From assembly GCF_021233415.1 (NCBI RefSeq), contig NZ_CP089466.1, positions 1,860,001 to 1,924,000 on the forward strand: 64,000 bases of DNA, written 5' to 3'. Position 1 is the stretch's first letter. Every line of letters starts with the position of its first letter. Source of the stretch: Halobacterium litoreum. Lineage in GTDB: Archaea > Halobacteriota > Halobacteria > Halobacteriales > Halobacteriaceae. The translations under genes and the position numbers were made by a program. The notes under the pieces were generated by a model, which was not told the DNA's origin, searched no databases, and worked only from the letters and a program-made list of their open reading frames with translations. This document shows positions 1 through 64,000 of the stretch, one piece after another.

Positions 1-10
1 TCGGAACCCG

Positions 11-487
11 ATGCCCACCATCACGTTCTTCGTGATGTACCTCACCCACCTCCTGCATCTCGGCGAGGAGGACGAAGCCCAAGAGTTGGTGGACGAACTC
101 GCGACCGACGGGGACGCCCAACCGCTGACGATTCCGCGCTCCGCGAGCGTCTCGGACGACGCGTGGCGCGTCTCCACGCCCGCCCGCATCGGGAGCGACT
201 GCCGCCTCCACGGCAACATCCGCGCCACCGAAATCGAGGTCGGCGCGAACGACAACGTGTTCGGGAGTCTGCGCGCTCAGGACGACGTGAGCGTCGGGTC
301 CGGCACGAAGATTCACGGCGACGTGACGACGCGGGACGGCGACGTTCGCGTCGAGGCCGACGCCGTCGTGCTCGGCGACGTCTCGGGCGACGACGTCTAC
401 GTCCACCCGGACGCCGACGTCGACGGCGTCATCCGGGCGCGCGGCGAGATGCACCTGCAATCGCGGGCGGACCGCGAACAGGAGTGA
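11..487 (+). CDS. bactofilin-like polymer-forming protein, probably 5' truncated
   Basis: The last two thirds repeat a short pattern of Gly, Asp and Val (GDV, GSL, GVI) typical of a right-handed beta-helix as in bactofilins (polymer-forming cytoskeletal proteins); that family builds filaments or scaffolds at the membrane. The first 25 residues are a hydrophobic then acidic helix. The frame is open to the window edge, so the ATG at 11 may be internal and the real start, perhaps with membrane segments, may lie upstream. It converges on the CNNM gene with a 9-nt gap. The family call rests on repeat pattern only. Confidence 0.6.
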   Translation: MPTITFFVMYLTHLLHLGEEDEAQELVDELATDGDAQPLTIPRSASVSDDAWRVSTPARIGSDCRLHGNIRATEIEVGANDNVFGSLRAQDDVSVGSGTKIHGDVTTRDGDVRVEADAVVLGDVSGDDVYVHPDADVDGVIRARGEMHLQSRADREQE

Positions 488-496
488 GAAAGCGCG

Positions 497-1555
497 TCAG
501 TTCTCGTCGTCTATCGGGTCTTCGACCTCGCCAGCGATGGCTTCCAGCGCGTCGGTGACGGTGACGAGGCCGAGGACGTCGTCGCCGTCGGTGACGAACG
601 CGAGTTCCTGTCGTTCGGCCTGGAAGCGGTCGATGGCTTCGCTGACGGACGTGCCGGCCTCGATGGTCATCGGGGAGTGCGCGATGTCGGCGAGCGTGGC
701 GGTGCCGTCCCGGAGGTCGTCGAGGTCGCGGAACACCTCCGGGAGGTAGACGATGCCTCGGAAGTCGGCCATCGACTCACCGACGAGCGGGTAGCGGACG
801 TGGGGCGTCGTCGACATCCGTTCGAGGTTCGTCTCGAGGTCGTCGTCGGTGGAGAGCGCGACGACGTCCGCGGGGTCGACGGCGATGTCCTCGACCGGAA
901 TGCGGCCGATGTCGAGCGCGCCGAGGACTTCCTCGCGGCGCTCCTCGGAGAGTTCCCCCTGCCCGAGGACGCTGTGGAGGCGATTCCGGAGTTCGGCGCG
1001 GGACTCGATGACGTCCTCTTCGGTTTCGAGCCACGCGCCCGTCATCTCGACGCCGAACAGTTTCAGCGTCCACTTGGCGACCGCGTCACCGAGCTTGATG
1101 AGCGGCGAGATGAGGACGTAGAACCAGTACAGCGGAGCGGCGCCCCACTTGCACACCCACCGGGAGCGCTCGACGCCGAGGTACGTCGGCGTCTGTTCGC
1201 CGTGCGTGAGGTGGACGAGGTTGATGATGAAGTACGCGATGAGCGCGCCGGCGCCCACCGTCGCCAGCGTCGTGCCGGCGAACAGCGGCTCGAAGATGGC
1301 CGCGAGCGCGGGCTCGGCGACGATACCGACCGCGATGCTTGACGCCGTAATCCCGACCTGACAGGTGGTCAGGTAGAGTTCGAGGTCGTTCGTCATCTCC
1401 CACGCGCGTTCGAGGCGCGAGTTCCCGTCCACGAACTCGTCTTCGGTGAACTGTCTCGCGCGAGTGAGCGCGAACTCGATGGCCACGAAGAAGCCGTTCG
1501 CCAGTATCAGTCCGACACCAGCGACGAGACGCAGGGCGACTTCCAAATCGTTCAT
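497..1555 (-). CDS. CNNM/DUF21 membrane protein with CBS domain pair
   Basis: 352 aa. Residues 1-165 form the DUF21 (CNNM) membrane domain, with several hydrophobic helices; residues about 200-335 are a CBS pair, which in this family binds adenine nucleotides. The C-terminal CorC_HlyC domain of bacterial homologues is absent, so the protein ends after the CBS pair. Family members act in Mg2+ or Co2+ efflux or homeostasis; the substrate here is inferred. The ATG at 1555 is preferred over a GTG one codon upstream. It diverges from ychF. Confidence 0.85.
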   Translation of the reverse strand: MNDLEVALRLVAGVGLILANGFFVAIEFALTRARQFTEDEFVDGNSRLERAWEMTNDLELYLTTCQVGITASSIAVGIVAEPALAAIFEPLFAGTTLATVGAGALIAYFIINLVHLTHGEQTPTYLGVERSRWVCKWGAAPLYWFYVLISPLIKLGDAVAKWTLKLFGVEMTGAWLETEEDVIESRAELRNRLHSVLGQGELSEERREEVLGALDIGRIPVEDIAVDPADVVALSTDDDLETNLERMSTTPHVRYPLVGESMADFRGIVYLPEVFRDLDDLRDGTATLADIAHSPMTIEAGTSVSEAIDRFQAERQELAFVTDGDDVLGLVTVTDALEAIAGEVEDPIDDEN

Positions 1556-1624
1556 CACCCGGTGGATTGCCAGAACACCCGGATGATTCTTTTGGCCGGG
1601 GTGCGGGCGTTTCCCAACCGAAAG

Positions 1625-1631
1625 ACGCTTT
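1625..1631 (+). promoter_or_regulatory. TATA-like box before ychF
   Basis: An ACGCTTT element lies about 27 nt before the ATG at 1656. The same CGCTTT(T) core stands 27-31 nt before starts at 24647, 28362 and 29237, as expected for the archaeal TATA box of leaderless transcripts. Confidence 0.45.
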
Positions 1632-1655
1632 CCCGCGCTGACGGAATCTGACGGT

Positions 1656-2837
1656 ATGCTCTCTATCGCGCTCGCCGGGAAGCCGAACGCCGGGAAGTCG
1701 ACGTTCTACACGGCGGCGACGCGGTCGGAGGTGGACGTGGCGAACTACCCGTTCACCACCATCGACGCGAACCGCGGCGTGACCCACGTCCGAACCGAGT
1801 GCCCGTGTCTCACGCGCGACGAGCGCTGCGGGCACGAACACTGCCGCGACGGGAAGCGCTACGTCCCCGTGGAACTGCTGGACGTGGCGGGACTCGTTCC
1901 GGGCGCCCACGAGGGACGGGGCCTCGGGAATCAGTTCCTCGACGAACTGTCGAACGCGGACGTCATCGTGAACGTCGTGGACGCCTCCGGCGCGACGAAC
2001 GAGGAGGGGGAACCCGTCGAAGTCGGGAGCCACGACCCCGTGGAGGACATCGACTTCGTGGAGGAGGAGATGGACCTCTGGCTGGCGGGCATCGTGGCGG
2101 ACAACTGGGAGTCCGTCGAGCGCCAGTCGCGCTCGCCCGGCTTCGACCTCGAGGAGGCCGTCACGGACCTGATGACGGGGTTCGGCGCGTCCGAGTACGA
2201 CGTGGCCGCCGTCCTCCGGGAGTTCGACTACCCGGAGGACCCGATCCAGTGGACCGACGAGGACCGCGAGGCGCTCGCCCGCGGCGTCCGCCAGCGCACG
2301 AAACCCATCGTCGTCGTCGCGAACAAGATAGACGTGGCCCCCGAGGAGAACGTCGAGCGCCTGCTCGACCTCGACAAGCCCGTGATTCCGGCGACGGCGC
2401 AGGGCGAACTCGCGCTCCGCCGGGGCGCCGACGCGGGCTTTATCGACTACGACCCGGGCGACGACGACTTCGCGATTACGGGCGAGGTCAGCGACGAGCA
2501 ACGCGAGACCCTCGACGCGCTCCGCGAGACGATGGCGGAGTACGGCGGCACGGGCGTCCAGCAGGCCCTCGATTACGCCGTCTACGACCTGCTCGACATG
2601 GTGACCGCGTACCCCGTGCAGGACCAGTCGAAGTGGACCGACGCGAAGGGCAACGTCCTGCCCGACGCGTTCCTCCTCGAATCCGGGTCGACGCCCGTCG
2701 ACCTGGCGTACGCCGTCCACTCCGACATCGGCGACGGCTACCTCCACGCGGTCAACGCCAAGACGAACCGCGAGGTCGGCGAGGGGTACGAACTCGAAGA
2801 GGGCGACGTCGTGAAAATCGTCTCGACCGCGAAGTAG
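1656..2837 (+). CDS. ychF: redox-regulated ATPase/GTPase YchF (Obg family)
   Basis: 393 aa. The P-loop GKPNAGKST spans residues 8-16, DVAG (G3) is at 76-79, an NKID motif (G4) is near 220, and the last 80 residues form a TGS domain. YchF/OLA1 proteins hydrolyse ATP or GTP and associate with the ribosome and stress responses. Between the switch regions there is a compact cluster of C49, C51, C58 and C63 plus H60 and H62, which looks able to bind a metal or sense redox state. The stop codon abuts the stop of the convergent RidA gene with no gap. Confidence 0.92.
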   Translation: MLSIALAGKPNAGKSTFYTAATRSEVDVANYPFTTIDANRGVTHVRTECPCLTRDERCGHEHCRDGKRYVPVELLDVAGLVPGAHEGRGLGNQFLDELSNADVIVNVVDASGATNEEGEPVEVGSHDPVEDIDFVEEEMDLWLAGIVADNWESVERQSRSPGFDLEEAVTDLMTGFGASEYDVAAVLREFDYPEDPIQWTDEDREALARGVRQRTKPIVVVANKIDVAPEENVERLLDLDKPVIPATAQGELALRRGADAGFIDYDPGDDDFAITGEVSDEQRETLDALRETMAEYGGTGVQQALDYAVYDLLDMVTAYPVQDQSKWTDAKGNVLPDAFLLESGSTPVDLAYAVHSDIGDGYLHAVNAKTNREVGEGYELEEGDVVKIVSTAK

Positions 2838-3383
2838 TCAGTTCTCGGCCTGCTCGCTGCCGTCCCCGTCCCCGTCGCCGGGAGCCGCTTGTTCGCCGTC
2901 CCCGAACAGGTCCCGCACCGTCTCCCCCGGCACCTCCTCGTGTTCGTCGCCGACGAACGCGGTGGTCGTCCAGTCGTCGTGGGGAACTTCGGCTTCGACT
3001 TCGAGTTCGAATCGCATCTCGTCGTCGAGCAGACTCGACACGCCGACCATCGTGCTCGCCGGGTAGTGCTCGGGGTCGAAGAACTCCGCCCGCACGTCGT
3101 TGATGCGGGCCTGCGTCTCCCGGGAGAGGTGGTCGTCGAGTACGAACCACCGGAGCATCACCACGTCGTCGAGCGTCCCGCCCACGTCACCGAGCGCGCG
3201 CTCCACGAAGTCGAGGACGGTGCGGACCTGGTGTTCGAGGCCGCCCTCGGGCCACGCGACGCCCGAGAACTTCACGTCGACGTGCGTCTCGTGTTCGGTG
3301 GCGACCGCGACGGAGTACGTCAGGTGGTCGAGGTCGCTCTCCGCGAGGTCGGCCGAGCCCGGCCCGAGCAGGGTCTTGTCCAT
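2838..3383 (-). CDS. RidA/YjgF family protein
   Basis: 181 aa. Residues 1-125 match the RidA fold: a DLDHLTYSVAVATE opening, a SGVAWPEGG segment and a central helix VRTVLDFVERALGDVGGTLDD, a spacing typical of the trimeric imine/enamine deaminase family. The C-terminal 40 residues are Asp/Glu/Gly-rich and probably disordered. True RidA enzymes carry an Arg that contacts the substrate carboxylate; I could not assign it, so this may belong to a non-deaminase subgroup. It starts with ATG and faces ychF tail to tail. Confidence 0.75.
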   Translation of the reverse strand: MDKTLLGPGSADLAESDLDHLTYSVAVATEHETHVDVKFSGVAWPEGGLEHQVRTVLDFVERALGDVGGTLDDVVMLRWFVLDDHLSRETQARINDVRAEFFDPEHYPASTMVGVSSLLDDEMRFELEVEAEVPHDDWTTTAFVGDEHEEVPGETVRDLFGDGEQAAPGDGDGDGSEQAEN

Positions 3384-3437
3384 GGACCGCGACGTACGCC
3401 GACGCGCCGAATAAGCCTTGGGCGCGTCGAACCCGCC

Positions 3438-4220
3438 TCAGGGTTCGTGGGTGGCGACGAAGACGCCCGCGTCGACGGTGAGCTCGAGTGACCCGTCGGC
3501 CATCCGGTCGCGGAACGCCGCCTCCAGGTCGCGGCCGTCGGCGGGGTCGAAACCCGGGAGCGAGACGACGTACGCGACCAGTGGGGCGGGCGCGTCCACG
3601 ACGAGCGCGTCCTCGAAGTCGCGGCGCTCCACGTCCTCGAACTGCTCGCGGAGTTGGTCGGCGCCGTTCGACAGCGAGAACGCCGAGCGGTCGGGCGCGT
3701 CCCCGAACGCGCTCGCGGCGTCGTACAGTTCGGCGAGGTGGTCGGCGCCGGTCGCCGAGGCGTACAGTTTCCCGCCGGGCTTCAGGACGCGGCGAATCTC
3801 GGCGAGCGCGGTCTGGCGGTCGGCGTCGTCGAGGTGCGAGAGGACGTGGTGGGCGGTGACGGCGTCGAATGAGTCGTCGGGGTAGGGCACGTCGCGGGCG
3901 TCGACCACGTCGAAGTGGAACTCCCGGTCGAGTTCGCCGAGCGCCTCCATGGCGTCCATCACCATCCCCTGGTAGGCGTCGGTGACGGTGACGTCCCAGC
4001 CGTCGGGGACGCGCTCGGGGTCGGTCGCCCAGAGCGCGCCGTGGCCGGCGCCCAGCGAGAGCACGGCGGCGTCCTCGGGGAGGTCGAACTGGTCGAACAG
4101 CCACTCGTAGCGGTCGGTGTCGGCCGTCGAGAAGCGCGCGTGTAACACGTGGCGGGCGGCGAGGTTCGACGCGTCCGCGTACTGCTCGGCGAGGACGTCG
4201 TCGTCCAGCCAGTCGGACAT
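3438..4220 (-). CDS. class I SAM-dependent methyltransferase
   Basis: 260 aa from the ATG at 4220. Motif I is LSLGAGHGA (residues 54-62), followed by an acidic strand end (VTVTDAY), motif II around FDAVTAHHVLSHL, and motif III LKPGGKLYASATG. These are features of the UbiE/type-11 methyltransferases. The C-terminal 90 residues contain an LSNGADQLREQFEDVERRDF segment common in small-molecule methyltransferases. The substrate is unknown. The reading frame continues upstream without a plausible start, which supports 4220. Confidence 0.82.
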   Translation of the reverse strand: MSDWLDDDVLAEQYADASNLAARHVLHARFSTADTDRYEWLFDQFDLPEDAAVLSLGAGHGALWATDPERVPDGWDVTVTDAYQGMVMDAMEALGELDREFHFDVVDARDVPYPDDSFDAVTAHHVLSHLDDADRQTALAEIRRVLKPGGKLYASATGADHLAELYDAASAFGDAPDRSAFSLSNGADQLREQFEDVERRDFEDALVVDAPAPLVAYVVSLPGFDPADGRDLEAAFRDRMADGSLELTVDAGVFVATHEP

Positions 4221-4258
4221 ACCGAAGGCGTAGCACTCGGCGGCCTTGAGGCCACCGG

Positions 4259-4648
4259 CTACGCGTCGAGGCGGTCGCGGACTGCGTACTGGACGCGCGC
4301 GCCGACGCCGCCACCGGCGGCGGCACACAGGCCCGGCAGCGGCGAGAACGCGACGGCGGCGAGGTACATCAGGAGGCCGACGTTGAGGATGCTCCGCGAG
4401 AACTCGTTGGCGGCGGCCATTCCGTCGAATCCGAACGCGACGACGGTCACCGCGACCGCCCACGCGAGCGCGCCGGCGGCGAACGCGTCGAGGAACTCCG
4501 ACTGGAACCGCCGGCTGACCGAACCGGTCAGGACGCCGGTGACGAGGAGCGCGCCGAGCACGGCTTCGGGCGTCCCGAATCGCACGATTGCGACGGTAAT
4601 CGCCGTCGCACCGGCGGCGGTGCCGCCGAGCACTGCGAGTCTGTCCAT
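4259..4648 (-). CDS. small integral membrane protein, unknown function
   Basis: 129 aa with about four hydrophobic segments separated by short polar loops; the residues VSRRFQSEFLD form a basic/acidic loop. No known domain is recognised. It lies 38 nt upstream of the methyltransferase gene and 31 nt downstream of the prenyltransferase gene on the same strand, so the three may be one transcript in the order ubiA-like, membrane protein, methyltransferase. Confidence 0.65.
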   Translation of the reverse strand: MDRLAVLGGTAAGATAITVAIVRFGTPEAVLGALLVTGVLTGSVSRRFQSEFLDAFAAGALAWAVAVTVVAFGFDGMAAANEFSRSILNVGLLMYLAAVAFSPLPGLCAAAGGGVGARVQYAVRDRLDA

Positions 4649-4679
4649 GTCCGCATCGAATCGCGGGCGGGGATAAGTG

Positions 4680-5531
4680 TTAGGCCAGTGGCCGGAACCA
4701 GACGGCGGCGACGAGCACGGCGAGGAAGACGTAACAGCCGCGAACGAGCAGCATCGTGGCTATCGTGGAGTCGGCGCGCGCTGCGAACGCGGCGACGACG
4801 CCGAAGGCCCCGACGGCGGCGACGGCGCTGGGCGGGAACACCGACGCCGCGGCGAACGCGACGACGCCGGCCATCGCCGTCGCCATCAGGCCGAACGCGA
4901 ACCGGCGTGCGGCCGGCTTGCCGAGCACGACGGCGACGGTTCGCTTGTCGATGGAGCGGTCGTAGTCGTAGTCCTGGGCGTCGTCGATTACCTTGACGCC
5001 GGCGAGCAGGACGAGCAGGACGACGGCGAACGCGAGCGGGCGAACCGCGAGCGCGCCGACCTGGACGTAGTAGCCGCCGAGCAGTGAGATTGCGATGCCG
5101 AGGGGGTAGCCCGTCGTCGTGGTGACGGGGTTCGTGTCGAGTTGGGGGGCGTGGTGGTACGCGATGAGCCACGCCGGGAGCGCGAGCGCGGCGGCGCCCG
5201 GGCCGACGAGCCACCAGAGCACCGCGGTGCAGGCGAAGAACGCGAGCGTCGACGCGAGGATGGCGCGCCGACACCCCGGTTCGGTCATCGGATGGTCGTC
5301 GTCCTCGCCGCGCAGGTGGAAGTCGACGTAGCCGTCCTTGACGTGGGCGGTGTAGACGGCCGCGAACATCGCGGTGAGGTGGACGGCGGCGACGCCGAGG
5401 CGGAATTCGCCGGCGAGCACCGCGCCGAACGCGGACGCGGCGAGCGGCGGGAGCATGAACACGGGGTGGACCTGCGATGCCAGCGCGGCGAGGTCGGCGC
5501 GCGCGCCCTCGCCGTGCCGCGAGACGTGCAT
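4680..5531 (-). CDS. UbiA family prenyltransferase
   Basis: 283 aa, eight or nine predicted membrane helices. Two Asp-rich motifs typical of UbiA enzymes bind the Mg-diphosphate of the isoprenoid donor: one between D66 and D79 (DGYVDFHLRGEDDD) and one at D183-D191 (DDAQDYDYD). Haloarchaea use such enzymes for archaeol lipids, menaquinone and haem side chains; the neighbouring methyltransferase would fit quinone chemistry but does not prove it. The acceptor is unknown. The ATG at 5531 is chosen because it gives the expected short cytoplasmic N-terminus. Confidence 0.85.
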   Translation of the reverse strand: MHVSRHGEGARADLAALASQVHPVFMLPPLAASAFGAVLAGEFRLGVAAVHLTAMFAAVYTAHVKDGYVDFHLRGEDDDHPMTEPGCRRAILASTLAFFACTAVLWWLVGPGAAALALPAWLIAYHHAPQLDTNPVTTTTGYPLGIAISLLGGYYVQVGALAVRPLAFAVVLLVLLAGVKVIDDAQDYDYDRSIDKRTVAVVLGKPAARRFAFGLMATAMAGVVAFAAASVFPPSAVAAVGAFGVVAAFAARADSTIATMLLVRGCYVFLAVLVAAVWFRPLA

Positions 5532-5563
5532 ACTGTTACCATGGGTCTATGCGGGCATAACTG

Positions 5564-6820
5564 TCAGGGCGGCACGCGGTCGCGGTCCACGAACTGCACT
5601 TCGACGGGCACTAATCGCCCGGTCCGGTCCGCGAGCGCGCCCCGAATCCGGCCCGCCAGTTCGGGGTACGAGCGGTCGTCCGGGCGCTCCACGACGACGG
5701 TGACGCCGTAGTCGCCGCCCGCGACCGGAACCGTCGAGCGCACGCCGACGAGCGTCAGGTCGTCGTACTCGTCGGCGTCGAGCGTGTCGGCGACGGCGCG
5801 GTTCGCGTCTCGTTCGAACGCCATCTGGTCGGCGGTGAGTGCGGCCGCGCCGGCGAACGCCGCGCCGAGCACGAGCACGACGGCGCCGACGCGGGCGTAC
5901 CGCCGCCACGGCGCGTCCCCCCAGTCGGCGGGCCGGTAGCCGAGTGTCCAGAGGACCGCGGGCGAGACGACGTTGATGGCGGCGAAGTTCGACGCGAGCA
6001 GGAGGGCGGCGCCCGCCGCGACCACCGGGAGGCCCCACGCGATGCCGACGCCGACGGCGGCGGCCGCGGGGATGAGCGCGGCGGCAATCATCACGCCGAC
6101 CAGCGAGACGGGGAGCGCGGTGGCGAGGCCGAGCGACCCGGCGGCGCCGGCGGCGAGGCCGACGACGAGCGAGAGCGCGCCCGGCGAGATGCGCTGACTG
6201 ATTTGCGTGACCGTGGTCACGTCGAGGGCGCCGGGGACGAACGACGCCGCCTGTACGAGCCACCCGACCGCGGCGGCGCCCGCCACCGCGACGGTGAGGC
6301 CGACGACCTGCGCGCGGAGGCCCGAGCGAATCATCCCGCGGTCGGCGAGCACGACGCCGACGGCGGCGGTGAGCGCGGAGCCGACCTGCGGCGCGATGAC
6401 CATCGACCCGACGACCAGCGCGGGCGAGTCCAGCAGCAGGCCGGCGAGCGCGACGACCGCCGACAGCACCGTCATCGAGTAGTAGGTCGCGGCGTTCGGC
6501 GTCATGTCGCGGGCGGTCGCCGCGAGTTCGTCGGGGTCGATGGACTCGTCGGCCTCGCTCCCCTCGACGTACCGTGCTTCGAGGTCGTCGAAGCGCTCGG
6601 TGACGGCGCTCTCGGCGCTCGCGACGACGACGTAGCGGTCGTCGAGGCCGGCGTCCCGCAACTCCGAGAGGACGGGCTCGACGGCCTGTGCGGGGAGCGG
6701 AAATTCGACGAGCGTGTCGTCGGCGCCGTCCACGAGCACGTAGTCGACGCCCTCGTCGTCGAGGACGGCGAGCACGGACTCGCGGCTGTCGGCTGGGAGC
6801 GCGAACTGGACGAGACGCAC
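5564..6820 (-). CDS. DUF389/TIGR00341 family membrane protein
   Basis: 418 aa with a GTG start. Residues 1-100 are a soluble alpha/beta domain beginning MRLVQFALP, typical of this family. The middle part (about 115-315) has six or more hydrophobic helices, including the family-like signature SMVIAPQVGSALTAAVG. The C-terminal 90 residues are soluble again. The family is widespread in archaea and bacteria and its function is not established. It stands alone between the prenyltransferase and aminotransferase genes on the same strand. Confidence 0.8.
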   Translation of the reverse strand: MRLVQFALPADSRESVLAVLDDEGVDYVLVDGADDTLVEFPLPAQAVEPVLSELRDAGLDDRYVVVASAESAVTERFDDLEARYVEGSEADESIDPDELAATARDMTPNAATYYSMTVLSAVVALAGLLLDSPALVVGSMVIAPQVGSALTAAVGVVLADRGMIRSGLRAQVVGLTVAVAGAAAVGWLVQAASFVPGALDVTTVTQISQRISPGALSLVVGLAAGAAGSLGLATALPVSLVGVMIAAALIPAAAAVGVGIAWGLPVVAAGAALLLASNFAAINVVSPAVLWTLGYRPADWGDAPWRRYARVGAVVLVLGAAFAGAAALTADQMAFERDANRAVADTLDADEYDDLTLVGVRSTVPVAGGDYGVTVVVERPDDRSYPELAGRIRGALADRTGRLVPVEVQFVDRDRVPP

Positions 6821-6865
6821 CCGAGTCGCTTCGGCGCGAGCGAAAACAGTTAGTCGGTACTTACG

Positions 6866-7987
6866 CTACCGGACGGCGTTCGTCGCGGCGCGCATCGCCT
6901 CGATTGCTTCCTCCAGTTGCGCCATGTCGGTGGCGTAGGAGATGCGCGCGTACCCCTCGCCGTGGTCACCGAACGCCGACCCGGGCACCACGACCACGCC
7001 CTCGTCGATGACCGCGTCCACCCAGCCTTCGGGCACCTTCGGCATCGCGTAGAACGCGCCCTGCGGCGTCGGCACGTCCAGCCCCATGTCTTCGAGGCCG
7101 TCTAAGAGCACGTCGCGGCGCTCCTCGAAGGACGCCACCATCTCGTCGACCACGTCCTGCGGGCCGGAGAGCGCGGCCTCGGCCGCGTACTGCGCTGGCG
7201 CGCTGGCGCAGGCCTGGACGTACTGGTGGACGCGCAGCATGCGCTCGGCGCGGCGCTCGCTCGCGGCGACCCAGCCGAGTCGCCACCCCGTCATCGAGTA
7301 CGTCTTCGAGCACGCGTTCACGACGACGACGTTGTCCGTCTCCGCGAACTCCATCGGCGAGCGGTGCTCGCCCTCGAAGACGATGTGCTCGTACACTTCG
7401 TCCGAGATGCAGAGCACGTCGTGTTCGTCCGCGATGCGCGCGAACTCCCGCATGTCCTCGGTCGATTGGACCGCGCCAGTCGGGTTCGCGGGAGAGTTCA
7501 CGACGAACGCCGCGGTGTCGTCGGTGATGCGCTCCTCGACCGTCGCGGGGTCGAGGGTGAGGTCGTCGCGCAGGGGGAGACCGACCGGCTCGCCGCCCGC
7601 GATGCGAGTGAGCGCGTCGTAGGAGACGAACCCGGGGTCCGGGAACAAGACTTCCTCGCCGGGGTCGACGTGGGCTTCGAGCGCGAGGTGGAGCGCCTCG
7701 CTCCCGCCCGCGGTGGCGATGACGCCCTCGGGCGCGACCTCGACGCCCTGGTCCCGAGCGTGCTTGTCCACGATGGCGTCCACGAGGCCGGGCGTCCCGC
7801 GATTGGACGTGTAGCCGTCGGCCTTCCCGGCTTCGATGGCGTCCACGGCGGCCTGCCGGGCGTGCTCGGGCGTCGGGAAGTCGGGCTGACCGAGGCCGAG
7901 GTTGATGGCGTCCTCGCCCGCCGCCTCGAACACTTCCCGGATGCCGCTGATGGAGACCTGCTCTACGCGCTCGGAGAACTCCGTCAT
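6866..7987 (-). CDS. pyridoxal-phosphate class I/II aminotransferase
   Basis: 373 aa from the ATG at 7987. Fold-type I marks: LGQPDFPTP (33-41), the NSPANPTG segment (164-171), DEVYE (196-200), and SKTYSMTGWRLG with the Schiff-base Lys at residue 228. It resembles aspartate or aromatic-amino-acid aminotransferases of the I-gamma group common in archaea, but the substrate cannot be set from sequence. Nineteen codons upstream in frame (to 8044) look like untranslated leader with poor family similarity. Confidence 0.9.
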   Translation of the reverse strand: MTEFSERVEQVSISGIREVFEAAGEDAINLGLGQPDFPTPEHARQAAVDAIEAGKADGYTSNRGTPGLVDAIVDKHARDQGVEVAPEGVIATAGGSEALHLALEAHVDPGEEVLFPDPGFVSYDALTRIAGGEPVGLPLRDDLTLDPATVEERITDDTAAFVVNSPANPTGAVQSTEDMREFARIADEHDVLCISDEVYEHIVFEGEHRSPMEFAETDNVVVVNACSKTYSMTGWRLGWVAASERRAERMLRVHQYVQACASAPAQYAAEAALSGPQDVVDEMVASFEERRDVLLDGLEDMGLDVPTPQGAFYAMPKVPEGWVDAVIDEGVVVVPGSAFGDHGEGYARISYATDMAQLEEAIEAMRAATNAVR

Positions 7988-8072
7988 ACCACCACGGGGG
8001 ACGCGGGCCCTGATAACTCTTGGCGGTGTGGGGTGGTCGGTCAATCGCTCGCCGACGCGAGCAACACCGCAG

Positions 8073-8408
8073 TCAATCTTTCACGTACCCATACCCGTCG
8101 TCCTGCAGTCGCGCGAGTTCGCCGACGCCCGCCGGAACGGTTTCGACGCCGTCGGCGAGCGCGGACGCCTCGATGTCCCGCGAGCGCAGGGAGTTCCGGC
8201 ACGCGGCAAACCGCACCCCGTCGTCCTCGCGGAGTGTCCGCACGCGAATCGCGTGCTCGGAGCGCGCCGTGAGCGTGCGCACGCCGTCGGCGTTCGCCAC
8301 CACCGCCACGTCCTCGACGGCGACAGTGTCGTCGCCGAGCAGATTCTCGACGTTCGCGAGCACGTGCTCGGCCTCCTCGCGGCGCGCGTGATGGAAGACG
8401 ACCTGCAT
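8073..8408 (-). CDS. DsrE family protein
   Basis: 111 aa from the ATG at 8408, beginning MQVVFHHARREEAEHVLANVENLL. The alpha/beta pattern, the VAVVANADGVRTLT segment and FAACRNSLRSRDI fit the DsrE/DsrF-like fold. The single Cys in FAACRNS stands where many single-domain DsrE proteins carry theirs. Family members move sulfur or bind small ligands; no sulfur-oxidation genes are nearby, so the role is open. The frame extends upstream to 8513, but this start gives the usual length. Confidence 0.75.
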   Translation of the reverse strand: MQVVFHHARREEAEHVLANVENLLGDDTVAVEDVAVVANADGVRTLTARSEHAIRVRTLREDDGVRFAACRNSLRSRDIEASALADGVETVPAGVGELARLQDDGYGYVKD

Positions 8409-8509
8409 ACGAAAACGACGACTTCCGGCCCGAAAAGCGCGGTTTCCAGATTTCTCACAGTTCGTGGCCGATTGATCAACCGATATCGACACCACCCAAA
8501 CAACCGATA

Positions 8510-8610
8510 GCAAGCATCCGCGAGCGAGCGGCTTGAAAAGCCCGAGCGAAGCGGTTCACTGCGCGAGCGGCGCGAGGCGGCGGAGCCGCCTCGGAATGCG
8601 CGAACGGGGG
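8510..8610 (-). repeat. dispersed hairpin element, copy 1
   Basis: Read on the minus strand, this carries a GAGGCGGC / GCCGCCTC hairpin, a GTGAACCGC box and the ending GCTCGCGGATGCT. The same order occurs on the plus strand at 21509-21566. About 45 nt around the hairpin match with only a few changes. In both cases the element lies downstream of a gene read in the same direction (PAC2, dnaJ). Confidence 0.65.
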
Positions 8611-8665
8611 AACGGAGTGACCCGTGAGCGGCGAAGCCGTGAGCGCAGGCCGACGAGCGACCAGA

Positions 8666-8718
8666 GAGGGACGGCTTTGCCGTCCCTCAGGCCTGCGGGC
8701 GACTCGTGGGTCGCCCGC
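8666..8718. repeat. two adjacent perfect hairpins
   Basis: GAGGGACGGC pairs with GCCGTCCCTC around a TTT loop (8666-8688), enclosed by an outer GCAGGC/GCCTGC stem (8645-8650 with 8691-8696). GCGGGCGAC pairs with GTCGCCCGC around six bases (8695-8718). They could act in either direction as terminators or RNA 3'-end stabilisers for PAC2; this is inference. Confidence 0.6.
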
Positions 8719-8801
8719 AGACAACGGGAGCGAGGAGTGCTTTTGGTGTCGGTTTTACCGAGTGAGGCGCGCGAAGCGCGCCGAACGCAGAGTAAAAGCG
8801 C

Positions 8802-9548
8802 CTACTGGAACATCCGCATGGGGCGGGCTTGCGTCGACTCTTCTTCGCTGGCTTCCTGCATGCGTTGGGCGAGGCGTTCTTTCTGGTCGCGGATGTCTTC
8901 GGCGCGGTCGACGAGGTCGTCGGTGGGGACGTCGATGCCGGCGAGCGGTTCGATGGCGTGGTCGAGGAGGCGTTTGGCGCCGGCGGGGTCGGGGAACTGT
9001 GGGTCGGATTCGACGACGAGGCCGATGGCGTCGAGGTCGTTCTCGCTGGCGCGGTTGACGAGCGCGCCGGTGGGGCCGCCGACGACGCCGCGCTCGGGCG
9101 GGGCGTCGATGCCGGCGTCTTCGAGGCGGGTGCCGGCGTCGCCGGTGGCGATGCCGAAGACGTCGGGGAGGTCGCCGGCTTCGAGGTCTTGGGCGGGGAG
9201 GCCGCTGAGGTAGAGCGGGGTGACGTCGCGGTCTTCGAGCCAGCCGGTGATGCAGTCCGAGAACTCGGTGCCGTTCCCGCGGGAGACGGGGACGTCGCTC
9301 TGGAGCGCGAGGAGGTTCCGGGATTCGTCGGCGTAGATGCGGACGGGCGCGAGCACGTCGTGGTCGCCGCCGTCGTAGACGGCGACGCGGGGGACGCCGT
9401 CGCAGTCGACGCTGGCGACGTACTCCATGTCGAAGGTGTCGACGAGGTGGTCGGTGGCGATTTTCCCGACGAGGCCGACGCCCGGGAGGCCTTCGACGAG
9501 GGTGGGCGAGTCGAGGTCGAACTCGGTTTTGACGCGGACGCGAGCCAT
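8802..9548 (-). CDS. PAC2 family protein (proteasome assembly chaperone-like)
   Basis: 248 aa from the ATG at 9548. The sequence LVEGLPGVGLVGKIATDHLV near the N-terminus is the PAC2 hallmark, and the rest follows the family's alpha/beta pattern to about residue 205. The C-terminal 40 residues are charged and helical (VDRAEDIRDQKERLAQRMQEA), probably a coiled-coil tail. Archaeal PAC2 proteins (PbaB-like) resemble proteasome assembly chaperones. A 54-nt in-frame extension to 9602 has no family similarity. It diverges from the methyltransferase gene at 9631. Confidence 0.85.
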   Translation of the reverse strand: MARVRVKTEFDLDSPTLVEGLPGVGLVGKIATDHLVDTFDMEYVASVDCDGVPRVAVYDGGDHDVLAPVRIYADESRNLLALQSDVPVSRGNGTEFSDCITGWLEDRDVTPLYLSGLPAQDLEAGDLPDVFGIATGDAGTRLEDAGIDAPPERGVVGGPTGALVNRASENDLDAIGLVVESDPQFPDPAGAKRLLDHAIEPLAGIDVPTDDLVDRAEDIRDQKERLAQRMQEASEEESTQARPMRMFQ

Positions 9549-9630
9549 GGTCGCGGTTTCGCGCGGCCGTCGCTTAAAGCCGGGGGCGGGAGCGCAACCC
9601 ACAAACCGGCGTCCCGCCTACCCGGTGTCA

Positions 9631-10542
9631 ATGGACGCGCTCTCGCGGTACGAGCCGATAATCGAGGAGTTCAACGCGTTCCTCGACGCCTGCGAGCGCC
9701 CGCTGCCGACGACGGTCCGCGTGAACCCCATCGAGGCGTCGCCGGACCGCGCGGTGGCGGCGCTCGAAGACGCCGGGGTCGAAGTGGAGCAGCGGGACTG
9801 GCATCCGGGCGTACTGGAAGTGGACACGGGGAAGCCGGGGAACACGTGGCCGTACGTACACGGCTGGATTCACGGACAAGAGGAGGTGTCCTGCGTGCCG
9901 CCGGCCGTCCTCGACCCGGAGCCGGGGTCGGTGGTGTGGGACGCGTGTGCCGCGCCCGGCGGGAAGACGGCCCAGTTGGCGGCTGAAATCGAGGACGACG
10001 GGCTGGTCGTGGCGAACGACGACAACCTCGGGCGGCTGTCGGCGCTCCGCGGGAACTGCGACCGGCTCGGCGTGACCTGTGCGGCGGTGACGAACACGGA
10101 CGCGCGCCGGGCGACGCTGGACGCGTTCCCGAACGTGGAGGCGTTCGACAGCGCGCTGGTGGACGCGCCCTGCACGTGCGAGGGGACGATTCGGAAGAAT
10201 CCGGACGCGCTGGAGGGTGCCGGAGCCGAGGCCAGCGAAAATCTCGGCCGGCTCCAGTCGGACATCCTCGAGCGCGCCGTCGAACTCACTCGCGAGGGCG
10301 GCGCCGTCGTCTACTCGACGTGTACGTTCGCGCCCGAGGAGAACGAGGCCGTCGTGGATTCCGTCCTCGACGCGGGCGACTGCGAACTGGTGGAATTCGA
10401 CACCGGCCTCGATTCGGTGCCGGGGCTGACCGAGTGGAGCGGCGAATCGTACGACGAGAGCCTGACGAAGACGCGGCGGTACTACCCGCACCACAACGAC
10501 ACGGGCGGGTTCTTCGCGGCGAAACTGGAGGTGACGGCATGA
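9631..10542 (+). CDS. RsmB/NOP2-type m5C RNA methyltransferase
   Basis: 303 aa. The SAM-binding loop is DACAAPGGKTAQL (104-116). The PC motif Cys is C181 (DAPCTCEG) and the catalytic TC motif Cys is C231 (YSTCTFAPEENE), the arrangement of RNA cytosine-5 methyltransferases. The N-terminal 90 residues (LPTTVRVNP) fit the NOP2/Sun/RsmF group. The protein lacks the C-terminal PUA-like domain of RsmF; that part appears as the next gene, whose ATG overlaps this stop (ATGA). The target, tRNA or rRNA, is not known. Confidence 0.9.
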   Translation: MDALSRYEPIIEEFNAFLDACERPLPTTVRVNPIEASPDRAVAALEDAGVEVEQRDWHPGVLEVDTGKPGNTWPYVHGWIHGQEEVSCVPPAVLDPEPGSVVWDACAAPGGKTAQLAAEIEDDGLVVANDDNLGRLSALRGNCDRLGVTCAAVTNTDARRATLDAFPNVEAFDSALVDAPCTCEGTIRKNPDALEGAGAEASENLGRLQSDILERAVELTREGGAVVYSTCTFAPEENEAVVDSVLDAGDCELVEFDTGLDSVPGLTEWSGESYDESLTKTRRYYPHHNDTGGFFAAKLEVTA

Positions 10543-11045
10543 GAGAAAACGACGGCACGCAGTTCGACCGACTGCCGGAGACGGGCAGCGAGCGCGACGT
10601 GGAGGGGCGGCCGAGCCGGAAAGCCGTCGTCGACTGGTGGGTCCAGCGCTTCGGCGTCCCCGAGGACGCGTTCGCGGAGTACACGCTCTGGGAGAAGGGC
10701 AAGGGGAAGGTGTGGGCGCTCCCGTACGACCTCGACGGCCCGGTGCCGGTGGAGGCACTCGGCCTGAAACTCCTGCGCACGCGACAAGAGCACTGGAAGC
10801 CGACGACCGACGCCGTCCAGCGGTTCGGGGGCGAGGCGACGAAGAACGTCCTCGAACTCGACGACGAGCGCGCGAAGCGATTCACCATGGGCGAGGACAT
10901 CGACCTCGACTGGGACGGCGACTGGGGCTACCTGATCGTCGCCCACGAACTCGCGGCCGGCGTCGAACCAATCGGCGTCGGCCTGTTCACCCACGGCACC
11001 CTGAAGTCGATGATGCCGAAGGGCCACCAGCGGGACGTGGTCTAG
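10539..11045 (+). CDS. PUA-like RNA-binding partner of the m5C methyltransferase
   Basis: 168 aa. From about residue 60 it follows the layout of the RsmF C-terminal PUA-like domain: VEALGLKLLRTRQEHWKPT, a DAVQRFGGEATKNVLEL segment, a FTMGEDIDL strand, then GYLIVAHE, VEPIGVG and a closing LKSMMPKGHQRD. In RsmF-type enzymes this domain ends KNHYPKGLR. Residues 1-55 may be a further small helical domain. Its ATG overlaps the methyltransferase TGA by 4 nt, so the products are likely made together. Its stop overlaps that of bax1 by 4 nt. Confidence 0.7.
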   Translation: MRENDGTQFDRLPETGSERDVEGRPSRKAVVDWWVQRFGVPEDAFAEYTLWEKGKGKVWALPYDLDGPVPVEALGLKLLRTRQEHWKPTTDAVQRFGGEATKNVLELDDERAKRFTMGEDIDLDWDGDWGYLIVAHELAAGVEPIGVGLFTHGTLKSMMPKGHQRDVV

Positions 11046-12547
11046 TCCTTCTCGCGGAGCGTCCCGCCGCTCAGTCCCTCCCACTCGACGCGGTAGCCGA
11101 GCCGGGAGAACACGGCGCTCGGGTCGTCGATGCCGTACTCAGAGACGACAGCCTCGGCGTCGTCCTTCGAGAGTCCGGCTTCGAGGTCGGCGGCGATGTC
11201 GTCCAAGACGGCGGGACGGACGAGGGTGCGCCCGAGGCGCTCGTGGTCGGGGAACGACTTCGATTCGATGGCGTCGGCGCTCACGCCGTGGCGCTCGGCG
11301 AGAGCCGCGATGGAAATCGCGTCGTCGTCCGGGGCGAGTTCGTCGGGGAGCGCGTCGGCATTCGCGGCGACGAGGTCGGCTTCGAGGTCCGAGAGGGCGT
11401 TCACCACGTCCTTGACGCGCACCGACCCCGAGTACTCCACGACGCGGTGGTCGCGCGCCTCGATTTCCTCGCCGACGCCGAGGCTGGCGTCGACGGCGAC
11501 GAGCAGCGTCTCGTCGGTGGCGTCGAGTTGTTCGAGTTTCTTCTCGACGTACTCGGGCGTCCAGAAGCCCATAATCTCGAAGTAGACGCGGGCGTCGCCG
11601 TAGTCGTACTCGAACGCGAAGTCCGGCACCATCAGGCGGTCGCCGGCGTCCAGCACGTCGGGTTCCCGGACGAGCGACCAGTCCAGCGAGAGCGACCCGA
11701 AGCGCGCCGCGAACTCGCGCTCGACGCCGCTGTCGAAGGACACGTCCGTGACGGGGTCGGCGTCCGGCACCGAGAGGTCGCCGTCGTCGAGCGTCAGGAG
11801 GCGCTCGGTGCCGCGGTCGTCCACCGTGGCTTCGACGCGCCACTCGGGTTGGTCGGCGACGGCGCGGAGGACGCGCGCGAACCGCGTGCCGTACCGGCGC
11901 GTGTTCCGGAATAACGCGTCTGGCCCCGTCAGCACGACCTCGCGGCCGTCCGCGACCGGAACGACCTCGTAGAGCAGGCCGAGGCGCTTGACCGCCGAGA
12001 CGAGCGAGCGCGGGTCCGACGACCGCACGCGCATCTCGGTCGCGTCGAACAGCGCGGTCTGCGCGAGCGAGAGGTTGTACTGCGCGACCAGCGACGCGGG
12101 GTTCCAGCGCGGCGCGACGCGCTCCAGCATCTCGCGGGTCTCCCGGTCGGCGTACAGCGAGGCCGCGATGTCGTCGGGCGTCGGGTCGCCGGGGAACCGG
12201 TCGGCCGCGAGCGCGAGCGCCTCGTCGCGCTCGGCTCCGGTGACGACGCCGACGTCCTCGCCGGCGTCGAAGGCGGCGCGGCGCGCGCTCCGCGGGTCGA
12301 CCGCAGACTCGACGGCGAACTCGGCGTCGCGCTCCACGAGGTGCGCGAATCCCCGGACGAGTTTGAAGTCGTCGGCGTCGGTTTCGAGGGCCGAGAGGGC
12401 GTCCCGGAGCGCGCCGCGTTCCTCCCCGACGTGCCCCTGGAACGTCCCGAGGACGCGCCCGGCGAGCGCCTCGTCGGTCGCGTCGGCGAACTGCGGGTGG
12501 TAGCCGCCGCCCGCGCGAGACACGCGGAGGAGGTCTTTCGTCAGCAC
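11042..12547 (-). CDS. bax1: Bax1 nuclease, partner of XPB helicase (DUF790)
   Basis: 501 aa from the GTG at 12547, giving the family-typical opening LTKDLLRVSRAGGGYHPQF. Bax1 binds archaeal XPB and cuts DNA at bubble or fork structures. The C-terminal third has the nuclease-like run FAFEYDYGDARVYFEIMGFWTPEYVEKK, in which the Asp and Glu residues fit a PD-(D/E)XK or related metal site. The N-terminal half is helical. xpb lies upstream on the same strand but is separated by a lipoprotein gene on the other strand, so a single transcript would include antisense to that gene. Confidence 0.85.
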   Translation of the reverse strand: MLTKDLLRVSRAGGGYHPQFADATDEALAGRVLGTFQGHVGEERGALRDALSALETDADDFKLVRGFAHLVERDAEFAVESAVDPRSARRAAFDAGEDVGVVTGAERDEALALAADRFPGDPTPDDIAASLYADRETREMLERVAPRWNPASLVAQYNLSLAQTALFDATEMRVRSSDPRSLVSAVKRLGLLYEVVPVADGREVVLTGPDALFRNTRRYGTRFARVLRAVADQPEWRVEATVDDRGTERLLTLDDGDLSVPDADPVTDVSFDSGVEREFAARFGSLSLDWSLVREPDVLDAGDRLMVPDFAFEYDYGDARVYFEIMGFWTPEYVEKKLEQLDATDETLLVAVDASLGVGEEIEARDHRVVEYSGSVRVKDVVNALSDLEADLVAANADALPDELAPDDDAISIAALAERHGVSADAIESKSFPDHERLGRTLVRPAVLDDIAADLEAGLSKDDAEAVVSEYGIDDPSAVFSRLGYRVEWEGLSGGTLREKD

Positions 12548-12615
12548 GGCGCCGGGTAGGCGCCGGGCGCACAAAAAGACAGAAGATACTTGCCCGCAGG
12601 CCGGGACTCGGAGGT

Positions 12616-12963
12616 ATGAAGCGGCGGACCCTGCTCGGGCGGACGGCGGCCGCGGGCGCGGCGTTCGCGCTCGCGGGCTGTCTGCGCCGCGGCGGCGACG
12701 AGAACGTCCTCCAAGTGTCGAGTACGGACTTCGGAGAGACCGAGGACGGCCACCTCTACTTCGACGCCACCATCTCGAACCCCAGCGACCGCGAGGCGTC
12801 GGGCACCGTCTACGTGAACAGCGAACTCAACGGGAACGCGTCCACGAAGGTCAGGCAAGTCGACCTCGGCCCGCACTCCACGACGACGTTCCGCATCACG
12901 TACGACGTGGCGTTCGCGAACGTGTCGGACTTCACGCCGAACGTCGACCTCACCGAGGACTAG
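12616..12963 (+). CDS. Tat-type lipoprotein, small beta domain
   Basis: 115 aa. The N-terminus MKRRTLLGRTAAAG is followed by a hydrophobic stretch and the lipobox LAGC with Cys22. The mature part (about 90 aa) is a single beta-rich domain, with FDATISNPSDREASGTVYV and LGPHSTTTFRITYDV, resembling FxLYD-like domains of haloarchaeal surface proteins. It starts 69 nt from the divergent bax1 start, and its stop overlaps the stop of xpb by 4 nt. A TATA-like AGATACTT lies near 12584. Confidence 0.75.
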   Translation: MKRRTLLGRTAAAGAAFALAGCLRRGGDENVLQVSSTDFGETEDGHLYFDATISNPSDREASGTVYVNSELNGNASTKVRQVDLGPHSTTTFRITYDVAFANVSDFTPNVDLTED

Positions 12964-14333
12964 CGCCGGCGGTCCGCGACTCGTTCTTCGGCGGTGTCCG
13001 CGCTCACGAGTTCGTAGAGGAGCGCGCGCTCCCCGTCGGCTTTCGGGCGGAGGATGCGCCCGAGGCGCTGGGTGAACTCTCGCTCGCTCCCGCTGCCCGC
13101 GAACACCACGGCGACGTTCGCGTCCGGCACGTCGACGCCCTCGTCGAGGACGTTCGCGGTGACGACCCGCGAGTACGTGCCGTCACGGAACTTCGAGAGG
13201 ACGTCGCGGCGCTCGCTCGCGCCAGTCTCGTGGGTGATGGCGGGGAGCAAGAAGCGCTCGGAGAGCCGGTAGACGAGGTCCGTCGACGCGGTGAACACGA
13301 TGACGCGGTCGCCCCGGTGGCGGTCCAGAATCTCCGTGAGTTCCGCGACCTTGGCGTCGCTCTCGCGGACGATGCGGCGGGCGCGCTGTTTCGCGAGCAG
13401 GGCCGCCCGCGCTCGCGGGTCGGTGCCCGAGCGCTTGACGAGTTCCTGGTAGTCGCTCCCGGAGCGGAACTGGATGTTCGACTGCTGGAGGTAGTCGGTG
13501 AACGTCCCCTGTGCGTCCTCGTAGGCCTCGCGTTCCTCGGCGGTCAGGGGGACCTCGATTCGCTTCACGTCGTAGTCCGCGAGGTGGTCGCCCGCGAGGT
13601 CGTCCGCTGAGAGCCGGTAGACCGCGTCGCCGACGAGGTCGGCGATTGTCTCGTGGGCGCCGTCGGGGCGCTCGAACGTCGCGGTGAGGCCGAGGCGCGC
13701 GGGCGCGGCGAGCAGTCGGGCGGTGTCGCGGAACCCCTCGCCGCCGAGGTGGTGGACCTCGTCGAAGACGACGAGGCCGAAGCGGTCGCCGAGGTCGTCG
13801 GCGCGCAGGTACGCGGAGTCGTAGGTCGCCACCGTAATCTCGCCGACGGTCTGCTCGCCGCCGCCGAGCTGGCCGAGTTCGCAGTCGAACTCGCGGGCGA
13901 GTTCGCGTCGCCACTGCGTCAGCAAGTCGATTGTGGGGACGACGACGAGCGCCGTCTCGCCGACCGCCTCGATGGCCTTCAGGCCGATGACCGTCTTCCC
14001 GGAGCCGGTGGGGAGTTCGAGTACCCCCCGCCGGTCGTTGGTCTGCCACGCGTCGAGGGCGTCGCGCTGGTAGTCTCGCAGCTCGTAGGTCGACGTCACG
14101 TCGAGTCGCTCCGCGGCGAGCGCGTCGTCGTCGAACTCGATGCCGCGGTGGCGGAGCGCGTCTACGACCGCGGCGTACCGCATCGCCGGCGCGCGCCCCG
14201 TCTCCGTGCGCTCGTCGTAGGCGACGCCGGGGAGCGCGTCCAGCAGGTCGCGGTCCTCGGTGTCGACGCGCAGCGTGCCGTCCTCGAACGCGAGGCGAAC
14301 CGTCACGGCCCGCGGTACGCGCCGGGCCGACAT
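12960..14333 (-). CDS. xpb: XPB/Rad25 superfamily 2 DNA helicase
   Basis: 457 aa from the ATG at 14333 (a GTG at 14306 is the alternative). Walker A LPTGSGKT is at 107-114, DEVH at 191-194, and motif VI QRLGRILRPK near 425. The N-terminal 80 residues form the damage-recognition-like domain of archaeal XPB. It unwinds or remodels DNA with Bax1 in repair. The ATG lies inside the stop of the preceding mini membrane protein gene (TAATG), which supports this start and suggests coupling. The 3' end overlaps the lipoprotein gene on the other strand. Confidence 0.9.
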   Translation of the reverse strand: MSARRVPRAVTVRLAFEDGTLRVDTEDRDLLDALPGVAYDERTETGRAPAMRYAAVVDALRHRGIEFDDDALAAERLDVTSTYELRDYQRDALDAWQTNDRRGVLELPTGSGKTVIGLKAIEAVGETALVVVPTIDLLTQWRRELAREFDCELGQLGGGEQTVGEITVATYDSAYLRADDLGDRFGLVVFDEVHHLGGEGFRDTARLLAAPARLGLTATFERPDGAHETIADLVGDAVYRLSADDLAGDHLADYDVKRIEVPLTAEEREAYEDAQGTFTDYLQQSNIQFRSGSDYQELVKRSGTDPRARAALLAKQRARRIVRESDAKVAELTEILDRHRGDRVIVFTASTDLVYRLSERFLLPAITHETGASERRDVLSKFRDGTYSRVVTANVLDEGVDVPDANVAVVFAGSGSEREFTQRLGRILRPKADGERALLYELVSADTAEERVADRRR

Positions 14334-14509
14334 TAGTCGTCTGCCTGCGCGGCGCTGAGCACGACGGCGAACGCGGCGCCGAGTCCGAACCCGAGCGCGA
14401 GTGCGAGCGCCAAATCGGCGGCCGTGAGGTAGGTCACGAGCGCGACGCCGAAGCCGAGCACGAGACCGGTGACGACGCCGAACTGCGTGAGCGTGAAGTC
14501 GTCGGCCAC
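14333..14509 (-). CDS. mini membrane protein, two helices
   Basis: 58 aa from a GTG at 14509; short but well formed: MADDFTLTQFGVVTGLVLG, then a second hydrophobic helix rich in Ala, Leu and Gly, ending AQADD. The Gly spacing (GxxxG-like) suggests helix packing. It has no recognised family. The stop overlaps the xpb ATG (TAATG), and it follows a similar 57-aa gene at 14552-14725. Both look like tandem paralogues. Confidence 0.65.
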   Translation of the reverse strand: MADDFTLTQFGVVTGLVLGFGVALVTYLTAADLALALALGFGLGAAFAVVLSAAQADD

Positions 14510-14551
14510 GGTTAGGGAGACGCGAGCCGCGGGGATAGCCGTTGCCCCGGC

Positions 14552-14725
14552 TCAGAACTCCAGTTCGTCGGCGAGGACGTTCGCGGCGACGCCGAGCGTG
14601 AGGCCGACGCCGAGTGCGACCGGGAGCAGGTACGCGAGGCTGTCGTTGGCGGCGCCGAGCACCGCGCCGAGCGAGACGCCACAGCCGAATCCGAGCGCGA
14701 GACCCCCGCCCGTGAACCCGTGCAT
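14552..14725 (-). CDS. mini membrane protein, paralogue of the next gene
   Basis: 57 aa from the ATG at 14725, starting MHGFTGGGLALGFGCGVSLG and ending LADELEF. It has two hydrophobic helices full of Gly and Ala, like the 58-aa protein 42 nt downstream; the lengths, the two-helix layout and the LGFG and GVxLG runs suggest a duplication. The function is unknown. It is the first gene of a possible three-gene transcript with its sister and xpb. Confidence 0.6.
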   Translation of the reverse strand: MHGFTGGGLALGFGCGVSLGAVLGAANDSLAYLLPVALGVGLTLGVAANVLADELEF

Positions 14726-14868
14726 GCGGGTGGCACTCTCGGCCGCCCACGTAGCCTTTTCGCCACCCGACAACTGGCAGTAATTTACCGGTTCGTGAGG
14801 TGTCACGCCGCCCGAGCGGTCGTCGAGGGCGAGACGGGCGGACGGGAGACGCGGGGCGTCCCGAAATC

Positions 14869-14875
14869 CGTATAC
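14869..14875 (+). promoter_or_regulatory. TATA-like box of grpE
   Basis: GTATACC lies about 30 nt before the grpE ATG at 14899, fitting a leaderless or near-leaderless transcript. Confidence 0.5.
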
Positions 14876-14898
14876 CCGAGCGGGCGTTTCTCTCGCGT

Positions 14899-15513
14899 AT
14901 GAGCAACGACGCCGAGGGAGCCGCGGAGGCGGCCGAGGACGCCGACGCGGACGCGCAGGCACCGGCGGAGTCCGAGCAGGCGCTCGCGGACCGCGTGCGC
15001 GAGCAAGCGGGCGACGACCTCGCCAGCGACGTGGCAGACCTCGAATCGCGCGTCGCGGAACTGGAAGCCGAGCTTTCGGACGCCCGCGAGGAGGTCGACG
15101 ACCTGACCGAGCGCCTCCAGACGAAGCAGGCCGACTTCCAGAACTACAAGCAGCGCGCGAAGCGCAAACAGGACCAGATTCGGGAGCGCGCCACGGAGGA
15201 CCTCGTGGAGCGCTTACTGGACGTGCGGGACAACCTCGGGCGCGCGCTCGACGAGGACAGCGACGACGTCGAGGCGCTCCGGGAGGGCGTGGAACTGACG
15301 CGCAAGGAGTTCGACCGCGTGCTCGAATCGGAGGGCGTCGAGGAGATTCGCCCGGAGCCGGGCGCGGACGTGGACGCCCAGCGCCACGAGGTGATGATGC
15401 GCGTCGACAGCGACCAGCCGGCGGGCACCGTCGAGGACGTCTACCGGCCGGGCTACGAGATGGCGGACAAGGTCCTGCGGACGGCGCAGGTCACGGTCAG
15501 CGACGACGAGTAG
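14899..15513 (+). CDS. grpE: nucleotide exchange factor GrpE
   Basis: 204 aa. An acidic, disordered N-terminus (1-45) leads into a long coiled coil (about 50-110, VADLESRVAELEAELSDAREEVDDLTERL), then the four-helix and beta-wing part ending HEVMMRVDSDQPAGTVEDVYRPGYEMADKVLRTAQVTV, the GrpE signature. It releases ADP from DnaK. It lies 2.8 kb upstream of dnaK and is separated from dnaK-dnaJ by the FKBP isomerase and two minus-strand genes. Confidence 0.93.
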   Translation: MSNDAEGAAEAAEDADADAQAPAESEQALADRVREQAGDDLASDVADLESRVAELEAELSDAREEVDDLTERLQTKQADFQNYKQRAKRKQDQIRERATEDLVERLLDVRDNLGRALDEDSDDVEALREGVELTRKEFDRVLESEGVEEIRPEPGADVDAQRHEVMMRVDSDQPAGTVEDVYRPGYEMADKVLRTAQVTVSDDE

Positions 15514-15584
15514 CGGCTTTTCTGTCGGCATCTGGCCACCACGTGGCGGCAACTGGGTTGGGCGGCGGCGTCGAACTGTCGGGC

Positions 15585-16115
15585 ATGGTCTCCACAGGCG
15601 ACCGGGCGGTCGTCCACTACGTCGCGCGCCTCGCCGGCGAGGACGCGGGCGCGGTGGTCGACACGACGGACGTGGACGTAGCGCTCGCCGAGGACGCGTA
15701 CTACGGCCGACGCGACTACGAACCGCTCGTGTTCGAGGTCGGCGCTGGCGAAGTTCTGGCGCCCATCGAGGACGCGGTGCGGCAGATGGACGCGGGCGAG
15801 ACCCGAGAAATCGAGGTGGACGCGGGCGACGTGTTCGGGGCGCGGAGTGACGAGCGCGTGGTGTCGGTCCCGCGCGAGGACCTCGAAGCGCGCAGCGACA
15901 CCGACGCGGCCGAGGGCGAACTGGTCGCGAGCGAGGACGGGCAGACCGGCTGGATTACCGACGTGGGCGAGGAGCGCGTCGAAATCGACTTCAACCACGA
16001 ACTCGCGGACGAGCGGCTCAGTTTCGAGGTGCGACTGCTCGACGTGAACCCGGACGAAAACGACGGAGTGGGTGGCGGCGAGGAGGCGAGCGGGGGCGAC
16101 GAGACCGAAGCGTGA
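15585..16115 (+). CDS. FKBP-type peptidyl-prolyl isomerase (SlyD-like)
   Basis: 176 aa from the ATG at 15585. It begins VSTGDRAVVHYVARL, has the FKBP strand FEVGAGEVLAPIEDAVRQMDAGETREIEV, then an inserted-flap region (about 85-130) and returns with VEIDFNHELADERLSFEVRLLDV, which is the SlyD/FKBP split-domain order. These enzymes isomerise Xaa-Pro bonds and act as chaperones. The tail of 30 residues is acidic and Gly-rich. A GTG at 15543 in frame gives 14 extra residues unlike the family. It follows grpE by 71 nt. Confidence 0.88.
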   Translation: MVSTGDRAVVHYVARLAGEDAGAVVDTTDVDVALAEDAYYGRRDYEPLVFEVGAGEVLAPIEDAVRQMDAGETREIEVDAGDVFGARSDERVVSVPREDLEARSDTDAAEGELVASEDGQTGWITDVGEERVEIDFNHELADERLSFEVRLLDVNPDENDGVGGGEEASGGDETEA

Positions 16116-16118
16116 CCG

Positions 16119-17558
16119 TCACTCGACGGTGACGTTCACGGCGTGAGGCATGTAGGCGTTGTTCGCGTAGCCGTCCTGATTCCACGGGAACTGGTCGTTC
16201 TGGATGCCGCGGAGTTGGTCTTCGGGCGCGGAGACAGTGGCCGGCTGGCTGCGGCCGCGGGCGTCCGTGGCTCGCGAGACGAGCGTGTAGTCACCGGGTT
16301 CGGGCTCCCAGACGTACCGGAACAGCCGCCACGTGTACTCGCCGAGCGCCGGCTGGAGGAACTCCGCCTCGTTCCACGTCTCGCCGCCGTCCGCCGACAC
16401 CTCGACGGTCTCGACCGTCTCGTCGCCCGCCCACGCGGCGCCGACCACCTCGATGGTGCCGTCGCGGCGCGGCGAGACGGTCGAGTCCTCGCCGGGGAAG
16501 CCGATGAGCGACTTCACGAGTTGGTCGTAGAGGTAGGCGTTCCGAATCTGGTCGGTCGCCTGCATCTGGTCGTACGTGTCGTAGATGTCGATGGACTGGT
16601 ACTGCTCGGCCTCGTCGTCCTCCTCCGGGATGATGCGGTAGGAGTACTGCTGCCAGTGGGTGTAGAGGCGCTGTTCGTCGGTCTCCCACTCGTCCCCGTA
16701 CACCATCATGTCCATCACGTGCAGCCGATTCACCCACTTCACGTTGTTGTTGCCGAACCACCCGGGGACGAGGATGCGCACCGGGAAGCCGTGTTCCTTC
16801 GGGAGCGGGCGGCCGTTCATCTCGTAGGCGAGCATGCAGTCGTCCATCACCTTCGACATCGGGATGGAGCGCGTGAAGATGTCCTCGCCGTCCGGCGCGT
16901 CGCCGCCCATCACGGACACCCACATGTCGTCGGCTGTGTCCGCGCCGTAGGCTTCGAGGACTGCGGAGAGTGGCGTGCCCGTCCACTCGGCGTTGCCGAC
17001 GGCGCCGAACGTCCACTGGTTCCCGCCGACCTGTGGCTCGAAGTACGACCGGCCGTTCCCCGAGCACTGCATCGTGTGGAAGACGGTCTCCGTGGGGAAC
17101 TCCTCCTTGAGTTCCTGCATCGACACGTCGACTTCCTCGTCGACCATCCCGGTGAGGGATATCGACCACTCGCTCTCCTCTATCTCGGGGGAGACGTAGT
17201 GGTTCCGGATGTAGAACTCCTCGACGGGCGTGACGAAGTCGGTGTACGTCTCGCGGGCCGCGGCCTCGGCGTTCTCGGGCTCCGGCGAGAGGATGCGCAA
17301 CCCCGGATACTTCTCGGCGAGCGACGGTCCCTCGGGTTCGGTGGTGGTTTCGGTTGTCTCCGTTGTCTCAGTGGTGGTCGCTTCGGTCGTGCCTGTCGTC
17401 TCGGTGGTCGTGGTGTCCTGCCCGCCGTCGCCCCCCTGACAGCCGGCGAGGAGCGCGACGCCGGTCGCGCCGGTCGCGGCCAGGAAGCGCCGACGCTTCA
17501 GGTAGCGGTCGCGTGCTCGGTCGCCGGTCGGTCTGTCGCTGGCATCGCGCTCTGTCAT
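16119..17558 (-). CDS. sulfite-oxidase-family molybdopterin oxidoreductase, lipoprotein
   Basis: 479 aa from the ATG at 17558. The twin-Arg signal KRRRFLAATGATGVALLAGC has Cys40 as lipid site, followed by a Thr-rich linker (49-74). The catalytic domain carries HTMQCSGNGRSYF with C165, the likely molybdenum-binding Cys. The C-terminal 110 residues are the Mo-co dimerisation domain (VVGAAWAGDETVETVEVSADGG). Anchored outside the membrane, it would oxidise sulfite or reduce a related oxyanion; the substrate is not certain. The halocyanin gene 73 nt upstream on the same strand is a likely electron partner. Confidence 0.87.
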   Translation of the reverse strand: MTERDASDRPTGDRARDRYLKRRRFLAATGATGVALLAGCQGGDGGQDTTTTETTGTTEATTTETTETTETTTEPEGPSLAEKYPGLRILSPEPENAEAAARETYTDFVTPVEEFYIRNHYVSPEIEESEWSISLTGMVDEEVDVSMQELKEEFPTETVFHTMQCSGNGRSYFEPQVGGNQWTFGAVGNAEWTGTPLSAVLEAYGADTADDMWVSVMGGDAPDGEDIFTRSIPMSKVMDDCMLAYEMNGRPLPKEHGFPVRILVPGWFGNNNVKWVNRLHVMDMMVYGDEWETDEQRLYTHWQQYSYRIIPEEDDEAEQYQSIDIYDTYDQMQATDQIRNAYLYDQLVKSLIGFPGEDSTVSPRRDGTIEVVGAAWAGDETVETVEVSADGGETWNEAEFLQPALGEYTWRLFRYVWEPEPGDYTLVSRATDARGRSQPATVSAPEDQLRGIQNDQFPWNQDGYANNAYMPHAVNVTVE

Positions 17559-17631
17559 GATACGTGTGAACAGTTCGCGCAGGCGACAGTAGTGCGTTCT
17601 TCCGACGTGGTTGGCCGGAGGCCGCGAGGTA

Positions 17632-18114
17632 CTAACCAGATACCGTGACCGTGCCGACCATCCCCTGACCGGCGTGGGGCGCACAGACGTAGACGTACTC
17701 GCCGGCCACCTCGAAGGTGTGCTCGAACACCTCGCCGACGTCGTTGATAGAGAAGTGCGCGTCCCCCTCGTAGGAGGCGAACGGCTCCGCGCCCTCCGGG
17801 TTCCGGCATTTCTCGGACGCGCCGGGGAGACTGGTGACGTTGTGGCCGGGACTGCGGAACGTCCACCGGACCGTGTCTCCGAGCGCGATGTCCACGTCCT
17901 CGGGGTCGAACCGGAGGCGTCCCTCGGGCCCGGCGTCCACGTCCACGACGTTTCCGGCTTCGGTCGTCGTGGCCGTCGTCGTCGCGGTGGTCGTCGTCGC
18001 GGTGGTCGTTCCGTCGCCCCCACCGCCGCCCGCCGGGGCTTCGATACAGCCCGCGCTCGCGACTGCGACCGCCGCGACGCCACACCGCCGGAGGAACGCT
18101 CGTCTGTCCTGCAT
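17632..18114 (-). CDS. halocyanin-like blue copper lipoprotein
   Basis: 160 aa from the ATG at 18114. The Tat signal MQDRRAFLRRCGVAAVAVASAGC has lipid Cys23; a Gly/Thr linker follows to residue 52. The plastocyanin-type domain gives copper ligands H91 (SPGHNV), C144 and H147 (YVYVCAPHAG) and M152. Halocyanins carry single electrons at the cell surface. The gene precedes the sulfite-oxidase-family gene on the same strand, so it probably accepts or gives electrons to that enzyme. Confidence 0.88.
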   Translation of the reverse strand: MQDRRAFLRRCGVAAVAVASAGCIEAPAGGGGGDGTTTATTTTATTTATTTEAGNVVDVDAGPEGRLRFDPEDVDIALGDTVRWTFRSPGHNVTSLPGASEKCRNPEGAEPFASYEGDAHFSINDVGEVFEHTFEVAGEYVYVCAPHAGQGMVGTVTVSG

Positions 18115-18348
18115 AGATTCCAGTTCACGTCGTGACAGGATAAGCGTGGTTTCCAGACGGCGACCAGACGGTACGCACCCGGCAACACCACACGACTGCG
18201 CGGCGACTGACCACCGGTTCATCATAAATTACACGACCCGAATCTGGCGAGATACCGGAAACCGCAAGACTGCGGCCCGACGCCTGCTCGTGGTACACCG
18301 TCACACTAGCAAGGTTTAAACGCCAAACGCCGCTTACAATCGGGTAAC
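18115..18348. promoter_or_regulatory. divergent promoter region, halocyanin and dnaK
   Basis: 234 nt without a gene. On the plus strand AAGGTTTAAA (18311-18320) holds a TTTAAA TATA box about 30 nt before the dnaK ATG, so the dnaK leader would be very short. No clear heat-shock palindrome was recognised. The halocyanin promoter must lie just right of 18114 on the minus strand. Confidence 0.55.
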
Positions 18349-20250
18349 ATGGCGAGTGAGAAGATTCTGGGCATCGACCTCGGCACCACGAACAGCGCGT
18401 TCGCGGTGATGGAGGGCGGCGACCCCGAAATCATCGTGAACGGCGAAGGCGACCGCACCACCCCGTCGGTCGTCGCGTTCGACGAGGGCGAGCGACTCAT
18501 CGGCAAACCCGCGAAGAATCAGGCCGTGCAGAACCCCGACGAGACCGTCGAGTCCATCAAGCGCCACATGGGCGAGGAGGACTACGCGGTCGAACTCGAC
18601 GGCGAGGAGTACACGCCCGAGCAGGTCTCGGCGATGATTCTCCAGAAGATAAAGCGCGACGCCGAGGAGTACCTCGGCCACGACGTCGAGAAGGCCGTGA
18701 TTACCGTTCCGGCCTACTTCAACGACCGCCAGCGGCAGGCGACCAAGGACGCCGGCGAAATCGCCGGCTTCGAGGTCGAACGCATCGTCAACGAGCCGAC
18801 CGCCGCGTCGATGGCGTACGGCCTCGACGAGGACAGCGACCAGACGGTCCTCGTCTACGACCTCGGCGGCGGGACGTTCGACGTCTCCATCCTCGACCTC
18901 GGCGCGGGCGTCTACGAGGTCGTCGCGACGAACGGCGACAACGACCTCGGCGGCGACGACTGGGACGAAGCCCTCATCGACCACCTCGCCGACGAGTTCG
19001 AGAACAACCACGGCATCGACCTGCGCGACGACCGGCAGGCCCTCCAGCGTCTCAAAGACGCCGCCGAGGAGGCGAAAATCGAACTCTCCTCGCGGAAGGA
19101 GACGACGGTCAATCTGCCGTTCGTCACCGCGACCGACTCCGGCCCGGTCCACCTCGAACAGGACGTCACGCGCGCCACGTTCGAGAACCTCACCGAGGAC
19201 CTCATCGAGCGCACGGTCGGCCCGACGGAGCAGGCCCTCGAAGACGCCGGCCTCGACAAGGGCGACATCGACGAGGTCATCCTCGTCGGCGGGTCCACCC
19301 GGATGCCCCAGGTCCAAGAGAAAGTCGAGGAACTGGTCGGGCAGGAACCGAAGAAGAACGTCAACCCCGACGAAGCCGTCGCGCTCGGCGCGGCCGTGCA
19401 GGGCGGCGTCCTCTCCGGTGAAGTCGACGACATCGTGCTCGTGGACGTGACGCCGCTCTCGCTCGGTATCGAAGTGAAAGGCGGTCTCTTCGAGCGCCTC
19501 ATCGAGAAGAACACCGCCATCCCGACCACCGCCTCGAAGGTGTTCACCACGGCGGCTGACAACCAGACGAGCGTCCAGATTCGCGTCTTCCAGGGCGAGC
19601 GCGAAATCGCCGACGAGAACGAGTTCCTCGGCGACTTCCACCTCTCGGGCATCCCGCCGGCGCCCGCCGGCACCCCCGAAATCGAGGTGTCCTTCGAAAT
19701 CGACGCCGACGGCATCGTGAACGTCGAAGCCGAGGACAAGGGCTCCGGCAACGCCGAGTCCATCACCATCGAGGGCGGCGCGGGCCTCAGCGACGACCAG
19801 ATCGAGGAGATGCAAGAAGAGGCCGAGGCCCACGCCGAGGAAGACGAGGAGCGCCGCGAGCGCATCGAAGCGCGCAACGAGGCCGAGACGGCCATCCAGC
19901 GCGCGGAGAACCTCCTCGACGAGAACGAGGAACTCGTCGACGACGACCTCGAAGCCGACGTTCACGACGAAATCGAGAACGTCGAGGAAGTCCTCGACGA
20001 CGAGGACGCCGACGCCGACGAACTCGAAGCCGCGACCGAGAGCCTGAGCGAGACGCTCCAGGAAATCGGCAAGCAGGCCTACCAGCAACAGGAAGCGCAG
20101 GCCGGCGCGGCCGGCGGCGCTGGCGGTGCTGGCGGCATGGGCGGCATGGGCGGTGCCGGTGGCATGGGCGGCGCCGCGGGCGCCGACGGCGACGGCGAGG
20201 ACTTCGTCGACGCCGACTTCGAAGACGTTGACGAAGACGAAGAGAACTAA
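18349..20250 (+). CDS. dnaK: Hsp70 chaperone DnaK
   Basis: 633 aa. The nucleotide-binding domain opens [13 protein letters not shown] and contains [17 protein letters not shown] and [12 protein letters not shown]; the substrate-binding domain starts near 385 ([14 protein letters not shown]). The lid is acidic and helical, and the tail (about 575-633) is Gly/Met/Ala-rich before [13 protein letters not shown]. It folds proteins with DnaJ and GrpE using ATP. dnaJ follows after 27 nt. Haloarchaea are thought to have gained this set from bacteria. Confidence 0.97.
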
Positions 20251-20277
20251 CCGGCTCCCCCTACTCTGTCTGCACAG

Positions 20278-21426
20278 ATGAGCGACGACTTCTACGACGT
20301 TCTCGGCGTCGGGCGGGACGCCAGCGAGGACGAGATACTCGAGGCGTACCGTGAGAAGGTGTCGGAGTACCACCCCGACGTGAGCGACGACCCCGACGCC
20401 GAGGAGAAGTTCAAGCAGATTCAGAAGGCCAAGGACGTCCTCACGGACGACGAGAAGCGCCAGCGCTACGACCAACTCGGCCACGAACGGTTCACCGAGG
20501 CCGAGAAGCGCGGCGCGGGCGGCGGCGGCGGTGGCGGCCGCGGCGGGATGGGCGGCAACCCCTTCGGTGGCGGCGCGGGCGCCGGCGGCATGGGCGACAT
20601 CTTCGACCAGTTCTTCGGCGGTGGCGGCCGCGGCGGTGGCGGCCCCCAACAGGGCCGCGACCTCCGCACGCGCCTTTCCATCGACCTACAGGAGGCCTAC
20701 GACGGCGTCACCAAACAGGTGACCGTGCGCCGCCCCGAGCGCTGTCCCGACTGCGACGGCGCGGGCTACCCCGAGGACGCCGACGTGCGCACGTGCCCGC
20801 AGTGTGACGGCCAAGGCCACGTCACGCAGGTCCGACAGACGCCGCTCGGCCGCGTCCAGCAGCGACAGGAGTGTTCGCGCTGCGGCGGCGACGGCGAACT
20901 CCACTCAGAGACGTGTTCGACCTGCAGCGGGCAGGGCCAGACCCGCGAGCAGGCGACGCTCACCGTCGACGTGCCCGCCGGCATCCGCTCCGGGCAGACG
21001 CTCCGCATGGACGGCGAGGGCGCGCCCGGCGACAAGGGCGCGCGCAACGGCGACCTGCTCGTCGAAGTCGAGGTCGAATCCCACCCCGACTTCGAGCGCG
21101 ACGGCGACGACCTCGTTCACCGCCACGCCGTCTCCTTCCCGCAAGCCGTCTTCGGCGACGAAATCGAAGTCCCGACCCTCGACGGCGGCGCCACCTTCGA
21201 CCTGGACGCCGGCACTCAGAGCGGCGAAACCTTCCGCCTCCAAGGCAAGGGCATGCCCCGCCTGCGCCGCCGCGGCGACGGCGACCTCTACGTCACCGTC
21301 CAAGTCGTCACCCCCGACTCCCTCAACGACGAACAACGCGAAGCCCTCGAAGCCTTCGCGGAAGCCGGCGGCGAGGAAATCGACGTCGAACAGGGCTTCT
21401 TCGAGAAACTGAAGAACTCACTCTAG
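20278..21426 (+). CDS. dnaJ: Hsp40 co-chaperone DnaJ
   Basis: 382 aa. The J domain (1-70) has the HPD motif (YHPDV). A Gly/Phe-rich linker, extremely Gly-rich here (78-125), precedes four CxxCxGxG zinc repeats (CPDCDGAG, CPQCDGQG, CSRCGGDG, CSTCSGQG) and the two beta C-terminal domains. It stimulates DnaK ATPase and holds unfolded clients. It is cotranscribed with dnaK and followed by a strong inverted repeat. Confidence 0.97.
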   Translation: MSDDFYDVLGVGRDASEDEILEAYREKVSEYHPDVSDDPDAEEKFKQIQKAKDVLTDDEKRQRYDQLGHERFTEAEKRGAGGGGGGGRGGMGGNPFGGGAGAGGMGDIFDQFFGGGGRGGGGPQQGRDLRTRLSIDLQEAYDGVTKQVTVRRPERCPDCDGAGYPEDADVRTCPQCDGQGHVTQVRQTPLGRVQQRQECSRCGGDGELHSETCSTCSGQGQTREQATLTVDVPAGIRSGQTLRMDGEGAPGDKGARNGDLLVEVEVESHPDFERDGDDLVHRHAVSFPQAVFGDEIEVPTLDGGATFDLDAGTQSGETFRLQGKGMPRLRRRGDGDLYVTVQVVTPDSLNDEQREALEAFAEAGGEEIDVEQGFFEKLKNSL

Positions 21427-21431
21427 CCCAC

Positions 21432-21475
21432 TTTTTGCTATGCGAGGCGCGCTGCGCGCGCCTCGCTTGCAAAAA
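21432..21475 (+). terminator. large inverted repeat after dnaJ
   Basis: Nested repeat: TTTTTGC (21432-21438) pairs with GCAAAAA (21469-21475), and inside it GCGAGGCGCGC (21442-21452) pairs perfectly with GCGCGCCTCGC (21456-21466) around TGC. It starts 6 nt after the dnaJ stop. The same outer arms, TGC loop and flanking words recur after korB at 37546-37592. Confidence 0.7.
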
Positions 21476-21489
21476 CTTGGGGAAAAAGC

Positions 21490-21570
21490 CTCCGCTCACT
21501 ACGTTCGCGGAGTGAACCGCTCGCGCGTTCCGAGGCGGCTTCGCCGCCTCGCGGCGCTCGCGGATGCTCA
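21490..21570 (+). repeat. dispersed hairpin element, copy 2
   Basis: Holds hairpins CTCCGC/GCGGAG (21490-21512) and GAGGCGGC/GCCGCCTC (21532-21550), the box GTGAACCGC and the end GCTCGCGGATGCT. It matches, in the opposite map orientation, the element at 8510-8610. It occupies the space between dnaJ and the next gene. Confidence 0.65.
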
Positions 21571-21641
21571 GTTATCAGCCGGACAGCCGGTCGTATCTCA
21601 ACACGGAAAGGCGTTAGTCCGCGGCGGCCCGAGCGTCGGGT

Positions 21642-22328
21642 ATGGAGACGCTCGCTGACGTTGTCGGTTCGTTGGACGACCCGGACCGCCCGGCGGTTCG
21701 CGCGGGGCGAGTACACGACGCGCGGGAGACGCGCTCTCGCATCTACAAGACGGGGAACGCGCTCCGACACCGGGGCGTGCGGGAGGACGCGGGCGTGGCG
21801 ATTCTGGACGTCGCCGCGCCGCAGGCCATCCACGCGTTCTTCGGCGCGGCGCTGCTCGGGTCGACGGTTCGGTTCGGCCCGGACCGCGTGGTCGAGAGCC
21901 GCGTGCTCGCGGGGCCGACCGAGCGCCTCGGCGAGTACGACCTGCCGCCGGGCGGCCAGCGCGTCGGCTGGGGGTCGCCGCCCGCGGACCCGTCGTGGAT
22001 GCACTTCGAGCGCGACGTGTGGAGCGAGAACCCCGCGTTCCCGGAGCCCGACGTGACCGCGGCGACCGGAGTCCTGCCGGGCGTGACACACGGCGAACTG
22101 GTGGCGGCCGCCGAGTCGGTCGCGGCGGAGTTAGACGGCGAGGACGTCGTCGCGGTGCGCGCGCCGCTCTCGCATCCGGGAACGGTTGCGGCGGGCGTCG
22201 TCGCGCCGCTGGTCGCCGGTGCGTCGGTGCTGTTGCCGTCGGACGGGGAGACCGGTACCGTCGCGGTGACGACCGGAGACGCCCCCGAGGAGCGCGCGAT
22301 TCTGCCGGACGACGCGGCCCCTGAGTGA
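21642..22328 (+). CDS. short adenylate-forming-enzyme-like protein
   Basis: 228 aa. The pattern of TRSRIYKTGNALRHRGVREDAGVAILDVAAPQAIHAFFGAALLGSTVRFGP resembles the N-terminal subdomain of acyl-CoA synthetases (the segment that reads ...GNALRARGVRPGDRVAL...), and the later VAVRAPLSHPGTVAAGVVAPLVAGASVLLP resembles their middle strand region. There is no TSGTTGxPKG P-loop and no C-terminal lid domain, so it cannot be a normal ligase. It may be a regulator, a decayed relative or an acyl-binding stump. It precedes the GNAT array by 53 nt. Confidence 0.55.
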   Translation: METLADVVGSLDDPDRPAVRAGRVHDARETRSRIYKTGNALRHRGVREDAGVAILDVAAPQAIHAFFGAALLGSTVRFGPDRVVESRVLAGPTERLGEYDLPPGGQRVGWGSPPADPSWMHFERDVWSENPAFPEPDVTAATGVLPGVTHGELVAAAESVAAELDGEDVVAVRAPLSHPGTVAAGVVAPLVAGASVLLPSDGETGTVAVTTGDAPEERAILPDDAAPE

Positions 22329-22351
22329 GTGCGAACCATTCTCGCGGAACC

Positions 22352-22358
22352 AATTTAC
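22352..22358 (+). promoter_or_regulatory. TATA-like box of the GNAT operon
   Basis: AATTTAC (22352-22358) stands about 27 nt before the ATG at 22382. No other such box is evident before genes 2-4 of the array, which fits one transcript. Confidence 0.45.
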
Positions 22359-22381
22359 GGGGGGATTGAGACGGGAGAGGT

Positions 22382-22924
22382 ATGCCCGGAACAGTCTTCC
22401 GTCGTGGCGACCGTGTCACCCTCTGCACGGTCGAACACGAGGACGCCGAGTTCGTCCAACGGGGGCACAACCACCCCGACGTGGGCGTGTCGCTCGGACT
22501 GAGCCAACCCGAGAACGAGTCAGAGGCCGAATCCCACGTCGCGCAGTACGAGGACGACCCTCTGAACGTCAGCCTGCTCGTCTGCGTCGACGGCGAGGGC
22601 GACGGCCCGACGCCCGTCGGGAAGGTGTCGCTGATGGACCTCCACCACACGCGCCCCGAAATCTCGTACTGGGTGCTCCCGGAGTACCACGGGAACGGCT
22701 ACGGTACCGAGGCCGTCGAACTGCTCGTCGACTACGCGTTCTCGGCACACGAGATCAGAGGCCTGCAGGCCCAGGCGTTCGCGCCGAACGAGGGGTCTGT
22801 CGGCGTGTTGGAGAATCTCGGATTCACCCACGAGGGGACGCTTCGAGACGCCCGGTTCCGCGACGGCGAGTACGTCGACGTGGTGTGGTACGGACTGCTC
22901 CGCGAGGAGTGGGAGGACAACTGA
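22382..22924 (+). CDS. GNAT acetyltransferase, RimJ/RimL type (array gene 1)
   Basis: 180 aa. N-terminus MPGTVFRRGDRVTLCTVEHEDAEFVQR; acetyl-CoA loop in VLPEYHGNGYGTEA (Q/RxxGxG-like); C-terminus RDGEYVDVVWYGLLREEWEDN, the usual RimJ/L ending. Such enzymes transfer acetyl groups to protein N-termini, amino acids or small amines; the substrate is unknown. First of four tandem paralogues (22382-24612). The ATG is confirmed by the MPG start shared by all four. Its stop overlaps the next start (TGATG). Confidence 0.85.
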   Translation: MPGTVFRRGDRVTLCTVEHEDAEFVQRGHNHPDVGVSLGLSQPENESEAESHVAQYEDDPLNVSLLVCVDGEGDGPTPVGKVSLMDLHHTRPEISYWVLPEYHGNGYGTEAVELLVDYAFSAHEIRGLQAQAFAPNEGSVGVLENLGFTHEGTLRDARFRDGEYVDVVWYGLLREEWEDN

Positions 22925-23490
22925 TGCCGGGACCAATCGTCGAGGTCGGCGACGACCTCGTGTTGCGCACCGTCGAGCGCGAGGACGCGGCGTTCGTCCA
23001 GCGACTGTTCGCGGACCCGTTCGCTCGCCTCGGCTTCCACGAGAGCACCGCGAAAACCGAGTCCGAGGTCGAGGAACTCATCGAGGAGCAGGTCGAGGAC
23101 GGCGACAACGTCGGCTACATGGTGTGTCGGGACGACGACAGCGCGGACTACGACCACCCCGACGACGACGAGACGACGCGCGTGGCGTTCGTCTACGGCC
23201 ACCACGTCGACCGCGACCGGCCGTCGCTGGCGTTCTGGATTCCGCCCGAGCGCCGGGAGGACGGCGTCGGTGCGGCCGCACTCGAACTGGTGTTGGATTC
23301 CCTGTTCCGCACGTACGACGCCCACAGCGTCGGCGCGACCGTCGTTGGCGGCGACGACTACGCGGCGTCCGTCGTCGAGGGCGCTGGCTTCGTCGAGGAG
23401 GGGTACGGCCGCGAGGTCCAGTTCGTCGAGGGCGAGTACCGGGACGTGACCGAGTACGGACTGCTCCGCGAGGAGTGGAGCGAGGACTGA
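22924..23490 (+). CDS. GNAT acetyltransferase, divergent acetyl-CoA loop (array gene 2)
   Basis: 188 aa. Same frame of motifs as its neighbours: MPGPIVEVGDDLVLRTVEREDAAFVQR at the N-terminus and EGEYRDVTEYGLLREEW at the C-terminus. The acetyl-CoA loop is altered: IPPERREDGVGAAA in place of LPEYHGEGYGREx, and the segment after it (ATVVGGDDYAASVVEGAGF) lacks the usual Asn. It is the most divergent of the four and could bind a different cofactor or work only as a partner subunit. It overlaps genes 1 and 3 by TGATG. Confidence 0.82.
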   Translation: MPGPIVEVGDDLVLRTVEREDAAFVQRLFADPFARLGFHESTAKTESEVEELIEEQVEDGDNVGYMVCRDDDSADYDHPDDDETTRVAFVYGHHVDRDRPSLAFWIPPERREDGVGAAALELVLDSLFRTYDAHSVGATVVGGDDYAASVVEGAGFVEEGYGREVQFVEGEYRDVTEYGLLREEWSED

Positions 23491-24044
23491 TGCCGGGGAC
23501 ACTCGTCACCGAGGGCGACGACGTCGTGTTCCGTACCGTCGAATCTGAGGACGCGCCGCTCGTCCAGCGGTCGAGCGCCGACCCCCGCATCCGGTACTCG
23601 TACGGCGCCCTCCACCACCGGTCGCTCGCCGAGCAGGAGGAGGGACTCGAACACTGGGCGGAGGGCGACGGCAACGCGGTGTTCGTCGCGTGCGTCGATG
23701 ACGACCGAGCGCCCGGTCACCCCGAGGAGACGACGCCCATCGGGTGTTTCTCCGCCCGGAACGTCGACGGTGACCGGGCGTGGCTGGCGTACTGGCTGCT
23801 CCCCGAGTTCCACGGCGAGGGCTACGGCCGCGACATGGCGGAGACCGGCATCGGCTACGTGTTCCGGAACTTCGCCGTCCACGGCATCACCGCGGGCGCC
23901 TACGACTTCAACGAGGCGTCCCGGGGCCTCCTCGAATCGCTGGGGTTCGAGGAGGTGGCGCGCCGCCGCGAGTCCCGGTTCATCGACGGCGACTACCGTG
24001 ACACCGTCCAGTACGACCTGCTCCGGCGGGAGTGGGAGGGCTGA
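23490..24044 (+). CDS. GNAT acetyltransferase (array gene 3)
   Basis: 184 aa. MPGTLVTEGDDVVFRTVESEDAPLVQR opens it; the acetyl-CoA loop is LPEFHGEGYGRDM; the conserved strand-helix YDFNEASRGLLESLGFEEVARRRESRF follows, then DGDYRDTVQYDLLRREWEG. Compared with gene 1 the substrate-facing N-terminal half differs most, which suggests distinct substrates for the paralogues. Its ATG is formed from the last base of the gene 2 stop. The next gene starts 2 nt after its TGA. Confidence 0.85.
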   Translation: MPGTLVTEGDDVVFRTVESEDAPLVQRSSADPRIRYSYGALHHRSLAEQEEGLEHWAEGDGNAVFVACVDDDRAPGHPEETTPIGCFSARNVDGDRAWLAYWLLPEFHGEGYGRDMAETGIGYVFRNFAVHGITAGAYDFNEASRGLLESLGFEEVARRRESRFIDGDYRDTVQYDLLRREWEG

Positions 24045-24045
24045 G

Positions 24046-24612
24046 ATGCCGGGGCCGGTCGTGGCGCGCGGCGAGCGCGTGACGTTCCGCACGGTCGAGC
24101 GCGAGGACGCCGAGTTCCGCCAGCGCGCGGCGACCGACCCCCGCCTCCGGTACCCGTTGGGGATGCCCACTCACTTCAGCGGCGCCGAGGCGGAGAGCCT
24201 CGTGGAGCAGTACGACGAGGGGAGCGACCGCCTCGCGTACGTCGTCTGTCTGGACGACGAGGACGCCCCAGAGGGTCACCCGGACGAGGACGACACGACG
24301 CGAATCGGCCTCGTACACGCCTACGACGTGGACACCGAGCGCGCGCACCTCGCGTACTGGCTGCTCCCCGAGTACCACGGCGAGGGCTACGGTCGCGAGT
24401 CGGCGTCCCTGCTCGTCGACCTCGCGTTCCGCACGTCGTCGGTCCACGGCGTCGGCGCCGGCGCGTTCGCGTTCAACGACGCGTCCCGCGGCGTCCTCGA
24501 ATCGCTGGGGTTCACGCAGGAGTACCGACACCGCGAGGCGGAGTTCGTGGACGGCGCGTACCGGGACTTCGTGGAGTACGGTCTGTTGCGCCGCGAGTGG
24601 GCCGAAGAATAA
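24046..24612 (+). CDS. GNAT acetyltransferase (array gene 4)
   Basis: 188 aa, very like gene 3: MPGPVVARGERVTFRTVEREDAEFRQR, acetyl-CoA loop LPEYHGEGYGRES, FAFNDASRGVLESLGFTQEYRHREAEF, and DGAYRDFVEYGLLRREWAEE. Residues 67-85 carry an acidic, Pro-containing insert (DEDAPEGHPDEDD) also present, shorter, in genes 2 and 3. A GGGAGGG run 9 nt before its ATG, within the last codons of gene 3, can serve as ribosome binding site. Confidence 0.85.
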   Translation: MPGPVVARGERVTFRTVEREDAEFRQRAATDPRLRYPLGMPTHFSGAEAESLVEQYDEGSDRLAYVVCLDDEDAPEGHPDEDDTTRIGLVHAYDVDTERAHLAYWLLPEYHGEGYGRESASLLVDLAFRTSSVHGVGAGAFAFNDASRGVLESLGFTQEYRHREAEFVDGAYRDFVEYGLLRREWAEE

Positions 24613-24625
24613 CGCTTTTTTGCGT
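24612..24625 (+). promoter_or_regulatory. T-rich element ending the GNAT array
   Basis: ACGC-TTTTTT-GCGT. The T6 run lies just after the last GNAT stop, where archaeal oligo-T terminators sit, and also about 28-31 nt before the ATG at 24647, matching the CGCTTTT box seen before other genes. It may serve as terminator, TATA box or both. Confidence 0.45.
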
Positions 24626-24646
24626 GGCTGTGGTCCGGTCGGTTCC

Positions 24647-25018
24647 ATGACGGGTACCGCGCGCTGTGTCGTGCGTCGCGACGAGGAGTTGTTGGTCGAG
24701 GAGGTCTTCGACGGCGAGCGCGCGTTCCGGCCGCTCGGTCGGCGAGTCGGCGACGGAGAGTCGCCCGAGGGCGCCGTCGAGCAGGAGTTCTCGGACGTGC
24801 TCGGCGTCGGTTTGAACGGCCTCTCGCCGCTCGGCACGTACGACGGCGTGCGCGTCTTCGAGGCGGACGCGGACGCGACGTGGGTGTACGCCGAGGAGGG
24901 GTTCACCGTCTACGACCCCGAGTCCGGCGAGACGGCGCGGGTGTGTTGGCTCCACGTCGACGACTTCCGAAAGTACGGCGAGAAACTGCGGCCCGAGGGG
25001 TTGCTCGGGGACCTCTAA
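24647..25018 (+). CDS. Nudix-like protein with degenerate box
   Basis: 123 aa from the ATG at 24647. The segment from GRRVGDGESPEGAVEQEFSDVLGVGL has the outline of a Nudix box (Gx5Ex7REUxEExGU) but reads QEFSDVLG where REFxEELG is expected: the Arg and at least one catalytic Glu are replaced. It is therefore more likely a binding or regulatory protein than a phosphohydrolase. It lies just after the GNAT array; the convergent acetyl-CoA synthetase gene ends 7 nt away. Confidence 0.55.
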   Translation: MTGTARCVVRRDEELLVEEVFDGERAFRPLGRRVGDGESPEGAVEQEFSDVLGVGLNGLSPLGTYDGVRVFEADADATWVYAEEGFTVYDPESGETARVCWLHVDDFRKYGEKLRPEGLLGDL

Positions 25019-25025
25019 GAAATTT

Positions 25026-27005
25026 CTAGCGGGCTTCCTTGAGTTTCGCGAGCGCGTCCGGGTTCTCGATGCTGGAGAGGTCGCCGATGTCCTCGCCCGT
25101 GTACGCGCCCTCGATGGCGCGCCGGATGATTTTCCCGGACTGGGTCTTCGGGAACTCGTCGACGAACAGGATTTCCCGCGGGCGGAACGGCTTGCCGAGT
25201 TCCTCGCCGACGTGCTCGCGGAGTTCCTCGCGGAGCGCGTCCGCGACCTCGACGCCGTCTTCGAGAATCACGTACGCGACGACGGCCTCGCCCGTGGTGT
25301 CGTCGGGGACGCCGACCGCGGCGGCCTGATTCACGTCCGCGTGGTCGATGAGCGCGCCCTCCACCTCGGCGGGACCGACTTTGCGCCCGGCGACGTTGAT
25401 GGCGTCGTCGGCGCGCCCGTGCAGGAACCAGAAGCCGTCGGTGTCCTTCTGGGCCCAGTCGCCGTGGTTCCACACGTCCTCGAAGCGCGACCAGTACTCC
25501 TCGAGATATCGCTCGTCGCCGCTCCAGAGGCTCTTTGTCATCGCGGGGTTCGAGGACCGCGCGACGAGGTAGCCCCGTTCGTGCTCGTCCGCGATGCTCG
25601 CGCCGTCCTCGTCCACGATGTCGATGTCCATCCCGAGGCCGGGACCGCCGAGCGTGCAGGGCTTGAGTCCCTGAATCGGCATCGGCATCAGGAAACAGCC
25701 GAACACCTCGGTCCCGCCGGAGATGTTGATGATGGGCGTGTCGCCGCCACCGATTTCCTCGTAGAACCACTGCCAGGACTCGGGGTCCCACGGTTCGCCT
25801 GTCGACCCGAGCAGGCGCAACGTGGAGAGGTCGTGGCCCTCCACGTAGTCGTCGCCGTACTTGCGGAGCGCGCGAATCGCGGTCGGCGAGATGCCGAACT
25901 GGGTGACGCCGTGGCGGTCTATCATCTCCCAGAAGCGGTCGGGTTCGGGGTAGTCCGGCGCGCCCTCGTACATCACGATGGTGCCGCCGAACGCGTGGTT
26001 CCCGATGAGCGTCCACGGCCCCATCATCCACCCGATGTCCGACACCCAGAAGAAGCGGTCGCCGGGCTTCTGGTCGAACCCGAAGTGAATCTCCTTGGCG
26101 GGCTGGACGAGCGCGCCGCCGTGCGTGTGGACGATGCCCTTCGGCTTCCCCGTGGTTCCCGACGAGTACAGGAGCATACAGGGGTCGCTGGCGTCCATCA
26201 CGCGCGTCTCGAACTCGTCGTCCTGTTCGGCGACCGTCTCGTCCCACCACTCGTCGCGGCGCGTCCACCGCAGGGTCTTGTCCTCGCTGTCCGCGATGCC
26301 GAGGCGGTCGTAGACGATGGTGTGTTCGACGTGGCCGGCCTGCTCGATGGCCTCGTCGGCGGTCTCCTTCAGCGTAATCTCGTCGCCGCGCCGGTAGAAG
26401 CCGTCCCCGGTGAACAGCACCGAACACTCCGAGTCCTCGATGCGCGTGGCGGTGGCGTCCACGCCGAACCCGGAGAAGATGGGGACCGCGATGGCGCCGA
26501 CCTTGAAGATGCCGTAGAGGATGCTCTGGACCTCCGGCACCATCGGCATGTAGAGACCGACCGTGTCGCCCTCGCCGATGCCGCGGTCGGTCAGGGCGTT
26601 GGCCACCTTGTTCGCCTGCCGGTGGAGGTCGTGGTAGGTCTGCTGGCGGACCTCGCCGCCCTCGCCCTCCCAGATGCACGCGACGTGGTTGCGCGTCCCC
26701 GAATTCACGCGCGCGTGCCGGTCGAGCGTGTTGTGCGCGACGTTCAGTTTCGCGCCCGGGTACCACTGCGTGAACTGCGGGCCGTCCGTCTCGTCGCGCA
26801 CGGCGTCCCACCGCTCGTGGAACTCCAACCCGAGGTAGTCCGGGAGTTCGCCCCAGAACCAGTCGAGGTCGGTGGTCGTGCGCTCGATGAGTTCGTCGTA
26901 GTCCGCGACGTCGTGGGCCTGCATGAACTGCCAGACGTTCGTGGACTCGACGAACTCCTGGGTCGGCTCGTGGACGATTTCGTCCACCTCGTCGAGCGAA
27001 TCCAT
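25026..27005 (-). CDS. acs: acetyl-CoA synthetase (AMP-forming)
   Basis: 659 aa from the ATG at 27005. The ACS-specific N-terminus is present. The P-loop is YSSGTTGKPKG (near 270), the A5-type motif INISGGTEVFG is near 415, and the C-terminal domain ends with FPKTQSGKIIRR, where the Lys of SGK is the acylatable catalytic residue. It activates acetate, or a related short acid, to its CoA ester. Tryptophans typical of short-pocket enzymes are present (VSDIGWMMGPW), in line with acetate or propionate. It is next to the GNAT array, and this class is regulated by Lys acetylation in some organisms. Confidence 0.88.
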   Translation of the reverse strand: MDSLDEVDEIVHEPTQEFVESTNVWQFMQAHDVADYDELIERTTTDLDWFWGELPDYLGLEFHERWDAVRDETDGPQFTQWYPGAKLNVAHNTLDRHARVNSGTRNHVACIWEGEGGEVRQQTYHDLHRQANKVANALTDRGIGEGDTVGLYMPMVPEVQSILYGIFKVGAIAVPIFSGFGVDATATRIEDSECSVLFTGDGFYRRGDEITLKETADEAIEQAGHVEHTIVYDRLGIADSEDKTLRWTRRDEWWDETVAEQDDEFETRVMDASDPCMLLYSSGTTGKPKGIVHTHGGALVQPAKEIHFGFDQKPGDRFFWVSDIGWMMGPWTLIGNHAFGGTIVMYEGAPDYPEPDRFWEMIDRHGVTQFGISPTAIRALRKYGDDYVEGHDLSTLRLLGSTGEPWDPESWQWFYEEIGGGDTPIINISGGTEVFGCFLMPMPIQGLKPCTLGGPGLGMDIDIVDEDGASIADEHERGYLVARSSNPAMTKSLWSGDERYLEEYWSRFEDVWNHGDWAQKDTDGFWFLHGRADDAINVAGRKVGPAEVEGALIDHADVNQAAAVGVPDDTTGEAVVAYVILEDGVEVADALREELREHVGEELGKPFRPREILFVDEFPKTQSGKIIRRAIEGAYTGEDIGDLSSIENPDALAKLKEAR

Positions 27006-27109
27006 GTGTGGCAACACTTTCCTTCGGGTGAAAGTAGTTTCGCAGTTTCGGGCCGGCGACCCCGCCAGTTCACAACCACTAAGAGACTGTCACGCGGACT
27101 CGAACGTGT

Positions 27110-28297
27110 ATGCGCGCGGACGGAGCGTCGACGCGGTCCCCGCTGGTCGCCGTAGCGCTCGCCGTCGCGCTCGCGGCGTCGGCGGCCGTCGGCGGCGTGC
27201 TGGCGTTCGGGTCGCCGGGGGCGCCGACGCCCGACCCCATCGGGCTCGACGCGAGCGAGGCGTACGACGACGTCGACGGCCTGCAGGCGACCCGCACCAC
27301 GGTCGTCGAGCGCGGCGGCGAGACACACCGGACGGTCGCCGAGGTCCGCCTCCGGCCCGGCACCCAGTACCGGCACATCGCGGTCGAGGCGGCCACCGAC
27401 CGACGGTACGAACTGGTGGTGGCCAACGGTTCCGCGCTCGCGCTCTACGACCGGGACGCCAACGCCGTGGCGCGATTCGGACTGTCCGGGCCGGTCGACC
27501 CGCGAACGCCCGGCGACCGCATCGAGGCGCTGTTCGAGCGACTGAACGTCACCGCGCCCGACGGTTCGGCGTCGACCACCGCGAGCGTCTCCCCGCTCCC
27601 GGTCGTGCCGCGGACGGACGACGGCCCGACGCCGACGGCCACCGACGCGGGCCACCTCCGCATTTCGTTCGACGGCACCGCGACCGTGGACGGCCGCGAA
27701 GCGTACGTTCTGCGCGTAAGCGAAGCGGCGGGCGCGGCGAGCGACTTCGAGCAGACGCTCTGGGTGGACGCGGAACACTTCTTCCCGCTGAAACAGCGCA
27801 CCGAGTGGGCCGACGGCGGCGAGTCGGCGTCGGTGACGACGACCTACGAGAACGTCACGTTCGACCCCGGACTCGGCGACGACGCGTTCGCGTTCGACGC
27901 GCCCGCGAACGCCACCGTCGAGACGCTCGACACCCCCGAGCAGACGACGTACGCGACAGTCGACCGCTTGCGCGAGGCGACCGACCTCGCGGTTCCCCGG
28001 CCGGACGTCCCGGTGTCGTTCCGGCTGGCGTACGCGTCGAAGACGAACGGCGAGGTGTCGGGCGTCGGCGTGCAGTACGTCAGCGAGACCGGGAGCCTGT
28101 CGGTCGCGAAGTACAGTCGGACGTTCCCGGCGCGCGGCGACCGCACGGTGTCACTCGGCGAGACGGAGGCCGCGGTGTCGGTCGGTTCCACGACGTCGGT
28201 GTCGTGGAACTGCGGCGACTACCGGTACACGGTCCGCGGGCAGGGCGTCCCGGTGGACGTGCTCGTGAGCGTCGCGAAGTCGGTCGCCTGCGAGTGA
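27110..28297 (+). CDS. secreted LolA-like protein
   Basis: 395 aa. A signal/anchor helix (residues 11-33, VALAVALAASAAVGGVLAF) is followed by an extracytoplasmic part with two beta-rich halves: residues 45-260 resemble the LolA/outer-membrane lipoprotein carrier fold (TVVERGGETHRTVAEVRLRPG, FEQTLWVDAEHFFPLKQ), and 285-395 form a second smaller domain. Haloarchaea have many such proteins of unknown role. No lipobox Cys is visible. It diverges from acs. Confidence 0.65.
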   Translation: MRADGASTRSPLVAVALAVALAASAAVGGVLAFGSPGAPTPDPIGLDASEAYDDVDGLQATRTTVVERGGETHRTVAEVRLRPGTQYRHIAVEAATDRRYELVVANGSALALYDRDANAVARFGLSGPVDPRTPGDRIEALFERLNVTAPDGSASTTASVSPLPVVPRTDDGPTPTATDAGHLRISFDGTATVDGREAYVLRVSEAAGAASDFEQTLWVDAEHFFPLKQRTEWADGGESASVTTTYENVTFDPGLGDDAFAFDAPANATVETLDTPEQTTYATVDRLREATDLAVPRPDVPVSFRLAYASKTNGEVSGVGVQYVSETGSLSVAKYSRTFPARGDRTVSLGETEAAVSVGSTTSVSWNCGDYRYTVRGQGVPVDVLVSVAKSVACE

Positions 28298-28330
28298 TGT
28301 CAGCGGTTCCACTCGTCGCCCCGCAAACGC

Positions 28331-28334
28331 TTTT
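28331..28334 (+). promoter_or_regulatory. CGCTTTT-type box before the GNAT gene at 28362
   Basis: AACGCTTTT, with the T run at 28331-28334, 31 nt before the ATG at 28362, the same element and spacing as before 24647 and 29237. Confidence 0.4.
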
Positions 28335-28361
28335 CCGAGGGCCGTCCAACGTCTGGGTGTG

Positions 28362-28940
28362 ATGTACGCCCGCGACGCGAAGAAACACGAGGAGGTGTGG
28401 TTGCTAGACCGCCTCGACGAGTTCGGGTTCGAGGACCCGGCGTTCCGCTCGCGGGACTACGTCCTCGCCGTCGACGAGGACACCCGCGAGCGCGCCGGGT
28501 TCGCGCGGTTCCGGGTTCACTCGGGCGACGCGACGGCGGACGACGAGCGCGTCTGCGAGTTCACGAACATCGGCGTGCGCGAGGACTGGCGCGGTCGCGG
28601 CGTCGGCGCCCACCTCCTCGAACACCTCGTGGAGGAGGCGGGCGCACAGGGCATCGACGGCGCGTACGCGCTCACCGACGAGGGCGACTACCTGACGCAG
28701 TTCGGGTTCGAGCGCGTCGACGAGAGCGACCTGCCGGCGCCGCTCCCGGAGCGCCTCGCCGCGGTCCGCGAGTACCAGCCCGAGGCCGAGTCGCTGTACC
28801 TCTCGTTCGCCGACTTCGAGATGCCGGACCGGCTCCGCCGGCGGTTCGCGGACGACGAGGACGACGGCGACGAGGAGTCCGCCGAGGACTTCGGCATCGA
28901 CCCGGACACGGCGACGTACAAGTACGACACCGGCGGCTGA
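28362..28940 (+). CDS. GNAT family N-acetyltransferase with acidic tail
   Basis: 192 aa from the ATG at 28362. The acetyl-CoA loop is VREDWRGRGVGAHLLEHLV, a clear RxxGxG/A signature, preceded by strand EFTNIGV. The substrate half is short. The C-terminal 50 residues are mostly Asp and Glu (ADDEDDGDEESAEDFGIDPD), a disordered tail. It is not closely similar to the four tandem GNATs: it lacks their MPG start and LLREEW end. The substrate is unknown. Confidence 0.8.
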   Translation: MYARDAKKHEEVWLLDRLDEFGFEDPAFRSRDYVLAVDEDTRERAGFARFRVHSGDATADDERVCEFTNIGVREDWRGRGVGAHLLEHLVEEAGAQGIDGAYALTDEGDYLTQFGFERVDESDLPAPLPERLAAVREYQPEAESLYLSFADFEMPDRLRRRFADDEDDGDEESAEDFGIDPDTATYKYDTGG

Positions 28941-28991
28941 TAGCCGGTCGATACCGCCACGCATTTTTCGCACTCCGGAGTCCGACCACAC

Positions 28992-29183
28992 ATGAGCGAC
29001 GCCCCTCCAGTCGACGCCGCGAGTCCGACTAGCGACCTGCGGCCCGCCCTGACCGGCATCGCGTTCGTCCTGTCCGGCATCCAGTTGACTCTCGTCGGAC
29101 TGTTCGGCGGCAGCAGCTTCCTCGCCGTCGTCACCGGCTTCGCGCTCTCGGCCGGCGGCGTACTCCGAGCGCTGACTGCGTGA
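28992..29183 (+). CDS. small two-helix membrane protein
   Basis: 63 aa: a 20-residue polar head followed by two hydrophobic helices (TGIAFVLSGIQLTLVGLF and SSFLAVVTGFALSAGGVL). No family is recognised. It starts with ATG 51 nt after the GNAT gene, and its codon use resembles its neighbours. Confidence 0.55.
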   Translation: MSDAPPVDAASPTSDLRPALTGIAFVLSGIQLTLVGLFGGSSFLAVVTGFALSAGGVLRALTA

Positions 29184-29236
29184 AGACGTCCCACGCACAC
29201 TGAACGCTTTTGCCGCCCGGACCCGGTCACCCCAGT

Positions 29237-30295
29237 ATGCCCAGTGAGTTCGTCACGCCGCCAGCGATGGAACCCGGCGACAGCGTCGCCGTCCTCGCGC
29301 CCTCATCCGGCGGCGCACAGGACGCCCGCCACCTCCTCGAACTGGCCCTCGACCGCCTCCGCGACACCTTCGACCTCGAACCCGTCGTGTACCCGACGGC
29401 GCGACAGGGCAACGACTTCCTCGCCGACCACCCGCGGGCGCGAGCCGCCGACCTCCACGCGGCGTTCCGCGACCCCGAGATTTCGGGGGTGTTCGCGACC
29501 ATCGGCGGCGCCGACCAACTGCGCGTGCTGAAACACCTCGACGGCGACGTGCTCCGCGAGCACGCGACGCGGTTCTACGGCATGAGCGACAACTCGAACG
29601 TGGGCCTCTACCTCTGGCGCGAGGGCGTCGTCTCCTACAACGGCGCGCAGTTGCTGAACGAAATCGCGACGCCGGGCGGCGTCCCCGAGTACACCGAGCG
29701 CTACTGCCGGCGGGCGTTCTTCGAGGAGACGCTCGGCGAACTCGAACCGAGCGAGGCGTGGACCGACGAGCCGAGTCGCTGGTGGACCGACCCGAGTCTG
29801 ATGGGCGAGCGACCCGAGTACGAACCGAACCCCGGCTGGCGGTGGGCGGGCGGCGACGAGTCCGCGACGGGGCGGCTCTGGGGCGGCTGTCTGTCCATCG
29901 TAGACTGGCATCTCGCCAGCGACCGCTACCTCCCCGACCCCGCGCGACTGGACGGCCAGATTCTCTGCGTAGAGACCTCCGAGTACGTCCCGCTCCCCGG
30001 TGACGTCGGCGGGAGCCTGATGGCGATGGGCGAACGCGGCCTGTTAGAGCGCTTCGGCGCCGTTCTCCTCGGCCGACCGCCCACGCGGAGCCACGTCGCC
30101 GACCCGCCCCGCGGTGACCGCGACGCGTACCGTGAGGCGGTCTACGACGCGGTCGCCGAGCAGGTCGAGCGATACAACCCCGACGCCCCCGTCGTGATGG
30201 GGCTGGACTGGGGGCACACGAACCCGATTGCGCCGCTCCCGATAGGGCGCGAGGCGACCGTCGACCCCGAGGCCGAGCGCGTCGTCGTGCGGTAG
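29237..30295 (+). CDS. S66 family peptidase (LD-carboxypeptidase/MccF-like)
   Basis: 352 aa. Fold marks: VAVLAPSSGGAQ near the N-terminus, FATIGGADQL (where murein LD-carboxypeptidases read GGYG), the nucleophile elbow YGMSDNSNV with catalytic Ser, GGCLSIVDW, and a late LDWGHTNPIAPLPIG giving the His of the Ser-Glu-His triad. Bacterial members cut murein tetrapeptides; the MccF group inactivates microcin-like aminoacyl nucleotides. Haloarchaea have no murein, so an MccF-like or other amidase role is more likely. The CGCTTTT box lies 29 nt upstream. Confidence 0.82.
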   Translation: MPSEFVTPPAMEPGDSVAVLAPSSGGAQDARHLLELALDRLRDTFDLEPVVYPTARQGNDFLADHPRARAADLHAAFRDPEISGVFATIGGADQLRVLKHLDGDVLREHATRFYGMSDNSNVGLYLWREGVVSYNGAQLLNEIATPGGVPEYTERYCRRAFFEETLGELEPSEAWTDEPSRWWTDPSLMGERPEYEPNPGWRWAGGDESATGRLWGGCLSIVDWHLASDRYLPDPARLDGQILCVETSEYVPLPGDVGGSLMAMGERGLLERFGAVLLGRPPTRSHVADPPRGDRDAYREAVYDAVAEQVERYNPDAPVVMGLDWGHTNPIAPLPIGREATVDPEAERVVVR

Positions 30296-30343
30296 TCGCC
30301 GGAACGTACAACCATTAAGACGGTGAACCGCCTGCGTTCACGC

Positions 30344-32026
30344 ATGTACGACGAGGACGACCTCGCGGCGATACGCGAGGGCCGCGAGGAGTGGGAGGAG
30401 GACACGCTCGGCCCCACGCTCGACCGGTTCGGGGAGCGCAAGGAGGAGTTCACCACGGACACCGGCGGGCAGACCGTCGACCCCCTGTACACGCCCGAGG
30501 ACGTGGCCGACACCGACTACGACGAGGACCTCGGGTTCCCCGGCGAGGAGCCCTACACCCGGGGCGTCTACCCGACGATGTACCGCGGTCGGCTGTGGAC
30601 GATGCGCCAGTACGCCGGGATGGGCACCGCCGCGGAGACCAACGAGCGCTTCCACTACCTGCTCGACGAGGGGCAGACCGGTCTCTCGATGGCGTTCGAC
30701 CTGCCGACCCAGATGGGGTACGACTCCGACGCGACGATGGCCCAGGGCGAAGTCGGGAAGTCCGGCGTCGCCATCGACACGCTCGCGGACATGGAGACCG
30801 TCTTCGACGGCATCCCGCTGGACGAAGTGAGCACGTCGATGACCATCAACGCGCCCGCGTCGGTCCTGCTCGCGATGTACATCGCGGTCGGCGACAAGCA
30901 GGGCGTCGACCGCGAGGAACTCCGGGGCACCATCCAGAACGACATCCTGAAGGAGTACATCGCGCGCAACACCTACATCTTCCCGCCGGAGCCGTCGATG
31001 CGCGTCATCACGGACATCTTCGAGTTCTGCGCCGACGAGACGCCGAAGTTCAACACCATCTCGATTTCGGGCTACCACATCCGCGAGGCGGGCGCGACCG
31101 CGGCTCAGGAGGTCGCGTTCACGCTCGGCGACGGCATCGAGTACGTCGAAACGGCGCTCGACGCCGGACTGGACGTCGACGAGTTCGCGCCCCAGTTGTC
31201 CTTCTTCTTCAACGCCCACAACAACATCCTCGAAGAGGTCGCGAAGTTCCGCGCCGCGCGCCGGATGTGGGCCGCCATCATGGAGGAGCGCTTCGACGCC
31301 GAGAACCCGAAATCGAAGCAGTTGAAGTTCCACACGCAGACCGCCGGCTCCACCCTGACCGCCCAGCAGATCGACAACAACATCGTCCGCGTCGCGTACC
31401 AGGCGCTCGCCGCGGTGCTCGGCGGCACGCAGAGCCTCCACACGAACGGGAAAGACGAGGCGCTCTCGATTCCGACCGAGGACTCGGTGCGGACGGCGCT
31501 TCGCACCCAGCAGATTCTCGCCCACGAGTCGGGCGCCGCCGACACCATCGACCCGCTCGCCGGCTCCTACTACATCGAGTCTCTCACCGACGACATCGAG
31601 GAGGAAGCGCGCGAGATTCTCGGCGAGGCCGAGGACCGCGGCGGGATGCGCCAGGCAGTCGAGGACCAGTGGGTACAGCGCCAGATTCAGGACGTGGCGT
31701 TCGAGCGCCAGCGCGAGATCGAGGAGAAAGAGCGCGTCATCGTCGGCGTCAACGAGTTCGAGGTCGACGACGACCCCGAGACCGACATCGAGGAGGTCAG
31801 CGAGGAGGACGAGCGCCGGCAAATCGAGAGCCTGGACGACGTGAAGGGCGACCGCGACGACGAAGCGGTCGAGGCCGCGCTCGCCGACCTGAAGGAGGCC
31901 GCCGAGGGCGACGAGAACGTGATGCCGTACATCGTGGACGCGGTGAAGGCGTACGCGAGCGTCGGCGAAATCTGTAACGCGCTCCGGGACGTGTTCGGCG
32001 AGCACGAACCCGGCGCGGCGGTCTGA
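30344..32026 (+). CDS. mcmA1: methylmalonyl-CoA mutase large subunit, catalytic part
   Basis: 560 aa from the ATG at 30344. It shows [35 protein letters not shown] and [15 protein letters not shown], hallmarks of the substrate-binding TIM barrel. There is no C-terminal B12-binding domain (no DxHxxG motif), so the cobalamin subunit must be encoded elsewhere, as in other archaea. It converts methylmalonyl-CoA and succinyl-CoA in propionyl-CoA metabolism. The epimerase gene lies 1.06 kb downstream, after an SDR gene. Confidence 0.92.
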
Positions 32027-32087
32027 CGGCCGCGGCGACGCGGACCGAGACGACCCTACTTTGTCACTGGCCCGCAAAGCACGCGCC

Positions 32088-33029
32088 ATGAGTGACTGGA
32101 CTCCGACGGCGATGCCGTCGCAGGCGGGCCGGAACGTCGTGGTGACGGGCGCGAACAGCGGCGTCGGCTTCGAGGCGACGGCGGCGCTGGCGGCGCGGGG
32201 CGCACACGTCGTGATGGCGTGCCGGAGCACCGACCGCGGCGAGGACGCGCGGGACGCCATCGCCGACGAGTACCCGGGTGCGTCGCTGACGGTGCGCGAA
32301 CTCGACCTCGCGGACCTCGACTCGGTGCGCGCGTTCGCCGACTGGTACGACGCCGAGTACGACTCGCTCCACGTCCTCTGCAACAACGCGGGCGTGATGG
32401 CGATTCCGCGCTCGGAGACAGCGGACGGCTTCGAGACGCAGTTCGGCGTGAACCACCTCGGGCACTTCGCGCTCACCGGCCGCCTGCTCGGCGCGCTCCG
32501 GGGGACGAAGGGCCGAACCCGGGTCGTCACGCAGTCCAGCGGCGTCCACGAGCGCGGCCGAATAGACTTCGAGGACCTCCAACACGAGGCCGACTACGAC
32601 AAGTGGGAGGCGTACGCGCAGTCGAAACTCGCGAACGTGCTGTTCGCGTACGAACTCGACCGCCGCCTGCGCGCCGCGGGCGCGAGCGTCGCGAGCGTCG
32701 CCTGCCACCCCGGCTACGCGGACACGAACCTCCAGCGCCGCGGCCCCGAGGCCGAGGGGTCGCGGCTCCGCCTGCTCGCGATGAAGGCCGCGAACGCCGT
32801 GCTCGCACAGAGCGCCGAGCGCGGCGCGTGGCCGCTCCTCTACGCCGCGACCGACCCAAGCATCGACGGCGGCGAGTACGTCGGGCCGGGCGGCCTCCTG
32901 AACATGCGCGGCCACCCCGCCGAACAGAATTCGAGCGACCGGTCCCGCGACGAGGACACCGCGCGCCGCCTCTGGAGCGTCTCCGAGGACCTGACCGGCG
33001 TCGCCGTCGACCTGCCCGCCCCCGAGTAG
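32088..33029 (+). CDS. short-chain dehydrogenase/reductase (retinol-dehydrogenase-like)
   Basis: 313 aa from the ATG at 32088. The cofactor motif is TGANSGVG (20-27); NNAG is at 99-102; the catalytic Ser lies in VVTQSSG (150/151), Tyr176 and Lys180 in YAQSK. The Arg after strand 2 (ACRSTDRG) favours NADP. Its length and C-terminal part resemble the retinol-dehydrogenase-like SDRs of haloarchaea. The substrate is unknown; its position between mutase and epimerase does not by itself imply a shared pathway. Confidence 0.88.
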   Translation: MSDWTPTAMPSQAGRNVVVTGANSGVGFEATAALAARGAHVVMACRSTDRGEDARDAIADEYPGASLTVRELDLADLDSVRAFADWYDAEYDSLHVLCNNAGVMAIPRSETADGFETQFGVNHLGHFALTGRLLGALRGTKGRTRVVTQSSGVHERGRIDFEDLQHEADYDKWEAYAQSKLANVLFAYELDRRLRAAGASVASVACHPGYADTNLQRRGPEAEGSRLRLLAMKAANAVLAQSAERGAWPLLYAATDPSIDGGEYVGPGGLLNMRGHPAEQNSSDRSRDEDTARRLWSVSEDLTGVAVDLPAPE

Positions 33030-33081
33030 TCGGCGAGCGCGCGCCGCAGGCTTGATGGCCGGCGACCGCCTCGCCTCGCGT

Positions 33082-33471
33082 ATGCACGTAGACCACGTCG
33101 GCGTCGCCACCGAGGACGCCGCCGGACTCGCCGAACTGTACACCGAACTGTTCGACGCGCCGGTCGCCCACGAGGAGACGTTCGACGGCCTGCGCGTCGT
33201 GTTCCTCGAACTGGAGAGAGATGGCTACTTCGAGTTGCTCGAACCCGTCGAGGACGGCACGACAATCGGCCGGTATCTCGACAAGAACGGCGGCGGCATC
33301 CACCACACGGCGCTCGCCACCGACGACATCGAGGCGGCGCTCGCGACGGCGCGGGACGCCGGCGTCGAACTCGTCGACGACGAACCGCGAGACGGCGCGT
33401 GGGGCCACGACGTCGCCTTTCTCCACCCGAAAGACACGGGCGGGGCGCTAATCGAGTTCGTCGAACACTAA
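33082..33471 (+). CDS. mce: methylmalonyl-CoA epimerase (VOC family)
   Basis: 129 aa. Two VOC half-modules: MHVDHVGVATEDAAGLAELY (1-20) and GIHHTALATDDIEAAL (71-86). Probable metal ligands are H5, H74 and E126, and the catalytic Glu pair fits FELLEPV. The end, FLHPKDTGGALIEFVEH, is characteristic of methylmalonyl-CoA epimerases. It interconverts the R and S forms for the mutase encoded just upstream. Its stop overlaps that of the convergent Nudix gene by 4 nt. Confidence 0.88.
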   Translation: MHVDHVGVATEDAAGLAELYTELFDAPVAHEETFDGLRVVFLELERDGYFELLEPVEDGTTIGRYLDKNGGGIHHTALATDDIEAALATARDAGVELVDDEPRDGAWGHDVAFLHPKDTGGALIEFVEH

Positions 33472-34007
33472 CCCAGCAGGTCGGCGACCTCGGGCGCGAC
33501 GGCGTCCGGGAGGTCGGCGGCGTCGAACCACGCGGCTTCGGCCACGTCGTCGCCGGGTTCGAGGGCGTCGTCGTCGGCCTCGCCCTCGAAGAACACCCAG
33601 AGTCCCGTGACGCCGTCGCCGCCCTCCACGAGCGCGAATCGCTGTTTGACGACGCGAACCACGTCCGAGAGCGAGGCGAGCACCCCCGCGTCGGCCTCGA
33701 CGCGAGCGAGCGCGGTCTCACGGAGGCGTTCGCCGCGCTCGGTCGACCCGCCGGGGAGGTCCCAGACCGCCGGCGAGTGCTCGTAGCGCACGAGCAACAC
33801 GCTCCCGTCGCGCTCGACGAGCACCCGAGCGCCGCCGAGATTCCCGGCCTCCGACGCGCGCAGGCAGTCCGTGAACGCCGCACGCGGGACGACCGTCTCC
33901 TCGGTGTGGACGTCGAAAGAGCCGTACTCCCGTTCGAGGCCCGCGAGTTGCCGACCGACGGGGTCGTCGATTCCTGCAGCGGACACACGGTCAGTGTCTT
34001 CGGGCAT
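33468..34007 (-). CDS. Nudix hydrolase
   Basis: 179 aa. The Nudix segment begins at WDLPGGSTERGERLRETALARVEADAGV: G, E and the RxExxA spacing are kept, although the second half (RVEADAGV in place of REVxEETG) is loose, with one of the two metal Glu residues replaced. The N-terminal 60 residues are a helical extension. A role in removing toxic nucleotides or sugars is possible but no substrate can be named. It starts 51 nt after the flavin reductase gene on the same strand. Confidence 0.75.
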   Translation of the reverse strand: MPEDTDRVSAAGIDDPVGRQLAGLEREYGSFDVHTEETVVPRAAFTDCLRASEAGNLGGARVLVERDGSVLLVRYEHSPAVWDLPGGSTERGERLRETALARVEADAGVLASLSDVVRVVKQRFALVEGGDGVTGLWVFFEGEADDDALEPGDDVAEAAWFDAADLPDAVAPEVADLLG

Positions 34008-34058
34008 CGTTTTAGTTCATGTGGCCGTTCCGCACTCACTCGACGCCGAACGTGCCGG

Positions 34059-34700
34059 CTACGGCGCCGGGCCGAAACTCTCGACTTTCGCCGCCTCGGT
34101 GTCGAAGCCGGTGGCGGTCAGCGCGTCCAGCGCGTCCTCGCAGAACCCCGCGAACCCGTAGACGAACGGGACGCCGTCGGTGCGACCGGCGACCGACGCG
34201 ACGGCGTCGGCGAGGTCGGCCGCGACGACGACCACGGTCACGCCCGTGTCCGCGAGCGCCGCGAGGCGGTCCTCGTGGACGGGTTCGTCGTCCTGGTAGA
34301 CGAGCGTGACGTCGGCGCCCGCGTCGTGGGCGCGCTCCGCGATAGCGATGGCGGGCCCGACGCCGGGGCCGCCCGCGAGCAACACGACGCTGTCCTCGCC
34401 CTCGTAGTAGTCGTCGCCGAACGGCCCCTCGATGCGGACCTCGTCGCCGGGTTCTCGGTCCGCGAGCCACGGCCCGAGTGTCCCCTCGGGGTCGACGCCG
34501 ACCGTCACCTCGAACGTCTCCGCGACGTCCGGCGACGACAGCGTGTAGTAGCGTCCCTCCTCCTCGCCCTCGAACTCGGCGAGCACTCGCACGAACTGTC
34601 CCGGTTCGGCGACGAATCCCGCGGGCGTCTCGAAGGTCACCGCGACGGTGTCCGGGCCGACGTCCCGAACCGACCGCACGGCGACGGCTGTCTCGTCCAT
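34059..34700 (-). CDS. FAD/NAD-binding oxidoreductase, ferredoxin-NADP reductase type
   Basis: 213 aa from the ATG at 34700. The FAD domain carries RYYTLSSPD (RxYS/T flavin motif) and VGVDPEGTLGPWL; the NAD domain follows with VLLAGGPGVGPAIAIAE and ends with YGFAGFCEDALDAL, the usual CG/CA substitute near the C-terminus. The protein has no iron-sulfur domain, so it must pass electrons to a separate carrier. The partner is unknown. It diverges from korA. Confidence 0.83.
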   Translation of the reverse strand: MDETAVAVRSVRDVGPDTVAVTFETPAGFVAEPGQFVRVLAEFEGEEEGRYYTLSSPDVAETFEVTVGVDPEGTLGPWLADREPGDEVRIEGPFGDDYYEGEDSVVLLAGGPGVGPAIAIAERAHDAGADVTLVYQDDEPVHEDRLAALADTGVTVVVVAADLADAVASVAGRTDGVPFVYGFAGFCEDALDALTATGFDTEAAKVESFGPAP

Positions 34701-34929
34701 ACCGCGGCGTGGCCCCGCACGCACCTAATCGGTTCGCTTCCCGGACGAGCGCCGAGCACAACTTCCGGGGTTCACGCCTCGGACCGGCGCACCAACCGCG
34801 CGTTTGCCGGTGCGTGGTACTGGTAGACGCACGTCCAGTTGTACCACCGAGTGCGTCCGTTCGGTCGGTTTTCGCGCGAGGTACGCCTTCAGAAGCCTTT
34901 TTGCTGGCGGCCCGGCTACCCCGAGTCAC

Positions 34930-36675
34930 ATGCACGACGACCTGAACTGGGCCATCGGCGGCGAAGCCGGCGATGGAATCGCTTCGACCGGCAAAATCTT
35001 CGCGCAGGCGCTCTCGCGCGCCGGCCGGCACGTGTTCACCTCGAAGGACTTCGCGTCCCGCATCCGAGGTGGCTACACGGCCTACAAGGTCCGAACGTCC
35101 GTCGACCAGGTGGCGAGCGTGGTCGACCGCCTCGACATCCTCATCGCGCTCACCGAGCGCACTGTCGACGAGAACATCGACGAACTCCACGAGGACTCCG
35201 TCATCATCTACGACGGCGACCGCACGGAGTTCTCGGACTTCGAAGCGCCCGACGACACCACGGGGCTCGACGTCCCGCTGAAGGCACTCGCCGAGGACGC
35301 CGGCGGCGCCATCATGCGGAACATCGTCGCGCTCGGCGCCGTCTGCGAGGTCGCCGACTTCCCCATCGAGAACCTCGACGAGTCCCTCGAGAAGCGCTTC
35401 GGCGACAAGGGCGAGAAGATCGTCGAGAACAACAAGGAAGCCGCGCGCCTCGGCGCCGAGTACGTCGCCGACGAGTTCGACGACGTGGAGTTCTCCTACG
35501 AACTGGAGACCACGGACGAGGACTACGTCCTGCTGAACGGCGACGAAGCCATCGGCATGGGCGCCATCGCCGCCGGCTGCCGATTCTACGCCGGTTACCC
35601 CATCACGCCCGCGACGGACGTGATGGAGTACCTCACCGGTCGCATCGACCAGTTCGGCGGGCACGTCGTTCAGGCCGAGGACGAACTCTCCGCCATCAAC
35701 CTCGCGCTCGGCGCCGCCCGCGCCGGCGCTCGCGCGATGACCGCGACGTCCGGTCCGGGCATCGACCTGATGGCCGAGACGTTCGGCCTCGTCGCCACCA
35801 GCGAGACGCCGCTGGTCATCACGAACGTGATGCGCTCGGGTCCCTCCACGGGGATGCCGACGAAACAGGAGCAGGGCGACCTGAACATGATGCTGTACGG
35901 CGGTCACGGCGAGATTCCGCGATTCGTGCTCGCACCGACCTCCGTCTCCGAGTGTTTCCACAAGACCGTCGAGGCGTTCAACCTCGCCGAGAAGTACCAG
36001 ATTCCGGTCTACCTCACCGCCGACCTCTCGATGGCGGTCACCGAGCGCACGTACGAACCGGACGAGTTCGACATGGACGAGGTCGAAATCGACCGCGGGA
36101 AGGTCGTCGACGAGGACGAGATTTCCGCCTGGCAGAACGAAAAAGACCAGTTCAAGCCCCACGCCGTCACCGCCGACGGCGTCAGTCCGCGCGCGCTGCC
36201 GGGCACCGAGGGCGGCGTCCACATGAGTACGGGTCTGGAACACGACGAACTCGGGCGCCGCACCGAGGACACGGACGTGCGCGTCGAACAGGTCGACAAG
36301 CGCTACCGCAAGGTCGACACCGCTCGCGAACAGGAGGACTTCGACTACCGCGAGTTCGGTGACGCCGACGCCGACAACCTCGTCATCTCGTGGGGGTCCA
36401 ACGAGGGGACACTCGTCGAAGCCCTCGACTACCTCGACGAGGACGACATCGACGTGCGCGTCATCTCCGTGCCGTACATCTTCCCGCGTCCCGACCTCAC
36501 CGAGGACGTGCAGGCCGCCGACGAGGTGCTCGTCGTCGAAGCCAACGCCACGGGACAGTTCGCCGACGTCGTCGAACACGACGTGCTCGAACGCGTCGAG
36601 CGCGTGAACAAGTACGACGGCGTCGACTTCAAGGCGGACGAACTCGCCGCCGACATCAAGGAGGCCCTAGCATGA
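34930..36675 (+). CDS. korA: 2-oxoacid:ferredoxin oxidoreductase, alpha subunit (gamma-alpha fusion)
   Basis: 581 aa. Residues 1-170 are the gamma domain (WAIGGEAGDGIASTGKIFAQALSRAG), residues 200-581 the alpha/pyrimidine-binding and transketolase C-like domains, with GCRFYAGYPITPATDVMEYL (contains the YPITP motif) and TATSGPGIDLMAE. With KorB it oxidises 2-oxoacids (2-oxoglutarate or pyruvate) to acyl-CoA with ferredoxin. The acidic insert FSYELETTDEDY joins the two parts. Its TGA overlaps the korB ATG. Which 2-oxoacid is used cannot be told apart here. Confidence 0.9.
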   Translation: MHDDLNWAIGGEAGDGIASTGKIFAQALSRAGRHVFTSKDFASRIRGGYTAYKVRTSVDQVASVVDRLDILIALTERTVDENIDELHEDSVIIYDGDRTEFSDFEAPDDTTGLDVPLKALAEDAGGAIMRNIVALGAVCEVADFPIENLDESLEKRFGDKGEKIVENNKEAARLGAEYVADEFDDVEFSYELETTDEDYVLLNGDEAIGMGAIAAGCRFYAGYPITPATDVMEYLTGRIDQFGGHVVQAEDELSAINLALGAARAGARAMTATSGPGIDLMAETFGLVATSETPLVITNVMRSGPSTGMPTKQEQGDLNMMLYGGHGEIPRFVLAPTSVSECFHKTVEAFNLAEKYQIPVYLTADLSMAVTERTYEPDEFDMDEVEIDRGKVVDEDEISAWQNEKDQFKPHAVTADGVSPRALPGTEGGVHMSTGLEHDELGRRTEDTDVRVEQVDKRYRKVDTAREQEDFDYREFGDADADNLVISWGSNEGTLVEALDYLDEDDIDVRVISVPYIFPRPDLTEDVQAADEVLVVEANATGQFADVVEHDVLERVERVNKYDGVDFKADELAADIKEALA

Positions 36676-37541
36676 GCTCAGAGAACGTCCGATTCACCGA
36701 CTTCAAGTCCGACAAGCAGCCGACGTGGTGTCCGGGTTGCGGCGACTTCGGCACCATGAACGGCATGATGAAAGCGCTCGCGGAGACCGGTAACTCGCCG
36801 GACGACACGTTCGTCGTCGCGGGTATCGGTTGCTCCGGGAAGATTGGCACGTACATGCGGTCGTACGCGCTCCACGGCGTCCACGGCCGCGCGCTCCCGG
36901 TGGGCACCGGCGTCAAACTCGCGAACCCCGACCTCGAAGTGATGGTCGCGGGCGGCGACGGCGACGGCTACTCCATCGGCGCGGGCCACTTCATCCACGC
37001 CGTCCGCCGGAACGTCGACGTGACGTACGTCGTCATGGACAACCGCATCTACGGCCTCACCAAGGGGCAGGCCTCGCCGACCAGCCGACCGGACTTCGAG
37101 ACGTCCACCACGCCGGAAGGCCCGAAGCAGCCGCCCGTGAACCCGCTCGCGCTCGCGATGGCTGCCGGCGGCTCGTTCATCGCTCAGAGTTTCTCCTCGG
37201 ACGCGATGCGCCACACGGAAATCGTCAAGGAAGCCGTCGAACACGACGGCTTCAGCCTCGTGAACACGTTCAGCCCGTGCGTGACGTTCAACGACGTGGA
37301 CACGTACGACTACTTCCGCGACAGCCTCGTCGACCTCTCCGAGGAGGACGACTACGACCGCCACGACTACGACCAGGCGAAAGACGCCATCCTCAACGCC
37401 GACAAGGAGTACATGGGCGTGCTCTACCAGGACGAAAACTCCGTCCCGTACCACGAAGCCCACGGCGTCACCGAGAACATGGCCGAGATTCCGGACGGCG
37501 CACCCGACGGCGCCACCGACCTCGTCCGCGAGTTCTACTAG
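36672..37541 (+). CDS. korB: 2-oxoacid:ferredoxin oxidoreductase, beta subunit
   Basis: 289 aa. It binds thiamine diphosphate through GGDGDGYSIGAGHF and NRIYGLTKGQ. C20 and C23 (WCPGCGDFG), C54 (GIGCSGK) and C203 (FSPCVTF) can hold the single 4Fe-4S cluster found in archaeal enzymes without a delta subunit. Ends with helical acidic residues. It overlaps korA by ATGA; a strong inverted repeat follows 4 nt after the stop. Confidence 0.92.
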   Translation: MSSENVRFTDFKSDKQPTWCPGCGDFGTMNGMMKALAETGNSPDDTFVVAGIGCSGKIGTYMRSYALHGVHGRALPVGTGVKLANPDLEVMVAGGDGDGYSIGAGHFIHAVRRNVDVTYVVMDNRIYGLTKGQASPTSRPDFETSTTPEGPKQPPVNPLALAMAAGGSFIAQSFSSDAMRHTEIVKEAVEHDGFSLVNTFSPCVTFNDVDTYDYFRDSLVDLSEEDDYDRHDYDQAKDAILNADKEYMGVLYQDENSVPYHEAHGVTENMAEIPDGAPDGATDLVREFY

Positions 37542-37545
37542 GCAC

Positions 37546-37592
37546 TTTTTGCGCTGTGGGGTGCGCGCTGCGCGCGCGCCCCGCGGCAAAAA
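37546..37592 (+). terminator. inverted repeat after korB, like that after dnaJ
   Basis: TTTTTGC (37546-37552) pairs with GCAAAAA (37586-37592); inside, GGGGTGCGCGC (37558-37568) pairs with GCGCGCGCCCC (37572-37582) with one G-U wobble around TGC. Before and after come the words CAC and ACTTGCGGAAAAAGC, nearly as in the dnaJ element. Probably a terminator or mRNA 3' end for korAB. Confidence 0.7.
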
Positions 37593-37779
37593 CTTGCGGA
37601 AAAAGCGGCGTCGGACCTCCTACGTGGGTCCTCGCCGCCCGCGCCGGAGGCGCGGTGAACGGCGCGCTCTGCGCACCGATGCTTCGTACCGGTCAGCCGC
37701 TCCGCTCGCCGAGTGCAAAGGTAGAAGTCCCGCGGGTGGAAAGGACGTTTTACGATTGGTTCGCGAGGAGACAGAGAGT
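37593..37779. other. 187-nt gap before the DUF2178 gene
   Basis: No gene seen. It contains short G+C-rich inverted repeats (for example GCCCGCGCC near 37638 with GGAGGCGCGG) and, near its right end, GTTTTAC at 37748-37753, about 28-30 nt before the next ATG, the likely TATA box. Confidence 0.5.
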
Positions 37780-38193
37780 ATGACAGATACGAACGTGGAC
37801 GGCACGGACCGACTGGCGAAGATTCGGCGCTACCGGCGACTGATGTACGCCTCGATACTCGTCGGCGTCGCCGGCTTCATCGCCGGGGACGAACTCGGCT
37901 ATCCGCTGGCGGGACTCGCCGTCTACTGGGCGGGCATCCTCTCGTTTTTCGGCATCTGGAAGGGGACGTCGGTGACGCTGTTCGACGAGCGGGACGCGGC
38001 CCTCGAACGCCGGGCGAGTCACGCGACAATCGGCGTCGTCGGCGTCATCGGCGTGCTCTCGTTCACGTCGCTGGTCGTAATCGGCGAGATGGCAACCGTC
38101 GAGGTTCCCGAACTCGTCTGGAACCTCTACCTCGGGTACTTCGCCCTGTTCGTGCTGTGGGGCGCCGTCTACACCGTCCTCAAGTACCGATGA
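37780..38193 (+). CDS. DUF2178 membrane protein
   Basis: 137 aa with four hydrophobic helices in two pairs (38-78 and 100-135) and a cytoplasmic loop FDERDAALERRASHATIG between them, the most conserved-looking part. The family has no settled function but often sits beside a small XRE-type regulator, as here: the HTH ATG overlaps this stop by ATGA. Likely a membrane partner or target of that regulator. Confidence 0.78.
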   Translation: MTDTNVDGTDRLAKIRRYRRLMYASILVGVAGFIAGDELGYPLAGLAVYWAGILSFFGIWKGTSVTLFDERDAALERRASHATIGVVGVIGVLSFTSLVVIGEMATVEVPELVWNLYLGYFALFVLWGAVYTVLKYR

Positions 38194-38399
38194 AAAACAG
38201 CGTGCGCGAACGCCGCGACGACGCCGGGCTGAGTCAGGCCGACCTCGCGGCCGCGGTCGGCGTCACCCGTCAGACCATCAACGCCATCGAGCGCGACCGC
38301 TACGACCCGTCCATCGAGTTGGCGTTCAAACTCGCACGGCACTTCGACTGCCGCATCGAGGACCTCTTCGACCCGGATTTCGACGTCGAAGACGCCTGA
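38190..38399 (+). CDS. XRE-family helix-turn-helix regulator, single domain
   Basis: 69 aa: MKNSVRERRDDAGLSQADLAAAVGVTRQTINAIERDRYDPSIELAFKLARHFDCRIEDLFDPDFD. The five-helix Cro/CI HTH is complete, with the recognition helix at TRQTINAIERD. It has no ligand domain; such single-domain proteins bind palindromes as dimers. It is coupled to the DUF2178 gene, and the double palindrome at 38450-38482 is 51 nt past its stop, ahead of the ABC genes. It may control both the module and itself. Confidence 0.85.
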   Translation: MKNSVRERRDDAGLSQADLAAAVGVTRQTINAIERDRYDPSIELAFKLARHFDCRIEDLFDPDFDVEDA

Positions 38400-38449
38400 A
38401 GCACCGATTTCCCCCGGATTTCGACTCACCGACAGATTTAGGTGAGAGT

Positions 38450-38482
38450 GTAAAGCACGCTTTACTGTAAAGCGTACTTTAC
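38450..38482 (+). promoter_or_regulatory. double palindromic operator before the ABC operon
   Basis: Two 16-bp palindromes, one T apart: GTAAAGCACGCTTTAC (38450-38465) and GTAAAGCGTACTTTAC (38467-38482). The four half-sites GTAAAG/CTTTAC alternate, so the centre CTTTAC-T-GTAAAG is also a palindrome. It lies 25 nt before an ATG and overlaps the place where a TATA box would stand. Probable repressor binding site; the regulator is not proven but the XRE protein just upstream is the first candidate. Confidence 0.7.
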
Positions 38483-38506
38483 CACCAGTGCGCTCGACAC
38501 TCGACC

Positions 38507-38590
38507 ATGACCCGAGCCTCTCCCGACCACGCGAGCGATTCCGCGAACCGCCGGCGACTCACGGAGGAGACCGATGACGACCGAGTGTAA
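38507..38590 (+). CDS. 27-codon leader ORF before the ABC operon
   Basis: Starts with ATG 24 nt after the operator and encodes MTRASPDHASDSANRRRLTE plus seven polar residues, ending by overlapping the next gene's start in another frame (by 17 nt). It may be a leader peptide whose translation affects the next gene. It is short, polar and of no known family; it may equally be a chance frame in the transcript leader. Confidence 0.25.
   Translation: MTRASPDHASDSANRRRLTEETDDDRV
38563..38568 (+). promoter_or_regulatory. ribosome binding site of the 83-aa membrane protein
   Basis: GGAGGA with 5 nt to the ATG at 38574. A true Shine-Dalgarno site is unusual here for first genes of transcripts, and favours this start inside the leader ORF. 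Confidence 0.5.
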
Positions 38591-38825
38591 CGCCGACGCG
38601 CGAACGACGAACCCGATAGACGCCCGAATCGGTTCCCTGATGTCGGACGTATCGTCGTGGAGCGCGCTGTTCGTCGGCGCGCTCGCCGTCGCGCTCTCCC
38701 ACGAAGTCGCCGAAGCGCTCCCGCTCTCGGAGTTCCACCGGGCTCTCGCACTGTTCCCGGTGACGCTCGCGCTCCTGTACGGACTGCTGTGGCTGGCCGT
38801 CGCTCTCGAGGGGAGGTCGCGATGA
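38574..38825 (+). CDS. small membrane protein of the ABC operon
   Basis: 83 aa: a polar head, then two hydrophobic helices (SALFVGALAVALSHEVAEALP, and ALALFPVTLALLYGLLWLAVAL). A second possible ATG at residue 23 (MSDVSSWSALF) would give 61 aa. No family known. Its stop overlaps the ATPase ATG (ATGA), so it is translated with the ABC genes and may be a third subunit of the transporter. Confidence 0.55.
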   Translation: MTTECNADARTTNPIDARIGSLMSDVSSWSALFVGALAVALSHEVAEALPLSEFHRALALFPVTLALLYGLLWLAVALEGRSR

Positions 38826-39577
38826 CCGGACCCGCCATTCGCAGTGACGGCCTCACGAAACGCTACGGCGACGAGGTGGCGGTCGACGACCTCTCGCTAT
38901 CGATTCCACGCGGCTCCGTCTACGGGTTCCTCGGGCCCAACGGCGCCGGGAAGACGACGACGATGCGGCTGCTGTGCTCGCTCACCGAACCGACCGCCGG
39001 CACCGCCGAAGTGGCGGGCGTCCCGACGACCGACCGCCGGCGACTCGTCGACCGCATCGGCTACCTGCCCGCCGACCCGCCGGTCTTCGACGAACTCACC
39101 GGCTGGGAGCAGTTGCGCCACGTCGCCCGCCTGCAGGGGCTGTCCGACGGCGACGCCGACGCTCGCATCGAGGAACTCCTCGACCGGTTCGACCTGCTCG
39201 GCGACGCCGACCGCCGCATCTCGTCGTACTCCACCGGGATGACGAAGAAAGTCGGCGTCGTCGGCGCGATGCTCCACGACCCCGAGGTCGTCCTGCTGGA
39301 CGAACCGACGTCGGGACTGGACCCGCGGGCCGCCCGCACCGTCCGCGACACCGTCGCCGACCTCGCGGCTGGCGACACGACGGTCTTCCTCTCCACGCAC
39401 ATCCTCCCTGTCGTCGACGAACTCGCGGACACCGTCGGCGTCATCGACGACGGCCGCCTCGTCGCCGAGGGCGCGCCCGACGAACTGAAAGCGACCGCTC
39501 GCTCGGGCGGGAGCGACCTCGAAGCCGCCTTCATGGAGGTGACCGCGGATGACGACGCGCCGCTCCCGGACGCGTGA
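38822..39577 (+). CDS. ABC transporter ATP-binding protein (ABC-2 type)
   Basis: 251 aa. Walker A GPNGAGKTT (38-46), Q-loop region around YLPADPPVFDELTG, signature YSTGMTKKVGV in place of LSGGQ, Walker B VVLLDEPTSGLD, and switch His in LSTHILP. The altered signature (STGM) is known in exporter-type ATPases of the CcmA/NatA group. It powers the permease encoded next, whose start lies 29 nt inside this gene. The substrate is unknown. Confidence 0.9.
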   Translation: MTGPAIRSDGLTKRYGDEVAVDDLSLSIPRGSVYGFLGPNGAGKTTTMRLLCSLTEPTAGTAEVAGVPTTDRRRLVDRIGYLPADPPVFDELTGWEQLRHVARLQGLSDGDADARIEELLDRFDLLGDADRRISSYSTGMTKKVGVVGAMLHDPEVVLLDEPTSGLDPRAARTVRDTVADLAAGDTTVFLSTHILPVVDELADTVGVIDDGRLVAEGAPDELKATARSGGSDLEAAFMEVTADDDAPLPDA

Positions 39578-41231
39578 GGCGCTCCCCGACCCGCGCGTGG
39601 CCGTCGAACTCGCTCGCGTCGACGTGAAACGCGGCGTGCGGTGGGCGCTCGGGCAGGACTTCTGGCTCCTGTACGGCGCGCTGTCCGCGCTTGGCTTCGC
39701 TGTCATCGCGCTGTTCGCGTTCGACATCGGCCACGACGCCGGCGCCGCGCTCGCAAGCGGCGGGTCGGCGTGGTTCCTCGACGGCGGCGCCGCGACCGCG
39801 TGGAGCGTCGTCTGGCTGTTCTCCACGGCGATGCTGGCCTTCGACGCGTTCTCGACCAACGGCGACCTCGACAACGACGGCCACTACCTCACGCTGCGGC
39901 CGGCGTCGGACCTCGCCGGCGGGAAACTCGTCAGCGCCGCCGCGAAGTTCGGGCCGATGGTGGCCGTCCCCGTCGTCCCGTGTTACGCGGGCCTCGCACT
40001 CGCCGCCGGCACGGTCGCGCCGTTCGCCGGCGCCGCGACCGCGCTCGTCGTGACTATCCTCTCGGCGACCGCCGTCGGCTATCCGGTCGGACTGGCCGCC
40101 AAGACGCTGGTCCGCCGATCTTCCCTGCTCACGCGACTGAAACCGCTCCTCGGTGGCGCGCTCGTCGTCGCGTACTTCGGCGTGATGGCGACGGGCGAGT
40201 TCACCGACGTGGTGGCCGCGCTCCGGCCCGCGCTGCGAGCGCCGCCGCTCGGCTGGCTCGGCGCGCTCTCGCTGTCGACGACGGCGGGCGCCGGCGCCAG
40301 CCTGTCCGGTGCTGTGGGCGCGGTGGCCGTCGGCGTCGGCGCCACAGCGGTCGGGGCGGGGCTCACGGTTCCCGCGGCCCGGTTCGCGTGGACGACGGAC
40401 CGCGCGCAGCCGACCGACGACGCCGACGACCCGGTTCGGCCACCGGACCACGCCGTCGACCGCGTGCTCGGCGCGCTCGCGCGCAGTCAGGCGACACGCG
40501 GCGTCGCCAGCACCGCGCTTCTCCGACTGTATCGGGCGCCCCTCCAGCTCGTATTCGTCGCGTTCCCGCTGATTGCGGTGTTCCCGCTGGCAGAGTTCGT
40601 GCTCGAATCCGGCACCGTCCCGTGGTACGTGCCGTGGGTGGTCGTCTGGTACGGCGCGTGGGCGGCCGGCGCGACCCTGCCGCTGAATCCGCTCGGCGAC
40701 CAGGGCGCCGGCCTCCCGACGCTGCTGGCGTCGCGGGCGACCGGCAGGCAAGTCGTCCACGGGTACGTACTCGCCGCGACGCTGGTCGCTGCGCCGGTCA
40801 CGACGGTCGCCGCCGCGGCGCTCGGCGCCGCCGCAGGCTACACCGCCCTCGAACTCGCGGGCGTCGTCGCCGGCGCGCTCGGCGCCACGGTCGTCGCCTG
40901 CGTGCTCGCGGCGGGCGTCGGGAGCCTCTTCCCTCGGTTCGAGGCGGTCGGCTTCTCCGGCTCCCGCGAGGCCGTCCCGCCGAGCAAGGTCGCGTACGGC
41001 GCGTTCTCCGCGTCACTGACGCTGACCGTCGCGTCGTTCGCCGTCGTCGCGAACGGCCTCGCGCGAGACCTCGCCGCCGTGCTCGTGTCGCGCGCGCTCC
41101 CCTTCGGGTGGTCCGTCGCGCCGGCCATCGTCCGTCCGGTCGCGTGGGGCGTGCTCCTCGTCGTCGCCGCGGCGACGCCGGCGGCGTACCGCCTCGCCCA
41201 GCGACGACTCGGCGGCTACCGGCTCGCGTGA
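39549..41231 (+). CDS. ABC-2-type permease, large
   Basis: 560 aa. About 12 hydrophobic helices are visible in two sets (40-230 and 320-555), separated by a polar stretch near 285-315 (TTDRAQPTDDADDPVRPPDHAVDR), so a single chain may supply both halves of the pore. No clear substrate motif. The ATG has GGAGGTGA 6 nt upstream, inside the ATPase gene, and overlaps it by 29 nt. A G+C hairpin with T-run follows. Confidence 0.75.
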   Translation: MTTRRSRTREALPDPRVAVELARVDVKRGVRWALGQDFWLLYGALSALGFAVIALFAFDIGHDAGAALASGGSAWFLDGGAATAWSVVWLFSTAMLAFDAFSTNGDLDNDGHYLTLRPASDLAGGKLVSAAAKFGPMVAVPVVPCYAGLALAAGTVAPFAGAATALVVTILSATAVGYPVGLAAKTLVRRSSLLTRLKPLLGGALVVAYFGVMATGEFTDVVAALRPALRAPPLGWLGALSLSTTAGAGASLSGAVGAVAVGVGATAVGAGLTVPAARFAWTTDRAQPTDDADDPVRPPDHAVDRVLGALARSQATRGVASTALLRLYRAPLQLVFVAFPLIAVFPLAEFVLESGTVPWYVPWVVVWYGAWAAGATLPLNPLGDQGAGLPTLLASRATGRQVVHGYVLAATLVAAPVTTVAAAALGAAAGYTALELAGVVAGALGATVVACVLAAGVGSLFPRFEAVGFSGSREAVPPSKVAYGAFSASLTLTVASFAVVANGLARDLAAVLVSRALPFGWSVAPAIVRPVAWGVLLVVAAATPAAYRLAQRRLGGYRLA

Positions 41232-41280
41232 CGGATTCCGCCCTCTCGCGGGCGTCACGAACGTTCCCGCGTGTTTTTTA
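41227..41280 (+). terminator. hairpin plus T-run after the ABC permease; TATA of next gene
   Basis: CGTGACG (41227-41233) pairs with CGTCACG (41253-41259); a run of seven T residues ending in A follows near 41274-41280. This can end the ABC transcript. The T-run is also about 29-35 nt before the ATG at 41309, so it may double as TATA box for the reductase transcript. Confidence 0.5.
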
Positions 41281-41308
41281 TCTCCGACCCGACTTGCATG
41301 GAGTAACC

Positions 41309-41437
41309 ATGGCTACGGCCGACCTCGTTCCCGCCGCCCGCAGTCGACGCGGCGCTCGTCCGTCGGCCACCGCGACCGACCACGCGGCCCGGACGCCGCG
41401 CGCGAGCCACATCCACGAGCCAATCTGCTATGTCTGA
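41309..41437 (+). CDS. 42-codon leader ORF overlapping the geranylgeranyl reductase
   Basis: ATG at 41309, 42 codons: MATADLVPAARSRRGARPSA and a further Arg/His-containing part ending HIHEPICYV. It overlaps the reductase start at 41430 by 8 nt in another frame. If the transcript starts near 41305, this ORF would be translated first and could couple or control the reductase. It is basic in a proteome that is acidic, which argues either for a regulatory leader or for a non-coding stretch. Confidence 0.3.
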   Translation: MATADLVPAARSRRGARPSATATDHAARTPRASHIHEPICYV

Positions 41438-42662
41438 CCACCACGACGTCGTCGTCGCCGGCGCCGGCCCGGCAGGAGCACAGTGCGCGCGAGACCTCGC
41501 AGAGCGAGGGTACGACGTTGTCGTCCTCGAAGCCGAACCCGAGGGCGACTTCCCTCGACAGTCGAACAAGTCCACCGCCGGGACGTTCGCGTCCGCGATG
41601 GGCGCGTTCGGGATTCCCGACGACGTGGTGATGCAGTACACCGACGACGTCGTCCTCGAATCCCCGAACGAGTACTTCGTCCAGCACCAGCCGGGCGCCG
41701 TCCTCGAGTTCGCGGACTTCAAGAACTGGCTCGTCGAGGAGGGCCGGGACGCCGGCGCGACGTACCGCTTCGAGGCCCGCGCGAACAACCCCATCACGGA
41801 GGGCGGCGAAATCGTCGGCGTGCAGTACGCCGGCGACGAGGAGGTGTACGCCGACATCGTCGTCGACGCCAGCGGTCCCGCCGCGCCGCTCGCGAAGAAA
41901 CTCGGCGTGACTGACCTGAAACGCCACAATCAGGCCATCGGCATCGAGTGGGAGATGGAGGGCGTGGACGTGGCCCACGACGGCTACGCGGACCTCCACG
42001 ACGCGATGATGCTGCGCCTCGACCACGACCTCGCGCCCGGCGGCTACTCGTGGATCTTCCACACCGGCGAGGACACCGCGAAGGTCGGCCTCTGTTACAT
42101 CCAGAACGAGAGCTACCAGCAGTACGGCAAGGAGGGCATGAGCATCGACGGCTACCTCGACTACTGGATGGAGCGAGACCCCCGCCTCCAGAACGCCGAA
42201 AAACTCGACGGCAAGCAACACCGCGGCTCCGCGCACATCCAGATGCCGACCGGCCTCAGCACGGACAACTTCATGGCCATCGGCGACACCGTGCCGACGG
42301 TCGACCCGCTGTGGGGAGAAGGCATCCAGAAGTGCATGGAGTCCGGTCGGGTCGCCGCCATCACCGCGGACCGCTGTCTGATGGGGAGCGAGCGCGACAC
42401 GTCCGCCGCGAACATGTCGATTTACGACAACCTCTGGCACGAGCGCGTCGCGCCGAACATGCGCACCCGGCTGACGATGACACAACTGCTCTACCTCGCG
42501 TCGAACGACCGCTACGACCGACTGATGGCGGACCTGAACGACGCGGGCGAGGACGTGTTGGAGGCCGCGAACGCGGGAAGTCGGCGCGCGCTCGCCAAGC
42601 TGTTCCACGCGAGCGACCTGCCGTTGCTCGCGCGGTTCGCGAAACAGCGCCTCGCGGAGTGA
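41430..42662 (+). CDS. geranylgeranyl reductase family flavoprotein
   Basis: 410 aa. The FAD Rossmann motif VVVAGAGPAGAQCARDLAERGYDVVVLE opens the protein; DASGPAAPLAKKLGV and the second FAD motif FMAIGDTVPTVDPLWGEGIQKCMESGR follow. These are marks of the digeranylgeranylglycerophospholipid reductase family, which saturates isoprenoid chains of archaeal lipids or quinones. Haloarchaea carry several paralogues; this one may not be the main lipid enzyme. It stands alone after the leader ORF. Confidence 0.85.
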   Translation: MSDHHDVVVAGAGPAGAQCARDLAERGYDVVVLEAEPEGDFPRQSNKSTAGTFASAMGAFGIPDDVVMQYTDDVVLESPNEYFVQHQPGAVLEFADFKNWLVEEGRDAGATYRFEARANNPITEGGEIVGVQYAGDEEVYADIVVDASGPAAPLAKKLGVTDLKRHNQAIGIEWEMEGVDVAHDGYADLHDAMMLRLDHDLAPGGYSWIFHTGEDTAKVGLCYIQNESYQQYGKEGMSIDGYLDYWMERDPRLQNAEKLDGKQHRGSAHIQMPTGLSTDNFMAIGDTVPTVDPLWGEGIQKCMESGRVAAITADRCLMGSERDTSAANMSIYDNLWHERVAPNMRTRLTMTQLLYLASNDRYDRLMADLNDAGEDVLEAANAGSRRALAKLFHASDLPLLARFAKQRLAE

Positions 42663-42722
42663 CCGCGACGCCCGCTCGCCGGAGCCCAAACCCCTAACCG
42701 CGTCCCGTGCTTCTGGACGGGT

Positions 42723-43550
42723 ATGTCACAGGACTCCCAGCGACGCACACCGCTCGCCGACGGCATGCCGATGTTCGGCCTCGGCACGTGGCAGAACGAG
42801 GACGCCGACCAGTGCGCCGAGAGCGTGCGGACGGCCGTCGACATGGGCTACCGGCACGTCGACACCGCACAGGCGTACCGGAACGAGGACGCCGTGGGGC
42901 GTGGCCTCGCGGACGCCGACGTGGACCGCGAGGACGTGTTCCTCGCGACGAAAGTGTGGACTGACAACCTCGCGCCCGCCGACGTCCACTCCTCGACGGC
43001 CGACAGCCTCGACCGCCTCGGCGTCGACTACGTCGACCTGCTGTACGTCCACTGGCCGGCCAACGAGTACCAGGCCGAGGAGACGCTGCCGGCGTTCGCC
43101 GAACTCAAAAGCGAGGGCGCAATCAAGCGCATCGGCGTGAGCAACTTCGAGCCGCGCCACCTCGACGAGGCCCGCGACGTGCTCGGGGAACTCCCGTTCG
43201 CGAACCAGGTGGAGTTCCACCCGCTCCTCCAGCAGACGGAACTCCGCGAGTACGCCGGGAACGAAGACATCGAACTGGTCGCGTACTCGCCGCTCGCCCG
43301 CGGGAAGGTGTTCGACGTGCCCGAGATTCAGGACGTCGCCGAGAAACACGACGCGAGCGAGGCACAGGTCAGTCTCGCGTGGGTCCGAGAGAAGGGCGTC
43401 ACTGCCATCCCGAAGGCGACCAGCGAGGCCCACATCGCGGACAACTGGGCGAGTCTCGACCTCGAACTCGACGACGAGGACGTCGCGAAAATCGACGCCA
43501 TCGACCGGACGGAACGACAGGTCGACCCGGACTTCGGCCCGTGGAACTGA
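42723..43550 (+). CDS. aldo/keto reductase
   Basis: 275 aa. The catalytic tetrad is present: D47 and Y52 (YRHVDTAQAYRNE), K77 (ATKVWT) and H110 (LLYVHWP). The NADP-binding end has GVTAIPKATSEAHIADN. It belongs to the AKR3/AKR5-like monomeric reductases that reduce small aldehydes and ketones. The substrate is not known. No operon partners: the next gene is convergent and 253 nt away. Confidence 0.9.
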   Translation: MSQDSQRRTPLADGMPMFGLGTWQNEDADQCAESVRTAVDMGYRHVDTAQAYRNEDAVGRGLADADVDREDVFLATKVWTDNLAPADVHSSTADSLDRLGVDYVDLLYVHWPANEYQAEETLPAFAELKSEGAIKRIGVSNFEPRHLDEARDVLGELPFANQVEFHPLLQQTELREYAGNEDIELVAYSPLARGKVFDVPEIQDVAEKHDASEAQVSLAWVREKGVTAIPKATSEAHIADNWASLDLELDDEDVAKIDAIDRTERQVDPDFGPWN

Positions 43551-43803
43551 CGGCGTAGCGAACCGCGGTGGTGCGCTTCTCCGGGCGGTCTCACTCGGAA
43601 TCGGCACGCTCGACCGTGATTTCGCGGAGCAGCGTCGACGCGCGAGCGAAGTGATGAGCAGGCTTTTCGGAATGCTGCCGGCCGAGCGGGGCCGAAAGTA
43701 CCGCTGGCTGTGCGAACGGCGCTGCGTGCCGTGAGCAGAAGTGGTTCCCGCAGGGTGCGCCGTCAGGCGCAACCGAGGAAATCCGAGCGCGAAAACAGTC
43801 CGT
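43551..43803. other. 253-nt convergent gap
   Basis: Between the aldo/keto reductase and the convergent PAPS-reductase-like gene. No gene is seen. It holds short inverted repeats, for example GTGCGCC...GGCGCAAC near 43756-43774, and the word CGAGCGAAGTGATGAGC also found in similar form near other gene ends. Confidence 0.5.
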
Positions 43804-44775
43804 TTACATGTAGCCGAGGTCGCGCAGGCGCTCCATCAGGTCTTCTTTGTCCTGGGCGCGGCCCGCGCGCTCGGTCGTGTTCTCGAGGTCCTGGAGCCAC
43901 GCCGGCTCCTCGCTGGCTTTGTCGGTGGAGACTTCGCTGCCGAGGCTCCGGAAGCCCTTGAAGTACTTCGGGGAGACCGGGATGTCCTCGTGCGTGAGGT
44001 CGTTCGGGAGGTCGTCGAAGGACTGCGGGACGTAGCCGTCGTCCGGGAAGTCCTCGACGGTCTCGGGGACGACGTAGTACCAGAAGGCGTCCCAGACCGC
44101 GGCTTCGTCGAACTGGACGATGGGCTGGATGCGGTCGTGGGGGGGGTAGACGTCGGGGTCGTGGCGCGGACTGAAGAACGTCTCGTCGGCGCGGGCTTCC
44201 TGTTCGTCCCAGCGGATGCCCGAGAGGATGCCGTCGACGTCGTGCTCTTCGAGCGCGTTGTTGAGCGCGACGGTCTTCAGGAGGTGGTTGCCGACGTAGG
44301 TGTCCAGCAGGAACGGGAACGTGTCCTCCTCGTACTCGAGGAGGTCCCGGACGTGGTGCTGGTTCTGCTCGTTGAGGTCCTCGATGGGGATGTCGTCGCC
44401 GGGTTCGAGGCCGTTTTCGTCGACGTACTCGCCGATATCCGTGTTCTGTGCGTAGACGACGTCGAGGTCCCACTCCTCGGCCCACTTGTCGACGAAGTCG
44501 TGCAGGTCGTCGAAGTGCTGGTAGTGGTCGATGAAGATGGCGGGCGGGACTTCGAGGTCGAACTTCTCGGCGACCTCTTTGACAAAGTAGAGCGTGAGCG
44601 TCGAGTCCTTGCCACCGGTCCACATGATGGCGGGGTTCTCGTACTCTTCGAGGCCCTTGCGGGTGACCTCGATTGCTTTCTCGAGTTTGTCCTGGAGCGT
44701 CGGGTAGTCCTCGGGGGACTCGCCTTCGCCCGCGCTGTAGTCGACGTCGAGGTAGTCGGGGAACTCCTCGCTCAT
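43804..44775 (-). CDS. PAPS-reductase/sulfurtransferase-like PP-loop protein
   Basis: 323 aa. The PP-loop is IMWTGGKDSTLTLYFVKEVAEKF (residues 49-71). After it come IFIDHYQHFDDL and the segment LSGIRWDEQEARADETFFSPR, matching the GxRxDES/QxR motif of CysH-type reductases. The C-terminus has no Cys redox pair such as ECGLH, so reduction of PAPS is doubtful; an adenylating sulfur- or tRNA-modifying role is possible. Its function in haloarchaea is unknown to me. It diverges from nothing; the PhoU-type gene lies upstream on the same strand. Confidence 0.72.
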   Translation of the reverse strand: MSEEFPDYLDVDYSAGEGESPEDYPTLQDKLEKAIEVTRKGLEEYENPAIMWTGGKDSTLTLYFVKEVAEKFDLEVPPAIFIDHYQHFDDLHDFVDKWAEEWDLDVVYAQNTDIGEYVDENGLEPGDDIPIEDLNEQNQHHVRDLLEYEEDTFPFLLDTYVGNHLLKTVALNNALEEHDVDGILSGIRWDEQEARADETFFSPRHDPDVYPPHDRIQPIVQFDEAAVWDAFWYYVVPETVEDFPDDGYVPQSFDDLPNDLTHEDIPVSPKYFKGFRSLGSEVSTDKASEEPAWLQDLENTTERAGRAQDKEDLMERLRDLGYM

Positions 44776-44820
44776 ACCTCGGCGGTCGGTACGATTACTT
44801 ATAGGCCTGTGGTTATCGGC

Positions 44821-45825
44821 TCACGGGCCCGGCGTCGGAGCGGCCTTCTGGAGAGCCGTCTCGGCGATGTTGCCGCCGTAGTCGGCGCTCCGGGACAGCG
44901 AGTCGACGACGAGGCCGAGGTGCTGTGCCTGGTGGGGGTCGAGGTCGTGGAGCAGGTCGTCGATGGTCCGCGTGTGTTCGTCGATGGCGCGGACGTCCGC
45001 GCGCGCGGCGTTCGCGAGTCGCGTGGCTTCGTCGGCGTCCTCCGCGAACAGCGCCTCCATCGCCGTCTCGATGATGTCGGCGGCGTCGGACTGGAGTTCC
45101 GCGAGCGCGTCGACGACCTCCGCCGGGACGTCGCTCTCTAGGTCTCGCGTGACGTTGCTGATTTTCGCTGCGTGGTCGGCGACGCGTTCGAGTTGCCGGG
45201 CGCTGGAATGGTAGTCGAAGGCCGTCTCGCGGCTGACGCCGATCTCCTGTGCTATCTTCGGGGAGCGAAGCGCGCCGCGGAAGATGCGGGAGACGACGTA
45301 CCAGAGGCGGTCGACGTCGTCGTCGCGTTCGGTGACGTCGCGCGCGATGTCGGGGTCGCGGTCCCGCAGCGCCTCCAGTGCGTCACCGAGCATGGAGACG
45401 GAGATGAGGTGCATGCGCCGGACGGCGTTGTGGATGGAGAGCTCCGAGGAGTCCAGGAGGTCCTGGATGACGACGCGGTCGCCGGTCTCCTCGAGGACTT
45501 CGAGGCCGACGAGGCCCTGCGTGGCGTTCCGGATGACGCGGCGCTGGTCGGCCGTGATGCGGTCGCCTTCGAGCGCGAGCACGTCGAAGCCGCTGACGTA
45601 CATCGTCATGACGGCGCGCATGAGTTCGTCGCCGGCCATCCCGGAGACGTCGAGTGTCCCCTCCTCGGTTTCGGCGTCGGCCACGGGCGTCAACAGAAGC
45701 GACCCGCTGTCGGGGTGGAAGCCGACCTCGTCGCCGGCCGCCACGTCGTGGTCTCGCGCCCAGTCTTTCGGAATCGAGACCGTGAACGTGGAACCGCCCG
45801 TAACTTGGACCTTCCTGCGTTCCAT
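44821..45825 (-). CDS. AbrB-PhoU fusion regulator of phosphate uptake
   Basis: 334 aa. Residues 1-50 form a SpoVT/AbrB DNA-binding domain (KVQVTGGSTFTVSIPKDWARDH). Residues 100-330 hold PhoU-type three-helix repeats, with VVSRIFRGAL and SRSADYGGNIAE. This fusion is common in archaea next to Pst genes, where it is thought to control the pst operon according to phosphate. It diverges from pstS; its TATA-like TTTATGG on the minus strand is about 25-30 nt ahead of the ATG. Confidence 0.87.
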   Translation of the reverse strand: MERRKVQVTGGSTFTVSIPKDWARDHDVAAGDEVGFHPDSGSLLLTPVADAETEEGTLDVSGMAGDELMRAVMTMYVSGFDVLALEGDRITADQRRVIRNATQGLVGLEVLEETGDRVVIQDLLDSSELSIHNAVRRMHLISVSMLGDALEALRDRDPDIARDVTERDDDVDRLWYVVSRIFRGALRSPKIAQEIGVSRETAFDYHSSARQLERVADHAAKISNVTRDLESDVPAEVVDALAELQSDAADIIETAMEALFAEDADEATRLANAARADVRAIDEHTRTIDDLLHDLDPHQAQHLGLVVDSLSRSADYGGNIAETALQKAAPTPGP

Positions 45826-46051
45826 ACCCGGCAGTTTGCGCCCACCACCATAAATCCAGCCATAGATATATACACGCTATGTTGACAGTCGATTCGGAGT
45901 TTTGAGGGGCTGTGGAGAGTAAATTCTCCGCCAATTTCGTGCGCCGTAGCGCGCTGCTCTGGGCATGATACAGGTTTCCAGCATAACTCTATATAGGCCT
46001 ATTTACTGGTAATAGTAGGGTATTTATTGAAATGGAGCGGTTCTTACGGTG
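45826..46051. promoter_or_regulatory. divergent pst promoter region
   Basis: 226 nt, much more A/T-rich than the surroundings. On the plus side TATTTATT (46021-46028) is the TATA box, about 27 nt before the pstS ATG. Upstream of it lies the palindrome ATAGGCCTAT (45993-46002) flanked by TAT and TTAC, a likely binding site for the phosphate regulator. On the left, GATATATACA (45865-45874) and TTTATGG (minus, about 45848-45854) serve the AbrB-PhoU gene. Confidence 0.6.
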
Positions 46052-47059
46052 ATGGCAGACCAGTCACCCCAACGTCGTTCCAGTCTCTCTCGGCGGAAAC
46101 TATTGGGCGGTCTCAGTAGCGTCGGCGCGGCCGCAATCGCCGGCTGCACGCGCTCTACCGGCGGCGGGTCGAACGACGACGAGACGACTACGGAGAGCGA
46201 ACTCACGGGCTCTGTCACCATCAAGGGGAGTTCGACGGTCTACCCCGTGTCGCTCGCGATGGCCGAGGAGTTCCAGAAGGCACACTCCAAGGCGAACGTC
46301 TCGGTCGACTCCACCGGGACCGGCGGTGGCTTCAAGAACCACTTCTGCACCGGGAACGCGGACATCAACGACGCGTCCCGCGAAATCAAGGAGACGGAAA
46401 TCGAGCAGTGTTCCAGCAACGACATCGAACCGATCAAGTTCCAGATCGCGGGCGACGCGCTCACCGTCGCGGTGAACAACGACGCCGACTGGGTCGACTG
46501 TCTGACCTTCGACGAACTCACCCAAATCTGGGGGTCGGACGGCGCCCAGCGCTGGAGTGACGTGCGCTCGGAGTGGCCCGACAAACAGATCGACCTCTAC
46601 GGTCCCGCCTCCACCTCCGGCACGTTCGACTGGTTCACGTCGAACGTCGTCGGCGAGGAGCGCGGCCACCGCAGCGACTACGAGGCCACCGAGAAGGACA
46701 ACGTCATCGTGCAGGGCATCGAGGAGTCCAAGCACGCCATCGGCTACTTCGGGTACGCGTACTACCAGGAGAGTTCCGACCGCGTGAAGGCCGTCGAAGT
46801 CAAGCGCTCCGAGAGCGACACCTGTACCGCGCCGAGCCTCGACAACGCCAAGGACGGGAGTTACCCGCTCGCGCGCCCGCTGTACATCTACGTCGCGAAG
46901 GAGTCGCTGGCCAACCAGACCGTCAGCGAGTTCGTACGCTTCTACATCGAGCAGGCCGAGACCGACCTCGTGAAGGAAATCGGCTACGTACCGGAGAGCG
47001 AGTCCCAGCGCGACGAGAACCTCGACACGCTCGACGCCGCAATCGAGGACGTGCAGTAA
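46052..47059 (+). CDS. pstS: phosphate-binding lipoprotein PstS
   Basis: 335 aa from the ATG at 46052. Twin-Arg signal RRKLLGGLSSVGAAAIAGC with lipid Cys32. The phosphate site is built from SSTVYPVS, a STGTGGGFKNHF loop and GPASTSGTFDWF, as in PstS. It binds phosphate outside the membrane and hands it to PstCA. A hairpin follows the stop before pstC, as often when PstS is needed in excess. Confidence 0.93.
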   Translation: MADQSPQRRSSLSRRKLLGGLSSVGAAAIAGCTRSTGGGSNDDETTTESELTGSVTIKGSSTVYPVSLAMAEEFQKAHSKANVSVDSTGTGGGFKNHFCTGNADINDASREIKETEIEQCSSNDIEPIKFQIAGDALTVAVNNDADWVDCLTFDELTQIWGSDGAQRWSDVRSEWPDKQIDLYGPASTSGTFDWFTSNVVGEERGHRSDYEATEKDNVIVQGIEESKHAIGYFGYAYYQESSDRVKAVEVKRSESDTCTAPSLDNAKDGSYPLARPLYIYVAKESLANQTVSEFVRFYIEQAETDLVKEIGYVPESESQRDENLDTLDAAIEDVQ

Positions 47060-47060
47060 C

Positions 47061-47085
47061 CGGCACACGACTATGTACTGTGCCG
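47061..47085 (+). terminator. inverted repeat between pstS and pstC
   Basis: CGGCACA pairs with TGTGCCG, 7 bp, loop 11 nt, 1 nt after the pstS stop. It may stabilise or partly terminate the pstS message. Confidence 0.5.
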
Positions 47086-47106
47086 CACTACTCACGAAAC
47101 GGCGGA

Positions 47107-47112
47107 CATTTA
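47107..47112 (+). promoter_or_regulatory. possible internal promoter for pstC
   Basis: CATTTA lies 28-31 nt before the pstC ATG at 47138, the spacing of TATA boxes elsewhere in the window. Confidence 0.35.
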
Positions 47113-47137
47113 CGGTTCGCCCGCGGGTGTCCGAGCA

Positions 47138-48076
47138 ATGAGTGAGGAATCGACCACACCGGACTTCGCCGGCGGCGCTCGCGCCCGCTCCGCGAAAGAG
47201 CAGTCCATCAAGTGGACGCTGTTCGCGTGTGCGGCGCTGTCCGTACTCGTCACCGTCGGCATCGTCCTGACGCTGCTGTTCGACGCGCTGAGTTTCTTCC
47301 GCAGCGTCCCGCTGACGGAGTTCTTCCTGTCGACGACGTGGAGTCCGAGCATCGAGGAGACGTACGGCGTCCTGCCGCTGTTGGCCGGGACGCTCATCGT
47401 CACCGTCATCTCGGCGCTCATCGCGATTCCCGTCGGGACGGCGGCCGCCGTCTACCTGAGCGAGTACGCGAGCGACCGCGTGCGCTCGGTTCTCAAGCCC
47501 GGCCTCGAAATCCTCGCGGGCATCCCGACGGTCGTCTACGGCTACTTCGCGCTCGTCTACCTCACGCCGTTCCTCGACTGGGTCGGCCTCCCGGTCGGCG
47601 CGTTCTCCACGCTCAGCGCCTCCATCATGGTCGGCGTGATGATCATCCCGATGGTGTCGAGTCTCAGCGAGGACGCGATGAGTTCCGTGCCGGACTCGCT
47701 CCGGCAGGGCGCCTACGGCCTCGGCGCGACCAAGTACGAGGTGTCGACCGGCGTCGTCATTCCGGGTGCGGTCTCCGGCATCTTCTCGTCGTACATCCTC
47801 GCGCTCTCGCGGGCCATCGGCGAGACGATGATCGTCGCCGTCGCGATGGGGATGCGCGCGCGGATGCCGACCCCCGGAAACCTCGAGGCGGTCGTGTTCA
47901 AGTCCGGCGAGACGATGACCGTCGCGATGGTCGAACTCGTCGGCAGCGAAATCGCGGGCGGCACCGTCGCGTACAAGTCGCTGTTCGCAATCGGTCTCAC
48001 GCTGTTCGTCGTCACGTTCGTCATGAATCTGCTCAGCAACTGGGTGGCGTCGCGGTACAGGGAGGAGTACCAATGA
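47138..48076 (+). CDS. pstC: phosphate ABC permease PstC
   Basis: 312 aa. Six transmembrane helices; the inner-membrane EAA loop reads SLRQGAYGLGATKYEVSTGVVIPGAVSGIF, and GIPTVVYGYFALVYLTPFL is the PstC signature. Forms the phosphate channel with PstA. The downstream pstA start is 19 nt past the stop and has GGAGGTGA 8 nt ahead of it. Confidence 0.92.
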   Translation: MSEESTTPDFAGGARARSAKEQSIKWTLFACAALSVLVTVGIVLTLLFDALSFFRSVPLTEFFLSTTWSPSIEETYGVLPLLAGTLIVTVISALIAIPVGTAAAVYLSEYASDRVRSVLKPGLEILAGIPTVVYGYFALVYLTPFLDWVGLPVGAFSTLSASIMVGVMIIPMVSSLSEDAMSSVPDSLRQGAYGLGATKYEVSTGVVIPGAVSGIFSSYILALSRAIGETMIVAVAMGMRARMPTPGNLEAVVFKSGETMTVAMVELVGSEIAGGTVAYKSLFAIGLTLFVVTFVMNLLSNWVASRYREEYQ

Positions 48077-48095
48077 ACGCGGAGGTGACGCACTG

Positions 48096-49745
48096 ATGGC
48101 GACCGAATCCGGTCAGTCGTCGTGGTACGGCGAGGGCGAGGGCGTCAGCCAGTTCCGGAGCCGAGTCTTCCGGTTTGTCTGTCTCGGCGCGTCCCTGTTC
48201 GGTCTCGCGCTCGTCGGCGTCTTCCTCGTGAAGGTGTTCCTCGACGCGATTCGCCCGCTGTCGGCGGACGCCGGCTGGCACCTGACGTTCTTCCTGACGC
48301 TGGTCGCGCCGACCACCGGCCTGCTCGGTTACTACTGGCTGAACGACCGCGTCGCCGGCTGGAACGGCGTCGTCCTCGGGGCGATTCCGCTGTTCGGCCT
48401 CATCCTCGGCGCGGGACTCGTGCTCGTGTTCGTGCAGGTCTACTCGCTTTTGACGTGGTTCGGCGTCGCAATCGGGCTGGCGGCGACCGCCGCGGTCTTC
48501 TACGCACACCGCCGCTTCCGCCGGGAAGCGAGCGGCGAACGCAACGTCGTCACGGCGCTCGCGTTCCTCGCGGGCGTCGTCGGCGTCCCCTACACCGGAC
48601 GCGGCTTCGAGGTGATGAGCCTCGCCGAACTCGCCAACTACTACCTCCCGGTGCTCCCATCGGACATCGCAATCGCCGTGCTCACGCTGGTCGTTCCGGC
48701 CGCGGCGTACGCGGGTAACTTCGTCCGCGAGCGCCACGAGAGTTCGCGCGCTGGCCTCGCCGCCGCCGGCGTCGTCGTCGCGGTGGCCGCCGGTGCGGTC
48801 GCGCTCGCACCGACCGTCGGCGTCCCGTCGTGGAACCTCGTCGTGCTCGCGCTCCCCGTGTTCGTGCCGACGCTCCTGTACGCCGAGTCGTTCTTCCGAC
48901 TCGACGAACACCGGAGCGCGCTGGCGTTCCCGGTCGTCCTGTACGGCGGCGTGCTCGCCGGCGCGTTCGCCGTCCGCGCTCTCGACTACGCCGGCCCGAA
49001 CTCGTGGCTCGACTGGCAGTTCCTCACCGGCCTGCCGTCTCGATTCCCCGAGCAAGCCGGCTTCTACCCCGCCATCGTCGGGTCCGTGATGATCATGCTG
49101 GTCATCATCGTCGGCGTCGCGCCGCTCGGCGTCGCCGCCGCAATCTACCTCGAAGAGTACGCCACCCACGAGGGAGCCCTCGGGGCGGTCGTGAAACTCA
49201 TCGAGGTGAACATCGGGAACCTCGCGGGCGTCCCGTCGGTCGTCTACGGCCTGCTCGCGCTCGGCGTGTTCGTGAACACGCTCGGGATGCAACCCGGCAT
49301 CGTCGTGCTCGGCGGCCTCGCGGTCGGCCTGCTCGTCCTCCCCATCGTCATCATCTCCTCGCAGGAGGCGATTCGCGCCGTGCCGGACTCGCTCCGGCAG
49401 GCGTCCTACGGCATGGGCGCGACGAAGTGGCAGACCGTCCGGAACGTCGTCCTGCCCGAGGCGCTGCCCGGCATCCTCACCGGTTCGATTCTCGCGTTCG
49501 GGCGCGCCATCGGCGAGACCGCACCGCTGCTGATGATCGGGGTCGCGGCCGCCATCTTCCGTGCGCCCGGCGGCTTCTTCGAGACGACGAGCGCGATGCC
49601 CCGGCAGGTGTTCGCGTGGTCGACGAAGCCGGCCGCGGAGTTCCGGTACGGCGTCCTCGCCGCGGGCGTCGTCACCCTGCTCGTGGTCCTGCTCGCGATG
49701 AACGCCGCCGCAATCGTCATTCGGAACAAATACCAGCGTAACTGA
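48096..49745 (+). CDS. pstA: phosphate ABC permease PstA with long N-terminal membrane part
   Basis: 549 aa, against about 280-300 in bacteria. The C-terminal 250 residues are canonical Pst[20 protein letters not shown] and the EAA loop [30 protein letters not shown]. The first 290 residues add about eight further hydrophobic helices without a known domain, separated by short loops. Long PstA proteins occur in other haloarchaea; the role of the extension is unknown. Overlaps nothing; pstB starts 2 nt after the stop. Confidence 0.9.
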
Positions 49746-49747
49746 CA

Positions 49748-50608
49748 ATGTCACAGAACGAGATGAACACCACCGACGCCGACGAGGACGACGCGCTCGT
49801 GTCGCCCCAGCCCGGCGCCGTGGTCGACGACGACAGCACCGACACCGCGGGCCCCGAGACGACGCTCGTCGAAGCCCGCGACCTCGACGTGTTCTACGGC
49901 GAGGAGCAAGCACTCGACAGCGTCGACATCGAAATTCCCGAGAACCGCGTCACCGCGATGATCGGTCCCTCGGGGTGTGGGAAGTCGACGTTCCTCCGGT
50001 GTATCAACCGGATGAACGACCTCATCGACGTCGCGCGCGTCGAGGGCGACCTCCTCTTCGAGGGGAAGAACGTCTACGACGACGACGTCGACCCGGTTGC
50101 GCTGCGCCGCCGCATCGGGATGGTGTTCCAGCAGCCCAACCCGTTCCCGAAGAGCATCTACGAGAACGTCGCGTACGGCCTGCGCGTCCAGGGCCGCACC
50201 GAGAACTTAGACGAGAAGGTCGAACAGGCGCTGAAGAACGCCGCGCTCTGGGACGAAGTCGAGGGCCGACTCGACGAGAGCGGGCTCGACCTCTCCGGCG
50301 GCCAGCAACAGCGCCTCTGTATCGCGCGCGCCATCGCCGTCGACCCCGACGTCATCCTGATGGACGAGCCGGCGAGCGCGCTCGACCCGGTCGCCACCAG
50401 CCAGATCGAGGACCTCATCGACGACCTCCGCGAGGAGTACACGGTCGTCATCGTCACGCACAACATGCAACAGGCCGCTCGCATCTCCGACAAGACGGCG
50501 GTGTTCCTCACCGGCGGTCGCCTCGTCGAGTTCGACGACACGGAGAAAATCTTCGAGAACCCCGAGAGCGACCGCGTCGAAGATTACATCACCGGGAAGT
50601 TCGGGTAA
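49748..50608 (+). CDS. pstB: phosphate ABC ATPase PstB
   Basis: 286 aa. An acidic disordered N-terminus (1-37) precedes the ATPase: Walker [10 protein letters not shown] (75-83), [20 protein letters not shown] with the Q-loop, signature [14 protein letters not shown], Walker [13 protein letters not shown], and switch H in [10 protein letters not shown]. It energises PstCA. The gene lies 2 nt after pstA and 6 nt before phoU. Confidence 0.95.
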
Positions 50609-50614
50609 CCAACT

Positions 50615-51295
50615 ATGGCACGAGAGAGCTACCAAGAGAAACTCGAGACCCTCCAGGACGACGTCCTCTACATGAGCGAGGTCGTCACGGACCGACTCCG
50701 CCTCGCGCTGGAGTCGATGGAACAGAAAGACCACGACACCGCGTGGGACGTCATCGACGGTGACGACGAAATCAACCAACTGTACCTCGACCTCGAAGAG
50801 GACTGCATCGACCTGCTCGCGCTCCAGCAGCCGGTCGCGGGCGACCTCCGCCTCATCGCGTCGTCGTTCAAAATCATCACCGACCTCGAACGCATCGCCG
50901 ACCTCGCGGTGAACCTCGCGGAGTACACGCTCGACGCCGACCGCGACATGTCCCCCGAGGTCGACGTGCAGGCCATCGGCAACACCACCATCGAGATGGT
51001 CGAGGACGCCATGGACGCGTACGCCGAGGAAGACATCGACGCCTGCTTCGCCGTCGCCGAGCGCGACGACGACCTCGACGACCGCTGCCGGCAGGCCTCC
51101 GACACGGTCATGCGCGACCTCATCGAGAAGGAAGTCGACGCCGACGCCGACGAAGCCGAAGTCGAAGCCATCATGCAGGACGTCTCCCGCCTCCTGCTCA
51201 CCGTCCGCGACCTCGAACGCATCGGCGACCACGCCGTCAACATCTCCGCGCGCACCGTCTACATGGTCGAGAAAGACGACTCTCTCATCTACTAA
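50615..51295 (+). CDS. phoU: phosphate signalling protein PhoU
   Basis: 226 aa of two three-helix PhoU repeats, with EEDCIDLLALQQPVAGDLRLIASSFKIITDLERIADLAVNLAE in repeat 1 and LLLTVRDLERIGDHAVNISARTVYMVE in repeat 2; the E/DxxxD metal motifs are kept. It lowers Pst activity when phosphate is ample. Last gene of the operon and the second PhoU-type protein in the locus; this one has no DNA-binding domain. Confidence 0.93.
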   Translation: MARESYQEKLETLQDDVLYMSEVVTDRLRLALESMEQKDHDTAWDVIDGDDEINQLYLDLEEDCIDLLALQQPVAGDLRLIASSFKIITDLERIADLAVNLAEYTLDADRDMSPEVDVQAIGNTTIEMVEDAMDAYAEEDIDACFAVAERDDDLDDRCRQASDTVMRDLIEKEVDADADEAEVEAIMQDVSRLLLTVRDLERIGDHAVNISARTVYMVEKDDSLIY

Positions 51296-51301
51296 CGTAC
51301 C

Positions 51302-51369
51302 TTTTTTGCGCTCGGGTTTCCTCGGCCGCGCCTCGCGGCGCGGCCTGCGGGAACCACTCCCGCAAAAAA
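51302..51369. terminator. nested hairpins after phoU
   Basis: TTTTTTGCG (51302-51310) pairs with CGCAAAAAA (51361-51369). Inside are GGCCGCGCC/GGCGCGGCC (51324-51345) and GCGGGA/TCCCGC (51347-51363, overlapping the outer arm). Begins 6 nt after the phoU stop, in the convergent gap with the glutaredoxin gene; same plan as the dnaJ and korB terminators. Confidence 0.65.
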
Positions 51370-51376
51370 TCTACGC

Positions 51377-51481
51377 CGGGAGAGCAGCGCTCTCCCGAGC
51401 CCTGTCTCGCTTCGCTCGACAGGACGCCAAAAAAGGCCGCTCGCCGGAGGCGAGCGGCGAAACGCGCGGCGAAGCCGCGCG
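51377..51481. repeat. four further hairpins in the phoU-glutaredoxin gap
   Basis: CGGGAGAGC/GCTCTCCCG (51377-51397), CCTGTC/GACAGG (51401-51423), GCCGCTCGCC/GGCGAGCGGC (51436-51458) and CGCGCGGC/GCCGCGCG (51463-51481), mostly perfect with 3-nt loops. A 6-A run at 51429-51434 reads as T on the minus strand, suiting termination of the opposite gene. Confidence 0.6.
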
Positions 51482-51534
51482 TATGCTACGCTCTACGACG
51501 TGGTTCCGGCTTCGTCACCGGAAAGAAACGACCG

Positions 51535-51948
51535 CTAGAAGGGGGACTGCACGCCGTCGTCGTCGGCCGACTCGGTCTCGACTTCCTCGGGGTCGGGCGC
51601 GTTCTCGGCGTCGAGTTCGTCCGCGAGTTCGCCGCGTTCGTCGAGTTCGCCGAGCACGTCGCTCCCGCCGACGAACTCGCCGTGGACGAACGTCTGGGGG
51701 ATGGTCTCCCAGCCGCTGTGGTCGTCGAGGGCGTTCCGGAACTCGTCGATGCTCTGGAGCACGTCGACGGTGTGGACGTCCGGGCGGTGCTGGGTGACGA
51801 GGTCGATGGCGCGCTGGGAGAACCCGCACTGGGGCATCTGGGGGGTGCCCTTCATGAAGAGGACGACCTCGTTGTTCTCGATGGCGGTGGCGACGATGTC
51901 GTCGACTGCCTCCTGGTCCATCGAGGAGTCGAGGGGGTCGAAGGCCAT
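51535..51948 (-). CDS. monothiol glutaredoxin, CGFS type
   Basis: 137 aa. Active site CGFS in VLFMKGTPQMPQCGFSQRAIDL, the Grx4/GrxD motif; the glutathione-site TIPQTFVHGEFVGGSDVL follows. CGFS glutaredoxins carry 2Fe-2S clusters as dimers and serve iron-sulfur assembly. Haloarchaea use gamma-glutamylcysteine in place of glutathione, so its thiol ligand may differ. The C-terminal 35 residues are acidic and probably disordered. It lies 39 nt downstream of gfcR on the same strand. Confidence 0.88.
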   Translation of the reverse strand: MAFDPLDSSMDQEAVDDIVATAIENNEVVLFMKGTPQMPQCGFSQRAIDLVTQHRPDVHTVDVLQSIDEFRNALDDHSGWETIPQTFVHGEFVGGSDVLGELDERGELADELDAENAPDPEEVETESADDDGVQSPF

Positions 51949-51987
51949 ACGTCTCGTAGGGCGACCGCGAGGAAATGCCTTGCGTCG

Positions 51988-52623
51988 TCAGTCGTCGGCG
52001 CCGACGCGGATGACCTGCAACAGCGACTCGACGGGCACGTCGTCCACGTCGCCGAGCCCCTGTTTGTCGACGAGGACGCCACAGGCGACCGGTTCGCCGC
52101 CGCTGTCGCGGACCGCGTCGACGGCCTCGTGCATCGTGGTGCCGGAGGTGACGGTGTCGTCTACGACGAAGCAGTCCCGGCCCTCGACCTGCGCGAAGTT
52201 CCGGGAGAAACTGCCGCCGAGGTCCTCCATGTCGCCTTCCTCCCACTGGTGTTTGGCGGGCGTGTACGTCGCGAGGTCGGTCTTCAGTTCGTTCGAGACG
52301 GCGGTGGCGAGCGGAACGCCGGCCTTCTCGACGCCGACGATGAGGTCGACGTCGTGGCTGTGGTCGCGGAGCGCGTCCGCGAGCGCGACGCCGACGGCGG
52401 AGAGTCGGGCACCGGCTTCGCCGATGTTGCTCCAGTCGACGTGGACGTCCTGCGGGCCGCCCTCGGGTTCGTCGTCGGTGCTGGTGGCGGTGGTGCCGGC
52501 GCGCTCGACGAGCCAACTCGCGGTCTCACGGGAGACGTTGAGTTCGTCCGCGATTTCGCCCCGCGAGAGGCCGCGGGCGGCGAGGTCCGCCGCGCTGTCG
52601 ATGAGGTCGTCTACGTTCTTCAT
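51988..52623 (-). CDS. gfcR: PyrE-like sugar-catabolism regulator GfcR
   Basis: 211 aa. Residues 1-45 hold a helix-turn-helix (RGEIADELNVSRETASWLVE), and 60-211 a phosphoribosyltransferase fold with the PRPP motif CFVVDDTVTSGTT (151-163). GfcR of Haloferax is known as a transcriptional activator of glucose/galactose degradation (semi-phosphorylative ED), not an enzyme. Here it overlaps the glucose dehydrogenase gene (ATGA), with KDG aldolase and gluconate dehydratase genes 3-4 kb away. Confidence 0.88.
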   Translation of the reverse strand: MKNVDDLIDSAADLAARGLSRGEIADELNVSRETASWLVERAGTTATSTDDEPEGGPQDVHVDWSNIGEAGARLSAVGVALADALRDHSHDVDLIVGVEKAGVPLATAVSNELKTDLATYTPAKHQWEEGDMEDLGGSFSRNFAQVEGRDCFVVDDTVTSGTTMHEAVDAVRDSGGEPVACGVLVDKQGLGDVDDVPVESLLQVIRVGADD

Positions 52624-53681
52624 TGTGAGTCGAATTGCACCGCCGTCTTGATGGTCGTTTCGTCGTCGCGGAACGCTGCCTCGAAGTCGTCGAGGCCGTG
52701 GACGCCCGTCACCACGCCGTCGGTCAGCCAGTCGGGGAGGCCGGCGAGCGTGTCGATGGCCGCCTCGAAGTGGTCGACGCCGGAGTTGACGCTGCCGACG
52801 AGCGCCTTGTTCTCCAACACGAGTTCGCGGTGGATGTCGCTGCCCGCGACTTCGAACTCCCAGCCGGCCTCGGGGACGCCGAGGAGCGCGCCGACGCCGT
52901 TCGGCGCGAGCGCGTGGACGGTGTCGAAGGCGTGTTTCGCGTAGCCGGTGGCCTCGTAGACGAAGTCCATCGGTTCGTGGACGCCGGGAATCTCGGCGAC
53001 CGGCGTCTCCCGAGAATCGACGTACGTCGCGCCGAGTTCCTCGATGACGTCGATTGTGGGGTCGGGCCGGTCGCGGCGACCCAGACAGTACGTGCGCTCG
53101 TAGTCGTCGAGCATCGCGAGCGTGAGCAGGCCGAGGCTGCCGTTCCCGAGGACGAGCGCAGACTCGGGTCGCCAGTCGAACGTGGACCGCGAGGCCTCGG
53201 CGAGTTCGATTGCCTTCTCGGTGATACTGATGGGTTCCACGAGGAAGCCCAGTTCGGCGAGGTCGTCGGGGAGCGGGACGAGGCAGTCGGCGGGGCTCGT
53301 GAAGTACTCGGCCATGAAACCGTCCGCGCCGTCGATGCCGCGCTCGACGTACTCGCCGGGCGGCGCCATGTCGGGTTCGCCGCGCTCGAAGTAGTCGGTG
53401 TGGCCGTCCTTCGGTCTGCGAACCGTCGGCACGACGACCTGTCCGCGTTCGAGGTCGGTGTCGTTCGGGTCTTCGACGACGCCGACGGCCTCGTGGCCGA
53501 GTACCATCGAGTCGGCGCCGTCGGGGAAGCCGCCGTGGCCGCCCGCGATGACCTCGTGGTCGGTGCCGTCCACGCCGACGCGGAGGGTGCGAACGAGGGC
53601 CTCGCCGGGCCCGGGGTCTGGTCGCGGTCGGTCGACGACCCGCGGCGTCGGGTCGTCGCGCGTGACGACGATTGCGTCCAT
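52620..53681 (-). CDS. gdh: glucose 1-dehydrogenase, zinc type
   Basis: 353 aa from the ATG at 53681. The catalytic zinc ligands D38 (VGVDGTD), H63 and E64 (LGHEAVG) and E149 (LVEPISI) stand as in the Haloferax enzyme; the Rossmann motif is VLGNGSLGLL. It oxidises glucose (or galactose) with NAD(P) to the lactone, the first step of the semi-phosphorylative Entner-Doudoroff path. Its stop overlaps gfcR, so enzyme and regulator are made together. A TATA-like AATAAATC stands about 35 nt upstream on the minus strand. Confidence 0.9.
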   Translation of the reverse strand: MDAIVVTRDDPTPRVVDRPRPDPGPGEALVRTLRVGVDGTDHEVIAGGHGGFPDGADSMVLGHEAVGVVEDPNDTDLERGQVVVPTVRRPKDGHTDYFERGEPDMAPPGEYVERGIDGADGFMAEYFTSPADCLVPLPDDLAELGFLVEPISITEKAIELAEASRSTFDWRPESALVLGNGSLGLLTLAMLDDYERTYCLGRRDRPDPTIDVIEELGATYVDSRETPVAEIPGVHEPMDFVYEATGYAKHAFDTVHALAPNGVGALLGVPEAGWEFEVAGSDIHRELVLENKALVGSVNSGVDHFEAAIDTLAGLPDWLTDGVVTGVHGLDDFEAAFRDDETTIKTAVQFDSQ

Positions 53682-53829
53682 ACCTCTCTGTGGAACCCAC
53701 ACTGGCAAAAGATTTATTCTGTATCGAGTAAGTTTCCAACCCGGCGGTGGCCAGCGTGTCCCACGTGTCCATCCGGTTCTCCCGGCCACCCCACACACGA
53801 TTCAAGTAGCCGCCGCGCCACTACGACGT

Positions 53830-55035
53830 ATGCAGCGGTACGACCGGCTCTACGCGCTCTACGACGACTTCGACGCCGACACGCTCCGGGCCTACCAGGA
53901 CTTCGTGGACCTCTTTCCCCCGGTGGACTCCCGGGTCGCCCTCGACTACTGGGAGTCCGCGAGCGACGAACTCGACGACCGCAAGGACGAGATTCGGTCG
54001 TCGTTCCCGGACGAACCCGCGTTCGCCGACGTCGCGGCGCGCGCCACCCGCGACCAGGCGTTCGCCGCGCTCGACCTCCACGCGAAGTACGAGCGCGGCG
54101 TGAACGTCCTCGTGTTGGACGTCGACGAGACGCTGCGGTCGGCGGGCGGCACGGACAACGAGATTCCCCGCGAGACCCTCCACCTGCTCACGGAGTTCCA
54201 CGAGGCCGGCGTCCCCATCGTCATCTGCACTGGCCAGACCTTAGAGAACGTCAAGGGCTTCTTGAGCCAGGGGCTCGGCGACGAACTCGTCCACTCCGGG
54301 GACGTGTCCATCGTCTACGAGGCGGGCACGGGCGTGTTCACGCCCGGCCACGGCCCGGACACGAAACAACTGCTGTACGAGGACCTCGGGGAGGACGTGC
54401 GCGGCGTGTTCGACGACCTCCGGTCGAAGGTCCTGCCGGACGCCCCCGAGACGGTGCGCCGGGGCTGTCACCTGCAGGGCAACGAGTTCAACGTCACGCT
54501 GAAGCCGAACTTCGAGACGGGCAGCGAGCGCGCCCGCGAACTCATCGACGAGGCGCTCGTCTACGAACTCGACCTACTCGCCGACTGTCTGGACGCCCCC
54601 GAGCAAGCGGTGCGGGCGTACTACGCCGACGCCGACCCGGAAATCGCGGGCGTGCTCGAAGCCGCCGGGGAGACGCCGGACGCCGACGTGCCCGACGACC
54701 TCCGAGACGTGCTGGACCGCATCGACGTGGCGTACTACGAGGCCGACGCCGCCGAAATCGCGTCCCGCGAACTGAACAAGGTCGTGGGCGTTGAAGCCGC
54801 CTTCGACGTGCTGGGCGTGGCCGACCCGTTCGCGCTCGTGATGGGCGACTCGAAGAGCGACCTGCGCGTGATGGAGTGGGTCCACGGGGAGGGCGCGGGC
54901 ATCGCGGCGGCGCCCGAGCACGCCTCCGAGCGCGTGCTCGAACACGTCCAGCAGACGGACGAACTGGTCTTCGACAGGGGCGCTGCCGACGAGATTCTCA
55001 GAACGGCGTGGGCGCTGAATCTGCTCGCAGAATAA
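53830..55035 (+). CDS. HAD-family hydrolase, uncharacterised
   Basis: 401 aa. The catalytic motif I is VLVLDVDETLR (nucleophile D97, acid/base D99), followed by motif II around VIVICTGQT and motif IV VMGDSKSD near 335. The 95-residue helical N-terminus and a large cap (about 165-320) with CHLQGNEFNVTLKP are unlike common HADs. The role is unknown; position beside gdh and before the KDG aldolase suggests a phosphatase of sugar metabolism but that is inference. Confidence 0.7.
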   Translation: MQRYDRLYALYDDFDADTLRAYQDFVDLFPPVDSRVALDYWESASDELDDRKDEIRSSFPDEPAFADVAARATRDQAFAALDLHAKYERGVNVLVLDVDETLRSAGGTDNEIPRETLHLLTEFHEAGVPIVICTGQTLENVKGFLSQGLGDELVHSGDVSIVYEAGTGVFTPGHGPDTKQLLYEDLGEDVRGVFDDLRSKVLPDAPETVRRGCHLQGNEFNVTLKPNFETGSERARELIDEALVYELDLLADCLDAPEQAVRAYYADADPEIAGVLEAAGETPDADVPDDLRDVLDRIDVAYYEADAAEIASRELNKVVGVEAAFDVLGVADPFALVMGDSKSDLRVMEWVHGEGAGIAAAPEHASERVLEHVQQTDELVFDRGAADEILRTAWALNLLAE

Positions 55036-55051
55036 TCGAAGCGCGTCGCGT

Positions 55052-55318
55052 TCAGGCGAGGCGGAAGCGAACCGTGTCGCCGGCGTGGACGGTACTCGTC
55101 GCGGATAGCGGCTCTCCGTCCGGGGACTCGCGCACGACGACTGTGTCCGTGCGGAGTCGGGAGCCTTCGAGGACGCCCGCGCGGACCTGCGGGCCGAACT
55201 CTGCGGCGAGCGCGTTCACGACGTCCGCGACGGTCGCGTCCTCGGGGACGCCCACCCGAGCGCGGTGCGTGCCGGTGCGGGCGGCGAGCGTTCCAGTCAA
55301 CTTCACCTCGACGTCCAT
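55052..55318 (-). CDS. MoaD/ThiS-like ubiquitin-fold protein without Gly-Gly end
   Basis: 88 aa: MDVEVKLTGTLAARTGTHRA, VGVPEDATVADVVNALAAEFG, and TVHAGDTVRFRLA, a beta-grasp pattern. MoaD, ThiS and SAMP proteins end in Gly-Gly for adenylation and conjugation; this ends RFRLA, so it cannot be activated that way. It may be a binding domain or a decayed SAMP. It stands convergent with the HAD gene (16-nt gap), divergent from the KDG aldolase. Confidence 0.6.
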   Translation of the reverse strand: MDVEVKLTGTLAARTGTHRARVGVPEDATVADVVNALAAEFGPQVRAGVLEGSRLRTDTVVVRESPDGEPLSATSTVHAGDTVRFRLA

Positions 55319-55420
55319 GTCACTCCTTCTCTCTGCCGTGCGTAAAAAGTTTACTCACATTCGAAAGACCACTTGGACGAATCCCGTGGGCTTATGCTCG
55401 CGGCGGGCGAGGGCTCTCGC

Positions 55421-56335
55421 ATGCCAGCGAACGCGCCCGCACCCGGCGACGACGACCCGCTCGGCGTCCACGGCGTCGTCCCGCCGACCGTCACGGCGTT
55501 CCACGAGGACGAATCGCTCGACGTCGAGACCACCGCCGACCACGCTCGGTTCGTCGTCGACCGCGGCGCCCACGGCGTCTTCCCGCTCGGGACGAACGGC
55601 GAGTTCCCCCTGCTCTCGGGCGACGAGCGCGACCGCGTCGTCGAAGCGGTCGTCGGGGAAGTCGGCGGCGACGTGCCGGTCATCGCGGGCGTCGGCGCGC
55701 CCTCGACCAGACAGACCGTCGCGCACGCCGAGCACGCCGAGTCCGTCGGCGCGGACGGCGTCGTCGTCGTCACGCCGTACTACTACCCCCTCGACCGCGA
55801 GGCCGCGGTCCGGCACTACGAGCGCGTCTGTGCGGCCGTCGACCTTCCGGTGTACGTCTACCACATCCCGTCGAAGACCGGGAACGAACTCTCGCTCGAC
55901 GCGCTGGACGCCCTCGCCGAAATCGAGAACCTGGTAGGCCTGAAGGACTCCTCGAAGGACGTGCCGTGGCTCGGGCAGGCCATCGACGCCCACCCCGAGT
56001 TGACGTTTCTCGCGGGGTCGGACTCGCTGCTCGCGCCGGGCCTCGACCTCGGCTGCTCGGGGATGGTGTCGGCCGTCGCCAACGCGTTCCCGGAGCTCGT
56101 CGTCGACCTCTACGAGGCCTACGACGACGGCGACGTGGCCCGCGCGAAGGACATCCAGAGCACCGTCTACGATGTGCGCTCGGCGCTCAAACGCGGGCCG
56201 TATATGGCGGGCGTGAAGACGGCCCTCGACCTCCGAGGGTTCTACGCGGGACCGCTCCGGTCGCCGCTCCGCGGGATGGACGCCGAGGACCGCGCCGCCC
56301 TCGAAGCCGACCTCGCCGACCTCGACCTCCTCTAA
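55421..56335 (+). CDS. kdgA: 2-keto-3-deoxygluconate aldolase (DapA family)
   Basis: 304 aa from the ATG at 55421 (other ATG at 55394). Fold marks: PLGTNGEF (55-62), VYVYHIPS with Tyr147, and the Schiff-base Lys175 in LVGLKDSSKD. The class is N-acetylneuraminate lyase/DHDPS; in haloarchaea a member of it splits KD(P)G to pyruvate and glyceraldehyde (3-phosphate). Context with gluconate dehydratase, 37 nt downstream, and gdh supports KDG aldolase over DHDPS. TATA-like CTTATG at 55391-55396 fits a leaderless start at 55421. Confidence 0.85.
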   Translation: MPANAPAPGDDDPLGVHGVVPPTVTAFHEDESLDVETTADHARFVVDRGAHGVFPLGTNGEFPLLSGDERDRVVEAVVGEVGGDVPVIAGVGAPSTRQTVAHAEHAESVGADGVVVVTPYYYPLDREAAVRHYERVCAAVDLPVYVYHIPSKTGNELSLDALDALAEIENLVGLKDSSKDVPWLGQAIDAHPELTFLAGSDSLLAPGLDLGCSGMVSAVANAFPELVVDLYEAYDDGDVARAKDIQSTVYDVRSALKRGPYMAGVKTALDLRGFYAGPLRSPLRGMDAEDRAALEADLADLDLL

Positions 56336-56339
56336 ACCA

Positions 56340-56347
56340 TAGATTTA
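56340..56347 (+). promoter_or_regulatory. TATA-like box of gluconate dehydratase
   Basis: TAGATTTA lies 26-33 nt before the ATG at 56373, just after the kdgA stop, so the gene may have its own promoter besides reading from kdgA. Confidence 0.4.
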
Positions 56348-56372
56348 CACCGAGCCGAGTGAACATCCAGCC

Positions 56373-57611
56373 ATGACCAAGGACTACACCGACCTCCACG
56401 ACCCGAACGCGGAGTACACGATGCGGGAGCTCTCCGCCGAGACGATGGGCGCGGACGGCGCGCGACCCGCGCCACGTGACCTCGAAATCACCGACGTCCA
56501 GACCACGATGGTCGACGGGAACTTCCCGTGGACGCTCGTGCGCGTCTACACCGACGCGGGCGTCGTCGGCACCGGCGAAGCCTACTGGGGCGCCGGCGTC
56601 CCCGAACTCATCGAGCGCATGAAGCCGTTCGTCGTCGGCGAGAACCCCCTCGACATCGACCGCCTGTTCGAGCACCTCGTCCAGAAGATGAGCGGCGAGG
56701 GCTCCGTCGAGGGCGTCACCGTCACCGCGATTTCGGGCATCGAGGTCGCGCTCCACGACCTCGCCGGGAAGGTGCTGGGCGTCCCCGCCTACCAGTTGCT
56801 CGGCGGGAAGTACCGCGACGAGGTGCGCGTCTACTGCGACTGCCACACCGAAGAAGAGGCCGACCCCGAGGCCTGCGCGGACGAGGCCGAGCGCGTGGTC
56901 GAGGAACTGGGGTACGACGCGCTCAAGTTCGACCTCGACGTGCCCTCCGGCCTGGAGAAGGACCGCGCGAACCGCCACCTGCGCCCGGGCGAGATTCGCC
57001 ACAAGGCCGAAATCGTCGAGCAGGTCACCGAGCGCGTGAAGGACCGGGCGGACGTCGCCTTCGACTGTCACTGGACGTTCTCCGGCGGGTCGGCCAAGCG
57101 CCTCGCCAGCGAAATCGAGGAGTACGACGTGTGGTGGCTCGAAGACCCCGTGCCCCCGGAGAATCTGGAGGTACAGGAGGAGGTCACGAAGTCCACGACG
57201 ACGCCCATCGCGGTGGGTGAGAACCGCTACCGCGTGACCGAGGAGCGCCGGCTCATCGAGAATCAGGCCGTCGACATCGTCGCGCCCGACCTCCCGAAAG
57301 TCGGCGGGATGCGGGAGACCCGGAAGGTCGCGGACGTGGCGAACCAGTACTACGTCCCGGTGGCGATGCACAACGTCTCCAGTCCGGTGGCGACGATGGC
57401 GAGCGCGCAGGTCGGCGCGGCCATCCCGAACTCGCTGGCGGTCGAGTACCACTCCTACGAACTCGACTGGTGGTCGGACCTCGTGGAGGAGGACGTCATC
57501 GAGGACGGCTACATCGAGATTCCCGAGAAGCCGGGCCTCGGCGTAACGCTGGACATGGACGCCGTCGAGGCGCACATGGTCGACGGTGAAACGCTCTTCG
57601 ACGAAGCGTAG
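56373..57611 (+). CDS. gad: D-gluconate dehydratase (enolase superfamily)
   Basis: 412 aa. Mandelate-racemase-type barrel: LKFDLD with catalytic Lys (about 187), metal ligands in FDCHWTF, LEDPVPPEN and VGENRYR, and the catalytic His in VAMHNVSSP. Gluconate dehydratase turns gluconate into 2-keto-3-deoxygluconate, the step between glucose dehydrogenase and KDG aldolase, whose genes are in the same locus. Galactonate or a related acid may be a second substrate. Confidence 0.85.
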   Translation: MTKDYTDLHDPNAEYTMRELSAETMGADGARPAPRDLEITDVQTTMVDGNFPWTLVRVYTDAGVVGTGEAYWGAGVPELIERMKPFVVGENPLDIDRLFEHLVQKMSGEGSVEGVTVTAISGIEVALHDLAGKVLGVPAYQLLGGKYRDEVRVYCDCHTEEEADPEACADEAERVVEELGYDALKFDLDVPSGLEKDRANRHLRPGEIRHKAEIVEQVTERVKDRADVAFDCHWTFSGGSAKRLASEIEEYDVWWLEDPVPPENLEVQEEVTKSTTTPIAVGENRYRVTEERRLIENQAVDIVAPDLPKVGGMRETRKVADVANQYYVPVAMHNVSSPVATMASAQVGAAIPNSLAVEYHSYELDWWSDLVEEDVIEDGYIEIPEKPGLGVTLDMDAVEAHMVDGETLFDEA

Positions 57612-57671
57612 CGCGCACGCTGGCGTCCACGAACAGAACGGTTTTTAGTGGCGTGTTGCGTGGCGGCGTGT

Positions 57672-58739
57672 ATGCGCGTGGCGTTCGTCTCGGAGACGAC
57701 CGCCCACCACGCCGACGGCGACGACGTGGCTCGCTTGCAGTTGCTCGCTGACTTGCTCGCGGAGCGAGGGCACGACGTTCACGTCTGCTGTGCGCAGTGG
57801 TGGGAGGGCCAACCAGACACCTTCGAGTACGAGGACGTGACCTATCACGCGGTCACCGAGGAGCGCGGCCAGCGGTGGTTCTCGCCGAAGGCGGCCGCGC
57901 TCGTGCGCCGCCTCGAACCCGACGTGGTTCACGCGACGAGTCGGACGCCCGGACACGTGTACGGCGCTCGCTGGGGTGGGCTGCTGGCGGGGGCGCCCGT
58001 GGTCTGTGACTGGTACGACCCACACGACGCGAGCGACGGCCTCCGGGGGCGGGCGTACCGGTACGCCGCCCGGAAGCCGAGTTCGGTCGTGGCGCCGTCC
58101 CGCACCGTGAAGACGAGCGTGCGGGAGTGCGGCGGGAACGGCGAGGACGTGCGAGTCGTGCCGACGGGCATCGACATGGACCAGATTCGGCGCGCGGTGC
58201 CGGGCGAGGGCGCTGACATCGTCGCGAGCCGCCGCCTCGACGGGGACGCGAACATCGAGTCGCTGTTCCTCGCGCTCGCGGAGTTCCGCGAGTACGACTG
58301 GAACTGCACCATCGTCGGCGACGGCCCCGAGCGCGAGGGGTACGAGCGGCAGGCCCGCGACCTGCGCATCGACGACCGCATCGAGTTCGTCGGCGACTGC
58401 TCGGTCGAGGAGCGCGTGGAGATTTTCAAGAACGCGCACGTCTACGTCCACACCGCCGAGAAGACGTCGTTCGCGCTCGACCTGCTGCGGGCGCTGGCCT
58501 GCGGCTGTGTCGGCATCGTAGAGTACCACGCCGAGTCGAGCGCCCACGAACTCGTGGAGACCTACGAGCGGGGCTTCCGCGCGACCAACGACGAGGAAAT
58601 CGTGGAGTGTCTGATTGCGGCGGGCGACCTCGAACGGAAGGCCGTCGACGAGTCGTTCGCGGAGTACGACCACGACCGGTTCGTGGAGGACTACCTCGAC
58701 GCCTACCGGGACGCTCAGGACGACGCGGGCTTGCTCTGA
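57672..58739 (+). CDS. glycosyltransferase family 4 type
   Basis: 355 aa. GT-B architecture: MRVAFVSETTAHHADGDDVARLQLLADLLAERGHDVHV opens the N-terminal Rossmann half, VVAPSRTVKTSVRE and VRVVPTGIDMDQIRR mark the hinge (GTG/NGID motif), and the donor half has CTIVGDGPEREGYE and VYVHTAEKTSFALDLLRALACGC in place of the usual E-x7-E. No sugar or acceptor can be named. TATA-like TTTTTAG at 57642-57648, 28 nt ahead of the ATG. Confidence 0.85.
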   Translation: MRVAFVSETTAHHADGDDVARLQLLADLLAERGHDVHVCCAQWWEGQPDTFEYEDVTYHAVTEERGQRWFSPKAAALVRRLEPDVVHATSRTPGHVYGARWGGLLAGAPVVCDWYDPHDASDGLRGRAYRYAARKPSSVVAPSRTVKTSVRECGGNGEDVRVVPTGIDMDQIRRAVPGEGADIVASRRLDGDANIESLFLALAEFREYDWNCTIVGDGPEREGYERQARDLRIDDRIEFVGDCSVEERVEIFKNAHVYVHTAEKTSFALDLLRALACGCVGIVEYHAESSAHELVETYERGFRATNDEEIVECLIAAGDLERKAVDESFAEYDHDRFVEDYLDAYRDAQDDAGLL

Positions 58740-59357
58740 CTACGCGAGCCAGTAGTACCGCCACGTCCCGCCCGCGTCGCTCTCCACGAGTTCGCTTTCC
58801 ACTACCTCGAAGCCCGCGTCCGCGAGCGCCGCCTCCGTCTCTTCCTCTCCGAGGATGCTCCAGCGCATCGTCGCGCCGCTGTCCAGCCAGTCGTCGTTCT
58901 CGCCCTCCCAGTTCTCGGTGCCGGCCGCCACGACCGCGACGCCGCCGTCCCGGAGGACGCGCCGGAACTCCCGGTAGACGGCGGCGTGTTCGTCGGTCGG
59001 CACGTGGATAATCGAGTGGAGCGCGGTCACGGCGTCGAACGTGTCGTCGGCGTACGGGAGCCGTGACATGTCGCCCTGCGCGAGCGCGGCGTCGGGCGCG
59101 CGCTCGGCCGCGAGGTCGAGTTGCGCGCGGGACACGTCGAGGCCGACCGCGTCGAAGCGGTCGCCGAGTGGCCCGAGCACGCCGCGGCCGCCGCCGCAGC
59201 CGGCGTCGAGCAGGCGGCTTCCCTCGGGGACCGACGCGAGCGCGTCGACGAGCGTGTCCGGAAGTTCGCTGTCGTCGCGGACGGCGTCGTAGTCGGCGGC
59301 GAGCGCGTCGTAACCCCGGCGCACCGCCGTTCTGAGGTTGGTGTCGTCAGTCGTCAC
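58740..59357 (-). CDS. class I SAM methyltransferase
   Basis: 205 aa with a GTG start at 59357, 11 nt inside folCP. Motif I LLDAGCGGGRG (49-59), acidic end of strand 2 VGLDVS, motif II FDAVTALHSIIHV, motif III LRDGGVAVVAAGT. It resembles UbiE/type-11 enzymes. The target is unknown. It converges on the glycosyltransferase gene with no gap (stops abut at 58739/58740) and is cotranscribed with folCP. Confidence 0.8.
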   Translation of the reverse strand: MTTDDTNLRTAVRRGYDALAADYDAVRDDSELPDTLVDALASVPEGSRLLDAGCGGGRGVLGPLGDRFDAVGLDVSRAQLDLAAERAPDAALAQGDMSRLPYADDTFDAVTALHSIIHVPTDEHAAVYREFRRVLRDGGVAVVAAGTENWEGENDDWLDSGATMRWSILGEEETEAALADAGFEVVESELVESDAGGTWRYYWLA

Positions 59358-61779
59358 GGTCGCCCTCTCGCGTGCGTTCGGCGACGCGCACCGCCGCGGC
59401 GTTCTCCGCGACGTCGTGGACGCGCACGATATCGGCGCCGCGGTCGGCGGCGATGGCGGACGCCGCGGCCGTCGCGTACCCGCCGTCGTCCGGGTAGCGG
59501 TCCACGGCGTCGAACATCGACTTGTGACTGTGGCCGATCAGAACCGGACAGCCGAGCGCGTGGAACTCGTCGGTGCGGTCGAGGAGTTCGAAACTCTCGC
59601 CCGCGTCCTTCCCGAAGCCGAGGCCGGGGTCGACGATGATTTTCTCCCGGGGCAGGCCGGCTTTCTCGGCGAGCAGGACGCGCTCGGTGAGTTCGGCGAG
59701 CACGTCGCCGACCACGTCGTCGTAGTGGGTCTCGGTGCTCGGGTCCACCGGGGCGTCGATGGAGTGCATCACGACCAGCGGCGCGCCGTGTTCGGCGGCG
59801 ACGAACCGCATCTCGGGGTCTTCGAGCCCCGTCACGTCGTTGAGGATGTCGGCGCCGGCTTCGAGCGCGCGCCGCCCGACTTCGGCCTTCCGGGTGTCCA
59901 CGGAGACGAGCGCGTCGAGGTCCGCGATGCGCTCTATCACGGGGACGACGCGATCGATTTCGTCCGCGACGGAGACGGGGTCGGCGCCGGGACGCGTGGA
60001 CTCCCCGCCCACGTCGATGACGTCCGCGCCCGCATCGACCATCGCCTCGGCGCGCGCGACGGCGTCCTCGACTGCCTCGTACTCGCCGCCGTCGTGGAAA
60101 CTGTCCGGCGTGACGTTCAGGATGCCCATCACGGCGGTGCCGTCCTCCCACGGGTAGCCGTGGGTCTCCGGGTCGGTCTGGATGCCCAGCGTCTCGCGCA
60201 GGTCGTCCGCGAACACGGAGAGGCCGTAGGGCTGGCCGTCGAGTTTCTCGCAGAGGCGCTTGAACTGCGCGAGCGTCCCCATCAACACGGCGTCCAGCGT
60301 CCCCCGCGGCTGGGAGTTCAGTCCCGACAACGAGCACTCGCCACCGAGGCTCAGCATCTCTTCTTTGAGGTACTGCGCTTGGCGCTTCTGGACGCGCGTC
60401 TGCACGACGCGGTGGACGCCCTTCCCGCGCATCCGCCAGACGCCGGGCGGCGTGACGTGCGCGCCCTCCAGCGTCTCGCGGGCCTCCTCGATGTCCCGCA
60501 CCTGCTTCGTGACGTTCGTTCGCGTCCAGCGCGCGCGGGCCTCCGCGACCGTGAACAGCGACCCCGTGACGAGCACGAAGTCGTCCTCGTCGGCGGCGTC
60601 CAGCGCCGCTTCGACGGCCGCCTCGACGGAGCGCTTGACCGTGGTGTCGTCCGCGCCGGCGTCCTCGAACACCGTCGCCAGCACGTCGGCGTCCTCGGAG
60701 CGCTCGGAGTCGGGTTCGCAGACCCACGCGCGGTCCGGCGTCGGGAGCGCCGCCGCCATCCCGCGGTGGTCCTTGTCGTGCATCGCGCCGAACACGCAGA
60801 GCAATCGGTCGTAGTCGAACTCGCCGATGGTCTCGGCGAGCGCCTCGCACGCGCCGGTGTTGTGCGCGCCGTCGAGTACGGTCACCGGGTCGGCGCCCAT
60901 CACCTCGAAGCGCCCCGGCCAGTACGCCTTCCGGAAGCCGCGAGCGAGCGTGGCCTCGTCCACGTCCGCGACCTGTCGCGCGAGCGCCGCCGCGACGCCC
61001 GCGTTCTCGGCCTGATACGAGCCGAGCAGCGGAATCTTCGCGTCCACCGACCAGTCCGCGCCGGCGAGCGAGACGGCGGCCTCGGTGTGGTTCGTGCGGC
61101 CCTCGTAGGCCACGCGCACGTCGCCGTCCGCGCCGACAGTCAGCACGTCGCCGGCCTGCTCGCGAACCGCGTCCAGCGCCTCGCCCGTCGTCGCCGTCAC
61201 GAGCGGCGCGTCAGCGGGCGCGACGTGAGCCTTGTCTCGGGCGATTTCGGCAATCGTGTCGCCGAGCACGCCCGTGTGTTCGAGGGTGACCGACGTGACC
61301 GCGCTCGCCGCCGGGTCCACGACGCTCGTCGCGTCGAGTTTCCCGCCGATGCCGACTTCGAGGACGGCCACGTCCACGTCCTCGCGCCCGAACTGCCAGA
61401 GCGCCATCGCGGTCACGACCTCGAAGAACGTCGGCGCGTCCCCGTTCGCCGCGCGCTCGTTCACGCGCGGTCGCACGGCCTCTACGAACTCCGTCAGCGC
61501 CGCCTTCGACATCTGCCGGTCGTTCACGGTGACGCGCTCGCGCACGTCGTCGAAGTGCGGGGACGTGTACAGCCCCACGTCCAACCCCGCCTCGCGGAGC
61601 GCGGACGCCGTCAGCCGGGCGGTGCTGCCCTTCCCGTTCGACCCCGCGACCTGCACGTACGTCGGGCCCTCGTGGGGGTCGCCGAGCGCCGACAGGAGGT
61701 CCGCCGTCGAGTCCGTCCCGGGCTTCGGGCGGTACCGACGGAGGTCGAGGAGGAAGTTCGCCGCCTCGTCGTATCGCAT
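59347..61779 (-). CDS. folCP: FolC-FolP fusion: folylpolyglutamate/dihydrofolate synthase plus dihydropteroate synthase
   Basis: 810 aa from the ATG at 61779. Residues 1-425 are FolC: P-loop GSNGKGST (46-53), SPHFDDVRERV, VLEVGIGGKLDATSV, LDGAHNTGA. Residues 435-810 are FolP: an N-terminal helix domain (QAQYLKEEMLSLGGECSLSG), then the barrel GILNVTPDSFHDGG, IDVGGESTRPGA, DPGLGFGK and LIGHSHKSM. One chain joins two steps of folate synthesis; the fusion is known from Haloferax and relatives. A possible TATA-like CTAATG (minus) is near 61805. Confidence 0.92.
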   Translation of the reverse strand: MRYDEAANFLLDLRRYRPKPGTDSTADLLSALGDPHEGPTYVQVAGSNGKGSTARLTASALREAGLDVGLYTSPHFDDVRERVTVNDRQMSKAALTEFVEAVRPRVNERAANGDAPTFFEVVTAMALWQFGREDVDVAVLEVGIGGKLDATSVVDPAASAVTSVTLEHTGVLGDTIAEIARDKAHVAPADAPLVTATTGEALDAVREQAGDVLTVGADGDVRVAYEGRTNHTEAAVSLAGADWSVDAKIPLLGSYQAENAGVAAALARQVADVDEATLARGFRKAYWPGRFEVMGADPVTVLDGAHNTGACEALAETIGEFDYDRLLCVFGAMHDKDHRGMAAALPTPDRAWVCEPDSERSEDADVLATVFEDAGADDTTVKRSVEAAVEAALDAADEDDFVLVTGSLFTVAEARARWTRTNVTKQVRDIEEARETLEGAHVTPPGVWRMRGKGVHRVVQTRVQKRQAQYLKEEMLSLGGECSLSGLNSQPRGTLDAVLMGTLAQFKRLCEKLDGQPYGLSVFADDLRETLGIQTDPETHGYPWEDGTAVMGILNVTPDSFHDGGEYEAVEDAVARAEAMVDAGADVIDVGGESTRPGADPVSVADEIDRVVPVIERIADLDALVSVDTRKAEVGRRALEAGADILNDVTGLEDPEMRFVAAEHGAPLVVMHSIDAPVDPSTETHYDDVVGDVLAELTERVLLAEKAGLPREKIIVDPGLGFGKDAGESFELLDRTDEFHALGCPVLIGHSHKSMFDAVDRYPDDGGYATAAASAIAADRGADIVRVHDVAENAAAVRVAERTREGDRDD

Positions 61780-61892
61780 AGTCGAACCGAGCGTAGCGGC
61801 CCGCATTAGGCTGTCGGACGCGGTGCCGGGGGGCCGTCGAGCGCGCCGCCGCCACGAACCACGAGAACCTGGCACACGGCATCACGAACCGT

Positions 61893-61906
61893 CAAACGGC
61901 TGTTTT
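61893..61906. promoter_or_regulatory. palindrome between folCP and the lipoprotein gene
   Basis: CAAACGGCTGTTTT, an imperfect form of the perfect palindrome CAAACGGCCGTTTG at 62796-62809 on the other side of the lipoprotein gene. It lies 45 nt before the lipoprotein ATG, in divergent promoter space, so it may be a regulator site. Confidence 0.45.
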
Positions 61907-61950
61907 ACTCATCCGAACCCACTTCTACCGAGGTCGTTCTACGAGGGGGT

Positions 61951-62784
61951 ATGGACCGACGACGGTTCCTCGCGTCCGTCTCCGCGTCCGTGCCGCTCGC
62001 GCTCGCGGGCTGCATGGGCGGACAGGACGACGGCGACGAGTCCTCCACCACGACCGACGAACCGACCGACACCACCGAATCGACCGACACGACGACCACG
62101 GACGACGGCCCGCTGGCGTTCGGCGACGAGGTCAGCCTCTCCGGCGACCGCGCGCTGTCCGTCGAGAACGCGGACTCGACCGCGTTCGTCGTCTCCGCCG
62201 ACGGCAGCGGCCGCACCGTCCACTCCGGGAACACCACCCGGTACACGCTCGTCACGTTCCAGGTCGACGCCATCGACGACTACGAGACGTTCGTCGGCGA
62301 GAACGTCACGCTCACCGTCAACGACCAGACGTACGACAGCCCGGTCTTCCCGCTCGGCGGCGGCTTCAACCAGTTCACCGCCGCGTACCCCGTCCCGAAC
62401 GACGTGACGCCGTACACCGCCTCGGTCGACCTCGACACCGGCGACACCACGGCGACCTGGGAGTTCTCCGCGCGCGACGTCGAAACCATCACGCAGGACG
62501 TCGAGTACAGCGTCACCGACGTCGCCGCGCCCGACGCCGTCGCGAGCGAGGGGAGTTTCTCCGTCGACGTCACCGTCGACAACGCCGGCGACGCCATGAC
62601 GTTCGTCACGAAAGTCCTCGGCACCGCGGGCGCACCCACGCGCACCTCCTTCGATATCGCCGCCGGCACCGAGAAGACAGTCACCGTCGACGCCACCGCG
62701 CCCGCCGCCGGCGACGCCAGCGAGTTCGAGATGGAACTCGACTGGGGCGCCGACGCCGCGACGCGCACCATCGCCTTCGAGTAG
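61951..62784 (+). CDS. Tat-type lipoprotein with Thr-rich linker
   Basis: 277 aa. MDRRRFLASVSASVPLALAGC gives the twin-Arg signal and lipid Cys21; residues 25-52 are Asp/Thr/Ser repeats (likely flexible, glycosylated linker). The mature part holds two Ig-like or beta-sandwich regions, residues 53-160 with an FNQF centre, and 170-277 ending DWGADAATRTIAFE, perhaps a CARDB-like domain (SFSVDVTVDNAGD). The function is unknown; it is likely a surface protein. The ATG has a GAGGGGG run 3 nt ahead. Confidence 0.75.
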   Translation: MDRRRFLASVSASVPLALAGCMGGQDDGDESSTTTDEPTDTTESTDTTTTDDGPLAFGDEVSLSGDRALSVENADSTAFVVSADGSGRTVHSGNTTRYTLVTFQVDAIDDYETFVGENVTLTVNDQTYDSPVFPLGGGFNQFTAAYPVPNDVTPYTASVDLDTGDTTATWEFSARDVETITQDVEYSVTDVAAPDAVASEGSFSVDVTVDNAGDAMTFVTKVLGTAGAPTRTSFDIAAGTEKTVTVDATAPAAGDASEFEMELDWGADAATRTIAFE

Positions 62785-63053
62785 CCCGGATACCTCAAAC
62801 GGCCGTTTGTCCTTACCGCGTTTATTTGATACTACGAACACTCACACCGAGTGGAGCGCGCCCGACCACCCGCTGACGCGACGGCCAAAGACGCTGTCAT
62901 TCACTTCTGCGCTCCGGCCTCCACTTCGATTCCTACGCCCTCGACAGACGCCTCGCGGCCTTTAGACTCTCCTTCGCTGGCGCTCAGTCGTGTCTAAAGC
63001 ACCGCGTCGCTCACACGCTCGCGCCGCGAGCTTCCGGCACTCCTTCACTTCGC
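62785..63053. other. 269-nt convergent gap with duplicated purH tail
   Basis: No gene seen. Contains the palindrome above, a promoter-like A/T patch, an inverted pair CTTTAGAC (62961-62968) and GTCTAAAG (about 62992-62999), and a word CGCTCAGTCGTGTCTAAAGC repeated about 74 nt apart: once near 62980-63000 and once at the purH stop (63051-63070). Confidence 0.55.
62796..62809. promoter_or_regulatory. perfect 14-bp palindrome CAAACGGCCGTTTG
   Basis: Lies 11 nt after the lipoprotein stop. Ten nt further right is GCGTTTATTTGA (62819-62830), a promoter-like element, but no gene follows on the plus strand before the purH end at 63054. Could be a terminator stem or an operator for an RNA not recognised here. 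Confidence 0.4.
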
Positions 63054-64000
63054 TCAGTCGTGTCTAAAGCACCGATGCCCGGTGAACACCATCGCCATCC
63101 CGTGCTCGTCGGCGGCGTCAATGACCTTGTCGTCGTTCTTCGACCCGCCGGGCTGGACGATTGCCTCGACGCCGGCGTCGGCGGCCTCCTCGACGGCGTC
63201 CGGGAACGGGAAGAAGGCGTCCGAGGCCATCACGGCGCCGTCGGCGTCCTTCCCCTCGGCGTCGCGTTCGGCCTTCGTCGCCGCGATTTCCACGGCGTCC
63301 ACGCGAGAGACCTGCCCGACGCCGAGACCCACGGTTTCGGTGCCGTCCGCGAACAGGATGCCGTTGGACTTCACGTGCTTGAGGACGCGCCACGCGAACA
63401 GCATGGTCTCGATTTCCTCCTCGGTCGGGTCGCGCTCGGTGACGACTTCGAAGTCCTCGGTGCTCGGCGCCCAGAGGTCCCGTTCCTGCACGAGGCGCCC
63501 GCCGACGAGCGCCTTCTCGGTCTGGAGTTCGGTCGGTTCGCCGAGTTCACCGACAGACAGGATGCGCAGGTTCGACTTCTCGCGGAGCGCGTCGAGCGCG
63601 GCGTCCGTGTAGCCGGGCGCGACGACGACTTCCTTGAACGAGTCCGCGACGCGCTCGGCCGTCTCCGCGTCGCAGACTCGGTTCAGCGCGACGATGCCGC
63701 CGAACGCGGACTTGGCGTCGGTGGCGAGCGCGTCCGAGTACGCGTCGGCGAGCGTGTCGGCGGTCGCACAGCCCGCGGGGTTGGTGTGCTTGATGACGGC
63801 GGCCGCCGGGTCGTCGAACTCCTTGACGAGGTTCAGCGCGGCGTCGGCGTCGTTGTAGTTGTTGTACGAGAGCGCCTTCGCGCCCTCGTTCAGTTGGTCG
63901 GCGTGGACGACGCTCGCCTCCTCGCAGGTGTCGTCGCGGTAGACGGCGGCGTCCTGATGGGGGTTCTCGCCGTACCGGAGCGAGTCCGCGCGGTCGGCGC
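63054..64000 (-). CDS. purH: PurH, AICAR transformylase part (5' end outside the window)
   Basis: The minus frame is open from the window edge to the TGA at 63054: about 315 codons. Recognisable pieces in order: RYGENPHQ, LSYNNYNDADAAL, IKHTNPAGCA (transformylase Lys-His site), FGGIVALNR, VKSNGILFADG, GVGQVSRVDAVEIA, ASDAFFPFPDAVE and a closing FTGHRCFRHD in place of the common RHFRH. It adds a formyl group to AICAR in purine synthesis. Whether an IMP cyclohydrolase or PurN part is fused upstream cannot be seen. Confidence 0.9.
   Translation of the reverse strand, partial: ADRADSLRYGENPHQDAAVYRDDTCEEASVVHADQLNEGAKALSYNNYNDADAALNLVKEFDDPAAAVIKHTNPAGCATADTLADAYSDALATDAKSAFGGIVALNRVCDAETAERVADSFKEVVVAPGYTDAALDALREKSNLRILSVGELGEPTELQTEKALVGGRLVQERDLWAPSTEDFEVVTERDPTEEEIETMLFAWRVLKHVKSNGILFADGTETVGLGVGQVSRVDAVEIAATKAERDAEGKDADGAVMASDAFFPFPDAVEEAADAGVEAIVQPGGSKNDDKVIDAADEHGMAMVFTGHRCFRHD

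Follow-up and report, generated by a model that had tools for sequence, protein, structure and literature searches.

A paired palindromic element, very probably the operator of a CylR2-like XRE protein, is phased to the predicted start site of haloarchaeal promoters

The window analyzed here is a stretch of 64,000 nucleotides from contig NZ_CP089466.1 of Halobacterium litoreum. It carries, in this order, a degenerate palindromic site, the gene of a DUF2178-like membrane protein, an XRE gene, a double palindromic site, a 27-aa leader ORF, an 83-aa membrane ORF and the genes of an ABC ATPase and a permease (Table 1). The membrane-protein gene overlaps the start of the XRE gene (ATGA) and the two form an operon; the pair recurs across haloarchaea and is also found in bacteria. 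The double site, noticed in a preliminary description of the DNA, consists of GTAAAG-N4-CTTTAC repeated twice with one base between the copies and centres 17 bp apart (38450-38482), and both copies proved to be exact. The first ATG of the ABC operon had been placed 25 nt 3' of this site. An ATG is present there (38507) but it opens only the leader ORF, the first sizeable ORF beginning at 38574 and the ATPase at 38822.

Table 1. Features of the locus (coordinates are those of the window)
Feature	Position	Strand	Remarks
Degenerate single palindrome	37738-37753	.	GGAAAGGACGTTTTAC, 2 mismatches; 27 nt 5' of the membrane-protein gene
DUF2178-like membrane protein, 137 aa	37780-38193	+	~4 TM helices, conserved DER motif
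XRE/Cro-C1 repressor, 69 aa, CylR2/DR_2454-like, proposed binder	38190-38399	+	Sequence and fold
Predicted ABC-operon promoter	38427-38443	+	CACCGACAGATTTAGGT; BRE-like CGACAG and TATA element TTTAGG (38437-38442)
Putative operator palindrome 1	38450-38465	.	GTAAAGCACGCTTTAC, exact match
Spacer T38466	38466	+	Predicted -1/+1 junction; T in 69/69 oriented operators
Putative operator palindrome 2	38467-38482	.	GTAAAGCGTACTTTAC, exact match
Leader ORF, 27 aa	38507-38590	+	Overlaps the next gene
Small predicted membrane protein, 83 aa	38574-38825	+	Present in some relatives
ABC ATPase	38822-39577	+	PF00005, DrrA-like
ABC permease, 560 aa	39549-41231	+	No Pfam match

Within the window, three matches to the palindrome with at most two mismatches were found where 0.18 were expected by chance. 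No further site with one mismatch or fewer was present in the rest of the genome (2,709,004 b searched), and a reversed control pattern gave no match in the whole genome. The degenerate palindrome 5' of the membrane-protein gene is a candidate for a weaker autoregulatory site; same-genus relatives and genome G044 likewise carry a single palindrome with 0-2 mismatches 5' of the corresponding membrane-protein gene. Because this site is single and degenerate here, autoregulation of the XRE gene may be weak in this genome, and because it is single and sometimes degenerate across the genus, repression here may act more strongly on the ABC operon.

The XRE protein matched HTH_3 (PF01381) with an E value of 2.2e-18 and 66.5 bits, against a curated cut-off of 23, and no second XRE homologue was found in its own genome at E<=1e-3. 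Its model adopts a five-helix Cro/C1 fold (pLDDT 91) that matches CylR2, C.AhdI, P22 c2 and 434 Cro and lies 0.5-0.9 Å from DR_2454 and CylR2. Cys54, in the segment HFDC, is invariant in 22 aligned haloarchaeal homologues and 95% conserved in 81, and might have a redox or metal-related role. The membrane protein of the window matched PF09946 with an E value of 0.0013 and 19.2 bits, below the curated gathering cut-off of 22.8, and the label is therefore kept to DUF2178-like. The same family was matched, weakly, by 18 of 21 relatives of the membrane protein at E<=0.1 (best 1.7e-7), and annotated features under homologue matches on plasmids carry the name DUF2178. The model of the membrane protein, with long TM-type helices, matched no solved fold.

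To locate the promoter, 58 promoters of membrane-protein/XRE operons were aligned on the operator; between -23 and -7 they share a BRE/TATA element with the approximate consensus cCGaCAGatTTAwRt. A matrix trained on these promoters scored 18.0 at 38427-38443, at the conserved offset of -23, the next best score being 1.3. Applied to 11 other promoters (those of ABC operons, of small membrane ORFs and two others), it placed its best match at this offset in 10 and missed it by a single base in the 11th, compared to 3% for shuffled sequences. In archaea, the centre of the TATA box precedes the start site by about 26-28 nt. With this spacing, the start of the ABC transcript is predicted at about 38467, the T/G junction between the two palindromes. 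A published account gives the distance from TATA to start as about 28 nt (PMC8553660). The spacer T is invariant though the symmetry of the palindromes does not require a T at this place; with the start at this junction, it would be explained as part of the initiator. The full consensus with its flanks, TGTAAAG-N4-CTTTAC-T-GTAAAG-N4-CTTTACA, has a 33-bp core, and a third degenerate copy follows 23 of the 69 operators compared to a background of 0.4%. The preliminary description had the operator cover the region of both TATA and start site. The predicted start site is indeed covered, but the TATA element is not, since it ends about 7 bp upstream in the promoter alignment; an operator lying on the TATA box is ruled out for the same reason. 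A leaderless start at the ATG at 38507, with the TTTA of palindrome 2 serving as TATA, was also considered and is ruled out by the position of the conserved BRE/TATA element elsewhere.

The motif and the XRE protein were both sought in the same 292 genomes of Halobacteria, of which 165 carry the XRE protein and 127 do not. The exact single motif was found in 123 of the 165 XRE-positive genomes and in one of the 127 XRE-negative genomes (Fisher p 3e-44, a value that overstates independence as the genomes share descent), and the association spans many genera. In the sole XRE-negative genome with an exact motif (G212), the single site is unpaired, and neither an XRE gene nor a known target lies in its vicinity. 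When one mismatch was allowed, the 33-bp double motif was present in 118 of the XRE-positive genomes and in none of the XRE-negative ones, and its reversed control had no match across the 292 genomes. Neither an exact single nor a near-exact double motif was found in 29 XRE-positive genomes, and those inspected carry degenerate variants. When motif loci were fetched blindly, an XRE gene was usually found within 1.5 kb and the motif directly 5' of a membrane-protein/XRE operon. This position accounts for 58 of 78 aligned double operators, and reciprocally a double site with at most three mismatches is present at 62 of 80 named XRE loci. Combined, the comparative evidence indicates that the adjacent XRE protein would bind the four half-sites as two dimers, as had been proposed, and the double site is very probably the operator of this neighbouring protein. 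As judged from the distribution of predicted sites, the membrane-protein/XRE operon is the primary, near-universal target (autoregulation) and the ABC operon one of several secondary targets. In four genomes (G058, G168, G230 and G268), the double operator takes the variant form GTCAAA-N4-TTTTAC T GTAAAR-N4-CTTTAC. Several of these variants lie close to an additional XRE paralogue of greater divergence, which suggests paralogue-specific recognition.

The absence of the motif from orthologous loci had been named beforehand as evidence against an operator, and this check turned out to favour one. Among the 25 loci of best permease orthologues, the operator was found in 15 of the 18 XRE-positive genomes and in none of the seven XRE-negative genomes. 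In one trans case (G162:C7), the XRE gene and the ABC operon, which has a double site, are on separate contigs. Double sites were also found 5' of serine hydrolases of the beta-lactamase family (PF00144; L105, L108, L109), of DUF3887 alpha/beta-hydrolases with lipoprotein-like starts (L097, L099) and of stand-alone DUF2178-like paralogues (L107, L110). The genes neighbouring these sites suggest a role of the regulon in envelope defence. In three genomes of one genus (loci L121, L122, L124), GTAAAG-N4-CTTTAC occurs singly, without a partner, just 5' of a gene for a probable secreted surface protein of 566-610 aa, the protein of L121 being without a Pfam match. A short leader ORF is present in most of the ABC-linked operators examined. 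The corresponding ORFs (L005, L034, L036, L037, L039, L114, L115, L130-L141) encode 16-41 aa and begin 20-40 nt past the predicted start site; most end at or overlap the start codon of the next gene, and their sequence is poorly conserved between genera. This overlap together with the poor conservation points to possible translational coupling.

Bacterial homologues of the XRE protein were analyzed at 11 loci from Alphaproteobacteria, Actinobacteria, Bacillota and one further bacterium. Exact GTAAAG-N4-CTTTAC was found within 700 bp 5' of the XRE gene at seven of them and nowhere else in the 44 kb of these loci; the remaining loci have variants such as GTCAAG-N4-CTTGAC. The spacings of the bacterial palindromes differ from the 17 bp of haloarchaea. 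As the palindrome is retained 5' of the bacterial genes at other spacings, the recognition sequence appears to be conserved, the double form with 17-bp centres and a T spacer being haloarchaeal. One locus was left out of this set: L170, on a contig labelled as a Gemmatimonadetes MAG (JADFNB010000001.1), has a haloarchaeal-type promoter, a double operator and a membrane-protein/XRE operon, and is probably a misbinned haloarchaeal contig.

We consider it highly likely, from these sequence comparisons, that the XRE repressor encoded next to the element uses it as a double operator, on which two dimers would straddle +1 and block RNA polymerase. One dimer would bind each palindrome, the pair covering about -17 to +16. 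With centres 17 bp or about 1.6 helical turns apart, the two dimers would lie on roughly opposite faces of the DNA; this geometry agrees with the different faces assumed in the preliminary description. TBP and TFB might still bind while RNA polymerase could not load, in the manner of LrpA and MDR1. With less confidence, and by analogy with CylR1, the DUF2178-like membrane protein might receive an envelope signal and release the XRE protein, which would derepress its own operon together with exporters or secreted hydrolases.

Several other explanations of the element were weighed against repression by the XRE protein. XRE proteins are able to activate, and this general property would allow the protein to be an activator or a dual regulator here; this is unlikely given that the operator is 3' of the TATA element and over the predicted start, a position typical of archaeal repressors. 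It is also unlikely that the operator is real and is bound by some other regulator, such as a general factor of haloarchaea, with the XRE gene a mere neighbour. The motif does occur 5' of genes that have no adjacent XRE gene, as such a factor would allow. However, the 118 genomes that carry the double motif are XRE-positive without exception, as are those in which sites were found in trans, none of the 127 XRE-negative genomes has the motif, and the bacterial XRE homologues have the same palindrome.

As RNA, each palindrome could pair over 6 bp around a 4-nt loop, with palindrome 2 placed at the 5' end of the transcript, so that hairpins in the 5' untranslated region might be envisaged. We regard this as very improbable: the position of the TATA element would leave the first palindrome untranscribed, spacings and positions vary in bacteria while the sequence itself is conserved beyond what pairing would require, and the palindromes are co-inherited with a DNA-binding protein. 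That the inverted repeats arose by chance and have no function has a negligible probability in view of the low number expected in the window, the class-wide conservation and the near-zero controls; a chance origin is already refuted by conservation.

No earlier description of this system was found in searches covering DUF2178, haloarchaeal XRE operators, YozG/YgzD and the motif, within an incomplete coverage of the literature. Systems of this kind are known; the operator, the regulon and their conservation across domains appear to be undescribed. A wider proposal, which we put forward tentatively and hold to be less probable than its contrary, is that a family of membrane-protein/XRE switches uses one operator code (GTAAAG-N4-CTTTAC) across Archaea and several bacterial phyla, that haloarchaea rebuilt it as a double site with a 17-bp period locked to the start site, and that the DUF2178-like protein is a membrane anti-repressor whose regulon serves envelope defence and includes ABC exporters as well as serine and alpha/beta-hydrolases. 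The analysis gives a widespread, uncharacterised haloarchaeal regulator a predicted binding site and a candidate regulon, and DUF2178-like proteins a testable role. It also offers a clear case in which a DNA recognition sequence was kept in two domains whose promoter machineries differ, the spacing of the operator having been refitted. For many haloarchaeal promoters, it predicts where transcription starts with no need of RNA data.

Among known systems, the archaeal unit resembles in its layout the CylR1/CylR2 switch of Enterococcus faecalis, a likeness by analogy that carries no claim of class membership. CylR2 (PDB 1utx) is, like the XRE protein, a small single-domain repressor (about 66 aa, 41-43% identical, E 5e-12 to 2e-13). 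In both cases the repressor is encoded with a small membrane protein, and CylR2 acts by binding at the promoter of the operon it regulates. CylR1 is a predicted membrane protein, the partner of CylR2, and is needed for induction (PMC3709268). In contrast, the membrane protein here is DUF2178-like with four helices and can at most be a putative relative of CylR1, the stretch examined showed no lanthipeptide genes, and the promoter is of the archaeal TBP/TFB type with a double operator of 17-bp centres. The closest solved structure is DR_2454 of Deinococcus radiodurans (PDB 9k3w; 55-56% identity, 0.5-0.6 Å over 61-62 residues), a bacterial protein for which no published function was found in the literature searched. 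The HTH_3 fold is shared with the Cro/C1 repressors of the 434, P22 and lambda type, which bind arrays of palindromic operators of 14-17 bp; the haloarchaeal protein differs in that its 69 aa include no separate oligomerisation domain and its putative operators form an array with a 17-bp period at the start site. Finally, LrpA of Pyrococcus furiosus and MDR1 of Archaeoglobus fulgidus have operators 3' of the TATA box and block recruitment of RNA polymerase while TBP and TFB remain bound (PMC2995911). The operator described here likewise borders the TATA box downstream, the start being placed by TATA spacing, but LrpA and MDR1 belong to unrelated protein families, and the present element has two palindromes in phase with the predicted start.
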